Positions 1 to 53,472 of a DNA stretch of 53,472 bases are shown piece by piece (the first letter of the stretch is position 1; every line of letters begins with the position of its first letter). A model generated the notes under the pieces. It searched no databases, was not told the origin of the DNA, and saw nothing but the letters and a program-made list of their open reading frames with translations. The position numbers were made by a program, and so were the translations under genes. The DNA is from Elusimicrobiota bacterium (lineage in GTDB: Bacteria; Elusimicrobiota; Elusimicrobia; 2-02-FULL-39-32): the NCBI GenBank assembly GCA_021730935.1, contig JAKFYJ010000054.1, positions 1-53,472 on the forward strand, read 5' to 3'.

Positions 1-1
1 G

Positions 2-865
2 GGCTATGGGCACACCATTGGAAACTCTCTGCGCAGAATTCTTCTTTCATCCCTCGAAGGAGCCGCCGTCACCGCGGTGAAAGTCCAGGGCGCGCCTCAC
101 GAATATTCCGTCGTGCGCGGCGTCAAGGAAGACGTGATGGAAATCATTTTGAACCTGAAGAAACTCCGCTTCAAAATGTATTCCCAGAACCCTGAAATTT
201 TGAGACTCTCCGTCTCCAAAAAAGATGAAGTCACCGCCGAAGATTTTCAGGCCAATCAGAATGTGGAGATCATCAACAAAGACCTCCTCATCGCTCACCT
301 GGATCCGGGCGGAAAACTGGACTTGGAGATTGAAGTTTCCAGAGGGCGCGGATACACGCCTTCGGAAAGAAACAGCCGCCCCGGACGCCCGATCGATTTC
401 ATCGGAACGGACTCTCTCTTCTCTCCCGTGACCAAGGTGTATTATGAAGTCGAGAACGCCCGCGTGGGACAAATCACGGACTATGACAAGCTGATCATTG
501 AAATCTGGACCGACGGATCCATCGCACCGCTGGATGCGATGAGTTATTCCGCGAAGGTTCTGAAAGACAGCGTTTCCGTGTTCATCACTGTCGACGAAGA
601 GAAGGCTCCTCCGCCTCTTGCGATGGTGACCGAGAGTTCCGACAAGGAAGTCTCCAATGAGCTTTTGAACAAGATGGTTTCCGACATTGAACTTTCCGTG
701 CGCGCGACCAATTGTCTCAAGAACGCCAAGATCAATTCGCTCGGCGAACTGGTCCGTAAAACCGAAGAGGAACTTTTGGGATACAAAAACTTCGGAAAGA
801 AATCTCTGGACGAAATCAAAGACAAACTTAAGGAATTAGGTCTTTCCTTAGGCATGCAAATCTAA
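2..865 (+). CDS. rpoA: RNA polymerase alpha subunit, 5'-truncated by the window edge
   Basis: Alpha subunit of RNA polymerase; it nucleates assembly of the core enzyme and contacts promoter UP elements and activators. The reading frame is open to the window edge. Its first visible residues (GYGHTIGNSLRRILLSSLEG) are the conserved N-terminal dimerisation segment, so a GTG at 77 inside the gene is not the start. 287 residues remain of the usual 310-330. After an acidic linker, the C-terminal domain (about the last 65 residues) contains the helix-hairpin-helix DNA-binding region with RATNCLKNA, matching the R265 determinant, and GKKSLDEIK. rplQ follows after 22 nt, the common bacterial order. 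Confidence 0.97.
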   Translation, partial: GYGHTIGNSLRRILLSSLEGAAVTAVKVQGAPHEYSVVRGVKEDVMEIILNLKKLRFKMYSQNPEILRLSVSKKDEVTAEDFQANQNVEIINKDLLIAHLDPGGKLDLEIEVSRGRGYTPSERNSRPGRPIDFIGTDSLFSPVTKVYYEVENARVGQITDYDKLIIEIWTDGSIAPLDAMSYSAKVLKDSVSVFITVDEEKAPPPLAMVTESSDKEVSNELLNKMVSDIELSVRATNCLKNAKINSLGELVRKTEEELLGYKNFGKKSLDEIKDKLKELGLSLGMQI

Positions 866-887
866 CTATAATCTAAGGAACAACGCT

Positions 888-1241
888 ATGAAAACGTTTG
901 CCGGCAGAAAATTAGGCCGCCCCTCGGCGGCCCGGGCCATGCTTCTCAGGAATCTGGCCACCAGCCTTCTCCAAAACGAGAAGATCATGACCACGGTCCC
1001 GAAGGCGAAAGAACTTTCGAGATACGCTGAAAAAATCATCACCGTCGCCAAGGGCGACCAGATGGTGACGGCCCAGAGAGGCGTCGCCGGAATTGTGCTC
1101 ACCAAAGAAGCCCGGAAGAAGCTGTTCGAGGTTTTGGTTCCGAGATATTCCTCCCGTGCCGGAGGATACACTCAGGTGATCCGCGCGGGAACCCGCGCTG
1201 GAGATTCCGCTCCCATGGCGGTGGTTCGACTCATTCCGTAA
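888..1241 (+). CDS. rplQ: 50S ribosomal protein L17 (bL17)
   Basis: Large-subunit ribosomal protein L17, 117 residues, the normal bacterial length. The N-terminus has the family pattern GRKLGRPSAARAMLLRNLATSLL, given here in part, followed by the basic helix typical of the family. The ATG is preceded by AAGGA at a good distance. It follows rpoA by 22 nt and is the last translation gene of this operon before the cell-shape genes begin 47 nt later. Confidence 0.97.
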   Translation: MKTFAGRKLGRPSAARAMLLRNLATSLLQNEKIMTTVPKAKELSRYAEKIITVAKGDQMVTAQRGVAGIVLTKEARKKLFEVLVPRYSSRAGGYTQVIRAGTRAGDSAPMAVVRLIP

Positions 1242-1288
1242 AGAAACCAGGAAGTTGGTTCGTGAAGTGACGACGCACATGGATTGAT

Positions 1289-2317
1289 ATGTTCAACTAT
1301 CTTTTTTCTCTGTTCTCCAATGACATGGGGATCGATCTTGGCACGGCAAACACCCTGGTTTATGTTAAAGGCCAGGGTATTGTTTTGCGGGAACCTTCCG
1401 TGGTCGCGATTGATCGCGACACTCACAGCGTGATCGCCATCGGAGCGGAAGCCAAAAAGATGCTCGGAAAAACTCCGGCCAATATCATCGCCGTGCGCCC
1501 TCTGCGGAACGGTGTGATCGCGGATTTTGAAGTGACGGAGCAGATGATCCGCTACTTCATAAAAAAAGTGCACAACCGCAGAAGCCTGCTTCACCCAAGG
1601 ATCGTCATCGGCATTCCTTCAGGCATCACGGAGGTGGAACGGCGCGCCGTCAAAGAGTCCGCCGAGCAAGCCGGTGCCCGCTGGGTGCATTTGATTGAAG
1701 AACCCATGGCGGCCGCGATCGGCGCGAACCTTCCCATCAACGAACCTTTCGGCAACATGATCGTCGACATCGGAGGCGGCACCACGGAAGTGGCCGTCAT
1801 CTGCCTGGGAGGCATGGTCGTTTCCAAATCCCTTGATGTGGCCGGCGACGAAATGGATGAAGCCATTGTTCAATATTTCCGCAGAAAATATAATCTTCTG
1901 ATCGGCGACACCACGGCAGAAGACGTCAAGATAAAAATCGGATCGGTGTTTCCCACATTTGAAGAGCAGTCCATGGAAGTCAAAGGCCGTGATCAGGTGA
2001 CCGGCCTTCCCAAAACCATTGCCATCACCTCAGAAGAGGTCCGGCAGGCGCTCGCCGAACCCATGAAACTCATTGTTGAAGTTATCAAGGAAACTTTGGA
2101 AGAAACTCCCGCTGAGCTGGCCGCGGACCTTGTGGACCGCGGAATCGTGCTTGCCGGAGGAGGAGCTTTGCTTCGCGGCATCCCGGACTTGATCGGCCAA
2201 GAAACGGAGCTCCCTGTGAACCTGGCGCCTGAGCCGCTCACTTGCGTGGCCATGGGCGCTGGAAAATTTTTAGAGGAGATAGACAATCTTCGTCTTCGTT
2301 CAAGAAATGGATTTTAA
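1289..2317 (+). CDS. mreB: Rod-shape-determining actin homologue MreB
   Basis: Actin-like ATPase whose membrane-bound filaments guide the elongasome (MreC, MreD, RodA, PBP2) during lateral wall synthesis. 342 residues, the family length. The short amphipathic N-terminal segment ([10 protein letters not shown]) precedes the phosphate-1 loop [13 protein letters not shown] (about residues 16-28). The phosphate-2 loop [12 protein letters not shown] lies near 160-171 and the adenosine motif [13 protein letters not shown] near 290-302. Its position directly after rplQ and before mreC suggests wall elongation is co-expressed with translation genes. No clear Shine-Dalgarno is seen before the ATG. Confidence 0.97.
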
Positions 2318-2360
2318 ATCAAACAGCCAAACCTTCAAAAACTTCGTTAAATCGGTTCAT

Positions 2361-2375
2361 TTCCGCTAAGCGGAA
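2361..2375 (+). other. Short hairpin in the mreB-mreC gap
   Basis: TTCCGC-TAA-GCGGAA is a perfect 6-bp stem (7-bp palindromic arms around one base) in the 72-nt gap, ending 14 nt before the mreC ATG. It has no T-tract, so it is not a terminator. It could be an mRNA processing or stability element that sets MreB against MreC levels, or shape access to the mreC start. Function is inference. Confidence 0.4.
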
Positions 2376-2389
2376 GTTCTCGCATCCTT

Positions 2390-3244
2390 ATGGATTGGGG
2401 AATATTCCGCCCGACGAAGCCGACTGCCCTTTTGATGGTCCTCCTGGGCATGTCCTTTCTTCTTATGGCTTTCCGCATCACCGGAGCCATAAAAAATTTT
2501 CGGACTTTTCTCCTCTGCTGGGTCTCCCCCATTCAGGAAGTTTCAACCGGGACGATTGAATCAGCGAGCGAGATCGGCGAAAATCTGATCCGCATGGTGA
2601 ATGCTCACCGGGAAAACAGCCTCCTAAAAAAACGCATTCTGGACGCCTCTGTCACAGAAACCCAATACCGCGAAATCCTTGACGAAAACAAGCGGCTGAG
2701 AGAAATGCTCCGGCTCAAAAGCGCGCTGCCGTTCGCCAGCATGAGCGCCCGCGTGACCGGCAGGGACCCCCAGAACTGGACCCAAGCCGTCTGGATCAAT
2801 CGCGGATCCAATGACATGGTGGCTCCGGACAGTCCTGTCTTGGCCGTTGATCCTGACGGCGAGAGCGGCGCTGAAACGGTCAGAGGACTGGTGGGCCGTG
2901 TCCTGGAATGCGCAAACCATTCCAGCAAGGTCCTGCTTTTGAGCGATCCTCTCTCTTCCGTCGCCGTTTCCATCACGCGAACCGGAGAACAGGGTTTGGT
3001 TCAGGGCCAGGGGTCCTATCTTTCTTTGGAATATCTTGAGCTGACCTCGCAAGCTCAATCCGGGGACGAAATCGTGACCAGCGGTTTGGGCGGAATTTTC
3101 CCCGGCGGAATTCCGATCGGAAAACTTGTGAAGGTTGAAGTTTCCTCAAGCGGGTTCAGGCGGGGAATCATCAAGCCTTCGGTCTCTCTCAACCGCGTCA
3201 AAGAAGTGCTGATTTTAAAAATGGAAAAGGTTCCGCTGGAATGA
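2390..3244 (+). CDS. mreC: Rod-shape-determining protein MreC
   Basis: Bitopic elongasome scaffold that bridges cytoplasmic MreB/MreD and periplasmic PBP2. 284 residues: a short cytoplasmic N-terminus, one membrane helix at about 15-36, a coiled coil at about 60-105 with heptad leucines around KKRILDASV and NKRLREMLRLK, then the double beta-barrel periplasmic domain with VTGRDPQNWTQAVWINRGS and a GLGGIFPGGIPIGKL segment characteristic of MreC. Its stop overlaps the mreD start (ATGA), implying translational coupling. Confidence 0.95.
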   Translation: MDWGIFRPTKPTALLMVLLGMSFLLMAFRITGAIKNFRTFLLCWVSPIQEVSTGTIESASEIGENLIRMVNAHRENSLLKKRILDASVTETQYREILDENKRLREMLRLKSALPFASMSARVTGRDPQNWTQAVWINRGSNDMVAPDSPVLAVDPDGESGAETVRGLVGRVLECANHSSKVLLLSDPLSSVAVSITRTGEQGLVQGQGSYLSLEYLELTSQAQSGDEIVTSGLGGIFPGGIPIGKLVKVEVSSSGFRRGIIKPSVSLNRVKEVLILKMEKVPLE

Positions 3245-3747
3245 AAAATTCGGGCGCCTTTTGGATTTTAACCGTGCTTATGGTTTTTGTGTTTCATGTC
3301 GTTTTAACCGGACCGGTTTCTATATATGGAGTCAATCCCAATTTCTTTTTGCTATCCACCATATTTTTTGCGATCCGGGGCGGCCCCATCCTGGGAGAAA
3401 TTCTCGGATTCATCTTCGGGATCATCGCGGACGCGACCTCCATTTCTATTTTTGGCTCCCAGACTTTCATGCTGACCCTGATCGGATATCTGGTGGGCCG
3501 GCTTGAACGGCATGTGGATGAAGAAAAATATTCAGCGCAGATGGTGCTGGTGTTTTTGATGTCGTGCCTGAACTTGATCGGATTATTGTTCCTGGAAACG
3601 CTTTTTCGCGGAGTGACTCAGGGGTTCCGGAGCAAATCCGTGATCCTGAATCCCTTATACTCCACGCTTTTCTCTCCGATCCTTTTTTGGGTGATGCTCC
3701 AGTGGTGTTCTGTTTTCCGCAGGACGGACTTAAAGGTTAAAGTCTGA
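3241..3747 (+). CDS. mreD: Rod-shape-determining protein MreD
   Basis: Small polytopic membrane component of the elongasome that links MreC with RodA/PBP2. 168 residues with four to five hydrophobic helices, including an N-terminal helix (FWILTVLMVFVFHVVLTG) and a glycine-rich pair GGPILGEILGFIFGIIAD; MreD is poorly conserved, and the call rests on size, topology and place. It starts inside the mreC stop and ends one base into the mrdA start (TGATG), so three genes are translationally coupled. Confidence 0.9.
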   Translation: MKNSGAFWILTVLMVFVFHVVLTGPVSIYGVNPNFFLLSTIFFAIRGGPILGEILGFIFGIIADATSISIFGSQTFMLTLIGYLVGRLERHVDEEKYSAQMVLVFLMSCLNLIGLLFLETLFRGVTQGFRSKSVILNPLYSTLFSPILFWVMLQWCSVFRRTDLKVKV

Positions 3748-5570
3748 TGAAATCCGGACTCGAAAGCCGCCTGATGTTTCTTCTGGTTCTTTTTACCGCC
3801 AGTTTTGTGTTGTTGGGAACGAGACTGTTTTATTTGCAGGTGATCCAGGGGGAGAACCTCAGGACTGTTGCGGAGGCGAACCGGACCCAGATTGTGTTTG
3901 AGCGGGCGCCGAGAGGTCTCATCCTCGACAGGAACGGCGCGGTTTTGGCGGACAGCCGCCCAACGTTCGTCGTGATTTTTACGCCTTTGGAACTCAAGAA
4001 AGAAGTTCTCTCAGGCATCGTTCACAGGCTTTCAGGGATATTGGGACTGAGCGAAGACGAACTGAGAAAGAAACTTCAGCCCTCAATACGGCATTCCTCG
4101 ATCGTCCGGCTGATGGATCGAGCGTCCAGGCACATTGCTTTCACGCTGGCGGAACAAAAGCCCAATCTTCCGGGAGTTTCTGTCGTGATCGAAATGCAGA
4201 GGCGATATCCGGGCCTCGCCATGGCGTCTCATGTGGTTGGGTATTTAAGCCAGGTGAGCGAGGAAGAAATCGGCGAAGGATATAAACCGAACGCTCTCGT
4301 CGGAAAAATGGGGCTCGAAAAAAATTATGATCAGGTGCTCCGCGGCGAAGACGGAGGCATGAGACTTGAAGTGAACGCGTCCGGACAATCCGTTAAAATT
4401 TTGGACCGCAAGGAGCCCTCCGTCGGATATGAGCTCCGCACCACTCTGGACCTGAAAATTCAGGGGGCCGCGGAAGAAGCGCTCAAGGAAACCCAAAAAG
4501 CCGGCGCCGTTGTCGCTCTCGATCCCCGGACCGGAGCAATTTTGGCCATGGCCTCGGCGCCTTCGTTTGATCCGAACATTTTTGTCTATACGCGCGGCGA
4601 GCGGACCGAAGACAACTCAACGCCCGGGGACCTCGTGATGGATCCGGAACGCCCGCTTTATAACCGCGCGATCCAGGGGCTTTATCCGCCGGGATCTATC
4701 TTTAAAATCGTGGACACCGCCGTCGGTTATGAAACAAAAAAACTTAATCCGTTCGAAACGGTCCGCTGTCCCGGATACTATATTCTTGAGGGGCGCGATT
4801 CAAAGAAATTTTTGTGCTGGAAAAAGGAAGGCCATGGAATCGTGAACCTCACCGACGGTCTCGTAAATTCCTGCAATGTTTATTTTTATACGGCGGGCCG
4901 GAAACTCGGGCCGGACCTCATTGAAGATACCGCCAAGCAGTTCGGTTTGGGAGTCAAAACGGGGATCGAGCTGGACGGCGAAATGGCCAGAGCCATTCCC
5001 GGGCGGGGCATGTTCAAGACCGAGGAGCGCCGTCACTGGTATGACGGCGACACTCTGAACCTGGCCATCGGTCAAGGCAAGGTTCTTTTCACTCCAATCC
5101 AGGCCGCTCAAATGATCGGAGTCGTGGCCACTCGCGGAAAAATTTTCAGGCCGCACCTCGTGGAGGAAATTCGCTATCCCACCGGCGAAGTTTATAAAAA
5201 AACAAAAACCGAACTGGTCAAACAAATATCGATGTCAAAGGAAACCTGGGATTTCCTCGACAGCGCTTTGAAGCAGGTCGTTGAACGCGGAACGGGTCAA
5301 TCCTGCCAAATCCCGGGAATTTCCGTTGGAGGCAAAACAGGCACGGCTCAAAATCCTCACGGCAAAGACCACGCGTGGTTTGTTTGTTTCGCGCCGGTCG
5401 AGAATCCGGAAATCGCCGTTGCTGTTCTGGTGGAACACGGACAGCATGGAGCGACTTCTGCCGCTCCCATCGCAAGGAAAGTTTTGTTGGCCGCTCTGTC
5501 TCCGGAAGCGGTCAAGAAACAGGGAGAGTCTCAGGCGCCGCAAGCGCCCCAGGCTTTCAGCGGGGATTAA
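3747..5570 (+). CDS. mrdA: Penicillin-binding protein 2 (elongasome transpeptidase)
   Basis: Class B PBP that cross-links peptidoglycan during elongation, partnered with the SEDS polymerase RodA encoded next. 607 residues: a single N-terminal membrane anchor (LMFLLVLFTASFVLLGTRL), a pedestal domain beginning with RAPRGLILDRNG, and the transpeptidase domain. The catalytic motifs are all present: SxxK in PGSIFK (Ser about 317), SxN in NSCNVYFY and KTG in VGGKTGTAQ. The C-terminal tail is Gln/Pro-rich (QAPQAPQAF). The ATG overlaps the mreD stop by one base. Confidence 0.96.
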   Translation: MKSGLESRLMFLLVLFTASFVLLGTRLFYLQVIQGENLRTVAEANRTQIVFERAPRGLILDRNGAVLADSRPTFVVIFTPLELKKEVLSGIVHRLSGILGLSEDELRKKLQPSIRHSSIVRLMDRASRHIAFTLAEQKPNLPGVSVVIEMQRRYPGLAMASHVVGYLSQVSEEEIGEGYKPNALVGKMGLEKNYDQVLRGEDGGMRLEVNASGQSVKILDRKEPSVGYELRTTLDLKIQGAAEEALKETQKAGAVVALDPRTGAILAMASAPSFDPNIFVYTRGERTEDNSTPGDLVMDPERPLYNRAIQGLYPPGSIFKIVDTAVGYETKKLNPFETVRCPGYYILEGRDSKKFLCWKKEGHGIVNLTDGLVNSCNVYFYTAGRKLGPDLIEDTAKQFGLGVKTGIELDGEMARAIPGRGMFKTEERRHWYDGDTLNLAIGQGKVLFTPIQAAQMIGVVATRGKIFRPHLVEEIRYPTGEVYKKTKTELVKQISMSKETWDFLDSALKQVVERGTGQSCQIPGISVGGKTGTAQNPHGKDHAWFVCFAPVENPEIAVAVLVEHGQHGATSAAPIARKVLLAALSPEAVKKQGESQAPQAPQAFSGD

Positions 5571-5574
5571 TCAT

Positions 5575-6957
5575 ATGGCTGAATCGCTCTCCCCATTTTT
5601 GTTTCAGTCCAGGCCTCACGACGCTGACACGCTTTTTCGGAGATTCTTGCGCCACTTTGATTGGATCCTTTTCATTGATGTCTTGCTGTTGTGTTCCATC
5701 GGGATGACGATGGTATATTCCGCCTGTTCCAGGTTCGGCAATCCGCAGGCCTATATGGCCAGACAGTTCCTCGCGTTTTCACTGGGGATGGGGGTCCTGT
5801 TCATATTGGCGACGGTCAATTATCAAATTTTCGGACAATATCCGAAAATATTAATGGCCGTTTCCCTCTCGCTTTTGGCTCTCGTCCTTCTGGCCGGCAA
5901 AACATCTCACGGAGCCAAATCATGGCTCGTGTTCGGACCCCTGGCTTTTCAGCCTTCGGAAGCGTGCAAAATATTCGCGATCCTTGTTTTGTCGATCTGG
6001 TGCGACAGGAACGCGCGGGAAATGCACCACCTCAAAAGTCTGCTCGTTCCATTCTTGATAGTCCTGGCGCATGTCGGCTTGATTCTCCGTCAGCCGGATT
6101 TCGGTTCAACCCTGGTCTATTTTCCAATTCTCCTCGGCATTCTTTTTGCAGGCGGCACGAATTATCTTTATCTGTTTATCATCATATTTTTTGGAATGAT
6201 CGCCGGTTCCGTTCTTGCAACGAATGTGGGTCTTTCCCTCGTGCCGGACTTTTTGCAGGACCATCCATTCTGGAGTTTTATCTATCGCGGCACAAAATTA
6301 GGCAAGGAGTTTTTGATCCTTCAGGTCGTCGTGTCCTTCGGAGTGCTCTCGGCCTGGTGGGTGAACAAAGAACTGCGGTTTAAAATTCCAGGAATCTATT
6401 TTTTCGGGATCCTCCTCGTTGCTCTGGCGGCGTGGTCCTCAAGTTCCTTGTTTTTAAAATCGCTGAAAGACTATCAAAAGAAACGCCTGAACGTGTTTTT
6501 CAGCCCCAGGATGGACCCGATGGGCGCGGGGTATCACGTGATCCAATCCGAAGTGGCTTTGGGTTCCGGAAAAATATTCGGCAAAGGGTTGTTTTCGGGG
6601 ACTCAGGGACGACTGGGCTTTTTGCCTGAACAGCATACAGATTTCATTTTTTCTGTTCTCGGCGAAGAGATGGGATTCCTTGTGAGCGGGTTTGTCATTT
6701 TGCTTTATTTAATTTTACTCTGGAGGTGCATCGCCATCGCCGGCGACGCGCGGGACCGTTTCGGATCCATGGTGGCTGTGGGGATCGGGTGCATGTTCGC
6801 GTTTTATTCGTTCATTAATCTTGCGATGGTCATGGGGTTCGCTCCTGTGACCGGACTTCCGTTGCCGTTTTTTTCGTATGGCGGATCATCGATGGTGTCG
6901 TCTTTGACCGCGGTCGGATTTTTATTGTCTATCCATGTCAGAAGATATACTCACTAA
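5575..6957 (+). CDS. rodA: SEDS glycosyltransferase RodA
   Basis: Polytopic peptidoglycan polymerase of the elongasome, acting with PBP2. From the ATG at 5575, four bases after the mrdA stop, it has 460 residues, longer than many RodA proteins (about 370-430) because of an extended segment around SFIYRGTKLGKEF and the following helices. Diagnostic SEDS motifs are LPEQHTDFIFSVLGEE and PVTGLPLPFFSYGGSSM; about ten hydrophobic helices are visible. The frame stays open upstream into mrdA, but only the 5575 start gives a normal RodA N-terminus. Its 3' end overlaps the next gene by 23 nt. Confidence 0.95.
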   Translation: MAESLSPFLFQSRPHDADTLFRRFLRHFDWILFIDVLLLCSIGMTMVYSACSRFGNPQAYMARQFLAFSLGMGVLFILATVNYQIFGQYPKILMAVSLSLLALVLLAGKTSHGAKSWLVFGPLAFQPSEACKIFAILVLSIWCDRNAREMHHLKSLLVPFLIVLAHVGLILRQPDFGSTLVYFPILLGILFAGGTNYLYLFIIIFFGMIAGSVLATNVGLSLVPDFLQDHPFWSFIYRGTKLGKEFLILQVVVSFGVLSAWWVNKELRFKIPGIYFFGILLVALAAWSSSSLFLKSLKDYQKKRLNVFFSPRMDPMGAGYHVIQSEVALGSGKIFGKGLFSGTQGRLGFLPEQHTDFIFSVLGEEMGFLVSGFVILLYLILLWRCIAIAGDARDRFGSMVAVGIGCMFAFYSFINLAMVMGFAPVTGLPLPFFSYGGSSMVSSLTAVGFLLSIHVRRYTH

Positions 6958-9499
6958 AACAAAAGCTCCGGACTACGCGTCCATATTCTCTCTGGTCCAA
7001 AAACCCAGCCGTTATATCGGCGGGGAATGGAACGCCGTTTTGAAAGACGCCGCTTTTCAAAAAGACGCGGTGAGCGTTTGCCTATGTTTTCCTGATCTCT
7101 ATGAAACAGGATTTGCCAACACGGGAATTGAAATTCTTTACCGCGTCGTCAATCAGCGTTCCGACGCCTATTCCGAACGGGCCTATGCGGCGGACAGCGA
7201 TCTTGCGGCCATACTCCGCGAAAAGAACTGGCCTTTCTTTTCACTTGAAACCCGTCAGCCCCTGAAAAATTTTGATATCGTCGGGTTCGGACTGCCGTAT
7301 GAGCTTTGCTATACCAACATTTTGGAAATGCTCGACCTGTCCCAGATCCCATTGAAAGCTTCGGACCGCACGAAAGATCATCCGCTCATCATCGGCGGAG
7401 GGCCCTGCGTGGTGAACCCCGAGCCCCTGGCGGATTTTTTTGACGGGTTCGTCATCGGGGACGGCGAAGACATCATCGGCGACATCATCGAGAAGGTGAA
7501 GCAGTGGAAAAAAAGCGGCGGGACGAAACAAGAGCTCCTCGAGACACTTTCCACCGTCGAAGGATTTTATGTTCCGTCTCTTTATGACGTAAAATATTTT
7601 TCTGACGGAAGAATCGAATCCGTGACTCCGAAATTAAAAACCATGCCCGCGATGGTGAGCTATCGCCGCGCAAATCTTGGCCGTAAAGAGAATGGGGACC
7701 CTTCATTCCCGACCACTCCCGTGGTTCCCTTCGTCCAAACGGTGCATGACCGTCTCAATGTGGAGATTCAGCGCGGCTGTCCGTGGCGGTGCCGGTTTTG
7801 TCAGGCGGGGTTCACCTATCGGCCCTATCGCGAGCGGAGCAAAGACGAGCTCATGGAAATTATAGAAATGGGTTTAAAGAAAACCGGTTATGATGCTGTG
7901 ACACTGGCCGGGCTTTCAGCCGCTGACCATACGGAGATCGTGGATCTCCTTCACAGCCTTGCTCAGAAATATTCTCAACGCAGAATTTCCATCGGTCTGC
8001 CTTCCACGCGCGCGGACCGTTTCACGCTGGCCCTTGCTGAAGTGCTTCAGGCAGTCAGACGGCAGACTCTCACATTCGCTCCCGAAGGCGGAACGGAGAG
8101 GATGCGGCGCGTGATCCGCAAGGAGCTTCAGGAATCCGAAGTTCGTGAAACCTTACGGCTCGCGAAACAGCATGGATGGAAAAGTATCAAGCTTTATTTT
8201 ATGTATGCGCTCCCGACGGAAACTTATCAGGATTTGGACGGGATTTCACAGCTTGTGGCGGATTCCAACCGGAACAACCGGGGACTAAGCTTGACCGTGA
8301 CCCTTTCGCCTTTCGTTCCCAAACCTCACACGCCGTTTCAGTGGCACGCGCAGGACAGGCTGGAAGTTCTGGTTGAGAAACTCAGATATTTGAGAAAAAA
8401 TTTGTCGGCGCAAATCCGCGCGCATGGACTCGAGCAAATCATCGTCGAAGGGATTCTTTCCAGAGGAGACAGGCGGTGCGGAAAACTTTTGTATGAAGTG
8501 TGGAAACTGGGATCCAAGTTTGACGAGTGGAACGAAAGATTCAATTTCGGTATCTGGCAGAAGGCGATTGAAGACACAGGATTAAATGCAGAGTTTTATT
8601 GTTATCGGGAGAGGACTCAGGACGAAATTTTCCCCTGGGACCATCTGCAGGGAGGCCCGGACCGCAGAGCTCTTTGGAATGATTATCAAACTTCGCTTAA
8701 ACAGGCGGCTGAACCTGTTCCTGAAAAGCCGCACATGAAAGAGCGTCCAGCTGTCGCGCCGGGAATCCCCGTGATTCTTCCCGTCAAGTCGCCGGTTCAG
8801 AGGCTCCGCTTTCGCATGAGCCGCCAGGGAGATGTGAGATTTCTTTCTCATCTGGAGCAAATTGAAATGGTGCGCAGGATGATCCGGCGCGCTGACTTGC
8901 CCATGGCATTCACATCCGGATTTCATCCCCAGATGAAAACTTCTTTTGGTCCCGCCATTTCCGTGGGATATGAGTCCGAATGCGAATTGTTTGATGTGGA
9001 GCTTGTGGGGAGAATGGATCCCCAGCAGGCGTTTGACCTTTTAGCCAAAGAGGCGCCCAGAGGGTTTTCGATTCTGAGAACCACGCGCGTGCCTCTGTTC
9101 TTCCCGTCCCTCGAATCTCTTTTGAACAGAGTTGAGTACGAGGTTAAAGTTCCCAAAGAACTTTTGCGGAAGGATACCGTGCAACTGCAGCAGGAGCTTG
9201 ATGAGTTCCTCAACCAAAAAGAACTCTTCATGGAGAAGGTGAAGAAAAAAAACACACCTTCCGAAAAAATCGTTAAAATTGATCTTAAAGCGCTGATCCT
9301 CAAGGCCGCCTGGAACATCCAAGCGGATGGGGACGCGCGTTTCCAGATCATTTTGCGTTTCGGTCCGGGCAAAAATGTAAAGCCTGAGAAGGTCCTTCAG
9401 ATGCTGATGCGCCTGACAGACGAAGAAATTCTGTCATTGGTCGTCAACCGGAAGGCCTTTTGGATCGAAAAGTCAGACGGGACCCTCGCGGAACCGTGA
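6935..9499 (+). CDS. B12-binding-type radical SAM protein fused to DUF2344
   Basis: 854-residue protein of the TIGR03960-like radical SAM family with a C-terminal TIGR03936/DUF2344 domain. An N-terminal region of about 200 residues resembles the B12-binding half of such enzymes. The radical SAM cluster is CPWRCRFC (CxxxCxxC, about residues 282-289), preceded by VEIQRG. From about residue 620 the DUF2344 part begins at RLRFRMSRQGDVRFLSHLEQ, with FTSGFHPQMKTSFGPA. The substrate is unknown. In many bacteria these genes sit next to RNase G, as here, which hints at an RNA or translation modification role. That last step is inference. Confidence 0.88.
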   Translation: MSEDILTKTKAPDYASIFSLVQKPSRYIGGEWNAVLKDAAFQKDAVSVCLCFPDLYETGFANTGIEILYRVVNQRSDAYSERAYAADSDLAAILREKNWPFFSLETRQPLKNFDIVGFGLPYELCYTNILEMLDLSQIPLKASDRTKDHPLIIGGGPCVVNPEPLADFFDGFVIGDGEDIIGDIIEKVKQWKKSGGTKQELLETLSTVEGFYVPSLYDVKYFSDGRIESVTPKLKTMPAMVSYRRANLGRKENGDPSFPTTPVVPFVQTVHDRLNVEIQRGCPWRCRFCQAGFTYRPYRERSKDELMEIIEMGLKKTGYDAVTLAGLSAADHTEIVDLLHSLAQKYSQRRISIGLPSTRADRFTLALAEVLQAVRRQTLTFAPEGGTERMRRVIRKELQESEVRETLRLAKQHGWKSIKLYFMYALPTETYQDLDGISQLVADSNRNNRGLSLTVTLSPFVPKPHTPFQWHAQDRLEVLVEKLRYLRKNLSAQIRAHGLEQIIVEGILSRGDRRCGKLLYEVWKLGSKFDEWNERFNFGIWQKAIEDTGLNAEFYCYRERTQDEIFPWDHLQGGPDRRALWNDYQTSLKQAAEPVPEKPHMKERPAVAPGIPVILPVKSPVQRLRFRMSRQGDVRFLSHLEQIEMVRRMIRRADLPMAFTSGFHPQMKTSFGPAISVGYESECELFDVELVGRMDPQQAFDLLAKEAPRGFSILRTTRVPLFFPSLESLLNRVEYEVKVPKELLRKDTVQLQQELDEFLNQKELFMEKVKKKNTPSEKIVKIDLKALILKAAWNIQADGDARFQIILRFGPGKNVKPEKVLQMLMRLTDEEILSLVVNRKAFWIEKSDGTLAEP

Positions 9500-9533
9500 A
9501 TTTTATCATAGATTTATTGAGAGGTTTACAACC

Positions 9534-10991
9534 ATGAAACAGGAAATTTTAGCCAATTGCGCCCCTGACGAAACCCGCGTCGCTGTCCTGGAAGACGGCA
9601 AGCTCGTGGAGATCGGCATTGAGCGGAAAGAGACTGAGAAAGTCGTCGGCAACATTTATAAGGGAAAGGTTGAAAATGTCCTCCCGGGCATTTCCAGCGC
9701 TTTCGTCAACATCGGCCTCAACAAGAACGCCTATCTCTATATCTCCGACGTCATCGATCAGCAGATTGAAGACGGTCACCATCCGCACCATCACAAGTCC
9801 CAACAGCATATCGAAAACTTGCTGAAGAAAGGCGAAGTGGTGATGGTTCAGGTGGCGAAAGAAGCCATCGGGACGAAAGGCGTAAAAGTCACGATGGATA
9901 TTTCATTGCCGGGAAGGTTTATTGTTTATCTGCCTTTCCAATCAACCATCGGCATTTCAAAAAACATTGAAGAGGAAAGCGAAAGGCGCCGTCTTAAGGA
10001 TTTGCTTGAAACTCACCGCCCTAAAAAAGGCGGATTCATTGCCAGAACAGAGGCGGAAGGGATCGAGGAGAAAGATCTTAAGCGCGAAATCAGATATCTC
10101 ACTCGCCTGTGGGAGAACATTCAGCGGCGTTATGAAAGCGGTCAGGTCCCTTGTCAGGTCCACAAAGATTTGGGACTCACATTTCAGACGGTCCGGGATG
10201 TTTTGTCTGAAGACACGGTTGTGTTCATGATTGACTCCAAGCACGAACAGCAGGAAGTCCATGAGTTTGTGCAGATGCTCTCTCCTGAACTCTCCGACAG
10301 AATTAAGCTCTTTGAGAGCAAGACTCCGATCTATGAGGCGTTCAACATCGAGAAGGAACTCGAAAAAGTTCTTCAGTCCAAAATCAGTCTGCCGTCCGGC
10401 GGGACCATCGTCATTCAGGAGGCGGAATCTCTTTGCGCCATCGATGTGAACACAGGCAAATTCACGGGCAAGGAATCTCAGGAAGAAACTGTGACTCAGA
10501 CAAACATTGAAGCCGCAAACGAAGTGGCGAGACAGCTTCGTCTTCGCAACATCGGCGGCATCATCGTCATTGATTTCATCGACATGCGCAAAGCCCGCAA
10601 CAGACAGAAGGTGGTTGAGGCGCTCCATCGCGCGACTTCCAGAGACAGGGCCAAGATCAAAATCCTTCCCATCACGCGCCTCGGCCTCGTCGAAATGACT
10701 CGCGAAAGGAAACGCGAATCTCTTCTCTCGTCCCTTTGCCGCATCTGCTCGGAATGCAGCGGCGTGGGCATGGTTCTTTCAGACGAATCTCTCATGATCA
10801 AAATCCGGAAGGAAATCATGAGCCTTACCAAGGGCCGGTCCGACGGAGACATGAAGATCATTTTAAATCCCGAGACTTTCCCATATTTTAATGAGCGCAA
10901 ATCAGCGCTGGAGAAACTGATTCACAGAACCGTGCAGATCACTCCGGACCAGACTTTGGGCCAGGAAGACTACAAAATTATCTTGGAGTAA
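9534..10991 (+). CDS. rng: Ribonuclease G/E family endoribonuclease
   Basis: Endoribonuclease for rRNA and mRNA processing. 485 residues, the RNase G length, lacking the long C-terminal degradosome scaffold of RNase E. The S1 domain occupies about residues 35-125 and carries a His-rich insertion (DGHHPHHHK). The metal-binding Asp residues are in AIDVNTGKFTG (about 303) and IVIDFIDM (about 347), at the positions of D303 and D346 of E. coli RNase E. CRICSEC near residue 405 corresponds to the zinc-link cysteines. GAGAGG precedes the ATG. lpxA follows after 4 nt. Confidence 0.94.
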   Translation: MKQEILANCAPDETRVAVLEDGKLVEIGIERKETEKVVGNIYKGKVENVLPGISSAFVNIGLNKNAYLYISDVIDQQIEDGHHPHHHKSQQHIENLLKKGEVVMVQVAKEAIGTKGVKVTMDISLPGRFIVYLPFQSTIGISKNIEEESERRRLKDLLETHRPKKGGFIARTEAEGIEEKDLKREIRYLTRLWENIQRRYESGQVPCQVHKDLGLTFQTVRDVLSEDTVVFMIDSKHEQQEVHEFVQMLSPELSDRIKLFESKTPIYEAFNIEKELEKVLQSKISLPSGGTIVIQEAESLCAIDVNTGKFTGKESQEETVTQTNIEAANEVARQLRLRNIGGIIVIDFIDMRKARNRQKVVEALHRATSRDRAKIKILPITRLGLVEMTRERKRESLLSSLCRICSECSGVGMVLSDESLMIKIRKEIMSLTKGRSDGDMKIILNPETFPYFNERKSALEKLIHRTVQITPDQTLGQEDYKIILE

Positions 10992-10995
10992 TTTC

Positions 10996-11769
10996 ATGAT
11001 TCATTCAACTGCGATCATCGGATCAAAAGTAAAACTTGGTGAAGGGGTGGAGGTGGGGCCCTATGCCATCCTGGACGGGGAAATCACCGTCGGGCCCAAA
11101 ACCAAAATCGGACCGCACGCTGTCATTTCGGGCTGGACAGAGATCGGTTCAGAAAACCAGGTCGGCGTGGGCGCTGTCATCGGACTTGAACCGCAAGATT
11201 TGTCTTATAAAGGCGAGAAAACCCGCGTGAAAATCGGAGATCGAAACAATATTCGCGAATATGCTCAGATTCATCGCGGAACGGGCGAAGGCGGGATCAC
11301 CACCGTCGGCAATGATAACCTGATTCTGGGATTTTCTCACATCGCTCACGACTGTCATATCGGCAACAACATTATCCTGGCCAACGGCGCGTTGCTCGCG
11401 GGACACGCCATCGTTGAAGACTTTGCGTATATCTCCGGTCTGTGCCTGGTCCATCAGTTCGTCCGTCTCGGAAAATATTCAATGATGAGAGGCGGTGCTC
11501 GAGTGTCTTTGAATATCCCGCCTTATTGCATGGCGGACGACGCAAACTCCTTGCGTGGGTTGAACACGGTGGGGTTGGAACGGCGCGGATTCTCGCCTGC
11601 GGACATCAAAGAAATTAAAAGTGTCTATCGGCAGATTTTTGGCGGGGAAAAGCCCATGAATGAGCAGGTGGAATCTTTGCTTGGCGGGAACCTGTCAGCG
11701 CCGGCGAAATATTTCGTTCAGTTCATCAAAGAGTCAGAGCGCGGCGTTTGCCGACCTCAGAAATCCTAA
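10996..11769 (+). CDS. lpxA: UDP-N-acetylglucosamine acyltransferase LpxA
   Basis: First enzyme of lipid A synthesis, transferring 3-hydroxyacyl from ACP to UDP-GlcNAc in the cytoplasm. 257 residues, the expected length. The left-handed beta-helix is evident from hexapeptide repeats through residue about 190, with the catalytic His in FSHIAHDCHIGNN (about 118; E. coli H125). C-terminal helices start at SPADIKEI. Its presence shows a lipid A-bearing outer membrane. No lpxD or fabZ adjoins it. The 3' end overlaps the convergent kinase gene by 36 nt. Confidence 0.94.
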   Translation: MIHSTAIIGSKVKLGEGVEVGPYAILDGEITVGPKTKIGPHAVISGWTEIGSENQVGVGAVIGLEPQDLSYKGEKTRVKIGDRNNIREYAQIHRGTGEGGITTVGNDNLILGFSHIAHDCHIGNNIILANGALLAGHAIVEDFAYISGLCLVHQFVRLGKYSMMRGGARVSLNIPPYCMADDANSLRGLNTVGLERRGFSPADIKEIKSVYRQIFGGEKPMNEQVESLLGGNLSAPAKYFVQFIKESERGVCRPQKS

Positions 11770-12447
11770 AAATCCTCTCTTAAAATAAGGGTTATCAAAA
11801 AGGCCTCCGGCGTATTTCAGCGCGAGGTCTTTTGATTTTAATTGCCGTCTCACGGATGTTACGAGCCGGCCCAGGTGTTCATGCGCCTCAATCAGAATAC
11901 CTCGGCACACATCATCTCCTGCTTGCGCTTTCCGAATGACTTGCGGTGCATACGCCGCAAAATCCTGAACTGATCTCATTTTCGAGCTTTTTAAAACACG
12001 CTCACAGTATTTTTTCCCAATCCAATAGCCCGACCCTTCATCTCCGATCTTTGGACCCAAACCTCCCGCTCTGGCAATCTTGCCTTTAGGATTTCGTCCT
12101 AAGGAGATGGACCCAGTTCCTGCAAGAATTAAAATTCCGGGCGATTCTCCGAAATGTTTCCGGAATGCAAGTTCGATGTCCGACATGACCACCACATTGT
12201 CCGCAAGAAATCGAGTTCGAGCATAAAGCCATTTTTTTTCTTTCGCGGTCCAAATACTTTTTGCTCCGATGATAAGGAGTGGAAGGGTTTTAATTTTTAG
12301 ATGTGAAAAGGATTTTTTTAAGACCGCCGGCAAATGACGAATGGGTTTGGATATCAATGTTACGGATTGAAGGGGTTTTCCCTGAATATCTGCTCCCCAA
12401 ATTCTTGTCTTGGTTCCGCCGTAGTCGACGATAATTTGGGAAATCAA
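11734..12447 (-). CDS. BadF/BadG-type amino sugar kinase (MurK/NagK-like)
   Basis: Likely cytoplasmic kinase of N-acetylmuramic acid and/or N-acetylglucosamine, of the BcrAD/BadFG ATPase fold. The phosphate-1 motif is VDYGGTKTRIWG at the N-terminus; a glycine-rich segment LILAGTGSISLG and GLGPKIGDEGSGYWIG follow. The chosen start is a TTG overlapping the nagZ stop (TTGA), giving 237 residues; an ATG 39 nt further upstream is possible. Family members usually have about 300 residues, so the C-terminus looks shortened after AGGLFDNPYFKRG. Context (nagZ, murQ, anmK, namZ) supports a peptidoglycan-sugar substrate; which sugar is inference. Confidence 0.78.
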   Translation of the reverse strand: MISQIIVDYGGTKTRIWGADIQGKPLQSVTLISKPIRHLPAVLKKSFSHLKIKTLPLLIIGAKSIWTAKEKKWLYARTRFLADNVVVMSDIELAFRKHFGESPGILILAGTGSISLGRNPKGKIARAGGLGPKIGDEGSGYWIGKKYCERVLKSSKMRSVQDFAAYAPQVIRKAQAGDDVCRGILIEAHEHLGRLVTSVRRQLKSKDLALKYAGGLFDNPYFKRGFLGFLRSANAAL

Positions 12448-13964
12448 CGGGAGAAAATCTTGCGGATCACCGCATCGATTTGGCATGAACGCCAGCCGAA
12501 ACAGGTGAGGCATGCGGCATTTTTGTGAACCAGATCAGAGTCATAAGGGTCTCTCAAAAGAGCGATGACGGATTCTCGACTTCTGACCTGAACGCCGTCC
12601 AACAGAGCTTTGTTCGACGGATAGAGATGCGCGTCAAAGCAGAATAAAATGGCCGTGTCCGCGTTTCCAGCTCTTGTTTGGGCTTCCTGAATTTCAGTCT
12701 CGGTGGGCTCAATCCCGACAATCATGATCTCCGGCTTGATCCCCAGGGGCTTAAATTGAGAAAGCAGATATTTTTTTTCATCGCAGACATGCTTTTCGAT
12801 CATGATTTTTTCCGCGAGCGATGAGAACCTTGGAAAGATGGCGAGAACTTTCCGCTTTTTCCAGTCCTTTGGAAGCCGTTTGAGGGGATTTTTATAAATC
12901 TGTACGGCTTCATCGCAAACTTTTCTTGCTAAAAGCTTGCCTGAAGATTCCGCGTGAGGCGCGCCGCCCTCAAATCTCTTTTTCCGTTTTGATTTCAGAG
13001 ATTCGATGCGCTCATAACTCTCTTCCAATTCTTTCATAGATAGAGATTTATTTTTATAGGCTTCAAGCAGAGCATAATAAACCTGCTTTTGAGCTTGAAG
13101 ATCGTGGCAGACAAGAAGGATGTCGTGCCCGGCCTGCGTCGCGCGCACTCCGGCCTGATCGATCGGGCAAATAGCCTTGATCGCGCCCATCTCAAGATCG
13201 TCGCTGAAAATGGCATCTTTGAAACCATAACGGTTGCGGAGCGTGTCATGCACGATCTTGCGAGAGAAGGTCGCAATCATGTTGGGCGCGGAATCGAGAT
13301 TAGGATAATAAGGATGGGAAGTCATCACGCTGTCGATTCCTGCTTTCAGCGCCACCTCAAAAGGTTTAAGGTGCACTGCTTCCATGTCTGCCCAAGTCGA
13401 TTTAATGATCGGCAGGCCCAAATGAGCGTCCACGGGAGCGTGGCCTTTGCCGGGAAAATGTTTCGCGCAGGCCGAAACACCGTTCTTCTGCATGGCCTTG
13501 ATGCGCGCGGTCCCCATCTCAGCGACGCGTTTCCAATCTTTCCCGTAGGATCTGATCCCGATGTTGGGGCTATACGAATCCGTCAGCACATCCAGAACGG
13601 GACCCAAATTGACGTCGATGCCGAGCCTCCGGAGTTCCTTGGCTTCAATCGTGCCCTGCTTTCGGGCGTAATCAACATTTTTAGTTGTGCCGAACGCGAG
13701 GTTATCGGGGAAAACCGTGATGCCGTCTCGGAACATGATGACGCGTCCGCCTTCGTGATCAGCCGTGATCAAAAGTTTTCTCTCGAGCGCATTTTCGAGG
13801 TCTGAAATAAGTTTCTTAAGTTGAGAGGGCGATTCGAAATTGATGCGGTAAAGGATGAGTCCGCCGGCGTTCAGTTCCTTGAAATGCCGGACGATATCAG
13901 GAGTGATTTTCTTTCCCGGGATCCCAATGGTGAGCTTTTGGCCGACAAGCTTTTCCAAATCCAT
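12444..13964 (-). CDS. nagZ: Cytoplasmic beta-N-acetylglucosaminidase NagZ (GH3)
   Basis: Glycoside hydrolase family 3 enzyme that removes GlcNAc from GlcNAc-(anhydro)MurNAc during wall recycling. 506 residues. The NagZ-type signature KHFPGKGH (168-175) with the following DxH (179-181) supplies the His/Asp catalytic dyad; the nucleophile Asp is in FSDDLEMGAI (255-256). The C-terminal ~170 residues look like a GH3 C-terminal domain, as in longer Gram-positive or Bacteroidetes NagZ. No signal peptide is visible, so it should act in the cytoplasm. The start codon lies 6 nt after a -10 box, suggesting a leaderless mRNA. Confidence 0.9.
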   Translation of the reverse strand: MDLEKLVGQKLTIGIPGKKITPDIVRHFKELNAGGLILYRINFESPSQLKKLISDLENALERKLLITADHEGGRVIMFRDGITVFPDNLAFGTTKNVDYARKQGTIEAKELRRLGIDVNLGPVLDVLTDSYSPNIGIRSYGKDWKRVAEMGTARIKAMQKNGVSACAKHFPGKGHAPVDAHLGLPIIKSTWADMEAVHLKPFEVALKAGIDSVMTSHPYYPNLDSAPNMIATFSRKIVHDTLRNRYGFKDAIFSDDLEMGAIKAICPIDQAGVRATQAGHDILLVCHDLQAQKQVYYALLEAYKNKSLSMKELEESYERIESLKSKRKKRFEGGAPHAESSGKLLARKVCDEAVQIYKNPLKRLPKDWKKRKVLAIFPRFSSLAEKIMIEKHVCDEKKYLLSQFKPLGIKPEIMIVGIEPTETEIQEAQTRAGNADTAILFCFDAHLYPSNKALLDGVQVRSRESVIALLRDPYDSDLVHKNAACLTCFGWRSCQIDAVIRKIFSR

Positions 13965-13967
13965 ATT

Positions 13968-14003
13968 CTCATTCTATCATATATGAGTTTTTGCTAGAAT
14001 GAG
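13968..14003. promoter_or_regulatory. Back-to-back promoters in a perfect inverted repeat (nagZ / symporter)
   Basis: CTCATTCTA (13968-13976) and TAGAATGAG (13995-14003) are perfect 9-bp inverted repeats 18 bp apart in the 44-bp divergent gap. Each arm contains a -10 box TAGAAT preceded by TGn: TGC before the rightward box at 13995-14000 and TGA before the leftward box at 13976-13971. No good -35 is seen for either. The boxes end 8 nt (symporter) and 6 nt (nagZ) before the ATGs, so both transcripts should be leaderless. The symmetry may also serve as a shared operator. Confidence 0.6.
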
Positions 14004-14008
14004 CCGAG

Positions 14009-15532
14009 ATGGAGCTCAAGTCGTGGTTTGAAGGGCAGTCCCATCTCACCTGGCAGGACTATTCGGTCCTCGGCTGTCTCATCGCATTTTCCATTTTCCT
14101 TGGACTCTTCCTGGGCCGCGAAGAAAAAGACACGAATGATTTTTTTCTGGGAGGCAGAAGAATCCCCTGGTGGGCGGCCTGCCTCTCGTTCGTGGCAACA
14201 GAAATCAGCGCGGTCACCATCATCTCCGTTCCTGCCACGGCCTATTCGGAAAATTGGGAATACGCGCAGTTCTTTATCGGTTCATTCCTCGCTCGCGCCG
14301 TGATCGCATTTCTTTTTATCCCATCGTTTTATAAATACAACTGCACTTCCATCTATGAATTCCTGCGCCACCGGTTCGGTCCCGAGACCCAATATGCCGG
14401 ATCCATTCTATTTTTCGTCACGCGCCTCCTGGCATCCGGAGTGCGCCTCATGGCGGCTTGTCTCGCGGTGAGCGTGCTGGTCGGCTGGCACATTATTCCC
14501 ACCATCATTATATTTTCCATCGTCGCCATGGTTTATATCACCTGGGGCGGGATCAAGGCCATCATTTGGACCAATGTCTTGCAGGCATTAACTTTTATCG
14601 TCGGAGGGATCGTGGCGATTGGGTTCCTGTATTCCCAGATTCCGGGCGGACTTGACACCATCACTCACATTGCGGGATCCACGGGAAGACTGAACATATT
14701 CAATTGGGGGCCCAGCGTCGGAGAAAGCGGAGTTTTGCATTATCTTAAGAATGCAGTGAGCGATCCCAACATATTTTGGATCGCAACATTGAACGGCCTC
14801 TTCGGATCCATGGCGGCGTTCGGGACAGACCAGGAACTGATGCAGAGACTGCTGACCGTGGAGACGAGAAGAGAAAGCCAGAAAACCATGCTTTTCACGC
14901 CGCTCGGAAGTTTTCTTGTTTTAATCATATATCTGTCCATCGGAACACTGCTGTATGTTTTTTATGCCCAGCCCGGACACTTGCCGCCGGAAAAGCTCGA
15001 CAAAGTTTTCCCATATTTTATTTCGAACCAAATGCCGGCATTCATGCGCGGTCTCCTTCTCTCGGCCATCGTTATGGCGAGCATTGATTCGCCTCTCGGT
15101 TCCCTCTCATCATCGTTCGTGACGGATATTTATCGCCCTTTGATCCGCAAACACGCCGACGAAGCTCATTATCTGTTCGCTTCCCGAGTCAGCGTGGTGA
15201 TCTTTGGAATCATTCTGGCAATGATCGCCTATTTCTTCAGCCACTTTGAAAAAATACTCTGGCTCGCTTTCAAAATCGGGAGCGTCACCTATGGATCTCT
15301 CCTGGGCGTGTTCCTTCTCGGTTTTTTAACGAAACGCAAGGTGAATCGCGCCAACATGATCGGCATGATTGGATCCTCTTTGGCGATGCTGACCCTGCTC
15401 ATTTTAAGCGAAAAGAAATTGATTCCCCTCGGGTGGACTTATCTGCTTGTGATGGGGACTGTTCTCACATTTAGCGTCGGTTGGATCCTCGGAGAAAATG
15501 AAAAAAATAAATTACCAGAACCTGCTCACTGA
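14009..15532 (+). CDS. Sodium:solute symporter family transporter
   Basis: Inner-membrane Na+-coupled importer of the SSS family (LeuT fold, 507 residues). About 13 hydrophobic helices; the family patterns DFFLGGRRIPWWAACLSFVATE near residues 45-66 (given in part: GGRRIPWW) and the GTDQELMQRLL segment near 275 match SSS members. Transported solute cannot be read from sequence, but the gene overlaps murQ by 35 nt and is followed by anmK and namZ. MurNAc, anhydro-MurNAc or a muropeptide sugar is therefore the likely cargo (inference). It starts 8 nt after an extended -10 box without a Shine-Dalgarno. Confidence 0.88.
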   Translation: MELKSWFEGQSHLTWQDYSVLGCLIAFSIFLGLFLGREEKDTNDFFLGGRRIPWWAACLSFVATEISAVTIISVPATAYSENWEYAQFFIGSFLARAVIAFLFIPSFYKYNCTSIYEFLRHRFGPETQYAGSILFFVTRLLASGVRLMAACLAVSVLVGWHIIPTIIIFSIVAMVYITWGGIKAIIWTNVLQALTFIVGGIVAIGFLYSQIPGGLDTITHIAGSTGRLNIFNWGPSVGESGVLHYLKNAVSDPNIFWIATLNGLFGSMAAFGTDQELMQRLLTVETRRESQKTMLFTPLGSFLVLIIYLSIGTLLYVFYAQPGHLPPEKLDKVFPYFISNQMPAFMRGLLLSAIVMASIDSPLGSLSSSFVTDIYRPLIRKHADEAHYLFASRVSVVIFGIILAMIAYFFSHFEKILWLAFKIGSVTYGSLLGVFLLGFLTKRKVNRANMIGMIGSSLAMLTLLILSEKKLIPLGWTYLLVMGTVLTFSVGWILGENEKNKLPEPAH

Positions 15533-16403
15533 AAAGTCCAATCCGTCGTCACAGGGGATTGACCGCCTTACAATAGAAGAAGCCGTCGCTCTGATGAATC
15601 GGGAAGATCAGAGCATTCCTTCCGCGATACGCAAGGAATCCAAAAACCTATCAAAAGCGATCCGGCTCACTGTGGAATCTCTCAAAATGGGAGGAAAGAT
15701 CCTTTTTATCGGCGCTGGAACCAGCGGGCGTCTGGGGGTGTTGGAATCTGCAGAACTTCCTCCCACATTCAGCACTCCACCTTCTCTCGCGCAAGCGATC
15801 ATGGCGGGAGGCAGGAAATCTGTTTTCAAATCGAAAGAAGGAGCTGAAGACAATGCTGAAAAGGCCCGCGCAGAAATAAAAAAACGCGCGCGGAAAGGTG
15901 ACATCGTCGTGGGGATCGCCGCAAGCGGAGTGACCCCTTTTGCACAAGCGGGGCTGGAGGAAGCTAAAAAATTGGGAGCTAAGACCATCTTTGTCACTTG
16001 CAACCTCGCGCACATTTCCAAAAAGTGTGCTGATGTCGTGATCGCTCCTCAAGTGGGCCCGGAAATCATCACGGGCTCCACTCGGCTCAAGTCCGGGACG
16101 GCCACCAAAATGGTTTTGAACATGCTCACCACCCTTTCCATGGTCCAGCTTGGGAAAGTTTATGGGAACAGAATGGTGGATTTATTGCCCAGGTCGCACA
16201 AGCTGCGTGAAAGGGGCATCCGTCTCGTTCAGGAATTTTCTCAAGTTTCTCGGCCTGCGGCTGAAAAGGCCTTCAAAGAGGCTCGCGGAAAGGTTAAGAC
16301 TGCCATCGTCATGCTGAAGCTGAATTTGGATTATGCGCGGGCAGAAAATCTTTTAAAATCTTGCCGTGGATTCCTTCGCGTCGCTTTAAATTCCGCTCAA
16401 TGA
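15498..16403 (+). CDS. murQ: N-acetylmuramic acid 6-phosphate etherase
   Basis: Cleaves the lactyl ether of MurNAc-6-phosphate to give GlcNAc-6-phosphate and D-lactate, the committing step of MurNAc recycling. 301 residues, family length. The SIS domain carries GAGTSGRLGVLESAELPP, with the conserved Glu of LESAE, and SKEGAEDN with the second catalytic Glu. VGIAASGVTPF and GSTRLKSGTATKM are also typical. It overlaps the symporter by 35 nt and shares an ATGA with anmK, so the four plus-strand recycling genes form one coupled unit. Confidence 0.94.
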   Translation: MKKINYQNLLTEKSNPSSQGIDRLTIEEAVALMNREDQSIPSAIRKESKNLSKAIRLTVESLKMGGKILFIGAGTSGRLGVLESAELPPTFSTPPSLAQAIMAGGRKSVFKSKEGAEDNAEKARAEIKKRARKGDIVVGIAASGVTPFAQAGLEEAKKLGAKTIFVTCNLAHISKKCADVVIAPQVGPEIITGSTRLKSGTATKMVLNMLTTLSMVQLGKVYGNRMVDLLPRSHKLRERGIRLVQEFSQVSRPAAEKAFKEARGKVKTAIVMLKLNLDYARAENLLKSCRGFLRVALNSAQ

Positions 16404-17527
16404 GCCGACTCGCTCTCGGCATTATGTCCGGCACTTCCGGGGACGGAGTGTCTCTCGCTCTCGCCGATTTCTCAGACCAAGGGTTCCGGCTTATCGGGTA
16501 TAAAACATTTCCTTATCTCAAAGCGCTCACTCAAAAGATAGCCAATCCGGGAGATCTGTCATTAAGCCAAATATCAGCGCTAAATTTTGAATTGGGTGAA
16601 TTGTTTTCGCGCGCGGCGCTTAAGTTTTTGAAAGATCTCAGGATCAGTCCTGCGCAAGTTTGCGTTATCGGAAGCCACGGTCAAACGATTTTTCACGGCC
16701 CTGCAGGACAACCGCCGTCGACTTTTCAGATCGGTGAAAGCGCGGTCCTTGCAGAAAGAACAGGGATTGATGTGGTCTCTAATTTCCGCGAGCGGGACAT
16801 CGCGGCTGGGGGAGAGGGCGCACCTTTGATTCCCTATTTTGACCGGCAGTATTTCGGGTCAGGCCCCATCAGGAGCCTTCTCAACATCGGAGGCATCTCT
16901 AACATCACTTTGGTGGGCAAATCCGTTGAGCCGATAGCGTTTGATATCGGCCCAGGGAACTGTCTTATGGATTGGGTGACTGCGAAATTAACAAACGGCA
17001 GAAAATCCTACGACAAAGACGGATCTCTCGCAAGGAAAGGGACCATCGATTTCAATGCCGTTAAGCAGATGGCATCTCATCCCTATTTTTCCAAGCGTCC
17101 CCCAAAATCCACCGGCAGGGAACTTTTTAACGAAAAATTCATTCCCAAGAAGCTCATAACAAAAATCATGACTGAGCCAGAAAACGTCCTGGCGACTTTG
17201 AACTATTTCACGGCCTTCGCCATACACCATGCTCACACGAATCTCGTTTCCAAGCATAAATCGCCCGAAGAGGTTATCGTCAGCGGCGGGGGAGTTTTTA
17301 ATAAAACCCTCATAAATCATCTCAGAGCGCTGTTCAGCCCTGTTCCAGTGACGAGCATCGCGGAATACGGCATCCATCCTCAGGCGAAAGAACCTCTGGC
17401 ATTCGCCTTTTTTGCGTATGAGGCGGTCCGGGGGCGGACAAACCACATGCCGCAGGGAACCGGCGCAGTTGGGCCGAGGATTCTTGGTAAAATAACGCCC
17501 GGAAAAAAATTTAAAGGAATAAAATGA
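16400..17527 (+). CDS. anmK: Anhydro-N-acetylmuramic acid kinase
   Basis: Converts 1,6-anhydro-MurNAc plus ATP to MurNAc-6-phosphate, the substrate of MurQ. 375 residues from the ATG that overlaps the murQ stop (ATGA); an in-frame ATG 39 nt upstream would add a non-conserved tail. The ATP-binding motif GIMSGTSGDGVSLAL starts at residue 7. Later motifs are GSHGQTIFHGP, LLNIGGISNIT and FDIGPGNCLMDW, all diagnostic of AnmK. The stop overlaps the namZ ATG (ATGA). Confidence 0.95.
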   Translation: MSRLALGIMSGTSGDGVSLALADFSDQGFRLIGYKTFPYLKALTQKIANPGDLSLSQISALNFELGELFSRAALKFLKDLRISPAQVCVIGSHGQTIFHGPAGQPPSTFQIGESAVLAERTGIDVVSNFRERDIAAGGEGAPLIPYFDRQYFGSGPIRSLLNIGGISNITLVGKSVEPIAFDIGPGNCLMDWVTAKLTNGRKSYDKDGSLARKGTIDFNAVKQMASHPYFSKRPPKSTGRELFNEKFIPKKLITKIMTEPENVLATLNYFTAFAIHHAHTNLVSKHKSPEEVIVSGGGVFNKTLINHLRALFSPVPVTSIAEYGIHPQAKEPLAFAFFAYEAVRGRTNHMPQGTGAVGPRILGKITPGKKFKGIK

Positions 17528-18747
17528 AATCAAAAATAACACTATTAGCATTCATTCTGATCGCTCAGCCTTGCTTTGCAAAAGTTATGCTCGGGATCGA
17601 TGTTCTGGAAAAAAATAAATTTGATCTACTGGCTGGGAAAAAAATTGGATTGATCACCAATCAGACAGGCGTGGACGGAGAAGGAAAAACAACCATTGAT
17701 GTTTTGCATCATGCACCGAATGTCAGATTGGTCAAACTTTTTGCGCCTGAACACGGCATCCGGGGCAAGGCGGAACATGGAAAATCAATTTACGACGGCG
17801 TCGATGAAAAAACAGGGTTGCCTGTGATCAGCCTCTATGGAAAAACACAGAGGTTGACGCCGGAGATGATCAAAGGTCTGTACGCGATCGTTTTCGACAT
17901 TCAGGATATCGGGACGCGGTTTTATACATATACGACAACTCTGGCTTATGCCCTTGAAGAAGCGGAAAAGGCGGGCATTGAGTTTATCGTTCTGGACAGG
18001 CCGAACCCCATCACGGGAGCGATTGTGGAGGGAGACATTTTGGTTCCTTCCATAAAGCATTTCACGGCCTATCTTCAGGTGCCGACGCGGCACGGGATGA
18101 CGGTTGGTGAAATCGCGAATTGGTATTGTAAAACCGCCGGGCTGAAAGTCAAACTCAGAGTCGTTAAGCTTCAAGGTTGGCGCAGGCCGATGTGGTGGGA
18201 CGAAACAGGATTAAAATTTGTTCCGCCGTCTCCCAACATAAGAAACATTGCCGCGGCGTCGCTATATCCCGGGATCGGATGTTTTGAGGCGACAAATGTT
18301 TCCGTGGGCCGCGGAACGGGCGAACCCTTTGAGGTTTTCGGGGCGCCCTGGATTGAGAACAAACTGCTTTTGGAAAAACTCAATTTTGTGAGCACTCCCG
18401 GGTTTGAATTTAAAACCGTCAGCTTTAAACCCAAAGACGATCTTTATAAGAATGAAAAATGTTACGGCATAAAAATAGAAATTAAAGACCGCGCGGCTGC
18501 AAGGCCCATGGATCTCTTCGTGCAGATTTTTAAGATTTTGTGGGATCTCTACCCCGAGGAGTTTGTGGTGCGATGGGACGAAATGGCGCGGATGATGGGG
18601 TCAACTCATTTCCAGACGGTGATTGAGAGAGGAGAGTCCGCGGAAACGATTCTGGTTCAGCTTCACGACGAAGCTAAAAAGTTCGAAGAGTCCAGGAAAC
18701 CCTATCTGCTCTATAAAGCCGACAAGAACTCGGACGATTTCAGATAA
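17524..18747 (+). CDS. namZ: Exported DUF1343 protein, exo-beta-N-acetylmuramidase NamZ-like
   Basis: DUF1343 family (407 residues), whose characterised members (NamZ) release MurNAc from non-reducing ends of peptidoglycan fragments outside the cytoplasm. The N-terminus is a clear signal peptide: KSK, a hydrophobic stretch to IAQPCFA, with likely cleavage after Ala19. Conserved blocks are GLITNQTGVD, LFAPEHGIRG, FDIQDIGTRFYTY, DRPNPITG and GRGTGEPFEVFGAPW. Linked to murQ and anmK by ATGA overlaps, it probably supplies the sugar the symporter imports. It ends 3 nt from the convergent dapL gene. Confidence 0.88.
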   Translation: MKSKITLLAFILIAQPCFAKVMLGIDVLEKNKFDLLAGKKIGLITNQTGVDGEGKTTIDVLHHAPNVRLVKLFAPEHGIRGKAEHGKSIYDGVDEKTGLPVISLYGKTQRLTPEMIKGLYAIVFDIQDIGTRFYTYTTTLAYALEEAEKAGIEFIVLDRPNPITGAIVEGDILVPSIKHFTAYLQVPTRHGMTVGEIANWYCKTAGLKVKLRVVKLQGWRRPMWWDETGLKFVPPSPNIRNIAAASLYPGIGCFEATNVSVGRGTGEPFEVFGAPWIENKLLLEKLNFVSTPGFEFKTVSFKPKDDLYKNEKCYGIKIEIKDRAAARPMDLFVQIFKILWDLYPEEFVVRWDEMARMMGSTHFQTVIERGESAETILVQLHDEAKKFEESRKPYLLYKADKNSDDFR

Positions 18748-18750
18748 ATT

Positions 18751-19914
18751 TTACCAGCTGATTTTGGAAAGTCTCTCAAGAGCGGTTTTAATGCGGTCCG
18801 TGGAGACGGTGAGAGCGAAACGGATATACCCTTCCCCATTCGCGCCCAAACCTGAGCCCGGAACTCCCACGATCGAAGCCTCATCAATGAGTTTCTCGAT
18901 GGTCTGCGCGGAAGTATAACCCTTCGGATTTTTGATCCAGACATAGAAAGACGCTTCAGGAACATTGAAATGCCAGCCAAGTTTTTTTAAGCCTGAACAC
19001 AGAATGTCGCGTCTATCTTTATAAAGCTTCCGCATGTCTTCAACGCAGGCCTGGGAGCTTGTGAGAGCGGCGACCCCGGCCATCTGAATGGCCTCAAAAG
19101 CGCCGGAATCAAAATTCTCTTTGGTTTTCCCGAGCACATCCACAATTTCAGCGTTTCCGCAGAACCAGCCGAGGCGCCATCCCGTCATGTTGTATGTTTT
19201 AGAGAGCGAATGATATTCCACTCCGACTTCAGCGGCTCCAGGAACCGATAAAAAAGAGATTGGCGGCTTTTCAAAATAAATCTCGGAGTAAGCCGCGTCA
19301 TGGAGAATCACGAATCCATATTTTTTCGCGAGGCGGATGGCTTTTACAAAATGCTCCTCGTCAGCGACGGCGGCTGTCGGATTGCTGGGCGAATTGAGAA
19401 ACAAGACGCTTGTTTTTTCCAGGACCGCGGGAGGAATGGAATCCAAGTCCGGCAAAAATTTGTTCTTTTCTTCCAGCGGGAGAGCGTAAGGATTTCCATC
19501 CGTGAAAATGGTGCTGGTTGAATAAACGGGATATCCCGGGTCCGGCATCAGCACGGTGTCTCCGGCATCAACGAGAGCGAAATGAGCGTGCGAAATGCCG
19601 TCTTTGGATCCGATGCAGGCGCGGACTTGCGTGTCGGGGTTGAGCGCGACTTTGAAGCGTGATTCATAAAACTGAGAAACCGCTTTTCGATAATCTGAAA
19701 GGCCTGCGTCGAACGGATAATGATGGAATTTGGGGTTCTCGAGCGCTTTCTGGCAGGCTTCGATGATGTGTTTGGGCGTGGGTTGGTCTGGGTCACCGAC
19801 CCCGAGAGAAATGATGTCTTTGCCGTCCGCGATGGCCTGCTTCTTTTTGCGGTTTATCTCCGCGAAGGGATAAGGGGGGATCTTGCTGAAGCGACGGCTG
19901 ACTTTGATGGGCAT
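18751..19914 (-). CDS. dapL: LL-diaminopimelate aminotransferase (DapL-type)
   Basis: Class I/II PLP aminotransferase of 387 residues. The N-terminal pattern YPFAEINRKKKQAIADGKD and the GVGDPDQPTP segment resemble the DapL group, which makes LL-DAP directly from tetrahydrodipicolinate and glutamate. The PLP lysine is in SLSKTYNMTGWRLGW; NSPSNPTA and the C-terminal RFALTVS complete the fold. The assignment over a generic aspartate aminotransferase rests on its place at the end of the lysA-dapF-dapA-dapB operon and the absence of dapC/D/E in the cluster. AAGGA precedes the ATG. A 3-nt gap separates it from orf126. Confidence 0.83.
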   Translation of the reverse strand: MPIKVSRRFSKIPPYPFAEINRKKKQAIADGKDIISLGVGDPDQPTPKHIIEACQKALENPKFHHYPFDAGLSDYRKAVSQFYESRFKVALNPDTQVRACIGSKDGISHAHFALVDAGDTVLMPDPGYPVYSTSTIFTDGNPYALPLEEKNKFLPDLDSIPPAVLEKTSVLFLNSPSNPTAAVADEEHFVKAIRLAKKYGFVILHDAAYSEIYFEKPPISFLSVPGAAEVGVEYHSLSKTYNMTGWRLGWFCGNAEIVDVLGKTKENFDSGAFEAIQMAGVAALTSSQACVEDMRKLYKDRRDILCSGLKKLGWHFNVPEASFYVWIKNPKGYTSAQTIEKLIDEASIVGVPGSGLGANGEGYIRFALTVSTDRIKTALERLSKISW

Positions 19915-19917
19915 AAA

Positions 19918-20298
19918 TTAATCCTTATTCTTATTTTTTCTCGCCTGATTTTCCAGGACAAACCAAACGGCAACGGTTAAAGCGACGGTGAGGATCAACG
20001 CTGTGAGATTCGCAATGAACCCCTCAAAAATCCCCAGTTCATACGGATATCCGATCCAGCCGTAATCGTTCAGAGTTTTTTGACGAGTCAGGACCATGAA
20101 TGCAGGGACGATTTTGCGGAAAAGGCCGCCTTCAAAGACGAGGAGGGTCCAAAGGAGCCAGAAAACAACGCCGAGAGAAAAAATAACAATGACGATCATG
20201 GCCCCGAAATGAACGGGATCATAAATCGGTTCGTTCGGATCTTCTTCGTCCGAGAAGAAATCTAGCATTTTATTCCAGAGATCTTTGAGCGGGCTCAC
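19918..20298 (-). CDS. Small two-helix membrane protein of unknown function
   Basis: 126 residues, not recognised. An acidic N-terminal stretch (DFFSDEEDPNEPIYDP) is followed by a hydrophobic helix at about 33-55 (MIVIVIFSLGVVFWLLWTLL), a linker with a GWIGYPYE motif, and a second helix near 95-117. The C-terminus is Lys/Asn-rich. It overlaps the upstream FAH-family gene by 4 nt (ATGA type) and precedes dapL by 3 nt, so it is almost certainly expressed with the lysine operon. No functional claim is made. Confidence 0.75.
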   Translation of the reverse strand: MSPLKDLWNKMLDFFSDEEDPNEPIYDPVHFGAMIVIVIFSLGVVFWLLWTLLVFEGGLFRKIVPAFMVLTRQKTLNDYGWIGYPYELGIFEGFIANLTALILTVALTVAVWFVLENQARKNKNKD

Positions 20299-21056
20299 AG
20301 GCCTTCCTCGACGGTGTTTCTTAAAATCCCGATGCCTTCGATGCGGATGTCCGCCATGTCGCCGATCTTCATGGGCCCGATTCCAGGAGGAGTTCCCGTC
20401 GTGATGACGTCTCCCGGCTCCAGCGTCATGATTCGGGAGATGTATGAAATGAGATACGGAATTTTAAAAATCATGTCGGAGGTGTTGCCTTTCTGTTTGA
20501 GCTCGCCGTTCACATAACACTCGATCGGAAGTGCGCTGGCGTCCAGATCCGTCACGATCCAAGGTCCCACGGGAGCGAATGTGTCAAACCCTTTTGCGCG
20601 CGACCACTGAGAATCTTTCTTTTGAAGGTCACGGGCCGTCACGTCGTTGAAGCAGGTGTATCCTAAAACATAGTCCAGGGCGTTTTCTTCAGGAACATTC
20701 TTTGCAATTTTTTTTATGACAACGGCCAGCTCGGCTTCGTGGTCCACTCGCGATGCCATTTTGGGATATCGGATTGCGTCCAGGGATCCGATCACGCTGG
20801 AAGGGGGTTTCAGGAATAAAAGAGGTTCGGAGGGGAGCTCGTGCCCCATTTCCTGCGCGTGGGCTTTATAGTTGACTCCGACCGCGACGATCTTGGTGGG
20901 CTGAACAGGGGCAAGCAATCGGACTTCGCCCAGCGGGACAGGATCTCCCATCGGTTCGTATTCGCCATAAGGGTCAGGCGTGATGGGAGTGACTTGGTGG
21001 CTGTCAACGATGCCGTAGGCCGGCTCATCTCCGAGGGTGAAACGGACGAAAATCAT
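20295..21056 (-). CDS. Fumarylacetoacetate hydrolase (FAH) family protein
   Basis: 253 residues starting at the ATG that overlaps the dapB stop (ATGA). It has the FAH fold hallmarks: FLKPPSSVIG, the metal-binding HEAELAVV (ExE), GYTCFNDVTARDLQ and PGDVITTGTPPGIGP. Members act as acylpyruvate hydrolases, 2-hydroxyhepta-2,4-diene-1,7-dioate isomerases or oxaloacetate tautomerase/decarboxylase-like enzymes; which applies here cannot be read. Its place in a DAP operon that consumes pyruvate (DapA) may point to 2-oxo acid clean-up, which is only a guess. Confidence 0.88.
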   Translation of the reverse strand: MIFVRFTLGDEPAYGIVDSHQVTPITPDPYGEYEPMGDPVPLGEVRLLAPVQPTKIVAVGVNYKAHAQEMGHELPSEPLLFLKPPSSVIGSLDAIRYPKMASRVDHEAELAVVIKKIAKNVPEENALDYVLGYTCFNDVTARDLQKKDSQWSRAKGFDTFAPVGPWIVTDLDASALPIECYVNGELKQKGNTSDMIFKIPYLISYISRIMTLEPGDVITTGTPPGIGPMKIGDMADIRIEGIGILRNTVEEGL

Positions 21057-21835
21057 CCTTTGAGGACGTCTTGCATGGTGTAAAGGCCGGGCTTTTGGGC
21101 GCTCACCCATTTGGCCGCGTGAAGAGCTCCTGCCGCAAAAGCGTCACGGGAAGTGGCGATATGTTTGAGCTCAAGCCGCTCCCCTCCGGTCGCGAAAATC
21201 ACGGTGTGGTCTCCCACAATGTCGCCCGCGCGAACCGCGTGGATGCCGATTTCTTTTTTTGTCCGGGCGCCTGTGTTGCCCTCGCGGCCGTAAACATAAT
21301 CCGTCTTGGGGTTTCGCTTCAGCTCATCTGCAATTTCTGCGGCAAGTCCCAAAGCGGTTCCGGAAGGCGCATCCTTCTTTTGGTTGTGGTGCGCTTCAAT
21401 AATTTCGATGTCATAATCGCCCAGTTTTCTTGCGGCGTCGCGCACGAGTTTGAGGAGGAGGTTCACTCCCCGGCTCATATTGGGCGACATGACAATAGGC
21501 ATGTCCGCGGCAAATCGTTTGATCTGGTCTTTTTCTTTATCGGTGAATCCGGTTGTTCCAATCACGGCCGCGGCTCTGTCCCAGCTTGAAAGGATGCCCA
21601 GGTGAGCGAGGGTGGCCTGAGGGCTTGTGAAATCGATCACGACGGGCGCCGCTTTTTTGAACGCGCTCAAATCTGAGGAAATCGCCACTTTGCCGTCCAG
21701 GATTTTCATTCCCAGAGTGCGGTGGTCGTGAGATTCGACGGCGCCGACGATGTCAAAATCCTTGTCCTGCGAAGCCAGTTCCAAAATTTTTCCGCCCATG
21801 CGGCCTGCAGGACCGAAAACAAGCAATTTCGTCAT
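21053..21835 (-). CDS. dapB: 4-hydroxy-tetrahydrodipicolinate reductase
   Basis: NAD(P)H-dependent reductase giving tetrahydrodipicolinate, the substrate of DapL. 260 residues from the ATG overlapping the dapA stop. The nucleotide-binding loop is FGPAGRMG, followed by GTTGF and PNMSRGVNLL. The catalytic signature EAHHNQKKDAPSGTAL carries the His pair and Lys. A longer in-frame start upstream would run into dapA and is rejected. Confidence 0.95.
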   Translation of the reverse strand: MTKLLVFGPAGRMGGKILELASQDKDFDIVGAVESHDHRTLGMKILDGKVAISSDLSAFKKAAPVVIDFTSPQATLAHLGILSSWDRAAAVIGTTGFTDKEKDQIKRFAADMPIVMSPNMSRGVNLLLKLVRDAARKLGDYDIEIIEAHHNQKKDAPSGTALGLAAEIADELKRNPKTDYVYGREGNTGARTKKEIGIHAVRAGDIVGDHTVIFATGGERLELKHIATSRDAFAAGALHAAKWVSAQKPGLYTMQDVLKG

Positions 21836-22722
21836 GACATTTTCCTCAGGCCGTAATTTTTTAAAGCGGCGATGACCTTGGCTTTGCTTTCGGGGCGGAC
21901 GGGACACATCGGGAGCCGAAGTTCGGACGCACACATTCCCAAAAATTCCATTGCGGCCTTCAAAGGCGCCGGGTTCGTCTCCACAAAAAGCGTGCGCATC
22001 AGGGGGAACATTTTATTGTGAAGCAGACGGGCTTCGGAATAATCTCCGCTCATGGCTGTTGAACAAAGTTTTTGAATGTCTCCCGGGAGGATGTTTGCCA
22101 GCACAGAGATGACGCCTTTCCCTCCCACAGAGAGGATGGGAAGCGTCAGGGAATCGTCGCCGGAGAGCAGGGTGAAATCCTTGTTGCCGGACATTTCACA
22201 GGCAATCTCGCTCACCTGGTCGAGGTTGCCGGAAGACTCTTTGATGCCTATAATGTTTTTATTCTTCTTTACGATTTTCGCGAGCGTAGAGGGCAAAAGG
22301 TTCACGCCGGTCCGGCCCGGGATATTGTAAATGATAATCGGAATTGAAACGGACTTCGCCACGAAATTGAAATGTTCAATCATTCCTTCCTGCGTGGGCT
22401 TGTTGTAATAAGGGACAATCACCAAAGCGGCGTCTGCTCCTGCAGATTTGGCAAAACGCGTGATTTCGACCGCTTCCGCGGTTGAATTGGACCCTGTGCC
22501 AGCGATGACCGGAATGCGGCCCCGGGACTGCTTGACGACAATTTCGATCACGCGATTGTGTTCGCTGTATGAAAGTGTGGAAGATTCTCCCGTGGACCCG
22601 CAGGGGACCAGGGCGGAAGTCCCATGCGCGACATGAAACTCCACAAGGTCCCGAAGTTTTTTTTCGTCAACCTTTCCGTTTTTAAAGGGCGTGACCAATG
22701 CGACGCAGGATCCCGTAAACAT
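21832..22722 (-). CDS. dapA: 4-hydroxy-tetrahydrodipicolinate synthase
   Basis: Condenses pyruvate with aspartate semialdehyde, the entry to the DAP/lysine pathway. 296 residues. The Schiff-base Lys is in GIKESSGNLDQV and the catalytic Tyr in IIYNIPGRTGVN. The substrate loop reads GSTGESSTL where many enzymes have GTTGES, a conservative Thr-to-Ser change. Its first base overlaps the last base of the dapF stop, and its stop overlaps the dapB ATG. Confidence 0.96.
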   Translation of the reverse strand: MFTGSCVALVTPFKNGKVDEKKLRDLVEFHVAHGTSALVPCGSTGESSTLSYSEHNRVIEIVVKQSRGRIPVIAGTGSNSTAEAVEITRFAKSAGADAALVIVPYYNKPTQEGMIEHFNFVAKSVSIPIIIYNIPGRTGVNLLPSTLAKIVKKNKNIIGIKESSGNLDQVSEIACEMSGNKDFTLLSGDDSLTLPILSVGGKGVISVLANILPGDIQKLCSTAMSGDYSEARLLHNKMFPLMRTLFVETNPAPLKAAMEFLGMCASELRLPMCPVRPESKAKVIAALKNYGLRKMS

Positions 22723-23555
22723 TAAATTTCCACCTCACCGTAAAATGACACCGTCGCCGGGCCTTCCAGATAAACATCCGCAACGGACATCCTCCGGTCG
22801 TCCCGTTCAATTTTAAAATGGACTTGCAAAGTGTCTCCGCCGCGCGTGAGGCAGGAGACGGGCGAACGGGCCAGTTCCTTGACGCCGCAGAGAATTGCGG
22901 ACGCCGTCACTCCCGTTCCGCAGGCCAGAGTTTCGCCTTCAACCCCGCGTTCATAAGTGCGGACGATGATGTTGTGTTCGTCCACAGGCTGAACGAAGTT
23001 GACGTTGGTCCCTGCCGGAGCGAAATCCTTGTGATATCTGATTTTGCTTCCCAGATCTTGAACATCGATCCGCTCAGCTTCCTTGACGAGGATCATGGTG
23101 TGGGGAACTCCCGTGTTGATGGAGGAAGCGTTGAATTCCTTTTTATCGTCGATCTTTATGGAAAAATCCGACTTCAGGTCCTTGGGAACGCCCAAATTGA
23201 TCTTGACGGTCTTTTCGTAAATTTCGGCGGAGATCATCCCCGCGTCCGTCAGAAAATTCATTTTGCTGCCCGCGGCCTTGTGCAGGTTGGCAAAGCGCGC
23301 GATGCACCTCGCGCCGTTGCCGCACATGTCGGCCCGGGAACCGTCGGCGTTATAATAAACCATGCGGAAATCGGCTGAAGGCTCTTTTTCAAGAACAAGA
23401 AGGCCGTCAGCTCCGATGGAAAATTTACGGTCGCACAGTTTTTTGGCCAAAGCGGAATAGTCCGCCGGCAAAATTTGCTTGCGGTTGTCGAAGATCACGA
23501 AGTCGTTGCCGCCTCCGTTCATCTTATAAAACTGAAAAATATTATTTTTCGCCAC
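22722..23555 (-). CDS. dapF: Diaminopimelate epimerase
   Basis: Interconverts LL- and meso-DAP. 277 residues, with both catalytic cysteines in conserved contexts: MCGNGARCIARF and ETLACGTGVTAS. FYKMNGGGNDFV is the N-terminal family motif. The start is a GTG inside the lysA end (14-nt overlap). Together with DapL this supplies meso-DAP for lysine and for the wall. Confidence 0.95.
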   Translation of the reverse strand: MAKNNIFQFYKMNGGGNDFVIFDNRKQILPADYSALAKKLCDRKFSIGADGLLVLEKEPSADFRMVYYNADGSRADMCGNGARCIARFANLHKAAGSKMNFLTDAGMISAEIYEKTVKINLGVPKDLKSDFSIKIDDKKEFNASSINTGVPHTMILVKEAERIDVQDLGSKIRYHKDFAPAGTNVNFVQPVDEHNIIVRTYERGVEGETLACGTGVTASAILCGVKELARSPVSCLTRGGDTLQVHFKIERDDRRMSVADVYLEGPATVSFYGEVEI

Positions 23556-24774
23556 GGATCAGATCCTCTAAAGTTTCTCTTTTCCTAACCACTTTCCATT
23601 TTTTCCCTGAAACCATCACTTCTGCCGCTCTGGGCCGGGAATTATATTGAGACGACATCGCGAAGCCATAAGCGCCGGCGCTCTGAATGGCCAGGAACTC
23701 GCCTTGTTCCGGATATTCCAGGTGACGGGCTTTCGCGAAATAGTCTCCGGACTCACACACGGGGCCCACCACATCCACGGTTTCCTTGGCGCTCCCGTTT
23801 TTATGGACAGGGACAATCTCGTGATAAGCGTCATAAAGCGCCGGACGGGCCAAATCATTCATCGCGGCGTCCACGATCACGAAAGTCTTGTGGCCTGTCC
23901 GTTTGCGATAAATCACCTGGGTCACCAATATCCCGGCGTTTCCGACGAGAAACCGGCCCGGTTCAAAAAGCAGTTTGAGGGAACGGCCCTTCAATTGAGG
24001 CTCAAAAGCTTTCGCGAGATCCGACGGGGACGGAGGAGTTTCTTTGTTATAGGTGATGCCCAGGCCTCCACCCAAATCCATGTGCTTGAGCGCAATGCCT
24101 TTCGCCGAGAGCTGGTCCACAAGTTCCAACATCACCTTCAAAAACTTCTCAAACGGCGACACGGAAGTGATCTGGGACCCGATGTGCGCCTGAATGCCCG
24201 TGATGGCTATGTTTTTCAGGGATTTCGCGATCTCATATGTTTCAACGATGTGGCTCTTGGGAATCCCAAACTTATTTTCCTTGGTGCCGGTCGTGATCTT
24301 GTGGTGAGTGTCCGCCTGAACATCGGGGTTGACGCGGAGCGCCACGGGCGCTTTCATCTTGAGGGATTTTGCCGCGGCGTTCAATGCGTGGAGCTCTTCA
24401 ACGGATTCGATGTTGAAGCAATAAATTCCCTTTTTGAGGGCATACTTCATTTCGTCCATCGTCTTGCCCACGCCGGAAAACACGATTCTCTTTGGATGGA
24501 ACCCTGAGAGGAGCGCGCGATAGAGTTCTCCGCCCGAAACGATGTCTGCTCCGGCTCCTTCACGCGCAAAAACCCGCCCCACAGACAGATTGCTGTTGGC
24601 CTTCATGGCGAAACAGATCAAGTGAGGGAACTTGGCAAACCCTTTGTCGAAAGAACGATAACTTTCGATGAGACTTGCCTCGCTATAAACATAAAGGGGC
24701 GTCCCGAGCTTTTCAGCAAGGACAGAAACCCCCACCCCCTCTGCCAGGAGGGATTTTCCGGAGAATTTAAACAT
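23542..24774 (-). CDS. lysA: Diaminopimelate decarboxylase
   Basis: PLP-dependent decarboxylation of meso-DAP to lysine. 410 residues. PLP Lys in CFAMKANSNLSV, GSQI and GGGLGITYN phosphate-binding segments, FEPGRFLVGNAG, and the substrate Cys/Glu motif GPVCESGDYF. First gene of the minus-strand operon lysA-dapF-dapA-dapB-FAH-orf126-dapL. There is no Shine-Dalgarno: the ATG lies 9 nt after TGCTAAAAT, so the mRNA is probably leaderless. Confidence 0.95.
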   Translation of the reverse strand: MFKFSGKSLLAEGVGVSVLAEKLGTPLYVYSEASLIESYRSFDKGFAKFPHLICFAMKANSNLSVGRVFAREGAGADIVSGGELYRALLSGFHPKRIVFSGVGKTMDEMKYALKKGIYCFNIESVEELHALNAAAKSLKMKAPVALRVNPDVQADTHHKITTGTKENKFGIPKSHIVETYEIAKSLKNIAITGIQAHIGSQITSVSPFEKFLKVMLELVDQLSAKGIALKHMDLGGGLGITYNKETPPSPSDLAKAFEPQLKGRSLKLLFEPGRFLVGNAGILVTQVIYRKRTGHKTFVIVDAAMNDLARPALYDAYHEIVPVHKNGSAKETVDVVGPVCESGDYFAKARHLEYPEQGEFLAIQSAGAYGFAMSSQYNSRPRAAEVMVSGKKWKVVRKRETLEDLIRGEK

Positions 24775-24783
24775 GATACCTAT

Positions 24784-24792
24784 ATTTTAGCA
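24784..24792 (-). promoter_or_regulatory. Extended -10 promoter of the lysine operon
   Basis: On the minus strand TGC-TAAAAT ends 9 nt before the lysA ATG at 24774. No convincing -35 was found 17-18 nt upstream. With a start point 7-9 nt downstream of the -10, transcription would begin at or next to the ATG. Confidence 0.5.
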
Positions 24793-24813
24793 GTTTTGGG
24801 GTGGTTTTTGTCT

Positions 24814-24842
24814 GTGACGGAGGCTCTAAAATAGGGTATACT
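24814..24842 (+). promoter_or_regulatory. Promoter of the SRPBCC gene
   Basis: GTGACG (24814-24819), 17 nt, TATACT (24837-24842). About 35-40 nt of leader follows, with an AAGGAG Shine-Dalgarno at 24871-24876 before the ATG at 24886. It stands back-to-back with the lysA promoter. Confidence 0.45.
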
Positions 24843-24885
24843 TTGCGTGCAGGTTCAGCAGTTAAATAACAAGGAGATCAAATCA

Positions 24886-25467
24886 ATGATAAAAAACATT
24901 TTAATTGGGTTGGTTGTGATTGTTGCGGGGTTTGCCGCTTTTGTTGCCACGCGCCCTTCTCATTTCCACATCGAGCGGAGCGCCGTCATCGCGGCTCCGG
25001 CGTCTATCGTTTTTAACCAAGTGAACAATCTTCACAAGTGGGAAGCCTGGTCTCCGTGGGCCAAAATGGATCCCGCGATGAAACAATCTTATGAAGGCCC
25101 GGAATCCGGCGTGGGAGCCGTCTCAGCTTGGTCCGGAAACAGCAAGGTGGGCGAAGGCCGCATGACCATCACGGAAAGCAAGCCGAACGAGTTTGTCCGT
25201 TTGAACCTTGAATTTATGAAGCCGATGAAGGGGAGCCATACGGGCGATTTTGTTTTTAAGCAGGAAGGAAATCAAACTTCCGTCACCTGGAGCATGGAAG
25301 GCGAGAGCAATTTCGTGGGCCGCGCCATGTGCGTGTTCGTGAGCATGGACAAGATGGTGGGCGGAAATTTTGAAGACGGCCTGGCTCAGATCAAAGCGGT
25401 TTCAGAAGCTGAAGCGGCAGCGGCCGTTGAAAAACCTGCTCCGGCGGTTAAAAAAGCAAAAAAATAA
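24886..25467 (+). CDS. Membrane-anchored SRPBCC (START-like) domain protein
   Basis: 193 residues starting at the ATG that follows AAGGAG. An N-terminal hydrophobic helix (NILIGLVVIVAGFAAFVA) is followed by a polyketide-cyclase/AHSA1-type ligand-binding fold: HIERSAVIAAPASIVFNQVN, then WEAWSPWAKMDP and GRMTITES. The C-terminus is Ala/Glu then Lys-rich (KKAKK). The ligand is unknown. Single-gene unit between the divergent lysine operon and a convergent methyltransferase. Confidence 0.85.
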   Translation: MIKNILIGLVVIVAGFAAFVATRPSHFHIERSAVIAAPASIVFNQVNNLHKWEAWSPWAKMDPAMKQSYEGPESGVGAVSAWSGNSKVGEGRMTITESKPNEFVRLNLEFMKPMKGSHTGDFVFKQEGNQTSVTWSMEGESNFVGRAMCVFVSMDKMVGGNFEDGLAQIKAVSEAEAAAAVEKPAPAVKKAKK

Positions 25468-25488
25468 ACCGAAGAAGCTTTTTCGGTT
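25455..25488 (-). terminator. Intrinsic terminator of the methyltransferase operon
   Basis: AACCGAA (25467-25473) and TTCGGTT (25482-25488) form a 7-bp stem with an 8-nt loop. Read on the minus strand the hairpin is followed by TATTTTTTTG, a good U-tract, directly after the methyltransferase stop codon. On the plus strand no T-tract follows, so it ends the minus-strand operon and at best weakly the SRPBCC gene. Confidence 0.65.
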
Positions 25489-26305
25489 ATGGCTGACGGG
25501 CGGTCGTAAAGATCACCCGCACATCGAGATAGATTCCCTGGGGTCCGGCTTTGGAGCGGATTTCTGAGAGGTGTTCTTCTTTATATTTTGCCGCTTGTTC
25601 AGCGGAAAGCTGATTCAGGAATCCGCGGAATCCGCTGTGGCAAACGAGGTCCCACCATTCAGCCTCGTCTTTCAAGAAATATCCGACGGAACGTGTTTCG
25701 CTTTCGATGTTTTTCAGCCCGACGCTCGCGAAAAGATCTTGATGTTTCTGCGGATTGTCCAACCGTTCCCAGGTGTATGTTTTGGGCAGTTGTACCCCGA
25801 ATTTTTCAAAACGCTTCAGGCATAAACCCGACAAAGGCTCAAAGGAGTCTTTATCAAAACTGGTGGCCGCAAAAAATCCCCCTGGCTTAAGCGCTTTGAG
25901 GAGATTTTTCAGAGTCCCTTCCATGTCCGGCCAGAAAAAGACTCCAAAACCGCAAGTGATTCCGTCGAAACGCTCTTGATCGAATTGGGCGCGTCCGGCA
26001 TCAGCGATTTCGAATGTAACATTGCTGAGATGTTCCGAAGCGGCTTTTTGTCTTGCTTGCTCAAGCATGCCTGCCGACAAATCAATGCCTTTGACCCGCC
26101 CGGATTTGACGCGTTTGGCAAGAGCGATTGCAATTTTCCCCGTTCCCGTGGCCGCGTCCAACAAATTTTCGCCGCCTTTCAAGGGAAGTTTTTTCACCAG
26201 ATGTTCCGCGCTCAAATCAAAAAACCTCATGGCCCGCCCGTCATATCCGGCGGAGGCCTGGTCAAAGGTCTGCTGAATCATTTTCTTGTATTCGGTCTCG
26301 GTCAT
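25487..26305 (-). CDS. Class I SAM-dependent methyltransferase (UbiE/MenG-like)
   Basis: 272 residues with SAM-binding motif I LLDAATGTGKIAIALA, an acidic post-I residue in VKGIDLS, and motif LKALKPGGFFAATSFD. The N-terminal QTFDQASAGYDG resembles UbiE/Ubie-like quinone methyltransferases, but quinone biosynthesis genes are not nearby, so the substrate is left open. Its ATG overlaps the amidotransferase stop by 4 nt. Confidence 0.85.
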   Translation of the reverse strand: MTETEYKKMIQQTFDQASAGYDGRAMRFFDLSAEHLVKKLPLKGGENLLDAATGTGKIAIALAKRVKSGRVKGIDLSAGMLEQARQKAASEHLSNVTFEIADAGRAQFDQERFDGITCGFGVFFWPDMEGTLKNLLKALKPGGFFAATSFDKDSFEPLSGLCLKRFEKFGVQLPKTYTWERLDNPQKHQDLFASVGLKNIESETRSVGYFLKDEAEWWDLVCHSGFRGFLNQLSAEQAAKYKEEHLSEIRSKAGPQGIYLDVRVIFTTARQP

Positions 26306-26991
26306 GAAAAGAAGCTTTTAATAAATTTGACGGCAACTGGCTTCAACTCCTCATATGTCTCAGTCGTCTCATCTTCAATCTTATAAGGGTTCTCTTTCGC
26401 GCCTTTGACATATTCCCCGTCGGATTCCAGCCAGTTCATCACCATGTCGGGCGTCGCTTCCAGATGGAACTGCAGTGCATAAACATTTTCGCCATATCGA
26501 AACGCCTGGTTCTGGCATTTCTCGGTGCTGGCCAAGTGCGTTGCGCCTTTGGGGATGTCAAAAGTGTCGCCGTGCCAGTGCAAAACCTTTGTGTTATTGG
26601 GGAACTCCTTAAAAAGCGGGTCCATGATGCCGTTCATTGAGAGCTCAAGCGGTTTCCAGCCCACTTCGCGGCCGTTCTTGTTCGGATAAACTTTGGAGCC
26701 GAGAGCTTTGGCAATCAATTGCGCGCCCAGGCAGATGCCGAGCACGGGTTTCTTTTCTTTAATCAGTTTCTGGATGAGCTTCACTTCGTCGGCGAGGAAA
26801 GGATATTTTTTGGTCTCGTCCACATTCATGGGGCCGCCCATGACAATGAGCGCGTCAATCTCGTCCGTGTTCTTGGGCAAAGATTGTCCGCCGTTCAAGC
26901 GGATTTCTTTAAAATTGAGTTTGAGCTGTTTGAGGACGTCCCCGATCAGCCCGACTGTTTCCGTCGGGGCGTGATAAAGCGCAAAGATCAT
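26302..26991 (-). CDS. Class I glutamine amidotransferase (GuaA-like GATase domain protein)
   Basis: 229 residues with a complete triad: nucleophile Cys87 in GICLGAQ and His/Glu in LQFHLEAT. An oxyanion strand MGGPMNV precedes it. A stand-alone domain of this type is annotated as GMP synthase-like or gamma-glutamyl hydrolase-like; no synthase partner adjoins. The ATG overlaps the stop of a 50-codon gene (ATGA), and the 3' end overlaps the methyltransferase start, so four genes from the nucleotidyltransferase down are coupled. Confidence 0.86.
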   Translation of the reverse strand: MIFALYHAPTETVGLIGDVLKQLKLNFKEIRLNGGQSLPKNTDEIDALIVMGGPMNVDETKKYPFLADEVKLIQKLIKEKKPVLGICLGAQLIAKALGSKVYPNKNGREVGWKPLELSMNGIMDPLFKEFPNNTKVLHWHGDTFDIPKGATHLASTEKCQNQAFRYGENVYALQFHLEATPDMVMNWLESDGEYVKGAKENPYKIEDETTETYEELKPVAVKFIKSFFS

Positions 26992-27140
26992 TGGGGTCTT
27001 TGTTTCAGATAGGGAGTCAGCAGTCGGAGGGAGGCTTCAAGCCACTTGAACCTTTGAAACGCGGTGGTGTGATGCAAAGTGAATAGGATTTGCTCGCGCT
27101 CATGATCTTCAAAACTTCTATTTTTTCTTAATTTTTTCAT
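26988..27140 (-). CDS. Small basic 50-residue protein, partner of the nucleotidyltransferase
   Basis: A short gene not obvious from length filters: ATG at 27140, stop at 26988, 50 residues, Lys/Arg-rich start (MKKLRKNRSFEDHEREQ) then a likely helix with FQRFKWLEASLRLL. It begins 23 nt inside the 3' end of the nucleotidyltransferase gene in another frame, and its TGA overlaps the ATG of the amidotransferase. Both overlaps favour real, coupled translation. The HE...RFKWLE pattern resembles small partners often found after AbiEii-like nucleotidyltransferases, from memory rather than a search. No function is assigned. Confidence 0.65.
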   Translation of the reverse strand: MKKLRKNRSFEDHEREQILFTLHHTTAFQRFKWLEASLRLLTPYLKQRPQ

Positions 27141-27633
27141 TCTTGATTATCTCCAGAATTCTAACGTCTTCCAGGTCTTTGGGGCGTCCAGCTTTCCTTT
27201 TCATCTTAATGAGATCAGGGATGGAACAAATCCTAATGGGGACAGCGCCGAGGTTTTTGATGACGGAACGGGACAGGAGCGCTTTAAAGTCCATGGGATA
27301 ATCCACAAAAAAATCTATGCCGATCAACGGATTGTCACTTTTGTAAAACGAAAAAACCATCAGGCCTTTTTCTTTAATCCAGGCGGCTCTTTGCATAGGA
27401 TCCGCAAATCCCTGAGGATCAACCGGAACGCGCGGTTTATAGCCAAGCTTGGACAGAATTTTGAGAGCTTTCAACGCGTTGGGTTTATCCAGTCCCACAA
27501 CTAAATCGACATCCATCGTTAGCCGCGAATGACCATGCAGCACCGTTGCAAGACCGCCCACAACAATATAAGAAACTCTCTCACGATTGAACTTTTGGAT
27601 TAGCGGGAGAAAAAGGGACATCAGATGCGCCAA
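27118..27633 (-). CDS. AbiEii/MNT-like nucleotidyltransferase
   Basis: 171 residues of the polymerase-beta-like nucleotidyltransferase superfamily. The catalytic block is VVGGLATVLHGHSRLTMDVDL (GG...D41xD43), with a third acidic residue likely at D107 in IGIDFFVD. MKRKAGRPKDLEDVRIL near the end is typical of toxin-like nucleotidyltransferases such as AbiEii. Start may be the TTG at 27633 (1 nt after the argH stop) or the ATG at 27621. Paired with a small overlapping gene it may form a toxin-antitoxin-like unit; that is inference. Confidence 0.8.
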   Translation of the reverse strand: MAHLMSLFLPLIQKFNRERVSYIVVGGLATVLHGHSRLTMDVDLVVGLDKPNALKALKILSKLGYKPRVPVDPQGFADPMQRAAWIKEKGLMVFSFYKSDNPLIGIDFFVDYPMDFKALLSRSVIKNLGAVPIRICSIPDLIKMKRKAGRPKDLEDVRILEIIKNEKIKKK

Positions 27634-27634
27634 G

Positions 27635-28963
27635 TCATTTTAGAAGTTTTTTTAGGTTCTTGATCTGAATCGCAAGAGCTTTTGCGCCGGTCCCGCCATA
27701 AGAATTCTTGGCGGAGGCGTTATTACGTGGAGATAAAAATGGATAGATGTCTTTCTCGAAGAGGGGGGAATAAGATTTCAGTTTGGAGAGGGGCAAATCT
27801 TCGAGGTTTTCCGGGCCGTGAGTGGACCTCAAATCGCTGACAATCTTGCCCACAATCGTGTGCGCGGCTCTGAACGCAACGCCTTTTCTCGCAAGATAAT
27901 CCGCGAGTTCTGTTGCGAGCAAAAATCCTTTCTTGCATTGCGCTTCCATTGCCTTCGCGTTCACCTTGAGGCCTGCGAAAATTTCTTCGGCAATCTCAAG
28001 AGAGGCCAGAGTTGTGTCTGCGCTGTCAAAAAGCGGCGGCTTGTCTTCCTGCATGTCCCGATTATAAGAAAGAGGAAGATTTTTCAATATCGTTAAAATT
28101 TGAATGAGGTTTCCAAGAGTCCGGGCAGATTTTCCTCTCACGAGTTCGGCTGTGTCGGGGTTCCTTTTTTGCGGCATGATGGAAGAGCCCGAAGTGAGGT
28201 GGTCCGGCAATGTCACATATCCAAATTCTGAACTGGTCCAGATCACCATTTCTTCGGCGAGCCGCGAGAGGTGCGTCATGGTGAGAGCACAAGCGAAAAT
28301 GAATTCGGCGATGAAATCTCTGTCGGAAACGCTGTCCACGGAATTTTCTGTGGGTTTCTTGAAATTGAGAAGCTTTGATGTCTGTGCCCTGTCGATGGGG
28401 AAAGCGGTTCCGGCAAAAGCGCAGGCGCCGAGGGGATTTTCGTTGAGCCGTTTGAGGAGATCCTCGAATCTTTCCTTGTCTCTCTGGAGCATCCAGCCAT
28501 AAGCCAAAATGTGGTGAGCGAAAAAGATGGGCTGACCGTGCTGAAGATGTGTGAATCCCGGCATCAAAACCTGCGGGTTCTTTTGAGCGCAGTTGAGGAT
28601 GGCAGTTTGGGCTTGGGTTATTTTCTGCACCAGCAGTTTGCCTGCCGTCCGCGTAAAAAGTTTGAGGTCCAGGGCCACCTGATCGTTCCGGCTCCTGGCC
28701 GTGTGCATTTTCTTGCCCACTTCACCGATCCGCTTCACCAGTTCCTGTTCAATCGCGAAGTGGATGTCTTCCGCGGCAGGCAATTTCTTGCCTTTCTCCA
28801 GATCGTCCTCGATGGCGTTCAGTCCCGAGATGATTTTTTTTGCGTCGGAAGCGGAAATAATTTTTTGGGCGGCAAGCATCTGGACATGCGCGATGGAACC
28901 CGCGATGTCATAAGGCGCCAGCCTCGCGTCAAAGGAGAAAGACGAAATGTAATCAGACTGCAT
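27635..28963 (-). CDS. argH: Argininosuccinate lyase
   Basis: Final step of arginine synthesis, cleaving argininosuccinate to arginine and fumarate. 442 residues from the ATG 5 nt after the argG stop. The family signature GSSIMPQKRNPDTAELVRGK contains the flexible catalytic Ser loop; HTARSRNDQVALDLKLF and TGFTHLQ-like GFTHLQHGQP are also present. A TTG one codon upstream is possible. Second gene of the argGH operon. Confidence 0.96.
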   Translation of the reverse strand: MQSDYISSFSFDARLAPYDIAGSIAHVQMLAAQKIISASDAKKIISGLNAIEDDLEKGKKLPAAEDIHFAIEQELVKRIGEVGKKMHTARSRNDQVALDLKLFTRTAGKLLVQKITQAQTAILNCAQKNPQVLMPGFTHLQHGQPIFFAHHILAYGWMLQRDKERFEDLLKRLNENPLGACAFAGTAFPIDRAQTSKLLNFKKPTENSVDSVSDRDFIAEFIFACALTMTHLSRLAEEMVIWTSSEFGYVTLPDHLTSGSSIMPQKRNPDTAELVRGKSARTLGNLIQILTILKNLPLSYNRDMQEDKPPLFDSADTTLASLEIAEEIFAGLKVNAKAMEAQCKKGFLLATELADYLARKGVAFRAAHTIVGKIVSDLRSTHGPENLEDLPLSKLKSYSPLFEKDIYPFLSPRNNASAKNSYGGTGAKALAIQIKNLKKLLK

Positions 28964-28968
28964 CAAAT

Positions 28969-30189
28969 TTATTTGGGGCGAAGGAGAGACTCGACCGTGT
29001 GGGGAAGGCCGAACAGTTTTATGAAGCCTTCGGAGTCTTTGTGGTCATAAATTTGTTCGCCGGAATATCCGAAGGTTGATAATTTTTCCCAATAAAGCGA
29101 GTGGGGCGATTTTCTTGAAAGAGTTTTGATGTTTCCTTTATAAAGCTCGAGCTCGACGGTTCCTGTCACGAACTTTTGCGTCTCGTCGATGAAATTGGAA
29201 AGGGCGGTCCGGAGCGTGGTGTACCAAAGGCCGTTATAAATCATCTCGCCCATCTTGCCTGAAAGAGTGTTCTTGAAGTGATAGGTTTCCCGGTCCACCG
29301 TGATGGTCTCGAGATCTCTGTGCGCGGCATAAAGCAAAAACGCGGCGGGGGATTCATAAACGCCCCGCGACTTCATGCCGACCAGCCGGTTCTCCACCAT
29401 GTCCACCCGCCCGACGGCGTTTCTGCCGCCGATCTTGTTGAGGGCGAGCACGAGGGCGTCCGGCGCAAGCTTCTTGCCGTTCACGGACACGGGGACGCCT
29501 TTGACGAAACCGATCTCCACTTTCTCGGGCTTGTTGGGGGCTTTTTGCGGCGAGACCGTCATCTGAAAAATCTCTTCGGGATATGGGTTTGCGGGATCTT
29601 CCAAAATGCCGCCTTCATAAGAAATGTGCCACATGTTGGCGTCCGACGAATAGGGTTTCGATTTCGTGACGGGAATCGGGATGTTATATTTTTGGGCGTA
29701 TGCGATGGCGTCTTCTCTGGACCGGATGTTCCACTCTCTCCAGGGCGCGATGATTTTGACGCCGGGCATGAGCGTCCTGAACCCGATTTCGAATCTGACC
29801 TGGTCGTTGCCTTTGCCTGTGGCGCCGTGAGAGAGCGCGTCGGCCTTTTCTTTCTTGGCGATGGCGACGATGTGTTTGGAAATGAGGGGCCTGGCCAGGG
29901 AAGTGCCCAGATAATATTTGTCTTCGTAAAGCGCGTTTGCCTTGACGGCGGGGAAGATGAAATCGGAAGCGAATTCTTTTCTGGCGTCCACGATATAGCA
30001 TTTGGAAGCGCCGGTCCGGATGGCTTTTTGTTTTATTTCGTCAAACGATTTTGCGCCGCCTTCAAGCGAGCCCAAATCCACGCAGGCCGCCACCACTTCG
30101 CAGTGATAGTTTTCGATCAGCCACCGGATGATGACTGAGGTGTCCAGCCCGCCGGAATACGCCAAAACGACTTTCTTGACTTGAGCCAT
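28969..30189 (-). CDS. argG: Argininosuccinate synthase
   Basis: ATP-dependent joining of citrulline and aspartate. 406 residues beginning MAQVKKVVLAYSGGLDTS, which contains the PP-loop ATP site. SHGATGKGNDQVRFE and YVENRLVGMKSRGVYE-type segments (ENRLVGMKSRGVYE) are diagnostic. The ATG at 30189 is preferred over one 18 nt upstream because TGGTAAAAT (-10) lies between them; the transcript should start at the ATG. Lies directly downstream of, and in the same direction as, the retron-like island. Confidence 0.96.
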   Translation of the reverse strand: MAQVKKVVLAYSGGLDTSVIIRWLIENYHCEVVAACVDLGSLEGGAKSFDEIKQKAIRTGASKCYIVDARKEFASDFIFPAVKANALYEDKYYLGTSLARPLISKHIVAIAKKEKADALSHGATGKGNDQVRFEIGFRTLMPGVKIIAPWREWNIRSREDAIAYAQKYNIPIPVTKSKPYSSDANMWHISYEGGILEDPANPYPEEIFQMTVSPQKAPNKPEKVEIGFVKGVPVSVNGKKLAPDALVLALNKIGGRNAVGRVDMVENRLVGMKSRGVYESPAAFLLYAAHRDLETITVDRETYHFKNTLSGKMGEMIYNGLWYTTLRTALSNFIDETQKFVTGTVELELYKGNIKTLSRKSPHSLYWEKLSTFGYSGEQIYDHKDSEGFIKLFGLPHTVESLLRPK

Positions 30190-30197
30190 AGAGGGAG

Positions 30198-30226
30198 ATT
30201 TTACCAAACCCCGAGAGGGGTGACAA
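30198..30226 (-). promoter_or_regulatory. argG promoter with palindromic spacer
   Basis: Minus strand: -35 TTGTCA (30226-30221), 17-nt spacer, extended -10 TGG-TAAAAT (30203-30198), then 8 nt to the argG ATG. The spacer holds ACCCC-TCTC-GGGGT (30208-30221), a perfect 5-bp-arm palindrome that could be an operator, or a weak terminator hairpin for the reverse transcriptase operon that ends at 30246. Confidence 0.55.
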
Positions 30227-30245
30227 TAGGGCTAAAAGGTAGCAG

Positions 30246-31196
30246 CTAATTCAATAGAGATAATGAATATGGCTGTTTCCAATTGATTTTGCTTAATAAT
30301 GAGTATAGCTGTTGACCAATTTTATTATCTGCACTTTGAATAAAACTAATTTTACCATTAAGCATTGCTTTAAATTGTTTAATGGTTGTCATGTTGTTTT
30401 CTAATGCAACAAGTAATGGGCCAGAATTTTCAGGCCAAGATGCGCGAATCATGCGCTTGACCTCTCTAATAAATTCATGGCTGGGCCTTAACTTATCATT
30501 AACAATTAATTTTGTCACAAGTTGTTGCTGGTTTCGAGTCCAAAAATTAACTTTGTCTTGGGCTATATCAAAGCCGTGAGAGCGGATTAAGTGAAAGAAT
30601 TCGCCTTTAAAGGACATCAAATTGACTGATCCAGAAATAGTTAGATCGTCAATAAAGCGTGTATAGCTAAAGCCATATTTGCGGCTTATTTCCATAAAAC
30701 GAGAATCTAATGGTTCTAAAACAAGATTTCCTAGAATTGTGCTCGTTGGGGATCCTTGTGGCAATCCATTATTAAGAGTGGTAAGGCGCATAAGCATTTC
30801 AGCAGTAATGTCAGTGCACCCTGCTCTTAGAAATAAGTTATGAACAAGCATTTCATTAACATTAGGGAAAAAGCCAGCTATGTCCAAGTTAGCAACGATT
30901 TCTTTGCCGATATGAGGAAGAGCATTTGTGAAAATGCTACGCTTTTTTATGCCACCGTGGACATACTTGGTCCAATTTATTCTTGCTGTCAGATAGTCCT
31001 TTAATGAGGTTTGAATTCTCATTAATATGTCTGATGGAGGAGTAATAGTTCTATATTCGTTGTTTGGTTTTTTTATCTTAAATGAATAATAATGCTTGGA
31101 AGGGTTGGAAATGATGTTTTCAAGTTCGAATGGTGAAACTCGAGTGATTGATGCAATATCGTTTATTGTGGATATGGTAAGGAATTTTTCGTTCAA
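30246..31196 (-). CDS. Retron-type reverse transcriptase
   Basis: 316 residues, the size of stand-alone retron RTs, with no maturase or endonuclease domain. Retron hallmarks in order: NALPH (91-95), matching the NAxxH motif of retron region X; the catalytic Asp in NLDIAGFFPNV (D105); LPQGSPTS (145-152); the active site YTRFIDDLTISG (D183-D184), where most retrons have YADD; and LVTKLIVN (226-233), at the place of the VTG motif, with Lys for Gly. The start is a TTG overlapping the XRE gene stop (TTGA). It should copy the upstream structured RNA into msDNA (inference). The gene is visibly AT-rich against its neighbours, suggesting horizontal acquisition. Confidence 0.92.
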   Translation of the reverse strand: MNEKFLTISTINDIASITRVSPFELENIISNPSKHYYSFKIKKPNNEYRTITPPSDILMRIQTSLKDYLTARINWTKYVHGGIKKRSIFTNALPHIGKEIVANLDIAGFFPNVNEMLVHNLFLRAGCTDITAEMLMRLTTLNNGLPQGSPTSTILGNLVLEPLDSRFMEISRKYGFSYTRFIDDLTISGSVNLMSFKGEFFHLIRSHGFDIAQDKVNFWTRNQQQLVTKLIVNDKLRPSHEFIREVKRMIRASWPENSGPLLVALENNMTTIKQFKAMLNGKISFIQSADNKIGQQLYSLLSKINWKQPYSLSLLN

Positions 31197-31480
31197 TTAG
31201 ATTTGAGATAATGCCGGAGCAATACTTTGGCCAATTCAATTGTTTTTCTATCTTCGCTTTTAACCTTTGATGTAATTTCAATGGCTTCCCAAAAAAGGAT
31301 TTCGGGTCTGATGTGAAATGCTTTTGCTATCTTTTTTAATAAGTTTAGGCTAGGTTCTTTTTTCCCATTCTCTATGGCTGAAATGTACGTTGATTGAACT
31401 TTTAGGCGTTTGGATAGCGTCACCTGGCTTAGGTTTGCGTCCATTCTGTATTTTTTAATTACTTTGCCAAAGTTCATCAT
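31193..31480 (-). CDS. XRE-family helix-turn-helix regulator of the retron-like operon
   Basis: 95 residues with a Cro/CI-type HTH in the first 60: KVIKKYRMDANLSQVTLSKRL, then STYISAIENGKKEPSLNLLKKIAKAF (cited in part), followed by a helical tail. Start is taken as ATG at 31480 (or 31477); a TTG at 31492 is less likely. No Shine-Dalgarno is seen. It overlaps the RT gene by 4 nt. A perfect 17-bp palindrome in the operon promoter is a natural binding site, so autoregulation is the simplest role. HTH proteins occur as the accessory gene in one retron class, so an effector role is not excluded. Confidence 0.88.
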   Translation of the reverse strand: MMNFGKVIKKYRMDANLSQVTLSKRLKVQSTYISAIENGKKEPSLNLLKKIAKAFHIRPEILFWEAIEITSKVKSEDRKTIELAKVLLRHYLKSN

Positions 31481-31509
31481 AAATAAAAGCAAGGAGACTT
31501 TAGTCTGTT

Positions 31510-31794
31510 TTAACCATTAATAACATTAAACAGTTTATGAAACTTATACAAACGTTCCATAAAACCTAGAGAGATTGCCAAAATTCGTAATACTTTTAAC
31601 AATAAGGCACTACGAACCGTAATCACTCCGCTGGATTCCGAAGAAAGCGTCACAGCAAGCTTTCTTGAAAGAGCCCTCATTTTATGTCTGAGTCGAGCAC
31701 TATGTCGCTTATCTTTTGCAGCAATTGTGAGAATTACTACAGTTTCAACCACGACTACAGCAGGTATACTAACTACTTTATTATTATGTTGCAT
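31510..31794 (-). CDS. 94-residue hydrophobic protein, candidate retron effector
   Basis: Not recognised. Supported by an ideal Shine-Dalgarno (AAGGAGG, 31805-31799) 4 nt before the ATG, and by placement between the structured RNA and the XRE gene on the same strand. Residues 7-26 form a hydrophobic, valine-rich segment that could span a membrane. Residues 27-46 are strongly basic (KDKRHSARLRHKMRALSRK). Residues 57-79 are a second hydrophobic, partly basic helix (ALLLKVLRILAISLGFM). A small membrane-acting toxin would fit a retron defence module, as for known two-TM retron effectors, but this is inference. An internal 8-bp hairpin (31641-31666) lies in the gene. A chance open frame remains possible. 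Confidence 0.55.
   Translation of the reverse strand: MQHNNKVVSIPAVVVVETVVILTIAAKDKRHSARLRHKMRALSRKLAVTLSSESSGVITVRSALLLKVLRILAISLGFMERLYKFHKLFNVING
31641..31666 (-). repeat. Perfect 8-bp inverted repeat inside the 94-codon gene
   Basis: AAGAAAGC (31641-31648) and GCTTTCTT (31659-31666) with a 10-nt loop. Its meaning is unknown: it may be coincidence, an mRNA element, or part of a longer structured RNA. Confidence 0.5.
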
Positions 31795-31796
31795 TT

Positions 31797-31810
31797 AACC
31801 TCCTTAGGTT
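31797..31810 (-). promoter_or_regulatory. Alternative hairpin over the Shine-Dalgarno of the 94-codon gene
   Basis: On the minus strand AACCT-AAGG-AGGTT folds the 3' half of a2 (AACCT) onto the end of the Shine-Dalgarno (AGGTT), with the remaining Shine-Dalgarno bases in the loop. The same AACCT is what pairs with a1, which also begins AGGTT. The two pairings are mutually exclusive. This could couple intactness of the structured RNA to translation of the downstream protein. Confidence 0.45.
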
Positions 31811-32074
31811 CTTTATTGTGCTCGGCTCACGGGTTACGTGTGTAACCACACTGAGTCTCCGGCAGAAGCAATGCATTGCACTGCTATATATTTCCTGCAA
31901 ATCTATGATGATTCTTATATCGCTTCTTAGACAAGACACAATAATGTGAATTGGTAAGGCAAATGAAGAATGCAATCTTAGCCGCAGGAAAGGAGAGACA
32001 GATTTCTCTATCCCGATCTCAAGGAAGTATTAACATAATGATCCTGCTGTCAAAGAACCTGGGCTGATTAGCCC
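31806..32074 (-). ncRNA. Putative retron msr-msd RNA with a1/a2 complementary ends
   Basis: A structured untranslated stretch upstream of the RT operon on the same strand, start inferred from the promoter. End complementarity: AGGTTCTTT (a1, 32060-32052) pairs perfectly with AAAGAACCT (a2, 31814-31806). GAC-AGC follows a1, which matches the AGC branching-guanosine context of known msr RNAs. msr-like stems: AGGA..ATTA-TGT-TAAT..TCCT (32045-32022) and GG..AGAGA/TCTCT..CC (32013-31992). A likely msd base stem is TTATTGTG (31944-31937) with CACAATAA (31820-31813), abutting a2. Inside it lie AGAAGCGAT/ATTGCTTCT (31927-31919 with 31872-31864, one G-U), the palindrome GCAATGCATTGC (31879-31868) and CTCA..GGTTAC-ACAC-GTAACC..TGAG (31855-31826). 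A further hairpin TGGGCT-AATC-AGCCCA (32075-32060) sits at the presumed 5' end. Boundaries are inferred. Confidence 0.75.
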
Positions 32075-32080
32075 AAAGCT

Positions 32081-32110
32081 ATTATAGGTTATACTACAAG
32101 TATAAGTCAA
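32081..32110 (-). promoter_or_regulatory. Strong sigma70 promoter of the retron-like operon
   Basis: Minus strand: -35 TTGACT (32110-32105), 18-nt spacer, -10 TATAAT (32086-32081). One mismatch to consensus overall. Transcription should begin near 32074, at the first hairpin of the structured RNA and 14 nt before a1. It is the best promoter match in the window beside that of groES. Confidence 0.8.
32089..32105. promoter_or_regulatory. 17-bp palindromic operator in the retron promoter
   Basis: TTATACT-ACA-AGTATAA on the plus strand (TTATACT-TGT-AGTATAA on the other) is a perfect 7+3+7 palindrome filling the spacer and touching the -35 box. Size and position are typical of operators bound by XRE/Cro-type dimers. 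The co-encoded XRE protein is the obvious candidate ligand (inference). Confidence 0.7.
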
Positions 32111-32218
32111 CAAATAATTTTAATAAAAATAAAGAGTCAGTATGTATGTTATATAATACAATTGCCTAGATGGCGAGAAAAAACTCTATACAATATCGCT
32201 CATAATGACAAAACTTCA

Positions 32219-32539
32219 ATGAAAAAGACAAAATCATTTAGGGAAAGTTTGATCAAAGCTTTAAGAGACCCGGTCGAAGCCGCTGAATATTTAAACGCCG
32301 TTCTCGAAGAGGGGGACATCACCCTGTTGTTGGAAGCTCTGCGTGATGTTGCGGAAGCCCAGCATGGGTTCTCAAAGCTTTCCCGCCTGACTAAATTAAA
32401 CCGAGCCAACCTATACCAAATGCTTTCATCACATGGCAACCCAAGAATCCAGAGTCTGGAAAGCGTTCTCAGAGTTTTCGGGTTAAGAATTGGGGTTATT
32501 CCAGAAATAAAGCCGACCCATCACCGTAAAGCTGCATAG
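32219..32539 (+). CDS. HigA-like addiction-module antidote protein without a visible toxin
   Basis: 106 residues from the ATG at 32219; an in-frame upstream extension to 32162 is not conserved-looking. FRESLIKALRDPVEAAEYLNAVLEEGD matches the N-terminal pattern of the putative addiction-module antidote family, followed by an HTH with RANLYQMLSSHGNPRIQSLESVLRVFGLRI (parts quoted). In that family a RelE/ParE-like toxin normally precedes the antitoxin; here the preceding 420 nt hold only the divergent retron promoter and RNA. TATAAT at 32152-32157, inside an imperfect TGTAT..ATACA repeat, may be its promoter. Confidence 0.75.
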   Translation: MKKTKSFRESLIKALRDPVEAAEYLNAVLEEGDITLLLEALRDVAEAQHGFSKLSRLTKLNRANLYQMLSSHGNPRIQSLESVLRVFGLRIGVIPEIKPTHHRKAA

Positions 32540-32556
32540 CGCCGTTCATCCATTTC

Positions 32557-32565
32557 TGATATAAT
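32557..32565 (+). promoter_or_regulatory. Extended -10 promoter of the DegT aminotransferase gene
   Basis: TGA-TATAAT (32557-32565). About 25-30 nt of leader with an AAGGGGAG Shine-Dalgarno (32585-32592) follows, before the GTG start at 32598. No -35 is recognised. Confidence 0.5.
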
Positions 32566-32597
32566 TTGCAGATTCCATACCAGAAAGGGGAGAATTT

Positions 32598-33713
32598 GTG
32601 ATACAACTCGTAGACCTTAAAAAACAATACAAAACCATCAAGAAAGATGTCGACGCGGCCATCCGGGGCGTCGTCAACAACACCGATTTCATCATGGGGG
32701 AAGATCTTCGGCAATTTGAGAAGGAGTTCGCGCAGTTCTGCACTTCAAAGTTCGCTGTGGGCGTGGATTCCGGCACCGGCGCGCTTGAGCTGGCCCTGCA
32801 CGCGCTCGGCATCAAACAGGGCGACGAAGTGATTGTCCCTTGCTTCACATTTTATGCCACGGCCTCCGCTGTGGCGTCCGTCGGCGCAAAGCCTGTTTTC
32901 GTGGATGTGGACGACGAAACCGGCAACATGGACCCTGAAGGGCTCGAGAAAGCCGTCACGCCTAAAACGAAGGCGATCATCCCCGTGCATTTGTTTGGGC
33001 AGCCTGTGGACATGAGCAAAATCGTCAGTTTCGCCAAGCGCCACAACCTTTATTTGATCGAAGACACGGCGCAGTCGCACGGCGCGAAATATAAGATGGA
33101 AAATGTCGGCTGGAAAACGGCCGGCAGCGTGGGCATCATGGGCTGTTTCAGCTTTTATCCCGGCAAAAACCTCGGGGCTTATGGCGACGGCGGAGCGATC
33201 ATCACCAACAGCGAAGAGATTGCGGACAAACTCAAGCTTTTGCGGGACTATGGCCGCACGGCGAAATATGAGCACTCGATTTTGGGTTTCAACCGCAGGC
33301 TCGACACCATTCAGGCCGCCATCTTGCGTGTCAAGCTCAAGAAGCTCGCCAAGTGGAACGCGGCGCGCAGGAAAAACGCGGACCTTTACGACAAACTCCT
33401 TTCCCAGATCGGGGTCCGCACCATCAAAATCAGCCCTTTCACCGAACCCGTCCGCCATGTTTATGCCATCCGCGTCCCCAACCGCGACGCGCTTGCCGAA
33501 CACCTGAAGAAAAACGGCGTGGCCACGGGCGTGCATTATCCCATCCCCCTTCACCTGCAGAAATCTTTTGCGGATTTGGGGTATAAAAAAGGCGATTTCC
33601 CCGTCGCAGAAAAGATGGCGGAAGAAATTTTGTCCCTCCCCATGTATCCCGAGCTCAAAGAGTCCGAGATCAAAAAAATCGCGGGCCACATCAAGCAGTT
33701 TTATAAGAAATAA
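32598..33713 (+). CDS. DegT/DnrJ/EryC1/StrS-family aminotransferase
   Basis: PLP-dependent sugar aminotransferase of 371 residues, GTG start after a good Shine-Dalgarno. The PLP Lys is in FYPGKNLGAYGDGGAI; GVDSGTGALELALHALGI and IPVHLFGQPVDM are typical of nucleotide-sugar 3- or 4-aminotransferases. It probably makes an amino sugar for surface glycans. The exact sugar is not readable. It is followed after 3 nt by the hexapeptide gene, and a glycosyltransferase lies 2 kb away. Confidence 0.9.
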   Translation: MIQLVDLKKQYKTIKKDVDAAIRGVVNNTDFIMGEDLRQFEKEFAQFCTSKFAVGVDSGTGALELALHALGIKQGDEVIVPCFTFYATASAVASVGAKPVFVDVDDETGNMDPEGLEKAVTPKTKAIIPVHLFGQPVDMSKIVSFAKRHNLYLIEDTAQSHGAKYKMENVGWKTAGSVGIMGCFSFYPGKNLGAYGDGGAIITNSEEIADKLKLLRDYGRTAKYEHSILGFNRRLDTIQAAILRVKLKKLAKWNAARRKNADLYDKLLSQIGVRTIKISPFTEPVRHVYAIRVPNRDALAEHLKKNGVATGVHYPIPLHLQKSFADLGYKKGDFPVAEKMAEEILSLPMYPELKESEIKKIAGHIKQFYKK

Positions 33714-33716
33714 AAC

Positions 33717-34238
33717 ATGATCCGAGAGTGGAACGGGCACAAACCCAAGATTCACCCTTCCGCTTTCATCCATGAAACCGCCGAGATCATCGGGCGGGTC
33801 ACCATCGAAAAAGACGCCTCCGTCTGGCCCATGTGCGTGCTCCGGGGCGACGTGGACGAAATCGTGATCGGCGAAGGCACCAACATCCAGGACAACACCG
33901 TGATTCACGCCAATGAGGGCGCGCCCACGATCATGGGCAAACGCATTTCCGTCGGGCACTCGGTGGTCCTTCACGGGTGCAAGGTGCAGGACGACTGCAT
34001 CGTGGGGATGGGGAGCATTGTTTTAGATCATGCGGAAATTGGGACTCACTGCATCATTGGCGCGGGCGCCGTGGTTTCTCCCCGCACGAAAATCCCCGCG
34101 AACTCGATGGTTCTGGGCGTGCCCGGAAAAGTGGCGCGGCTTCTTAAACCCGAAGAAGTCGAACACATTCACTGGAACGCGAAGGAATATTACAAACTCT
34201 CCGACTCCCACAGAAAAACGTCCCGCAGAATATTTTGA
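33717..34238 (+). CDS. Gamma-carbonic-anhydrase-like hexapeptide protein
   Basis: 173 residues of left-handed beta-helix repeats. The three metal His ligands typical of gamma carbonic anhydrase-like proteins (YrdA/PaaY/CaiE group) are at NTVIHANEG and ISVGHSVVLHGC. The C-terminal PGKVARLLKPEE is typical as well. Many relatives lack demonstrated carbonic anhydrase activity, so only the family is claimed. The stop overlaps the next gene's TTG start (TTGA). Confidence 0.88.
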   Translation: MIREWNGHKPKIHPSAFIHETAEIIGRVTIEKDASVWPMCVLRGDVDEIVIGEGTNIQDNTVIHANEGAPTIMGKRISVGHSVVLHGCKVQDDCIVGMGSIVLDHAEIGTHCIIGAGAVVSPRTKIPANSMVLGVPGKVARLLKPEEVEHIHWNAKEYYKLSDSHRKTSRRIF

Positions 34239-35899
34239 CCCGCACTCCGACCCTCGATAAATTCAAAGAAATTTTTCAAAAGCACCTCAAGTCCGGCAAG
34301 TCGCCCGGATACGCCGTGCCTTCCGTCTGGATCAAACCCAATTTTGATGAAATCTGCGAACCCGTTGCCGTCAATCCTCATCAGTTTTTCCTGAACGCCG
34401 TCGAAAATATTCTTTCATCGCCTCCGGTTCCGTCTGTCACGCAAAAAGGCCAGGGGGGAAACTGGTCCCAAAAATCGGTCGTATACAATCTCTTCGTTCG
34501 TCTTGGAACCGCGTTTGACCATAACCAAAATGGAATTCTGGACCTCCCCCTGAACGGCGAAGGGTTTCGGGAAACAGGCACATTTTTAAAATCCATCGCG
34601 CTCCTGCCCTATATCAAAGCTCTCGGCGTCGACACGATCCACCTTCTGCCCGTCACCACGCACGGCGTTGACGGCATGAAAGGCAATCTCGGCTCAAATT
34701 ATGCCATCCGCAATCCCTATGAGCTGGACGATTTTTTATGCGAGCCTTTTTATGGTTTCGGCGTTGAAAAGGAATTTAAGGCCTTCATGGAAGCGGCTCA
34801 TCATTTGGGCATGGCCGTGGTCCTCGAATTCGTTTTCAGGACGGCGTCCAAAGATAGTGATTGGGCCCAGAAACATCCCGATTGGTTTTATTGGATCAAA
34901 GATTCAGTTCTGGACCGACCGGTGGGGAGCCCTGATCCCAATCTTTATGGTTCTCCGATTTTCGATGAGCAGACTCTTAAGGAAATTCTGGAGCGTCATA
35001 AGGCGAAAAACTTTGACCAAACCATTCCGCCTCCCCAAATATATCGTGATATGTTTACAGTTCCTCCCAAACCTGAAACGGTGCATAAAGAGGGCGTTCG
35101 ATGGATCGGGACACTTGGCGACGGCACGCGCGTGAGAATTCCCGGGGCCTTCGCGGACTGGCCGCCCGACGACAACCAGCCGCCCTGGGGCGATGTGACT
35201 TATCTCAAGCTATATGAGCACCCGGATTTCAATTATATCGGATACAACACAGTGCGCATGTATGACACGGCTCTGGCTCGGAGGACGAACGCGAAAATGG
35301 ACCTCTGGAAAGAGATTGAAGGGATCATTCCTTATTATCAGGAAGAGTTTTTGATCGACGGCGTCATGATCGACATGGGTCACGCTCTGCCGAAAGAACT
35401 TTTTTTAACAATGGAGAAACGCGCGAGAGAAATCAATCGCAATTTTGCTTTTTGGGAAGAGAGTTTTTCGCCTGACAAAGAAAGCCGAGAGAGCGGATAT
35501 AACATTTCCGTCGGATATTTTTGGATCGATATTTATAATCCCGATAAAACGGCGGAATTTATAAAAAGGTGTTCTGAAGAAGGTCTGCCGCTTCCGTTTT
35601 TCGGCACGCCTGAAACTCATGACACGCCGAGATGCGCGGCGAGGCGGGATTTGGATTTCGCGAAACAAGTTTGGCGCCTCTGCTGTTCCCTTCCGGTCGT
35701 TCCTTACATTCACGGCGGCTTTGAGCTTGCGGAAAAAGATCCCGTGAACACGGGGCTGGGATTCACGAAGGAAGAAATTCTGCAGTATCCGCCTGAACGG
35801 CTCCCGCTTTTCAGCGCGGCGGCTTTAAACTGGACTGGGAATCTGGAACTGGCCGGATTTATTCAGAAGGAAGTTTGGAAGAGGCGAGAAACTCTTTAA
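34235..35899 (+). CDS. GH13 alpha-amylase-superfamily protein with divergent active site
   Basis: 554 residues. A (beta/alpha)8 core is suggested by KALGVDTIHLLPV with a following SNYAIRNPYELDD, and by conserved-region equivalents. IDGVMIDMGHA (about 370-380) carries the nucleophile Asp but lacks the Arg two residues before it that GH13 enzymes normally have. FWEESF (about 405) supplies the Glu; PETHDTPR (about 458) the His-Asp pair. The arrangement resembles GlgE-type maltosyltransferases and related trehalose or glycogen enzymes. No signal peptide is seen. Start is a TTG overlapping the previous stop. Its 3' end overlaps the convergent glycosyltransferase by 41 nt. Confidence 0.72.
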   Translation: MTRTPTLDKFKEIFQKHLKSGKSPGYAVPSVWIKPNFDEICEPVAVNPHQFFLNAVENILSSPPVPSVTQKGQGGNWSQKSVVYNLFVRLGTAFDHNQNGILDLPLNGEGFRETGTFLKSIALLPYIKALGVDTIHLLPVTTHGVDGMKGNLGSNYAIRNPYELDDFLCEPFYGFGVEKEFKAFMEAAHHLGMAVVLEFVFRTASKDSDWAQKHPDWFYWIKDSVLDRPVGSPDPNLYGSPIFDEQTLKEILERHKAKNFDQTIPPPQIYRDMFTVPPKPETVHKEGVRWIGTLGDGTRVRIPGAFADWPPDDNQPPWGDVTYLKLYEHPDFNYIGYNTVRMYDTALARRTNAKMDLWKEIEGIIPYYQEEFLIDGVMIDMGHALPKELFLTMEKRAREINRNFAFWEESFSPDKESRESGYNISVGYFWIDIYNPDKTAEFIKRCSEEGLPLPFFGTPETHDTPRCAARRDLDFAKQVWRLCCSLPVVPYIHGGFELAEKDPVNTGLGFTKEEILQYPPERLPLFSAAALNWTGNLELAGFIQKEVWKRRETL

Positions 35900-36746
35900 G
35901 TCCTTTGACGGCGCGCGTGTTTTTGGCGGCCTTGAGATCTTCAAAAATTTTGTGCGCTGTTTCTCCGACGGAGGTCAGCTTGTGCCAGAGGTGGAATTGG
36001 ATTGCGCGATAGGTGATCCAATTTATTTTTAATCCCGCCAGCTCAAAGCGCCTCTGCATGTCCGTGTCTTCCCCGATGCCCGGAACCGTGAAACTCTCGT
36101 CGAAACCGTTCAGGTCAACAAGGTGTTTTTTATAAATGGAAAAGTTTGACCCCAAAAGCGTGGGTTTGCGCGTAAAACCATAAATCAAATTCGTGATCGG
36201 CTTGGGCAGATAAAACCCCTGGGTCCCAAAATCCACATCGTCCCTCAAAATCGTGCCTGAGAGCCATAATCTTGAATCGAAGAGCCCGGATCGCACATCG
36301 TGAATCGATAATGTCGGGGTGATTTTCTGCATGAGGTCCACTCTCCTGCCGCAAAGCACAGAACCTTCTTCTGACGACTCGATATGCGATTCAATGAACC
36401 GGCTGTGGGGGATGCAGTCTCCATCCGTAAACACGATCCTTTCTGCCCGCGCCTCGTGGATGGCCCAGTTCAGCATGCGCGGTTTGCCCCAACCCTGGTC
36501 TTTCTGCCACAAAAATGTAAACGGAAACGGAGCGTCTTCGGAAAACCTGTGGCAAAGCGATTCGATGTCAGAGTTGGACCCGTCGTCGGCAAGGATGAGC
36601 TCAAAAGCCTGGGGATCGTTCTTTAAGACGGACTGCCGCAGATATCCTTCCAGCACCATCTCCACCTCGCGGGGTTTATTATAGACGGAAACTACGACGG
36701 AAATCTTGGGAACTTTTTCGGAAAACTTTTTTGTCCAGCGACGCAT
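35859..36746 (-). CDS. Family 2 glycosyltransferase (GT-A fold)
   Basis: 295 residues. The N-terminal fold begins KISVVVSVYNKPREV. The metal/nucleotide motifs are ADDGS and TDGDCIPH. A galactosyltransferase-like C-terminal block GSNFSIYKKHLVDLNGFDE is followed by GEDTDMQRR (parts quoted). This arrangement is seen in chondroitin-polymerase-like and LPS/capsule glycosyltransferases. ATG at 36746 is chosen: TATAAT (36761-36756) lies 9 nt upstream, so the mRNA would be leaderless; a longer frame to 36836 would run through this promoter and the groES operator region. Confidence 0.85.
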   Translation of the reverse strand: MRRWTKKFSEKVPKISVVVSVYNKPREVEMVLEGYLRQSVLKNDPQAFELILADDGSNSDIESLCHRFSEDAPFPFTFLWQKDQGWGKPRMLNWAIHEARAERIVFTDGDCIPHSRFIESHIESSEEGSVLCGRRVDLMQKITPTLSIHDVRSGLFDSRLWLSGTILRDDVDFGTQGFYLPKPITNLIYGFTRKPTLLGSNFSIYKKHLVDLNGFDESFTVPGIGEDTDMQRRFELAGLKINWITYRAIQFHLWHKLTSVGETAHKIFEDLKAAKNTRAVKGLKEFLASSKLPSE

Positions 36747-36755
36747 CATTTTATA

Positions 36756-36761
36756 ATTATA
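36756..36761 (-). promoter_or_regulatory. -10 box of the glycosyltransferase gene
   Basis: TATAAT on the minus strand, 9 nt before the chosen ATG at 36746 and 6 nt before an alternative ATG at 36749. No Shine-Dalgarno lies between. It diverges from the groES promoter. Confidence 0.45.
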
Positions 36762-36792
36762 GAACTTATCCTGGAAATATTTGCATGGAGAC

Positions 36793-36822
36793 TTGACATT
36801 CAAACTGGATAAGCGATATAAT
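36793..36822 (+). promoter_or_regulatory. groESL sigma70 promoter
   Basis: TTGACA (36793-36798), 18 nt, TATAAT (36817-36822): both hexamers perfect. The first CIRCE operator begins at the -10, so HrcA binding would block polymerase directly. Confidence 0.85.
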
Positions 36823-36847
36823 AGCACTCGTCCCAATAGAGTGCTAG
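36821..36847 (+). promoter_or_regulatory. CIRCE element 1 (HrcA operator)
   Basis: ATAGCACTC-N9-GAGTGCTAG. It matches the CIRCE consensus TTAGCACTC-N9-GAGTGCTAA at 16 of 18 arm positions. It overlaps the -10 and start point of groESL. Confidence 0.9.
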
Positions 36848-36877
36848 GATAGGGCTCTATTTTTTATTCCCTCGATC

Positions 36878-36904
36878 TTAGCAGTCGGACATACGAAGTG
36901 CTAA
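36878..36904 (+). promoter_or_regulatory. CIRCE element 2 (HrcA operator)
   Basis: TTAGCAGTC-N9-AAGTGCTAA, 16 of 18 arm positions of the CIRCE consensus, in the groES leader 35 nt before the ATG. Between the two CIRCE copies is only AT-rich leader. Two copies in one promoter suggest tight HrcA control of the chaperonin; hrcA itself is not in the window. Confidence 0.85.
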
Positions 36905-36939
36905 TTTAAAATAAGTTAAATCCACGCAGGAGGTACACA

Positions 36940-37245
36940 ATGTCAGCAACCGCAACACTCAAGAAGCTTAAGCCGCTCTCAGACAGAGTTTTGGTTAAGC
37001 CGTTGGACAAGGAATTGGAAAAGAAAGGCGGAATCATCATTCCCGACACAGCCAAGGAAAAGCCTCAAGAAGGCGAAATCGTGGCGGCCGGACCCGGCAA
37101 GCGCGACGAACAGGGAAAACTCATCCCCATGGAAGTCAAAGTCGGCGACAAGGTTCTTTACGGGAAATATTCCGGCACTGAAATCAAAATCGAAGACGCG
37201 GAATATTTGATCATGCACCAGGACGATATCCTGGGCATCATATAA
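36940..37245 (+). CDS. groS: Co-chaperonin GroES (HSP10)
   Basis: Heptameric lid of the GroEL folding chamber. 101 residues: [12 protein letters not shown] at the start, the mobile loop [20 protein letters not shown] (quoted to 20) and the C-terminal [15 protein letters not shown] strong AGGAGG precedes the ATG. groEL follows after 28 nt. Confidence 0.98.
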
Positions 37246-37261
37246 GGAAAAAGGTCAGTAA

Positions 37262-38908
<1,647 letters not shown>

Positions 38909-38927
38909 GCAACAGATAAAAGTCAGC

Positions 38928-38979
38928 AAAAACCCCGCTCCGGAAGGCCGAAAAGCCATCTGGGGCGGGGTTTCTCTTT
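38928..38979 (+). terminator. Intrinsic terminator of groESL
   Basis: AAACCCCGC (38930-38938) and GCGGGGTTT (38965-38973) form a perfect 9-bp stem around a 26-nt loop. The loop has an internal weak stem (GGC..GCC). TTTCTCTTTG follows. A-rich 5' and T-rich 3' flanks make it partly bidirectional. Confidence 0.8.
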
Positions 38980-38991
38980 GTCCAGGGAAAA

Positions 38992-39000
38992 TGGTATAAT
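38992..39000 (+). promoter_or_regulatory. Extended -10 promoter of yggS
   Basis: TGG-TATAAT, ending 12 nt before the yggS ATG at 39013, with no Shine-Dalgarno between. Predicted leader is at most about 6 nt. It sits 13 nt after the groESL terminator T-stretch. Confidence 0.6.
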
Positions 39001-39012
39001 ACCGAATTCCCA

Positions 39013-39675
39013 ATGATCCAGGCAAACCTGGCGGCAGTTCAGAAAAGCATTGAACGGGCCGCGCTTCGAGCAGGCCGTAATCCAAAAGAGATTACGCTGG
39101 TTGCCGTGACAAAAAAGGTTTCCGCTGAACGCATCGCTGAGGCCCTTTCGTGCGGCGTGAGAGACATCGCCGAGTCTTATGTTCAGGAAGCGCTTTTGAA
39201 GGTCCCTCAGGTCCGGGCGAAATCGAGCGCTCAGTGTCACATGATCGGGCACCTTCAGACGAACAAGGTCGGGAAGGCGGTTGAAATTTTCGACGTGATC
39301 CAATCCGTGGATTCCTTGAAACTCCTTGGATTTATAAACAGGAAAGCCGCGGAACTGGGAAAAATTCAGAAGTGTTTTGTGGAAATCAAAGTTTCCGGAG
39401 AAAACACCAAGACGGGGTTGCCGGAGGCGGATCTGGATAAATTTTTGGAAGAAGCAGACAAATATAAAAGCGTTCAGATCGGGGGGATCATGACCATGGC
39501 CCCCTTTTTTGATTCTCAGGAAGACGCCAGGCCATATTTTAAGAAGGCGAGAAAAATTTTTGAGAAGCTGGGCCTGGAACATCTGTCGATGGGCATGTCA
39601 GGAGATTATGAAGTTGCCGTCGAAGAAGGATCCACGATGGTGAGGATCGGCAGAGCCATCTTTGGCGAGCGTTAA
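39013..39675 (+). CDS. yggS: PLP homeostasis protein (YggS/PLPBP family)
   Basis: 220 residues, single-domain alanine-racemase-like fold binding PLP without known catalysis; maintains PLP and amino/2-oxo acid balance. PLP Lys in TLVAVTKKVS; HMIGHLQTNKV and LSMGMSGDYEVAVEEGSTMV (PLP phosphate site, quoted to 20) are diagnostic, as is RIGRAIFG. proC follows after 7 nt, the usual yggS-proC pairing. Confidence 0.95.
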   Translation: MIQANLAAVQKSIERAALRAGRNPKEITLVAVTKKVSAERIAEALSCGVRDIAESYVQEALLKVPQVRAKSSAQCHMIGHLQTNKVGKAVEIFDVIQSVDSLKLLGFINRKAAELGKIQKCFVEIKVSGENTKTGLPEADLDKFLEEADKYKSVQIGGIMTMAPFFDSQEDARPYFKKARKIFEKLGLEHLSMGMSGDYEVAVEEGSTMVRIGRAIFGER

Positions 39676-39682
39676 GGCATAA

Positions 39683-40483
39683 ATGAAAATAGCTTTTTTG
39701 GGCGCGGGCAACATGGGGAACGCCCTCATTCAGGGCGCGGTCAAGTCGAAGGTTGCGAAGCCCTCCCAGATTTCGGTCTTTGACATCAATCCGGCGATCA
39801 TAAAAGGGCTCAGGAAGTCGGGCGTGAAAATTGCGAAGACGGCGGCGGAGTCCGTGAAGGGCGCTGATTTCATTTTTCTCTGCGTGAAACCCCAGCAGAT
39901 GACGGAGCTTTTAAACGGCATCAGAGATTCAGTTTCGAAAAAGCAATGCCTCGTTTCAATTGCGGCCGGGATCACGACGGAAAAGATAGAAAAGATTTTT
40001 GACGGAAACAAAATTTCCGTTGTGCGCGTGATGCCGAACACCCCGGCGATGGTGGGGCTTGGGGCCAGCGCGGTTTGCGGGGGGAAACATGCCAGGCCCG
40101 CTCAAGTTAAATTTGTTCTCAAGTTTTTTTCGGGCGTCGGCAAAACGGTGTTGTCGGCAGAAAAAGATTTTGACGCTGTGACGGCGGTTTCAGGGTCGGG
40201 TCCGGCCTATGTGTTTTATCTCGCTGAAAGTTTTGCGAAGGCCGCGGAATCAGAAGGGTTGGACAAAAAGGCCGCAGACATTTTGATCAGGCAAACAATT
40301 TTAGGCGCCGCGAAGATGCTGGAGAGCCAGGTTGAGCCGTCGGAGTTGAGACGGAGGGTGACTTCTCCCGGAGGCACCACGGAAGCGGCTCTCAGGCACA
40401 TGCAGGAAAACGAGTGGCAGGAGATTTTTGTGGGAGCGGTTCAGAAGGCTTCGCAAAGGTCCAAAGAGTTGAGACAGATTTAA
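39683..40483 (+). CDS. proC: Pyrroline-5-carboxylate reductase
   Basis: Last step of proline synthesis. 266 residues. NAD(P)-binding FLGAGNMGNALIQGA at the N-terminus; FLCVKPQQM; VMPNTPAMVG; and the C-terminal helical signature SGSGPAYVFYLAESF and VTSPGGTTEAAL. Part of the yggS-proC-yggU run. Confidence 0.95.
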   Translation: MKIAFLGAGNMGNALIQGAVKSKVAKPSQISVFDINPAIIKGLRKSGVKIAKTAAESVKGADFIFLCVKPQQMTELLNGIRDSVSKKQCLVSIAAGITTEKIEKIFDGNKISVVRVMPNTPAMVGLGASAVCGGKHARPAQVKFVLKFFSGVGKTVLSAEKDFDAVTAVSGSGPAYVFYLAESFAKAAESEGLDKKAADILIRQTILGAAKMLESQVEPSELRRRVTSPGGTTEAALRHMQENEWQEIFVGAVQKASQRSKELRQI

Positions 40484-40513
40484 CAAAACTCGCAACTGGA
40501 GGCAATTACAAAG

Positions 40514-40777
40514 ATGATCATCCGAGTGAGAGTGATTCCAAACGCGAAAGAAAACGACGTTGTCGGGAGAGTGGGAAGCACGGTGCGCCTGAAAGTGGCC
40601 GCGCCCGCCATCGACGGGAGAGCAAACAACGAGCTCTGCCGTTTCCTCGCCGACTTCTTCGAAGTTCGCCCGAGATCAGTGAAAATTGTCCGCGGAGAAA
40701 AAGGACGGGAAAAGACCGTTGAAATCGAAGGCCGCCCCGAAGAAGAACTTCGATATGTGATGGAGTCCATTCCGTAA
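40514..40777 (+). CDS. DUF167 family protein (YggU-like)
   Basis: 87 residues of the small YggU/DUF167 family; function unknown. IRVRVIPNAKENDVVG, LKVAAPAIDGRANNELCRFLA and the RGEKGREKTVEIEG segment are the family core (second motif quoted in part). GGAGG lies about 12 nt before the ATG. Conserved association with yggS and proC supports the call. Confidence 0.9.
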   Translation: MIIRVRVIPNAKENDVVGRVGSTVRLKVAAPAIDGRANNELCRFLADFFEVRPRSVKIVRGEKGREKTVEIEGRPEEELRYVMESIP

Positions 40778-40796
40778 CCTTGACCCATCCAACTTC

Positions 40797-41912
40797 GTGC
40801 ATAAACTGAAAGATTCTGTCCGCGCTTTTCGCTGGGTTTCCAAGCCCAAAAAAAAGCTTTTTGTCCTCGATCAGCTCCTCCTTCCCAACAAGGAGAAGTG
40901 GATCCCTTGCGTCAACCATAAACAAGTGGCGGCCTGCATCAAGGACATGAATGTTCGCGGCGCGCCTGCGATCGGCTGCGTGGCGGCTTATGGCTTGGCC
41001 CTGGCCGCAGTGGAGAAAAAATTCAATTCGCCGGACGCCTTGCTTGCTTATGTTGTTCAAGCCAAAGAGACTCTCGCGAAAACCCGCCCCACCGCTGTCA
41101 ATCTCTTCTGGGCTCTGGAGCGAATGATGGGTTTTTTAGCCTTGGCGTTGGCTCAAGCCGGCAGCGGCAAAGATTCTGTCCAAAAAATTCAAAAGAATCT
41201 GGAAGACGAAGCGGTCAGGATTTTTGATGAGGATCTCGCGGCCAATTTTCACATGGGAAAACTGGGCGCAGCGCTCTTCCCCAACAACGCCGTCATCCTC
41301 ACTCATTGCAACACGGGCAGTCTCGCCACTTCCGGCTGGGGCACGGCTCTCGGCGTGATCCGCACCGCATATCAGCTGGGCAAAATAAAAAAAGTTTTGG
41401 TGGACGAAACCCGGCCTTATCTTCAGGGCGCGCGCCTGACCGCCTGGGAACTGTCCAAAGACGGCATTCCCTATGAGCTTATCACCGACAACATGGCGGC
41501 CCACATCATGAAAACAGAAAAAGTGGACGCGGCCATCGTGGGTTCTGACAGGATTTCAGCTCAGGGCGACGTCGCCAACAAGATCGGGACTTATGGTGTG
41601 GCTGTCCTCTGCAAACATCACGGGATTCCTTTTTATGCCGCAGCGCCCACGAGCACCATTGATTTGAAAATGAAACGCGGCGAAGACATTCCCATTGAAG
41701 AGCGTTCCGTGCGGGAAGTGACTCACATCAAGAATTTCTCCATTGCGCCAGCAGGAGCGGTTGCGCGTCATCCGGCTTTCGACGTCACGCCGCGCGAATT
41801 GGTGACTGCGGTCATCACGGAAAAGGGAGTGGCGCGTCCGCCCTCTCTCGAGACGATCGCCCAGCTTTTTCGGCCCGCAGCTCAGAAACAAGCCGCTCTC
41901 TCGTCGATTTAA
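40797..41912 (+). CDS. mtnA: S-methyl-5-thioribose-1-phosphate isomerase
   Basis: Methionine-salvage aldose-ketose isomerase of the eIF2B-like fold, 371 residues with GTG start. MNVRGAPAIGCVAAYG, the catalytic Cys in LTHCNTGSLAT and Asp in VGSDRISAQGDVANKIGTYG are all present. No other salvage gene is adjacent; in some bacteria MtnA works in a shunt with only a few partners. No Shine-Dalgarno is evident. metH, 3.3 kb downstream, also serves methionine. Confidence 0.94.
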   Translation: MHKLKDSVRAFRWVSKPKKKLFVLDQLLLPNKEKWIPCVNHKQVAACIKDMNVRGAPAIGCVAAYGLALAAVEKKFNSPDALLAYVVQAKETLAKTRPTAVNLFWALERMMGFLALALAQAGSGKDSVQKIQKNLEDEAVRIFDEDLAANFHMGKLGAALFPNNAVILTHCNTGSLATSGWGTALGVIRTAYQLGKIKKVLVDETRPYLQGARLTAWELSKDGIPYELITDNMAAHIMKTEKVDAAIVGSDRISAQGDVANKIGTYGVAVLCKHHGIPFYAAAPTSTIDLKMKRGEDIPIEERSVREVTHIKNFSIAPAGAVARHPAFDVTPRELVTAVITEKGVARPPSLETIAQLFRPAAQKQAALSSI

Positions 41913-41924
41913 TCTTTTTCCAAA

Positions 41925-44726
41925 ATGAATTATTCCGATACCGTAAACTTACCCAAAACTTCTTTCCCCATGAAAGCGGACCTGCCAAAACGGGAACCGC
42001 TTTTCATCGATTTTTGGGCCAAAAATAAAATTTACGAAAAGATTTCCGCTAAAAATAAGGGCAAGAAAAAGTTTGTCCTCCACGACGGGCCGCCTTATGC
42101 GAACGGGCACATCCACATCGGCCACGCTCTCAACAAGATCTTGAAAGACATGATCGTTAAATATCGATCGCTTGCGGGATATGATTCGCCTTATGTTCCG
42201 GGCTGGGACTGTCATGGGCTTCCCATCGAGCATGCGCTCATGAAGGAACTGAAGGCCAACAAGCACACAGTGGACCGTCTCGATTTCCGCAAGAAAGCCG
42301 CCAAGTTCGCGATGGATTTTGTTCAGATTCAGAAAGAAGAGTTCAAGCGCCTTGGGATTTTTGGCGACTGGGAGAACCCATATCTGACCCTGGCTCCGGG
42401 ATATGAAACGGTCATCCTCAAAATTTTCCGGGAACTCCTGCTCAAGAATTATGTTTATAGGAGCCTCAAGCCCGTGCAGTGGTGCGCGTCCTGTGAAACC
42501 GCTTTGGCCGAAGCCGAAGTTGAATACGAAGACAAGGAATCGTCGGCGGTCTTTGTTAAATTTAAGATTAAAGACAATAAATATTTTGTCATCTGGACCA
42601 CCACTCCCTGGACCTTGCCGGCCAATGTCGGCGTGATGCTGCATCCGGATTTGGATTATGCGGTTGTGTCCGTTAAAAATACGGGGGAAGAATGGGTCTT
42701 GTTGAAGGGGCTGGTCCCGAACTTGCTCGAGGGAAAACTCAAACTTTCTTCAAATGATTATGCGATCAAGGAAACCGTAAAGGGCAAGTCATTTGAAAGT
42801 CAGGCCTATGACAGGCTTTTTCCGAAAAGCGGAAACCTGGAGACGGGCAAAGCAATTTTGAGCGAGGAAGTGTCGCAGGAAGAGGGAACCGGAATCGTGC
42901 ACATCGCGCCAGGGCACGGAGAAGTGGACTATGTTGTGGGTCACCGCATTAACAATCTGCCCATCCTTTCTCCTGTGAACGACGGCGGAAAATATACTGA
43001 TGAGGTCGGATATGACGATCTCAAGGGTCTTTTTGTCCTCTCGAAAGGCAACGATAAAATAAAAGAAATTTTGCAGGCGTCCGGCGCGCTCGTTTTTCAG
43101 GAAAAAATCCGCCACTCCTATCCCCACTGCTGGCGGTGCAAAAACCCCGTTATTTTCCGTGCTACGAACCAGTGGTTCCTCAATGTCGAGCACGAAGATT
43201 TGCGCAAAAAGCTTTTGGGCGAAATTGAGAATGTGCATTGGATTCCTGGCTATGGAAAAAACAGAATCAAAGGCATGATTGAGCAGAGGCCCGACTGGTG
43301 CTTGTCGCGTCAAAGATTGTGGGGCACTCCGATCCCGATTTTTTATTGTGAAAAATGCCGCACGCCGCTTCTGGATGACCAGGCTGTCGGGATGGTGGAG
43401 GAAATTGTTGGGCTCGAAGGTTCGGATGTATGGTTCCGCGAAGAGCCGGAATATTTTCTCAAGAACCACGCGCCATTCAAGTGCGAAAAGTGCACAGGCA
43501 CGAAATTCGTCAAGGAAACGGATATTCTTGATGTCTGGTTTGATTCCGGAGTTTCGCACGAAGCGGTTTTGAAGGGAGAGCACACCAAAACAATCATGGG
43601 AGAAGTTTGGAACAGCGCCTTGGAATGGCCCGCGTCTCTTTATCTTGAAGGTTCGGACCAGCATCGCGGATGGTTTCAAAGCTCTCTGATTCCGTCTGTC
43701 GCCCTTCATGGCCGCGCGCCCTATCACAGCGTTTTGACCCACGGGTTTATCGTCGGCGGCGACGGCAAAAAAATGTCCAAGTCCGTCGGGAATGTGATTG
43801 CCCCGCAAGACATCCTGAAAGAGTATGGCGCGGACATTTTGCGGTTGTGGGTGGCTTCTTCAGATTATCGTGAAGATATCCGGGCGTCTAAAGACATTCT
43901 CAAAGGTGTCGCTGAAAACTATAGAAAAATTCGCAACACGATCCGTTATCTGATCGGGAATGTGCATGGTTTTGATTATGCAAAGGACAGTGTGAAGATT
44001 GAGGACATGACTGAGGTGGACCGCTGGGCCATGAGCCGGCTTTATCGCGCAGTTGAGAACTCAAAGAAAGCATATGACCAATATGAATTTCACCGCGTGG
44101 TCGTGGCCATGATCGAGTTTTGCGGTTCCGACTGTTCCTCGTTTTATTTTGATGTTCTGAAAGACCGTCTCTATACTTTCAAGAAGGAGTCCCTTGAGAG
44201 ACGGAGCGCCCAGACGGTGCTTTATCACATGCTGACAGCGCTTCTGCCTCTCCTGGCTCCCGTGCTGTCGTTTACGACGGAAGAGACCTGGCAGTTGGGT
44301 AAAGAAGACAATCTTTGGAGCGAAGAGAGCGTGTTTCTTTCCAAATATCCCGAACTTCCCTCCGAATGGCAAAACGAGCCGCTGGAATCCAAGTGGCAGC
44401 AGATTCTCAAGGTCCGTGAGAAAACGAACCTTTCGCTCGAGACAGCCCGCAAAGGCGGATTGATCGGGAGCTCTCTGGAAGCAAAGGTTATTTATCACGG
44501 AGGCGAGGGGCCTGAGAAGGAAACTCTCAGCAACATAAAAATAGATCTTGCTCCCGTGTTCCTCGTGTCGCAGGTCGAAATCAAAAACGGTTCAGGGCCT
44601 CTGCAGATTGAAGTTTTGAAGGCTGACGGACAAAAATGCGTCCGGTGCTGGAGATATGAAACCACAGTCGGCAAAAATGAAACGCATCCTGAAATATGTT
44701 CCCGCTGCACGTCCATGATCGGATGA
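41925..44726 (+). CDS. ileS: Isoleucyl-tRNA synthetase
   Basis: 933 residues, bacterial type 1 IleRS. PPYANGHIHIGHAL (HIGH motif) near residue 56; KKMSKS near 615; TTPWTLPANVG in the editing domain; and a C-terminal zinc site with CVRCWRYE and CSRCTSMIG. The C-terminal zinc finger is the type found with mupirocin-sensitive bacterial enzymes. lspA starts within its stop codon, a long-conserved ileS-lspA pairing. Confidence 0.97.
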   Translation: MNYSDTVNLPKTSFPMKADLPKREPLFIDFWAKNKIYEKISAKNKGKKKFVLHDGPPYANGHIHIGHALNKILKDMIVKYRSLAGYDSPYVPGWDCHGLPIEHALMKELKANKHTVDRLDFRKKAAKFAMDFVQIQKEEFKRLGIFGDWENPYLTLAPGYETVILKIFRELLLKNYVYRSLKPVQWCASCETALAEAEVEYEDKESSAVFVKFKIKDNKYFVIWTTTPWTLPANVGVMLHPDLDYAVVSVKNTGEEWVLLKGLVPNLLEGKLKLSSNDYAIKETVKGKSFESQAYDRLFPKSGNLETGKAILSEEVSQEEGTGIVHIAPGHGEVDYVVGHRINNLPILSPVNDGGKYTDEVGYDDLKGLFVLSKGNDKIKEILQASGALVFQEKIRHSYPHCWRCKNPVIFRATNQWFLNVEHEDLRKKLLGEIENVHWIPGYGKNRIKGMIEQRPDWCLSRQRLWGTPIPIFYCEKCRTPLLDDQAVGMVEEIVGLEGSDVWFREEPEYFLKNHAPFKCEKCTGTKFVKETDILDVWFDSGVSHEAVLKGEHTKTIMGEVWNSALEWPASLYLEGSDQHRGWFQSSLIPSVALHGRAPYHSVLTHGFIVGGDGKKMSKSVGNVIAPQDILKEYGADILRLWVASSDYREDIRASKDILKGVAENYRKIRNTIRYLIGNVHGFDYAKDSVKIEDMTEVDRWAMSRLYRAVENSKKAYDQYEFHRVVVAMIEFCGSDCSSFYFDVLKDRLYTFKKESLERRSAQTVLYHMLTALLPLLAPVLSFTTEETWQLGKEDNLWSEESVFLSKYPELPSEWQNEPLESKWQQILKVREKTNLSLETARKGGLIGSSLEAKVIYHGGEGPEKETLSNIKIDLAPVFLVSQVEIKNGSGPLQIEVLKADGQKCVRCWRYETTVGKNETHPEICSRCTSMIG

Positions 44727-45190
44727 TTTTCCTGAAATTCGTTCCGCTCCTCACGATGCTTTCCATTTTTTTCTTCGACAGGATCACAAAAGTTCTCATT
44801 AAAAGCCACATGTTTTACGGAGAGTCCCACCCGGTCCTTCCATTTTTTAATCTGACCCATCTCGAGAACACCGGAGCTGCCTTTGGAATGGGGCAGAATC
44901 AGAATAAATTTTTCATAGGACTTTCCGTCGCCATCCTGATTGGACTTTTTTTTATCGCCCGTAAATCGAAAGAGAGCGGATTGAAAACTCGGGTTGCATT
45001 TTCCTTGATTGTGGGCGGCGCTCTTGGAAACCTTTATGACCGGATCACGCAGGGGAGTGTTACGGATTTTCTGGATTTTTATGCGGGCTCTCACCATTGG
45101 CCCGCCTTCAACATCGCGGACTCCTCCATTTTTATGGGTGCGCTTCTCCTGGCCCTCTTTGAATGGAATGTGAAAGAGGTTTCGGCATGA
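44723..45190 (+). CDS. lspA: Prolipoprotein signal peptidase (LspA)
   Basis: Inner-membrane aspartyl protease that removes lipoprotein signal peptides. 155 residues from the ATG overlapping the ileS stop (ATGA); a longer frame starts 27 nt upstream inside ileS. Four hydrophobic helices. Catalytic Asp residues lie in GNLYDRITQGSVTDFLDF and FNIADSSI. HLENTGAAFGM is a third family motif. Its TGA overlaps the metH ATG. Confidence 0.94.
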   Translation: MIFLKFVPLLTMLSIFFFDRITKVLIKSHMFYGESHPVLPFFNLTHLENTGAAFGMGQNQNKFFIGLSVAILIGLFFIARKSKESGLKTRVAFSLIVGGALGNLYDRITQGSVTDFLDFYAGSHHWPAFNIADSSIFMGALLLALFEWNVKEVSA

Positions 45191-48100
45191 AAAGTCTTTT
45201 TCTAGAAACGCTCGCCAAAAAAATCATCGTGATGGACGGGGCGATGGGGACCAATTTGCAGACCCAAAACCTGACGCCTGAAGATTTCGGCGGCAAAGAC
45301 GGATGCAATGAATATCTCATCCTCACCAAGCCGGAAGCGATAGAAAAAGTTCATGATTCGTTTTTTAAAGTGGGCTGCGACGCGGTTGAGACGGACACTT
45401 TTGGGTCGAGCCGCATTGTGCTCGCGGAATATGATTTGCAGGACAAGGCGGTTGAGCTGAACCGGAAAGCTGCTGAGCTGGCCAGGAAAGTCGCTCAAAA
45501 ATATCACACGCCTGAAAAGCCCAGATTTGTCATTGGCTCCATCGGTCCCACCACAAAGCTCCCCACGCTCGGACACATTTCATTTGATCCCATGTATGAG
45601 GCCTATTTTGAACAAGTGACAGGCCTCCTCGAAGGCGGAGTGGACGCTCTCCTTATCGAAACTTGCCAGGACATTCTTCAGACAAAAATTGCTGTGATCG
45701 CGGCCAATGACGTCATGAATAAAACGGGACATCGCGTGCCCATCATGACCCAGGTCACCGTCGAAGCTTTCGGAACCATGCTCCTGGGAACTGAAATCGG
45801 CGCGGCCTACACAGCTTTGGAAATGATGCCCATCGACATCATCGGCATGAACTGCGCAACCGGCCCCAAGGAAATGGTGGAGAACGTAAAATATCTGACG
45901 AGCAATTCCTGTGTGCCTGTCTCTGTCCTTCCGAACGCCGGGCTTCCCGAAAACGTCGGCGGACATGCTCATTATAAGCTCACGCCCAAAGAACTTGGCG
46001 ATTATCACGAAATGTTCGTTAAAGAACTTGGCGTCAATGTCGTGGGCGGCTGCTGCGGGACAACGCCGGAACATTTGGCGGAAGTGGTGAAGCGCGTTGG
46101 TTCACTTTCACCCAAGAAGCGAGAGATTTTGTTGGAGCCGTCAGCGGCAAGTTTATACCAGGCCGTGACTTATAAGCAGGAACCTCCGCCGATGATGGTC
46201 GGCGAGCGGACGAACGCCAACGGGAGTAAAAAGTTTAAACAGCTTTTAGAAAAAGAAGATTATGACGGCATCGTGGCCATGGGCAAGGAAGCGGTTTCCG
46301 AAGGGTCCCACATGATTGACGTCTGCTGCGCTTATGTCGGCCGGGACGAAATCAAAGACACGATTGAAGTGATCAGCCGGCTCAACCAGCAGGTGACCGT
46401 CCCCATTATGGTGGATTCAACGGAAGCTCCGGTGATTGAAGAGGCGTTGAAGCGGATCAGCGGCAAAGCCGTGATCAATTCGATCAATCTCGAAGACGGC
46501 GAAGAGAGAATGAAGAAGATTTGTCCCATGGCGAAACGCTATGGAGCGGCTCTGGTGGCTCTCACCATCGACGAAAAGGGAATGGCCAAAGACCGCACCA
46601 AAAAAGTGGAGATCGCGGAGCGGATCTATAAACTTGCCACGGAAAAATACGGCATCAAGGGCGAAGATTTATTTTTTGACACTTTGACTTTCACGCTCGG
46701 AAGCGGTGATTCGGAATTTCGGAATGCAGGCATTGAAACCATTGAAGCCATACGCGAAATCAAAAAGAGGCTGCCAAAAGTAAAAACCATTTTAGGTTTG
46801 TCCAACATTTCTTTCGGGCTTGAGGCGGAATCTCGCCATGTCCTGAACAGCGTTTTCCTCCACTATGCCATCGAAGCGGGGCTGGATTCCGCGATCGTGC
46901 ACGCTTCCAAAATTATTCCCTTATATAAAATTGACGAAGAGACCCGGGAAATCACGCGCAAGCTTGTGTTCAATGAATCCAAGGACGGAACAGATCCTCT
47001 CCATGCTTTCATCGCTCATTTTGAGAAGAGAAAGGGACATATCAAGAAGGAAGTTGTCGCGGCATCAACCCGTCCTCTTGAAGAGCGGCTCAAGCACCGG
47101 ATCATTGATGGAAACAGAGACGGCCTTGACGGTGATTTGGAATTGGCTCTTCAGAAATATAAACCCCTTGAGATCATCAACATTCACCTGATGGATGGCA
47201 TGAAAGTGGTGGGAGAACTTTTTGGTGCGGGCAAAATGCAGCTGCCTTTCGTGCTTCAGTCGGCCGAAGTTATGAAGAAAGCGGTGGCTTATCTTGAACC
47301 TCACATGGAGAAAGTCGAAGGAAGCGAGAAAGGCAAAATTGTGCTTGCCACCGTCAAAGGGGATGTTCACGACATCGGAAAGAATCTCGTCGACATAATC
47401 CTCACCAACAACGGATATAAAGTCTATAACCTTGGAATCAAACAGCCCATTGAAACCATACTGGCCGCTTTTGAAGAACATAAAGCAGACGCCATCGGCC
47501 TGTCCGGACTGCTGGTGAAATCCACTCTCATTATGAAAGAAGACCTTCAGGAAATGACGCGCCGGGGGATCACGGTTCCTGTCATCTGCGGGGGAGCCGC
47601 GCTCAATCGAAAATATGTCGACGAAGATTTAACGAATGTTTATAACGGTAAAGTATATTATGGGCAAGACGCGTTTTCAGGCCTGCATGTGATGAACGAG
47701 TTGACTCAGGGCAACGGCGGCTCAAATGGTGGCTCTCACCTGTCGGTGAAGCCAGTCGCACGGCCTCAGCAAAAGTCAGCGGAAAATTCGGCCCCCGCGC
47801 TTCAGGTCCCCAAAAGGTCCTCGGTTTCGGCGAAGAATCCTGTTCCCACTCCCCCGTTCTGGGGATATAAAATCCTGAAAAACATTCCACTGACTCAGAT
47901 TTTTCCATATATCAATAAAACAGCGCTCTTCAAAGGCCAGTGGCAGTTCAAGCAGGCGGGACTTTCGGAAGAAGATTATCAAAAGATCGCAAGAGAAAAA
48001 GTCGAACCCTTGTTCAAGGAAATGCAGGAGAAATGCGTGAGGGAAAAAATCCTTGAGCCCCGAGTGATTTACGGCTATTATCCGTGTTATTCTGAAGGCA

Positions 48101-48633
48101 ACAATCTCATCATTTTAGACGAAAACAAAAAGAATGAAGTCACGTGTTTTGCGTTTCCGAGACAGCAGAAACCTCCGTTCCACTGCATCTCAGATTTTTT
48201 CAGGTCCAAAGACAGCGGGGAGACGGATGTGGTGTCCTTCCAAATTGCGACGGTGGGGTCCAGGGCGACGGAAGTGGAGCAACAGCTTTTCAAGGCCAAC
48301 AAATATACGGATTATCTTTATCTGCACGGCATCTCAGTCGAGACGACGGAAGCCTTGGCTGAACTTGTTCATAAGATGATTCGGAAGGATTGGAATGTCT
48401 CGTCGGAGGATGGCGCCGCCGTTGAGGACCTCTTTCATCAGAAATACCGCGGTTCTCGCTACAGCTTTGGTTATCCGGCTTGCCCCAACCTGGAAGACCA
48501 GGAAAAACTCTTTAAAATTTTGCCCGCGGATAAAATTGGGATTAAATTGTCGGAAGAATTTCAGCTGGAACCGGAACAGTCCACCTCTGCCATCGTCGTC
48601 CACCACCCCGAAGCAAAATATTTTATTGTTTAA
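45187..48633 (+). CDS. metH: Cobalamin-dependent methionine synthase
   Basis: Full-length B12-dependent MetH of 1148 residues, ATG overlapping the lspA stop. Domains in order: homocysteine domain (1 to about 315) with zinc Cys in GMNCATGP (about 221) and GGCCGTT (288-289); pterin domain (about 325-600) opening GERTNANGSKKF; B12 cap and Rossmann domain (about 640-850) with the cobalt-binding His in GDVHDIGKNL (about 726); a low-complexity Ser/Pro linker (about 855-890); and an AdoMet-binding reactivation domain with RYSFGYPACP. The linker is longer than usual. All catalytic residues are kept. No cobalamin riboswitch can fit upstream because of the overlap. Convergent with cinA, overlapping 11 nt. 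Confidence 0.96.
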   Translation: MKSLFLETLAKKIIVMDGAMGTNLQTQNLTPEDFGGKDGCNEYLILTKPEAIEKVHDSFFKVGCDAVETDTFGSSRIVLAEYDLQDKAVELNRKAAELARKVAQKYHTPEKPRFVIGSIGPTTKLPTLGHISFDPMYEAYFEQVTGLLEGGVDALLIETCQDILQTKIAVIAANDVMNKTGHRVPIMTQVTVEAFGTMLLGTEIGAAYTALEMMPIDIIGMNCATGPKEMVENVKYLTSNSCVPVSVLPNAGLPENVGGHAHYKLTPKELGDYHEMFVKELGVNVVGGCCGTTPEHLAEVVKRVGSLSPKKREILLEPSAASLYQAVTYKQEPPPMMVGERTNANGSKKFKQLLEKEDYDGIVAMGKEAVSEGSHMIDVCCAYVGRDEIKDTIEVISRLNQQVTVPIMVDSTEAPVIEEALKRISGKAVINSINLEDGEERMKKICPMAKRYGAALVALTIDEKGMAKDRTKKVEIAERIYKLATEKYGIKGEDLFFDTLTFTLGSGDSEFRNAGIETIEAIREIKKRLPKVKTILGLSNISFGLEAESRHVLNSVFLHYAIEAGLDSAIVHASKIIPLYKIDEETREITRKLVFNESKDGTDPLHAFIAHFEKRKGHIKKEVVAASTRPLEERLKHRIIDGNRDGLDGDLELALQKYKPLEIINIHLMDGMKVVGELFGAGKMQLPFVLQSAEVMKKAVAYLEPHMEKVEGSEKGKIVLATVKGDVHDIGKNLVDIILTNNGYKVYNLGIKQPIETILAAFEEHKADAIGLSGLLVKSTLIMKEDLQEMTRRGITVPVICGGAALNRKYVDEDLTNVYNGKVYYGQDAFSGLHVMNELTQGNGGSNGGSHLSVKPVARPQQKSAENSAPALQVPKRSSVSAKNPVPTPPFWGYKILKNIPLTQIFPYINKTALFKGQWQFKQAGLSEEDYQKIAREKVEPLFKEMQEKCVREKILEPRVIYGYYPCYSEGNNLIILDENKKNEVTCFAFPRQQKPPFHCISDFFRSKDSGETDVVSFQIATVGSRATEVEQQLFKANKYTDYLYLHGISVETTEALAELVHKMIRKDWNVSSEDGAAVEDLFHQKYRGSRYSFGYPACPNLEDQEKLFKILPADKIGIKLSEEFQLEPEQSTSAIVVHHPEAKYFIV

Positions 48634-49879
48634 ATTCTTGCAGGCTTGTCCGCAAGGCATTTAAAGCCGTTAAAGCCGCCCGTTCCCGGATTTGTCCGCG
48701 GTCCCCAAAAAGCATTTTTGTAAACGAACGCACTCCGCCTGTATGGGCAATCCCAAAACAGATAGTTCCGACAGGTTTATTCTTTGTCCCGCCCGTGGGT
48801 CCTGCAATGCCAGTCACAGAAAGAGCCAAATCTGACCCTGAACGTTTGAGACATCCCAGCGCCATTTCACGAGCAGTTTCTTCGCTCACTGCACCATAGC
48901 GGTTCAGGGTTTCCTTCTTGACGCCCAATTGCTTCGTCTTGGCTTCATTGCTATAGGTGACAAACCCTTCTTTAAAATAGTCCGAACTGCCACTGACCTC
49001 AGTAATTTTACCGGCAAGGATTCCGCCCGTGCAGGACTCGGCAACAGAGAGGACAAGATTCTTCTTTTTCAGTATGCTCCCGACGACTGACTCCAGAGTT
49101 TCCTCATTCTCTCCATAAACTTTATTTCCTAAAAGATCATAAAGCGATTGCCGGATTTTCCACAGCAGTTTTTTTCCAGCCGGGGCGTGTTTCCCTGTGA
49201 CGGTGACTTTCACATCGATGATAGACCTGTGAGCCAATATCCCGAAAATAACCTCAGTCATTTTGGTGTCCCATTTGTTTTGCGTCACTGGAGCGATAAG
49301 CTCATCGATTTCCGATTCCGCATGACCGAAGACATGGAGAACGAGCGTTTCCGAATACTGTGATGGATACTTCTTCTTCAGATACGGCAAAACGGACAAT
49401 TTCATCATGGGCAAAAGTTCTCGCGGAGGGCCGGGCAATAGAATGAGCGTTTTCTTACCCAGGGGAATAATTTGACCTGGAGCAGTGCCGTTTTTGTTCA
49501 GGATAGGAATGGCGCCTTTAAGCAGAAACGCCTGTCTTCGATTTTCTTCGGGCATGATTCTCTGGACGGAGGCGAAGCGTTTTTGGATTGCGCGCAAGAT
49601 ATTATTTGAGAAGAAGAGAGGCCGCTTGATGACTTTTGAAACACATTCCCGGGTGAGGTCGTCGAATGTGGGGCCAAGGCCCCCGGAGGTGAACACAACA
49701 TCGGACCGCTTGAGGGAATCTTTGAGGGCCTCTTCAAAATCTTCCGCCACATCTCCGATGGTCGTGACCTGATTTAAAGAATGCCCCAGCCCAGAAAGGG
49801 ATTCGGCGATGTGAATGGAGTTGGTGTTGATTTTGTCCCGGAGAAGTTCCGTCCCCGAGCAGATGAGCTCAAATCTCAA
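48623..49879 (-). CDS. cinA: CinA-like protein (MoCF domain plus PncC nicotinamide-nucleotide amidase)
   Basis: 418 residues. N-terminal molybdopterin-binding-like domain with CSGTELLRDKINTNS and FTSGGLGPTFDD acts as an ADP-ribose pyrophosphatase in characterised members. The C-terminal PncC domain, from about residue 265, carries LSVAESCTGGILAGKI and SVTGIAGPTGGT and deamidates NMN to recycle pyridine nucleotides. The start is a TTG two nt after the DUF3467 stop. No competence genes are nearby. Confidence 0.93.
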   Translation of the reverse strand: MRFELICSGTELLRDKINTNSIHIAESLSGLGHSLNQVTTIGDVAEDFEEALKDSLKRSDVVFTSGGLGPTFDDLTRECVSKVIKRPLFFSNNILRAIQKRFASVQRIMPEENRRQAFLLKGAIPILNKNGTAPGQIIPLGKKTLILLPGPPRELLPMMKLSVLPYLKKKYPSQYSETLVLHVFGHAESEIDELIAPVTQNKWDTKMTEVIFGILAHRSIIDVKVTVTGKHAPAGKKLLWKIRQSLYDLLGNKVYGENEETLESVVGSILKKKNLVLSVAESCTGGILAGKITEVSGSSDYFKEGFVTYSNEAKTKQLGVKKETLNRYGAVSEETAREMALGCLKRSGSDLALSVTGIAGPTGGTKNKPVGTICFGIAHTGGVRSFTKMLFGDRGQIRERAALTALNALRTSLQEFKQ

Positions 49880-49881
49880 AA

Positions 49882-50190
49882 TTAATGATAGAAGCCGATT
49901 TTTCCGTCAATCTCGGGAGGAGTCTGAATGTTGATCTTGCCGAAACGGGCCTCATACTTCTTGAGATTGTCTTCGAGCGCAAGCAAAAGTTTCTTCGCGT
50001 GAGCGGGGGAAGTGATGATGCGGCTCCGGACCTTGGCTTTCGGAACCTGCGGCTGTAAAAATATGAAGTCCATGATCATTTCGGATTCAGAATGAGTGAT
50101 CAGTGCAAGGTTGGAATAGGTCCCTTGCGCAGTCGCCTCGTCAATTTCGATTTGGATTTGTCCGCTCGGCGGAGGTGGGGTTGGATTCAT
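49882..50190 (-). CDS. DUF3467 family protein
   Basis: 102 residues of DUF3467, unknown function. Family pattern: YSNLALITHSESEMIMDFIFLQP (quoted in part), ARV-like KVRSRIITSPAHAKKLLLALEDNL, and a Pro-rich start (NPTPPPPSG). GGAGAA precedes the ATG. It overlaps the small membrane protein gene by 50 nt and is followed closely by cinA. Confidence 0.85.
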   Translation of the reverse strand: MNPTPPPPSGQIQIEIDEATAQGTYSNLALITHSESEMIMDFIFLQPQVPKAKVRSRIITSPAHAKKLLLALEDNLKKYEARFGKINIQTPPEIDGKIGFYH

Positions 50191-50338
50191 AGAAATTCTC
50201 CTTTTTCCAGGGTTTATACATCAGCAAATAAATCAGGCAGATGAGAGCGCCAAGGCAGAACGCAAGACCGCCCAAAAGCATGGCGACATTGGCCGCTTTT
50301 TTGCGGGAAAGCTTGAGCTCGTCGGTATCGTTATCCAA
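50141..50338 (-). CDS. Small membrane protein of unknown function
   Basis: 65 residues with TTG start 6 nt after the HNH gene. A charged N-terminus (DNDTDELKLSRKKAAN) precedes a long hydrophobic stretch at about 17-40 (VAMLLGGLAFCLGALICLIYLL), enough for one or a tight pair of helices. The Asn-rich tail overlaps the DUF3467 start by 50 nt, which is long; the real stop could reflect a fused regulatory overlap. Moderately supported by composition and position. Confidence 0.5.
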   Translation of the reverse strand: MDNDTDELKLSRKKAANVAMLLGGLAFCLGALICLIYLLMYKPWKKENFYESNPTSAERTNPNRN

Positions 50339-50344
50339 TCAGGA

Positions 50345-50944
50345 TTACTCTTCGAGTTCAGAGTTCCAATAGATGTTGTCTATGAAACGCTGCCAGGAGG
50401 CTTTTATTTTATACGGAGAATGGAATACGAGAGATTGCGCTCCCTTCCACTTGGGCTTGGACGGCATCTTCAAAAGTTTCATGCCCGCTTCGGCGGGGAG
50501 CTTGTCGCCTTTCTTGAGGTTGCAGGGGATGCAGGAAGTCACGATGTTGTCCCAGGAAGACTGGCCGCCGCGGCATTTGGGGATGACATGTTCAAGGTTG
50601 AGATCTGAAGTGGGGAATTTGCGGCCGCAATAACAGCAGGTGTAATTGTAATGCTCATAAATGTTTCTGCGGGTGAACTTGATTTCCGAAGTGGGCAGCT
50701 TGTCGTATATTTTTAATGTGATGACTTCCGGGATCGCAATCGTGAAGTTGGGCGTATGCACATACCCCGACGGATTGTTCTGGATGAGTTTGGACATTTC
50801 TTTCCAGTCCGAGAAGTCATAAGTCCGATATTCCTCATCGACGACTCTGGCGTGGCCCAGATAAAGCAATGAAAAAGCGCGCTGCCAGTTCGTGATGTGA
50901 ATGGCATAAAAACTGCGGTTTAAAACGAGAACGTCCGCGCTCAT
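50345..50944 (-). CDS. HNH endonuclease domain protein
   Basis: 199 residues. The HNH/zinc motif is in the middle: CCYCGRKF, then LEHVIPKCRGG, WDNIVTSCIPCN and KK, that is CxxC...HxxP...N...CxxC. The N-terminal half (VLVLNRSFYAIHITNWQRA) matches a widespread housekeeping HNH family rather than a mobile homing enzyme. AGGAGAA precedes the ATG. Its role is unknown; nucleic-acid cleavage is inferred from the motif. Confidence 0.85.
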   Translation of the reverse strand: MSADVLVLNRSFYAIHITNWQRAFSLLYLGHARVVDEEYRTYDFSDWKEMSKLIQNNPSGYVHTPNFTIAIPEVITLKIYDKLPTSEIKFTRRNIYEHYNYTCCYCGRKFPTSDLNLEHVIPKCRGGQSSWDNIVTSCIPCNLKKGDKLPAEAGMKLLKMPSKPKWKGAQSLVFHSPYKIKASWQRFIDNIYWNSELEE

Positions 50945-50989
50945 TTAGAAGTTCTCCTAATCTAACAATTTTGCCGGGCACAGTCAAAC

Positions 50990-51691
50990 TTAATCCTTTT
51001 TCGGGACTGAAATCTTGGTCACGGGTTCGTTCCACCAGGCGATCAGCCGCTGGAGAAAAGTTTTTTCCTCTGAGATCTCCATGAAAGAGACCTGAGCTGT
51101 GTCTGTCGGAACGACGAAAGGGTCCGGATCAGTTTTTATGGGTGCGGGGGCCTGATCGGGCGGCAGAGCAATTTTCACGGCTTCCTGAGAAAGCCTGGTT
51201 TCCTGGATCTGGCTTTTCAGGGCGACGATCAGATCGGTCAGGTCTTGGAGTTTTTTTTCAAGCTCTTCCTTTTCTGATTTCCATTTTCTGGACTGCTCAT
51301 CGATCCTTTTCTTGATCTCGTCGTGGATCAGCCGGTGCTCCACGGAATCTGATTTCAGGTTTTGAAGGTCAATTTCTTTCACCTTGACGAACTCTTCCAA
51401 TTCCTGGCATTTCTTTGCAAGTTTGCGCGTTTCGTGGGCAGACGTTTCCTGAAGATGGTTCATCTGCTCCGTGAGAGCGGTGTTTTTGTGTTCAAGATTT
51501 TTGAATCCGTCAGAAAGCATCTGCACCTTTGGAGCGTCCGCCTCTTTCTGCTGGGGTCCCGGAGCGGGAGGCTCTTGTCCTCTGTCGTGATTTTGCATCT
51601 GTGTTTCCGCGGTCAGGGTTTTTTTTAGAAACTCGATCCTGGCCGACCAATCGTTCGTATATCTTGATGCCGGCTTCTTTATAAATGACAT
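50990..51691 (-). CDS. Coiled-coil protein, 233 residues
   Basis: Not recognised. Residues about 15-150 are charged heptad-like repeats (KNTALTEQMNHLQE, KCQELEEFVKVKE, SEKEELEKKLQDL) predicting a long coiled coil. The C-terminus is a short conserved-looking tail with RLIAWWNEPV. The same R-x5-N-x2-V tail appears in the neighbouring longer coiled-coil protein, suggesting a shared docking motif. No membrane segment or signal peptide. A purine-rich GAGAGGGA lies before the ATG. Confidence 0.7.
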   Translation of the reverse strand: MSFIKKPASRYTNDWSARIEFLKKTLTAETQMQNHDRGQEPPAPGPQQKEADAPKVQMLSDGFKNLEHKNTALTEQMNHLQETSAHETRKLAKKCQELEEFVKVKEIDLQNLKSDSVEHRLIHDEIKKRIDEQSRKWKSEKEELEKKLQDLTDLIVALKSQIQETRLSQEAVKIALPPDQAPAPIKTDPDPFVVPTDTAQVSFMEISEEKTFLQRLIAWWNEPVTKISVPKKD

Positions 51692-51725
51692 GTGTCCCTC
51701 TCTCTACTCGGCGCTTCAAATTTCG

Positions 51726-53471
51726 TTATTCGTCTGATTTCGGAGCCCCGCGCAAATTGAGCTCGATCACGGACCCGTTCAAATAATTCCATATTCTTGA
51801 GGTCAGAGACTGCGGGAGCGCGGATGCGGGCTCAGCGGCAGACATTGACGCTGATTCATACACCGCATTCATGTTGGTCAAAGAGTCGTCTTTCCGTGAG
51901 AGCTCCCGCTTCAGCCGTTCCAGTTCGTCAAGATGAGATTGGCGTTCACGGGCGATTCGGTCGTTGATCTCCTGCGTGACTTTCTGCTTTTCGGCCTGAA
52001 ACGATTCGAAAGCCCGCCTGGTTTTATCCTCGGCATCTGTCAGAATCTTCTCATACTCGCGCTTCGTTGCCTGGAGTTGCGCGTCTGACCGCTGGCGTTC
52101 TCCGGCGAGTTCTTTCTCAATGTCTTTGAGAGCGTGCAGGGCATCGGTCAGTTCTGCGTCTTTGCGGTTGAGCTCGGTTTCGATCTCAGAAAGGTCGCTC
52201 ACCATCGATTCCCGGATGGAGGTCAGTTCTCTTTGAGTCAATTCGGCTTTCAGCCTCATCTCTTCCTGATAATGCTTGTCAGCCTGGCTGAGGAGATCCA
52301 TTTTTTCTTTTTCAAACCTCTCAACGAGTTTCATTTCCTGCTGGGCATATTCGGCTCGGAAACGGCCTTCCTGAGCAATGTGTTCGCCTTTGAGGATCGA
52401 AACTTCATTCTCCCGTTCCTTGAGCATGTTCCTTAAGGTCCGCTCCATTTGGTGCCACTCCTCAACTTTTCTGGCCCACTCGGCCTGACTTCCGCTCATC
52501 TGTTGAATCTTGATTTCCTGCTGGGTCAGGGCATTTTTAAGCTCCTGTTCCCGGATGGACCACAAATTTTCTTTTTTCTGCCACTCCATCGTCTGTCTCC
52601 GGAGAGAATCAGCTTCGGCGGAAACCTGAGAAAATTGTGTTTGGATTTGGTCTTTCAGCTGTCGAAGGTTCTGGAAATCCCGTTGAATATCGGCAACCTG
52701 AATTTGCCAGACTCTTTCTTTCTCCTGAGACTGCCGGTTGCTGGCTTCCTGCGCGGAACGGACCTGCGAATCGATCATCGCGAGCTGGGCTTTGAGGGCC
52801 ACAAGTTCCCGTTCCCGGACATCCAGCCTCTCCACGACTTGCCGCTTTTCCGCAGACCATTCTTCACGGGCAGAATGAAAGTCCGCATCCAATTTTTTGC
52901 GTTCCATTTCAACGGATCGGGAGGCGTCTTCTTGAATTCTGCGGATCATCGCCTGGGCTTCGATGGATTCTGCGCGGGCTTTCGTCGCCTCTTCTTCCTT
53001 CATGCGCAACGCGTTTGAAAGCGAAGCTTTTTCCTCGATCCACCTCTTTTCCAGATCACGAAAGCGCAGTTCAATTTGAGTGTCCATCTGGGTGGTTTCC
53101 GAGTCGCGCATTTCCATCTGTTTCTTCATGTTGATGACCCAGGTTTCGCGCTCCTCGTTGAGCCGCCGCTCCAGATCTTTGACTTTTTCTTCCGCCTTGT
53201 TTCTCGCGTCGTCGAGTTCCTGTTCCCGGCGCGCCATGCGGGTTTTCTCCTGCATTTCTTTCAAAGCCTGTTCCATCTTCAATGACAGGGATTCCTCTTC
53301 TCTGGCTTTGATGACGAGCGTCATGGTCTTTTCTCTTTCTTCCTTGATCTTCAAATCCATTTCAGCGATCATCCGCTCGAGTTTTCGTTTGGATTCTTCC
53401 AATTCGCGATTTTGCTCTTCAAGCTTTTTCGTTGAATCGTTTGCAAGGGGCGCGGCAGACGCGGGGGCTGG
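51726..53471 (-). CDS. Long coiled-coil protein, 5' end outside the window
   Basis: At least 581 residues, open at the window edge; the visible N-terminal part is Ala/Pro-rich (PAPASAAPL) and is followed by near-continuous Glu/Lys/Arg/Gln heptads resembling myosin/SMC-like rods. The sequence breaks near the end at SAAEPASALPQSL, and the C-terminus carries SRIWNYLNGSVIELNL, aligned with the tail of the downstream protein. No ATPase head is visible in this part. Likely a cytoskeletal or scaffold protein; function unknown. Confidence 0.75.
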   Translation of the reverse strand, partial: PAPASAAPLANDSTKKLEEQNRELEESKRKLERMIAEMDLKIKEEREKTMTLVIKAREEESLSLKMEQALKEMQEKTRMARREQELDDARNKAEEKVKDLERRLNEERETWVINMKKQMEMRDSETTQMDTQIELRFRDLEKRWIEEKASLSNALRMKEEEATKARAESIEAQAMIRRIQEDASRSVEMERKKLDADFHSAREEWSAEKRQVVERLDVRERELVALKAQLAMIDSQVRSAQEASNRQSQEKERVWQIQVADIQRDFQNLRQLKDQIQTQFSQVSAEADSLRRQTMEWQKKENLWSIREQELKNALTQQEIKIQQMSGSQAEWARKVEEWHQMERTLRNMLKERENEVSILKGEHIAQEGRFRAEYAQQEMKLVERFEKEKMDLLSQADKHYQEEMRLKAELTQRELTSIRESMVSDLSEIETELNRKDAELTDALHALKDIEKELAGERQRSDAQLQATKREYEKILTDAEDKTRRAFESFQAEKQKVTQEINDRIARERQSHLDELERLKRELSRKDDSLTNMNAVYESASMSAAEPASALPQSLTSRIWNYLNGSVIELNLRGAPKSDE

Positions 53472-53472
53472 G

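Follow-up and report, generated by a model that had tools for sequence, protein, structure and literature searches.

A probable type VI-like retron operon and its candidate msr-msd RNA in an Elusimicrobiota bacterium

The stretch of DNA analysed here (the window, 53,472 nt from an Elusimicrobiota bacterium) very probably encodes a retron msr-msd on its minus strand, since a retron-type reverse transcriptase (RT) gene is predicted to be co-transcribed with the RNA, the fold goes beyond chance and relatives carry terminal complements of their own. Judged by sequence comparison, it is a real msr-msd, set in a type VI-like operon whose lineage is divergent. As a retron it is ordinary; its points of interest are an effector candidate, an operator and a possible RNA switch. 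It is the operon of a small ORF (sORF), an HTH gene and the RT gene, absent from the original prediction, that gives the RNA its meaning. The retron is a probable anti-virus system and the sORF protein is probably its weapon. New here are a probable HTH operator palindrome, a boxA-like element at the a1 end and a predicted fold-back over the Shine-Dalgarno (SD) sequence and AUG of the sORF.

The operon and its small cationic protein

On the minus strand, a2 is followed by the SD sequence AAGGAGG (31805-31799, immediately 3' of a2), the sORF (31794-31510, 94 aa), an XRE-type HTH gene (31480-31193) and the retron RT gene (31196-30246, 316 aa), whose TTG start overlaps the HTH stop. The HTH protein, a probable autorepressor, matches HTH_3 and the PADLOC profile HTH_VI (75.8 bits, E=5.9e-22), the partner family of type VI retrons, and a small auxiliary ORF lies between the ncRNA and the HTH gene, as it does in that type. 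The RT matches RVT_1 and retron RT profiles (up to 231 bits) and has intact NALPH (NAxxH, residues 91-95) and FIDD (IDD) motifs. Its VTK at the VTG position (VTG in the related locus L009, TTG in L010) appears to set it apart from other retron RTs with VTG and counts against the reading proposed below. The sORF product aligns to that of L009 (z=5.9), has a net charge of +12 and a hydrophobic N-terminal stretch, and is predicted to be mostly helical (AlphaFold model, mean pLDDT 76). No PADLOC model matches it, Pfam, NCBIfam and PHROGs gave no informative match, and a PDB fold search with the model found no resembling solved structure.

About 25 loci, spread over several phyla, repeat the order ncRNA-sORF-HTH-RT with the sORF just upstream of the HTH gene. 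The same gene order is found in L009 (RT 44%, HTH 48% identical to the window), L010 (RT 33%) and L031 from Acidobacteriaceae (RT about 34% where the two could be matched), all of which share a longer form of the sORF (83-105 aa). Canonical type VI loci come from Staphylococcus, Enterococcus, Agrobacterium, Acinetobacter, Azospirillum, Sphingobium, Aeromonas, Burkholderia, Rhizobium, Leisingera, Microvirga, several phages and E. coli, where 99 of 5,426 complete genomes carry the P2-prophage version; their sORFs, also just upstream of the HTH gene, usually combine a basic N-terminus with a hydrophobic or amphipathic helix. No close relatives of the window locus came up when viral and genome contigs were scanned with single proteins, and scanning plasmids with the HTH protein gave none either. 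Among the matches set aside, L077-L079 (E. coli and Klebsiella plasmids) are Se72/cold-shock retrons and not type VI, and the Priestia match H1 has HNH and ATPase genes as partners. On the Bacteroides uniformis plasmid pBUN2 (L046), a cationic 71-aa ORF (2752-2967) with a GTTCTTTGA motif upstream directly precedes an RT of the RT_VI type, and the annotation shows no HTH gene separating the two. L007 (G113, C89) has an HTH_VI gene with an upstream 37-aa cationic sORF and a structured leader; no RT was found within the 1.5 kb examined, and a second HTH_VI copy lies 3.8 kb off. In the type VI locus L006 (G076), the RT gene is apparently split into two frames.

Sequence comparison shows how the genes are ordered, that the RT is of the retron type and the regulator of the HTH_VI type, and that a structured RNA has its a2 end directly ahead of the SD for a small basic protein; distant relatives have this layout too. 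We suggest that these belong, as is probable, to a type VI-like retron operon made up of a promoter and operator, an ncRNA leader containing the msr-msd, a sORF effector, an HTH autorepressor and restraint by RT-msDNA. The HTH protein would bind the promoter palindrome and repress the operon; the RT would copy the hairpin region into msDNA, priming near a1; and the small cationic, partly hydrophobic protein would be a toxic effector, restrained by the RT-msDNA complex and the HTH protein until phage infection disturbs the complex. Alternatively, the operon could be a retron whose sORF product serves RT-msDNA as a structural partner, either accessory or antitoxin, while the active step falls to the HTH protein or to phage-triggered derepression. 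The window-lineage products (83-105 aa) are predicted to be mostly alpha-helical, are longer than the canonical ones (37-67 aa) and conserve few residues, all of which would suit such a partner. However, canonical type VI sORFs are short, cationic and amphipathic or hydrophobic, like membrane-acting toxins, and the operon has no other effector candidate, and we judge a structural role possible but on balance unlikely. The locus and its relatives suggest a small cationic protein, encoded right behind the msr-msd, as the general effector candidate.

In the sister species (G004, locus L127), a Gp49-type toxin gene (PF05973) and an HI1420-type antitoxin gene lie beside argG. The window has an orphan HI1420-type antitoxin gene (32219-32539, plus strand), and the retron occupies the place of the Gp49-type toxin gene. 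With the antitoxin kept and the retron at the toxin's place, the retron seems to stand as a replacement in a small toxin-antitoxin site. A nucleotidyltransferase-like gene (DUF6036, weakly AbiEii-like; 27118-27633, minus strand) adjoins argH.

The retron RNA and its ends

The original prediction placed the ends of the RNA in a perfect 9-bp complement 237 nt apart, and its coordinates are exact: a1, AGGTTCTTT (32060-32052), and a2, AAAGAACCT (31814-31806), are complementary on the minus strand, with ten pairs if one G-U is counted. A terminal stem of at least nine Watson-Crick pairs at these positions arises in 0.55% of shuffles (p=0.006), or in 1.1% with other limits. About 1% of shuffles contain a 9-mer complement with a loop of at least 150 nt somewhere in the region, which makes the complement modest evidence when taken by itself. 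Folding against shuffled controls, proposed as the check, came out in favour of a structured RNA: the minimum free energy of 31800-32074 (minus strand) is -91 kcal/mol, compared with -65.4 +/- 4.9 for dinucleotide shuffles (z=-5.26, none of the 200 as good). An RNA with a1/a2 ends and nested hairpins is thus predicted near the RT gene. Searching Rfam with it returned no retron family, only chance matches.

The predicted fold begins with a 5' leader hairpin, GGGCTaatcAGCCC (32074-32061), and short hairpins like it stand at the same place in L009, L010, L002, L004 and L006. Downstream of a1 come a short msr-type hairpin, GGGATAGA/TCTGTCTC (32014-31995, mean P 0.98), a long imperfect hairpin that is the best msd-core candidate (31991-31891, mean P 0.92-0.98) and, ahead of a2, two further hairpins (31885-31867 and 31864-31819, mean P 0.95-0.98). 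The inner stem proposed originally fared less well. Both of its sequences, TTATTGTG (31944-31937) and CACAATAA (31820-31813), are present, but their pairing has a probability of about zero in the longer transcript, and the shorter transcript lacks it in its minimum-energy fold; on these predicted folds we reject it as the msd boundary. CACAATAA overlaps a2 by 2 nt, and TTATTGTG sits in a predicted local hairpin inside the 101-nt arm 31991-31891, which the folds suggest is a better msd candidate than the region between the two. Because this stem is unsupported, so is the msDNA boundary of about 130 nt that was drawn from it. The branch-site claim survives in part: GAC and then AGC (32048-32046, minus strand, a possible branch-site context) do follow a1, but the AGC is not kept at the nearest relatives, L009 (GACAACGGG after a1) and L010 (GACATGATATGC). 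AGC is seen near a1 in L031 and L004.

The relatives have terminal complements at the same place as the window: TCTTTGA/TCAAAGA in L009 (p=0.11), TGACATGAT/ATCATGTCA in L010 (p=0.017) and GAGTGGAG/CTCCACTC in L031 (p=0.036). Taken as the best stem per locus, with an identical search in the shuffles and RNA starts set by eye at the leader hairpin, these three and the window give a combined shuffle p of 4e-4, and their sequences differ between loci. Nine enterobacterial type VI loci, when aligned, show GAGAU/AUCUC as the terminal stem, with a short hairpin of the msr type and another, longer hairpin, and in 23 of the 50 predicted pairs both sides have changed with pairing kept in at least one sequence; these changes support an msr-msd for canonical type VI and do not bear directly on the RNA of the window. 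The a1/a2 complement might nevertheless be a chance match, the true ends lying at other positions of this RNA. By chance, a terminal stem of this kind is expected at 0.5-1% per locus, which is not negligible, the AGC is not conserved in relatives, and the stem is displaced in a longer transcript (below). The three relatives with a stem at the same place and other sequences speak against coincidence, and we think it unlikely.

Promoter, boxA-like element and a possible fold switch

A sigma-70-type promoter is predicted just upstream of the leader (minus strand; -35 TTGACT, 32110-32105; -10 TATAAT, 32086-32081; spacer 18), and that of L009 is closely similar. The -35 element and spacer are overlapped by a perfect 7-3-7 palindrome, TTATACT-tgt-AGTATAA (TTATACTtgtAGTATAA, 32089-32105), a candidate HTH operator that by itself is weak evidence (shuffle p=0.027). 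The L031 promoter has the palindrome ATATAACT-gac-AGTTATAT (ATATAACTgacAGTTATAT, p=0.007), and many canonical type VI loci from several phyla (among L069-L091) have TTCGCT-nnn-AGCGAA (TTCGCTnnnAGCGAA) at the -35, with arms of up to 19 bp, likely the conserved operator of their HTH_VI protein. No perfect repeat was found at the L009 promoter. The window palindrome is a probable HTH operator, and the promoter palindromes fit autorepression by the HTH protein; the locus and its relatives thus supply a testable operator.

boxA is an rRNA antitermination site. A boxA-like element, TTCTTTGA (32057-32050, minus strand; in GGTTCTTTGACAG, and TTCTTTGACA at a1), overlaps a1. We call it boxA-like from motif similarity and general knowledge of such sites. 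All seven Elusimicrobiota loci examined, which span both RT lineages, carry the 8-mer [TCG]TCTTTGA close to the 5' end of the RNA, and none of the 24 other loci does; the seven are not independent, because the L002/L004/L006 group is closely related. TTCTTTGA or GTCTTTGA also occurs in four of seven Elusimicrobiota rRNA leaders, 122-224 nt before the 16S gene and in one case as TTGTTCTTTGACAA; these leaders come from other genomes of the phylum, no 16S gene having been found in the window's own. The Bacteroides locus L046 has AGTTCTTTGATAG ahead of its sORF-RT pair, so the element may not be confined to Elusimicrobiota.

In the segment after a1 (32050-32015, minus strand), an anti-start segment, ACAGCAGG, ATTATGTTAAT and ACTTCCTTGAGATC are the complements of sORF codons, the AUG and the SD. 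If the RNA ends at the sORF start, a1/a2 pairing has a predicted probability of 0.97; with at least 45 nt of the sORF it falls to 0.00, and the segment pairs with the SD, AUG and codons instead (0.79-0.98 with 60 nt of sORF included). The a1/a2 helix would thus be preferred only while the RNA stops before the sORF, the competing fold setting in at about 45 nt. When the sORF codons were shuffled, this displacement was reached in 5% of cases for the window and 0.5% for L009; when the 45 nt after a1 were shuffled, it was reached in 0/200 (<0.005) for either. In L010 and L031 displacement was not significant against shuffles, and in most canonical type VI loci the fold-back did not rise above chance either. 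With an excess over shuffles only in the window and L009 we reject SD sequestration as general to type VI loci. A direct duplex test, which gave the window p=0.059 and L009 p=0.02, was weaker than the displacement test. The predicted switch, in the window and its sister locus L009 only, is a lead, not a result.

One fold, with a1/a2 paired and the SD free, would suit the RT; the other would lay the 5' segment over the SD and AUG. If the two are exclusive, reverse transcription and effector translation could be coupled. A bistable msr-msd, in which the a1/a2 fold serves reverse transcription and the other hides the effector start, with a1 a repurposed rRNA-type boxA that passes polymerase through the long untranslated leader, is a speculative and rather unlikely proposal; if true, reverse transcription would directly set translation of the retron's own effector. 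It raises the possibility that retron RNA controls its effector by translation and not only by protein sequestration. On another reading, the RNA would be nothing more than a structured 5' leader that governs sORF translation, like that of a type I toxin, while the RT copies something else or is inactive. That would fit the predicted fold-back, the boxA-like element and the VTK of the RT, but the intact NAxxH and IDD motifs, the a1/a2-like terminal stems that recur in relatives, and the short hairpin, long hairpin and terminal stem of canonical relatives, as in an msr-msd, make this very doubtful.

In type I toxin-antitoxin mRNAs such as hok, the fold-back of the mRNA itself can cover the toxin start. 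The window resembles them in having a small toxin-like ORF whose start its own mRNA could cover; unlike them, its leader would also be a reverse transcriptase template, and its operon has HTH and RT genes.

Relation to type VI and other retrons

The window RT scores higher with the PADLOC profile RT_III-A (231 bits) than with RT_VI (204 bits), whereas canonical type VI RTs favour RT_VI by about 110 bits or more. The best profile is III-A for the window, L009 and L010, and XIII for L031. In a tree of 47 rows, canonical type VI RTs form a clade (100/99) that excludes the window, and the window and L009 RTs are sisters (100/99). A tree that keeps these two with type VI is worse by 2.8 log units (AU p=0.17), which softens the firm split suggested by our first tree; a lineage distinct from canonical type VI is favoured rather than proven, because the AU test leaves type VI membership possible. 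The RT_III-A match is not accompanied by the partners of type III or XIII retrons: no PRTase, winged-helix or other such gene is present, the neighbours being argG, argH, the sORF, the XRE HTH gene and the HI1420-type antitoxin gene.

In the account of PMC8541194, citing Mestre et al. 2020, type VI comprises an RT, a DNA-binding protein and a small auxiliary protein; as that passage lists the latter, the sORF class was already known. The literature that could be searched yielded no experiments on type VI retrons, although some may exist. Type VI retrons of the Mestre et al. 2020 scheme, with examples in the phages P2_2H1, ST147-VIM1phi7.1 and Shewanella MuM16-1, share with the window their gene order, the HTH_VI match and, in many loci, a promoter palindrome. 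The window differs from them in an RT that prefers RT_III-A and falls outside the canonical clade, a sORF product about twice as long, a dissimilar ncRNA sequence and the boxA-like 5' element. A retron RT of one type joined to a different set of partner genes is also seen in Retron-Sda1 (PMC12548924), whose partners, unlike those of the window, are HipA/DUF3037, which act without the RT or ncRNA. With the window, the type VI plan would take in an RT from beyond the canonical clade, and also the little-studied phylum Elusimicrobiota.
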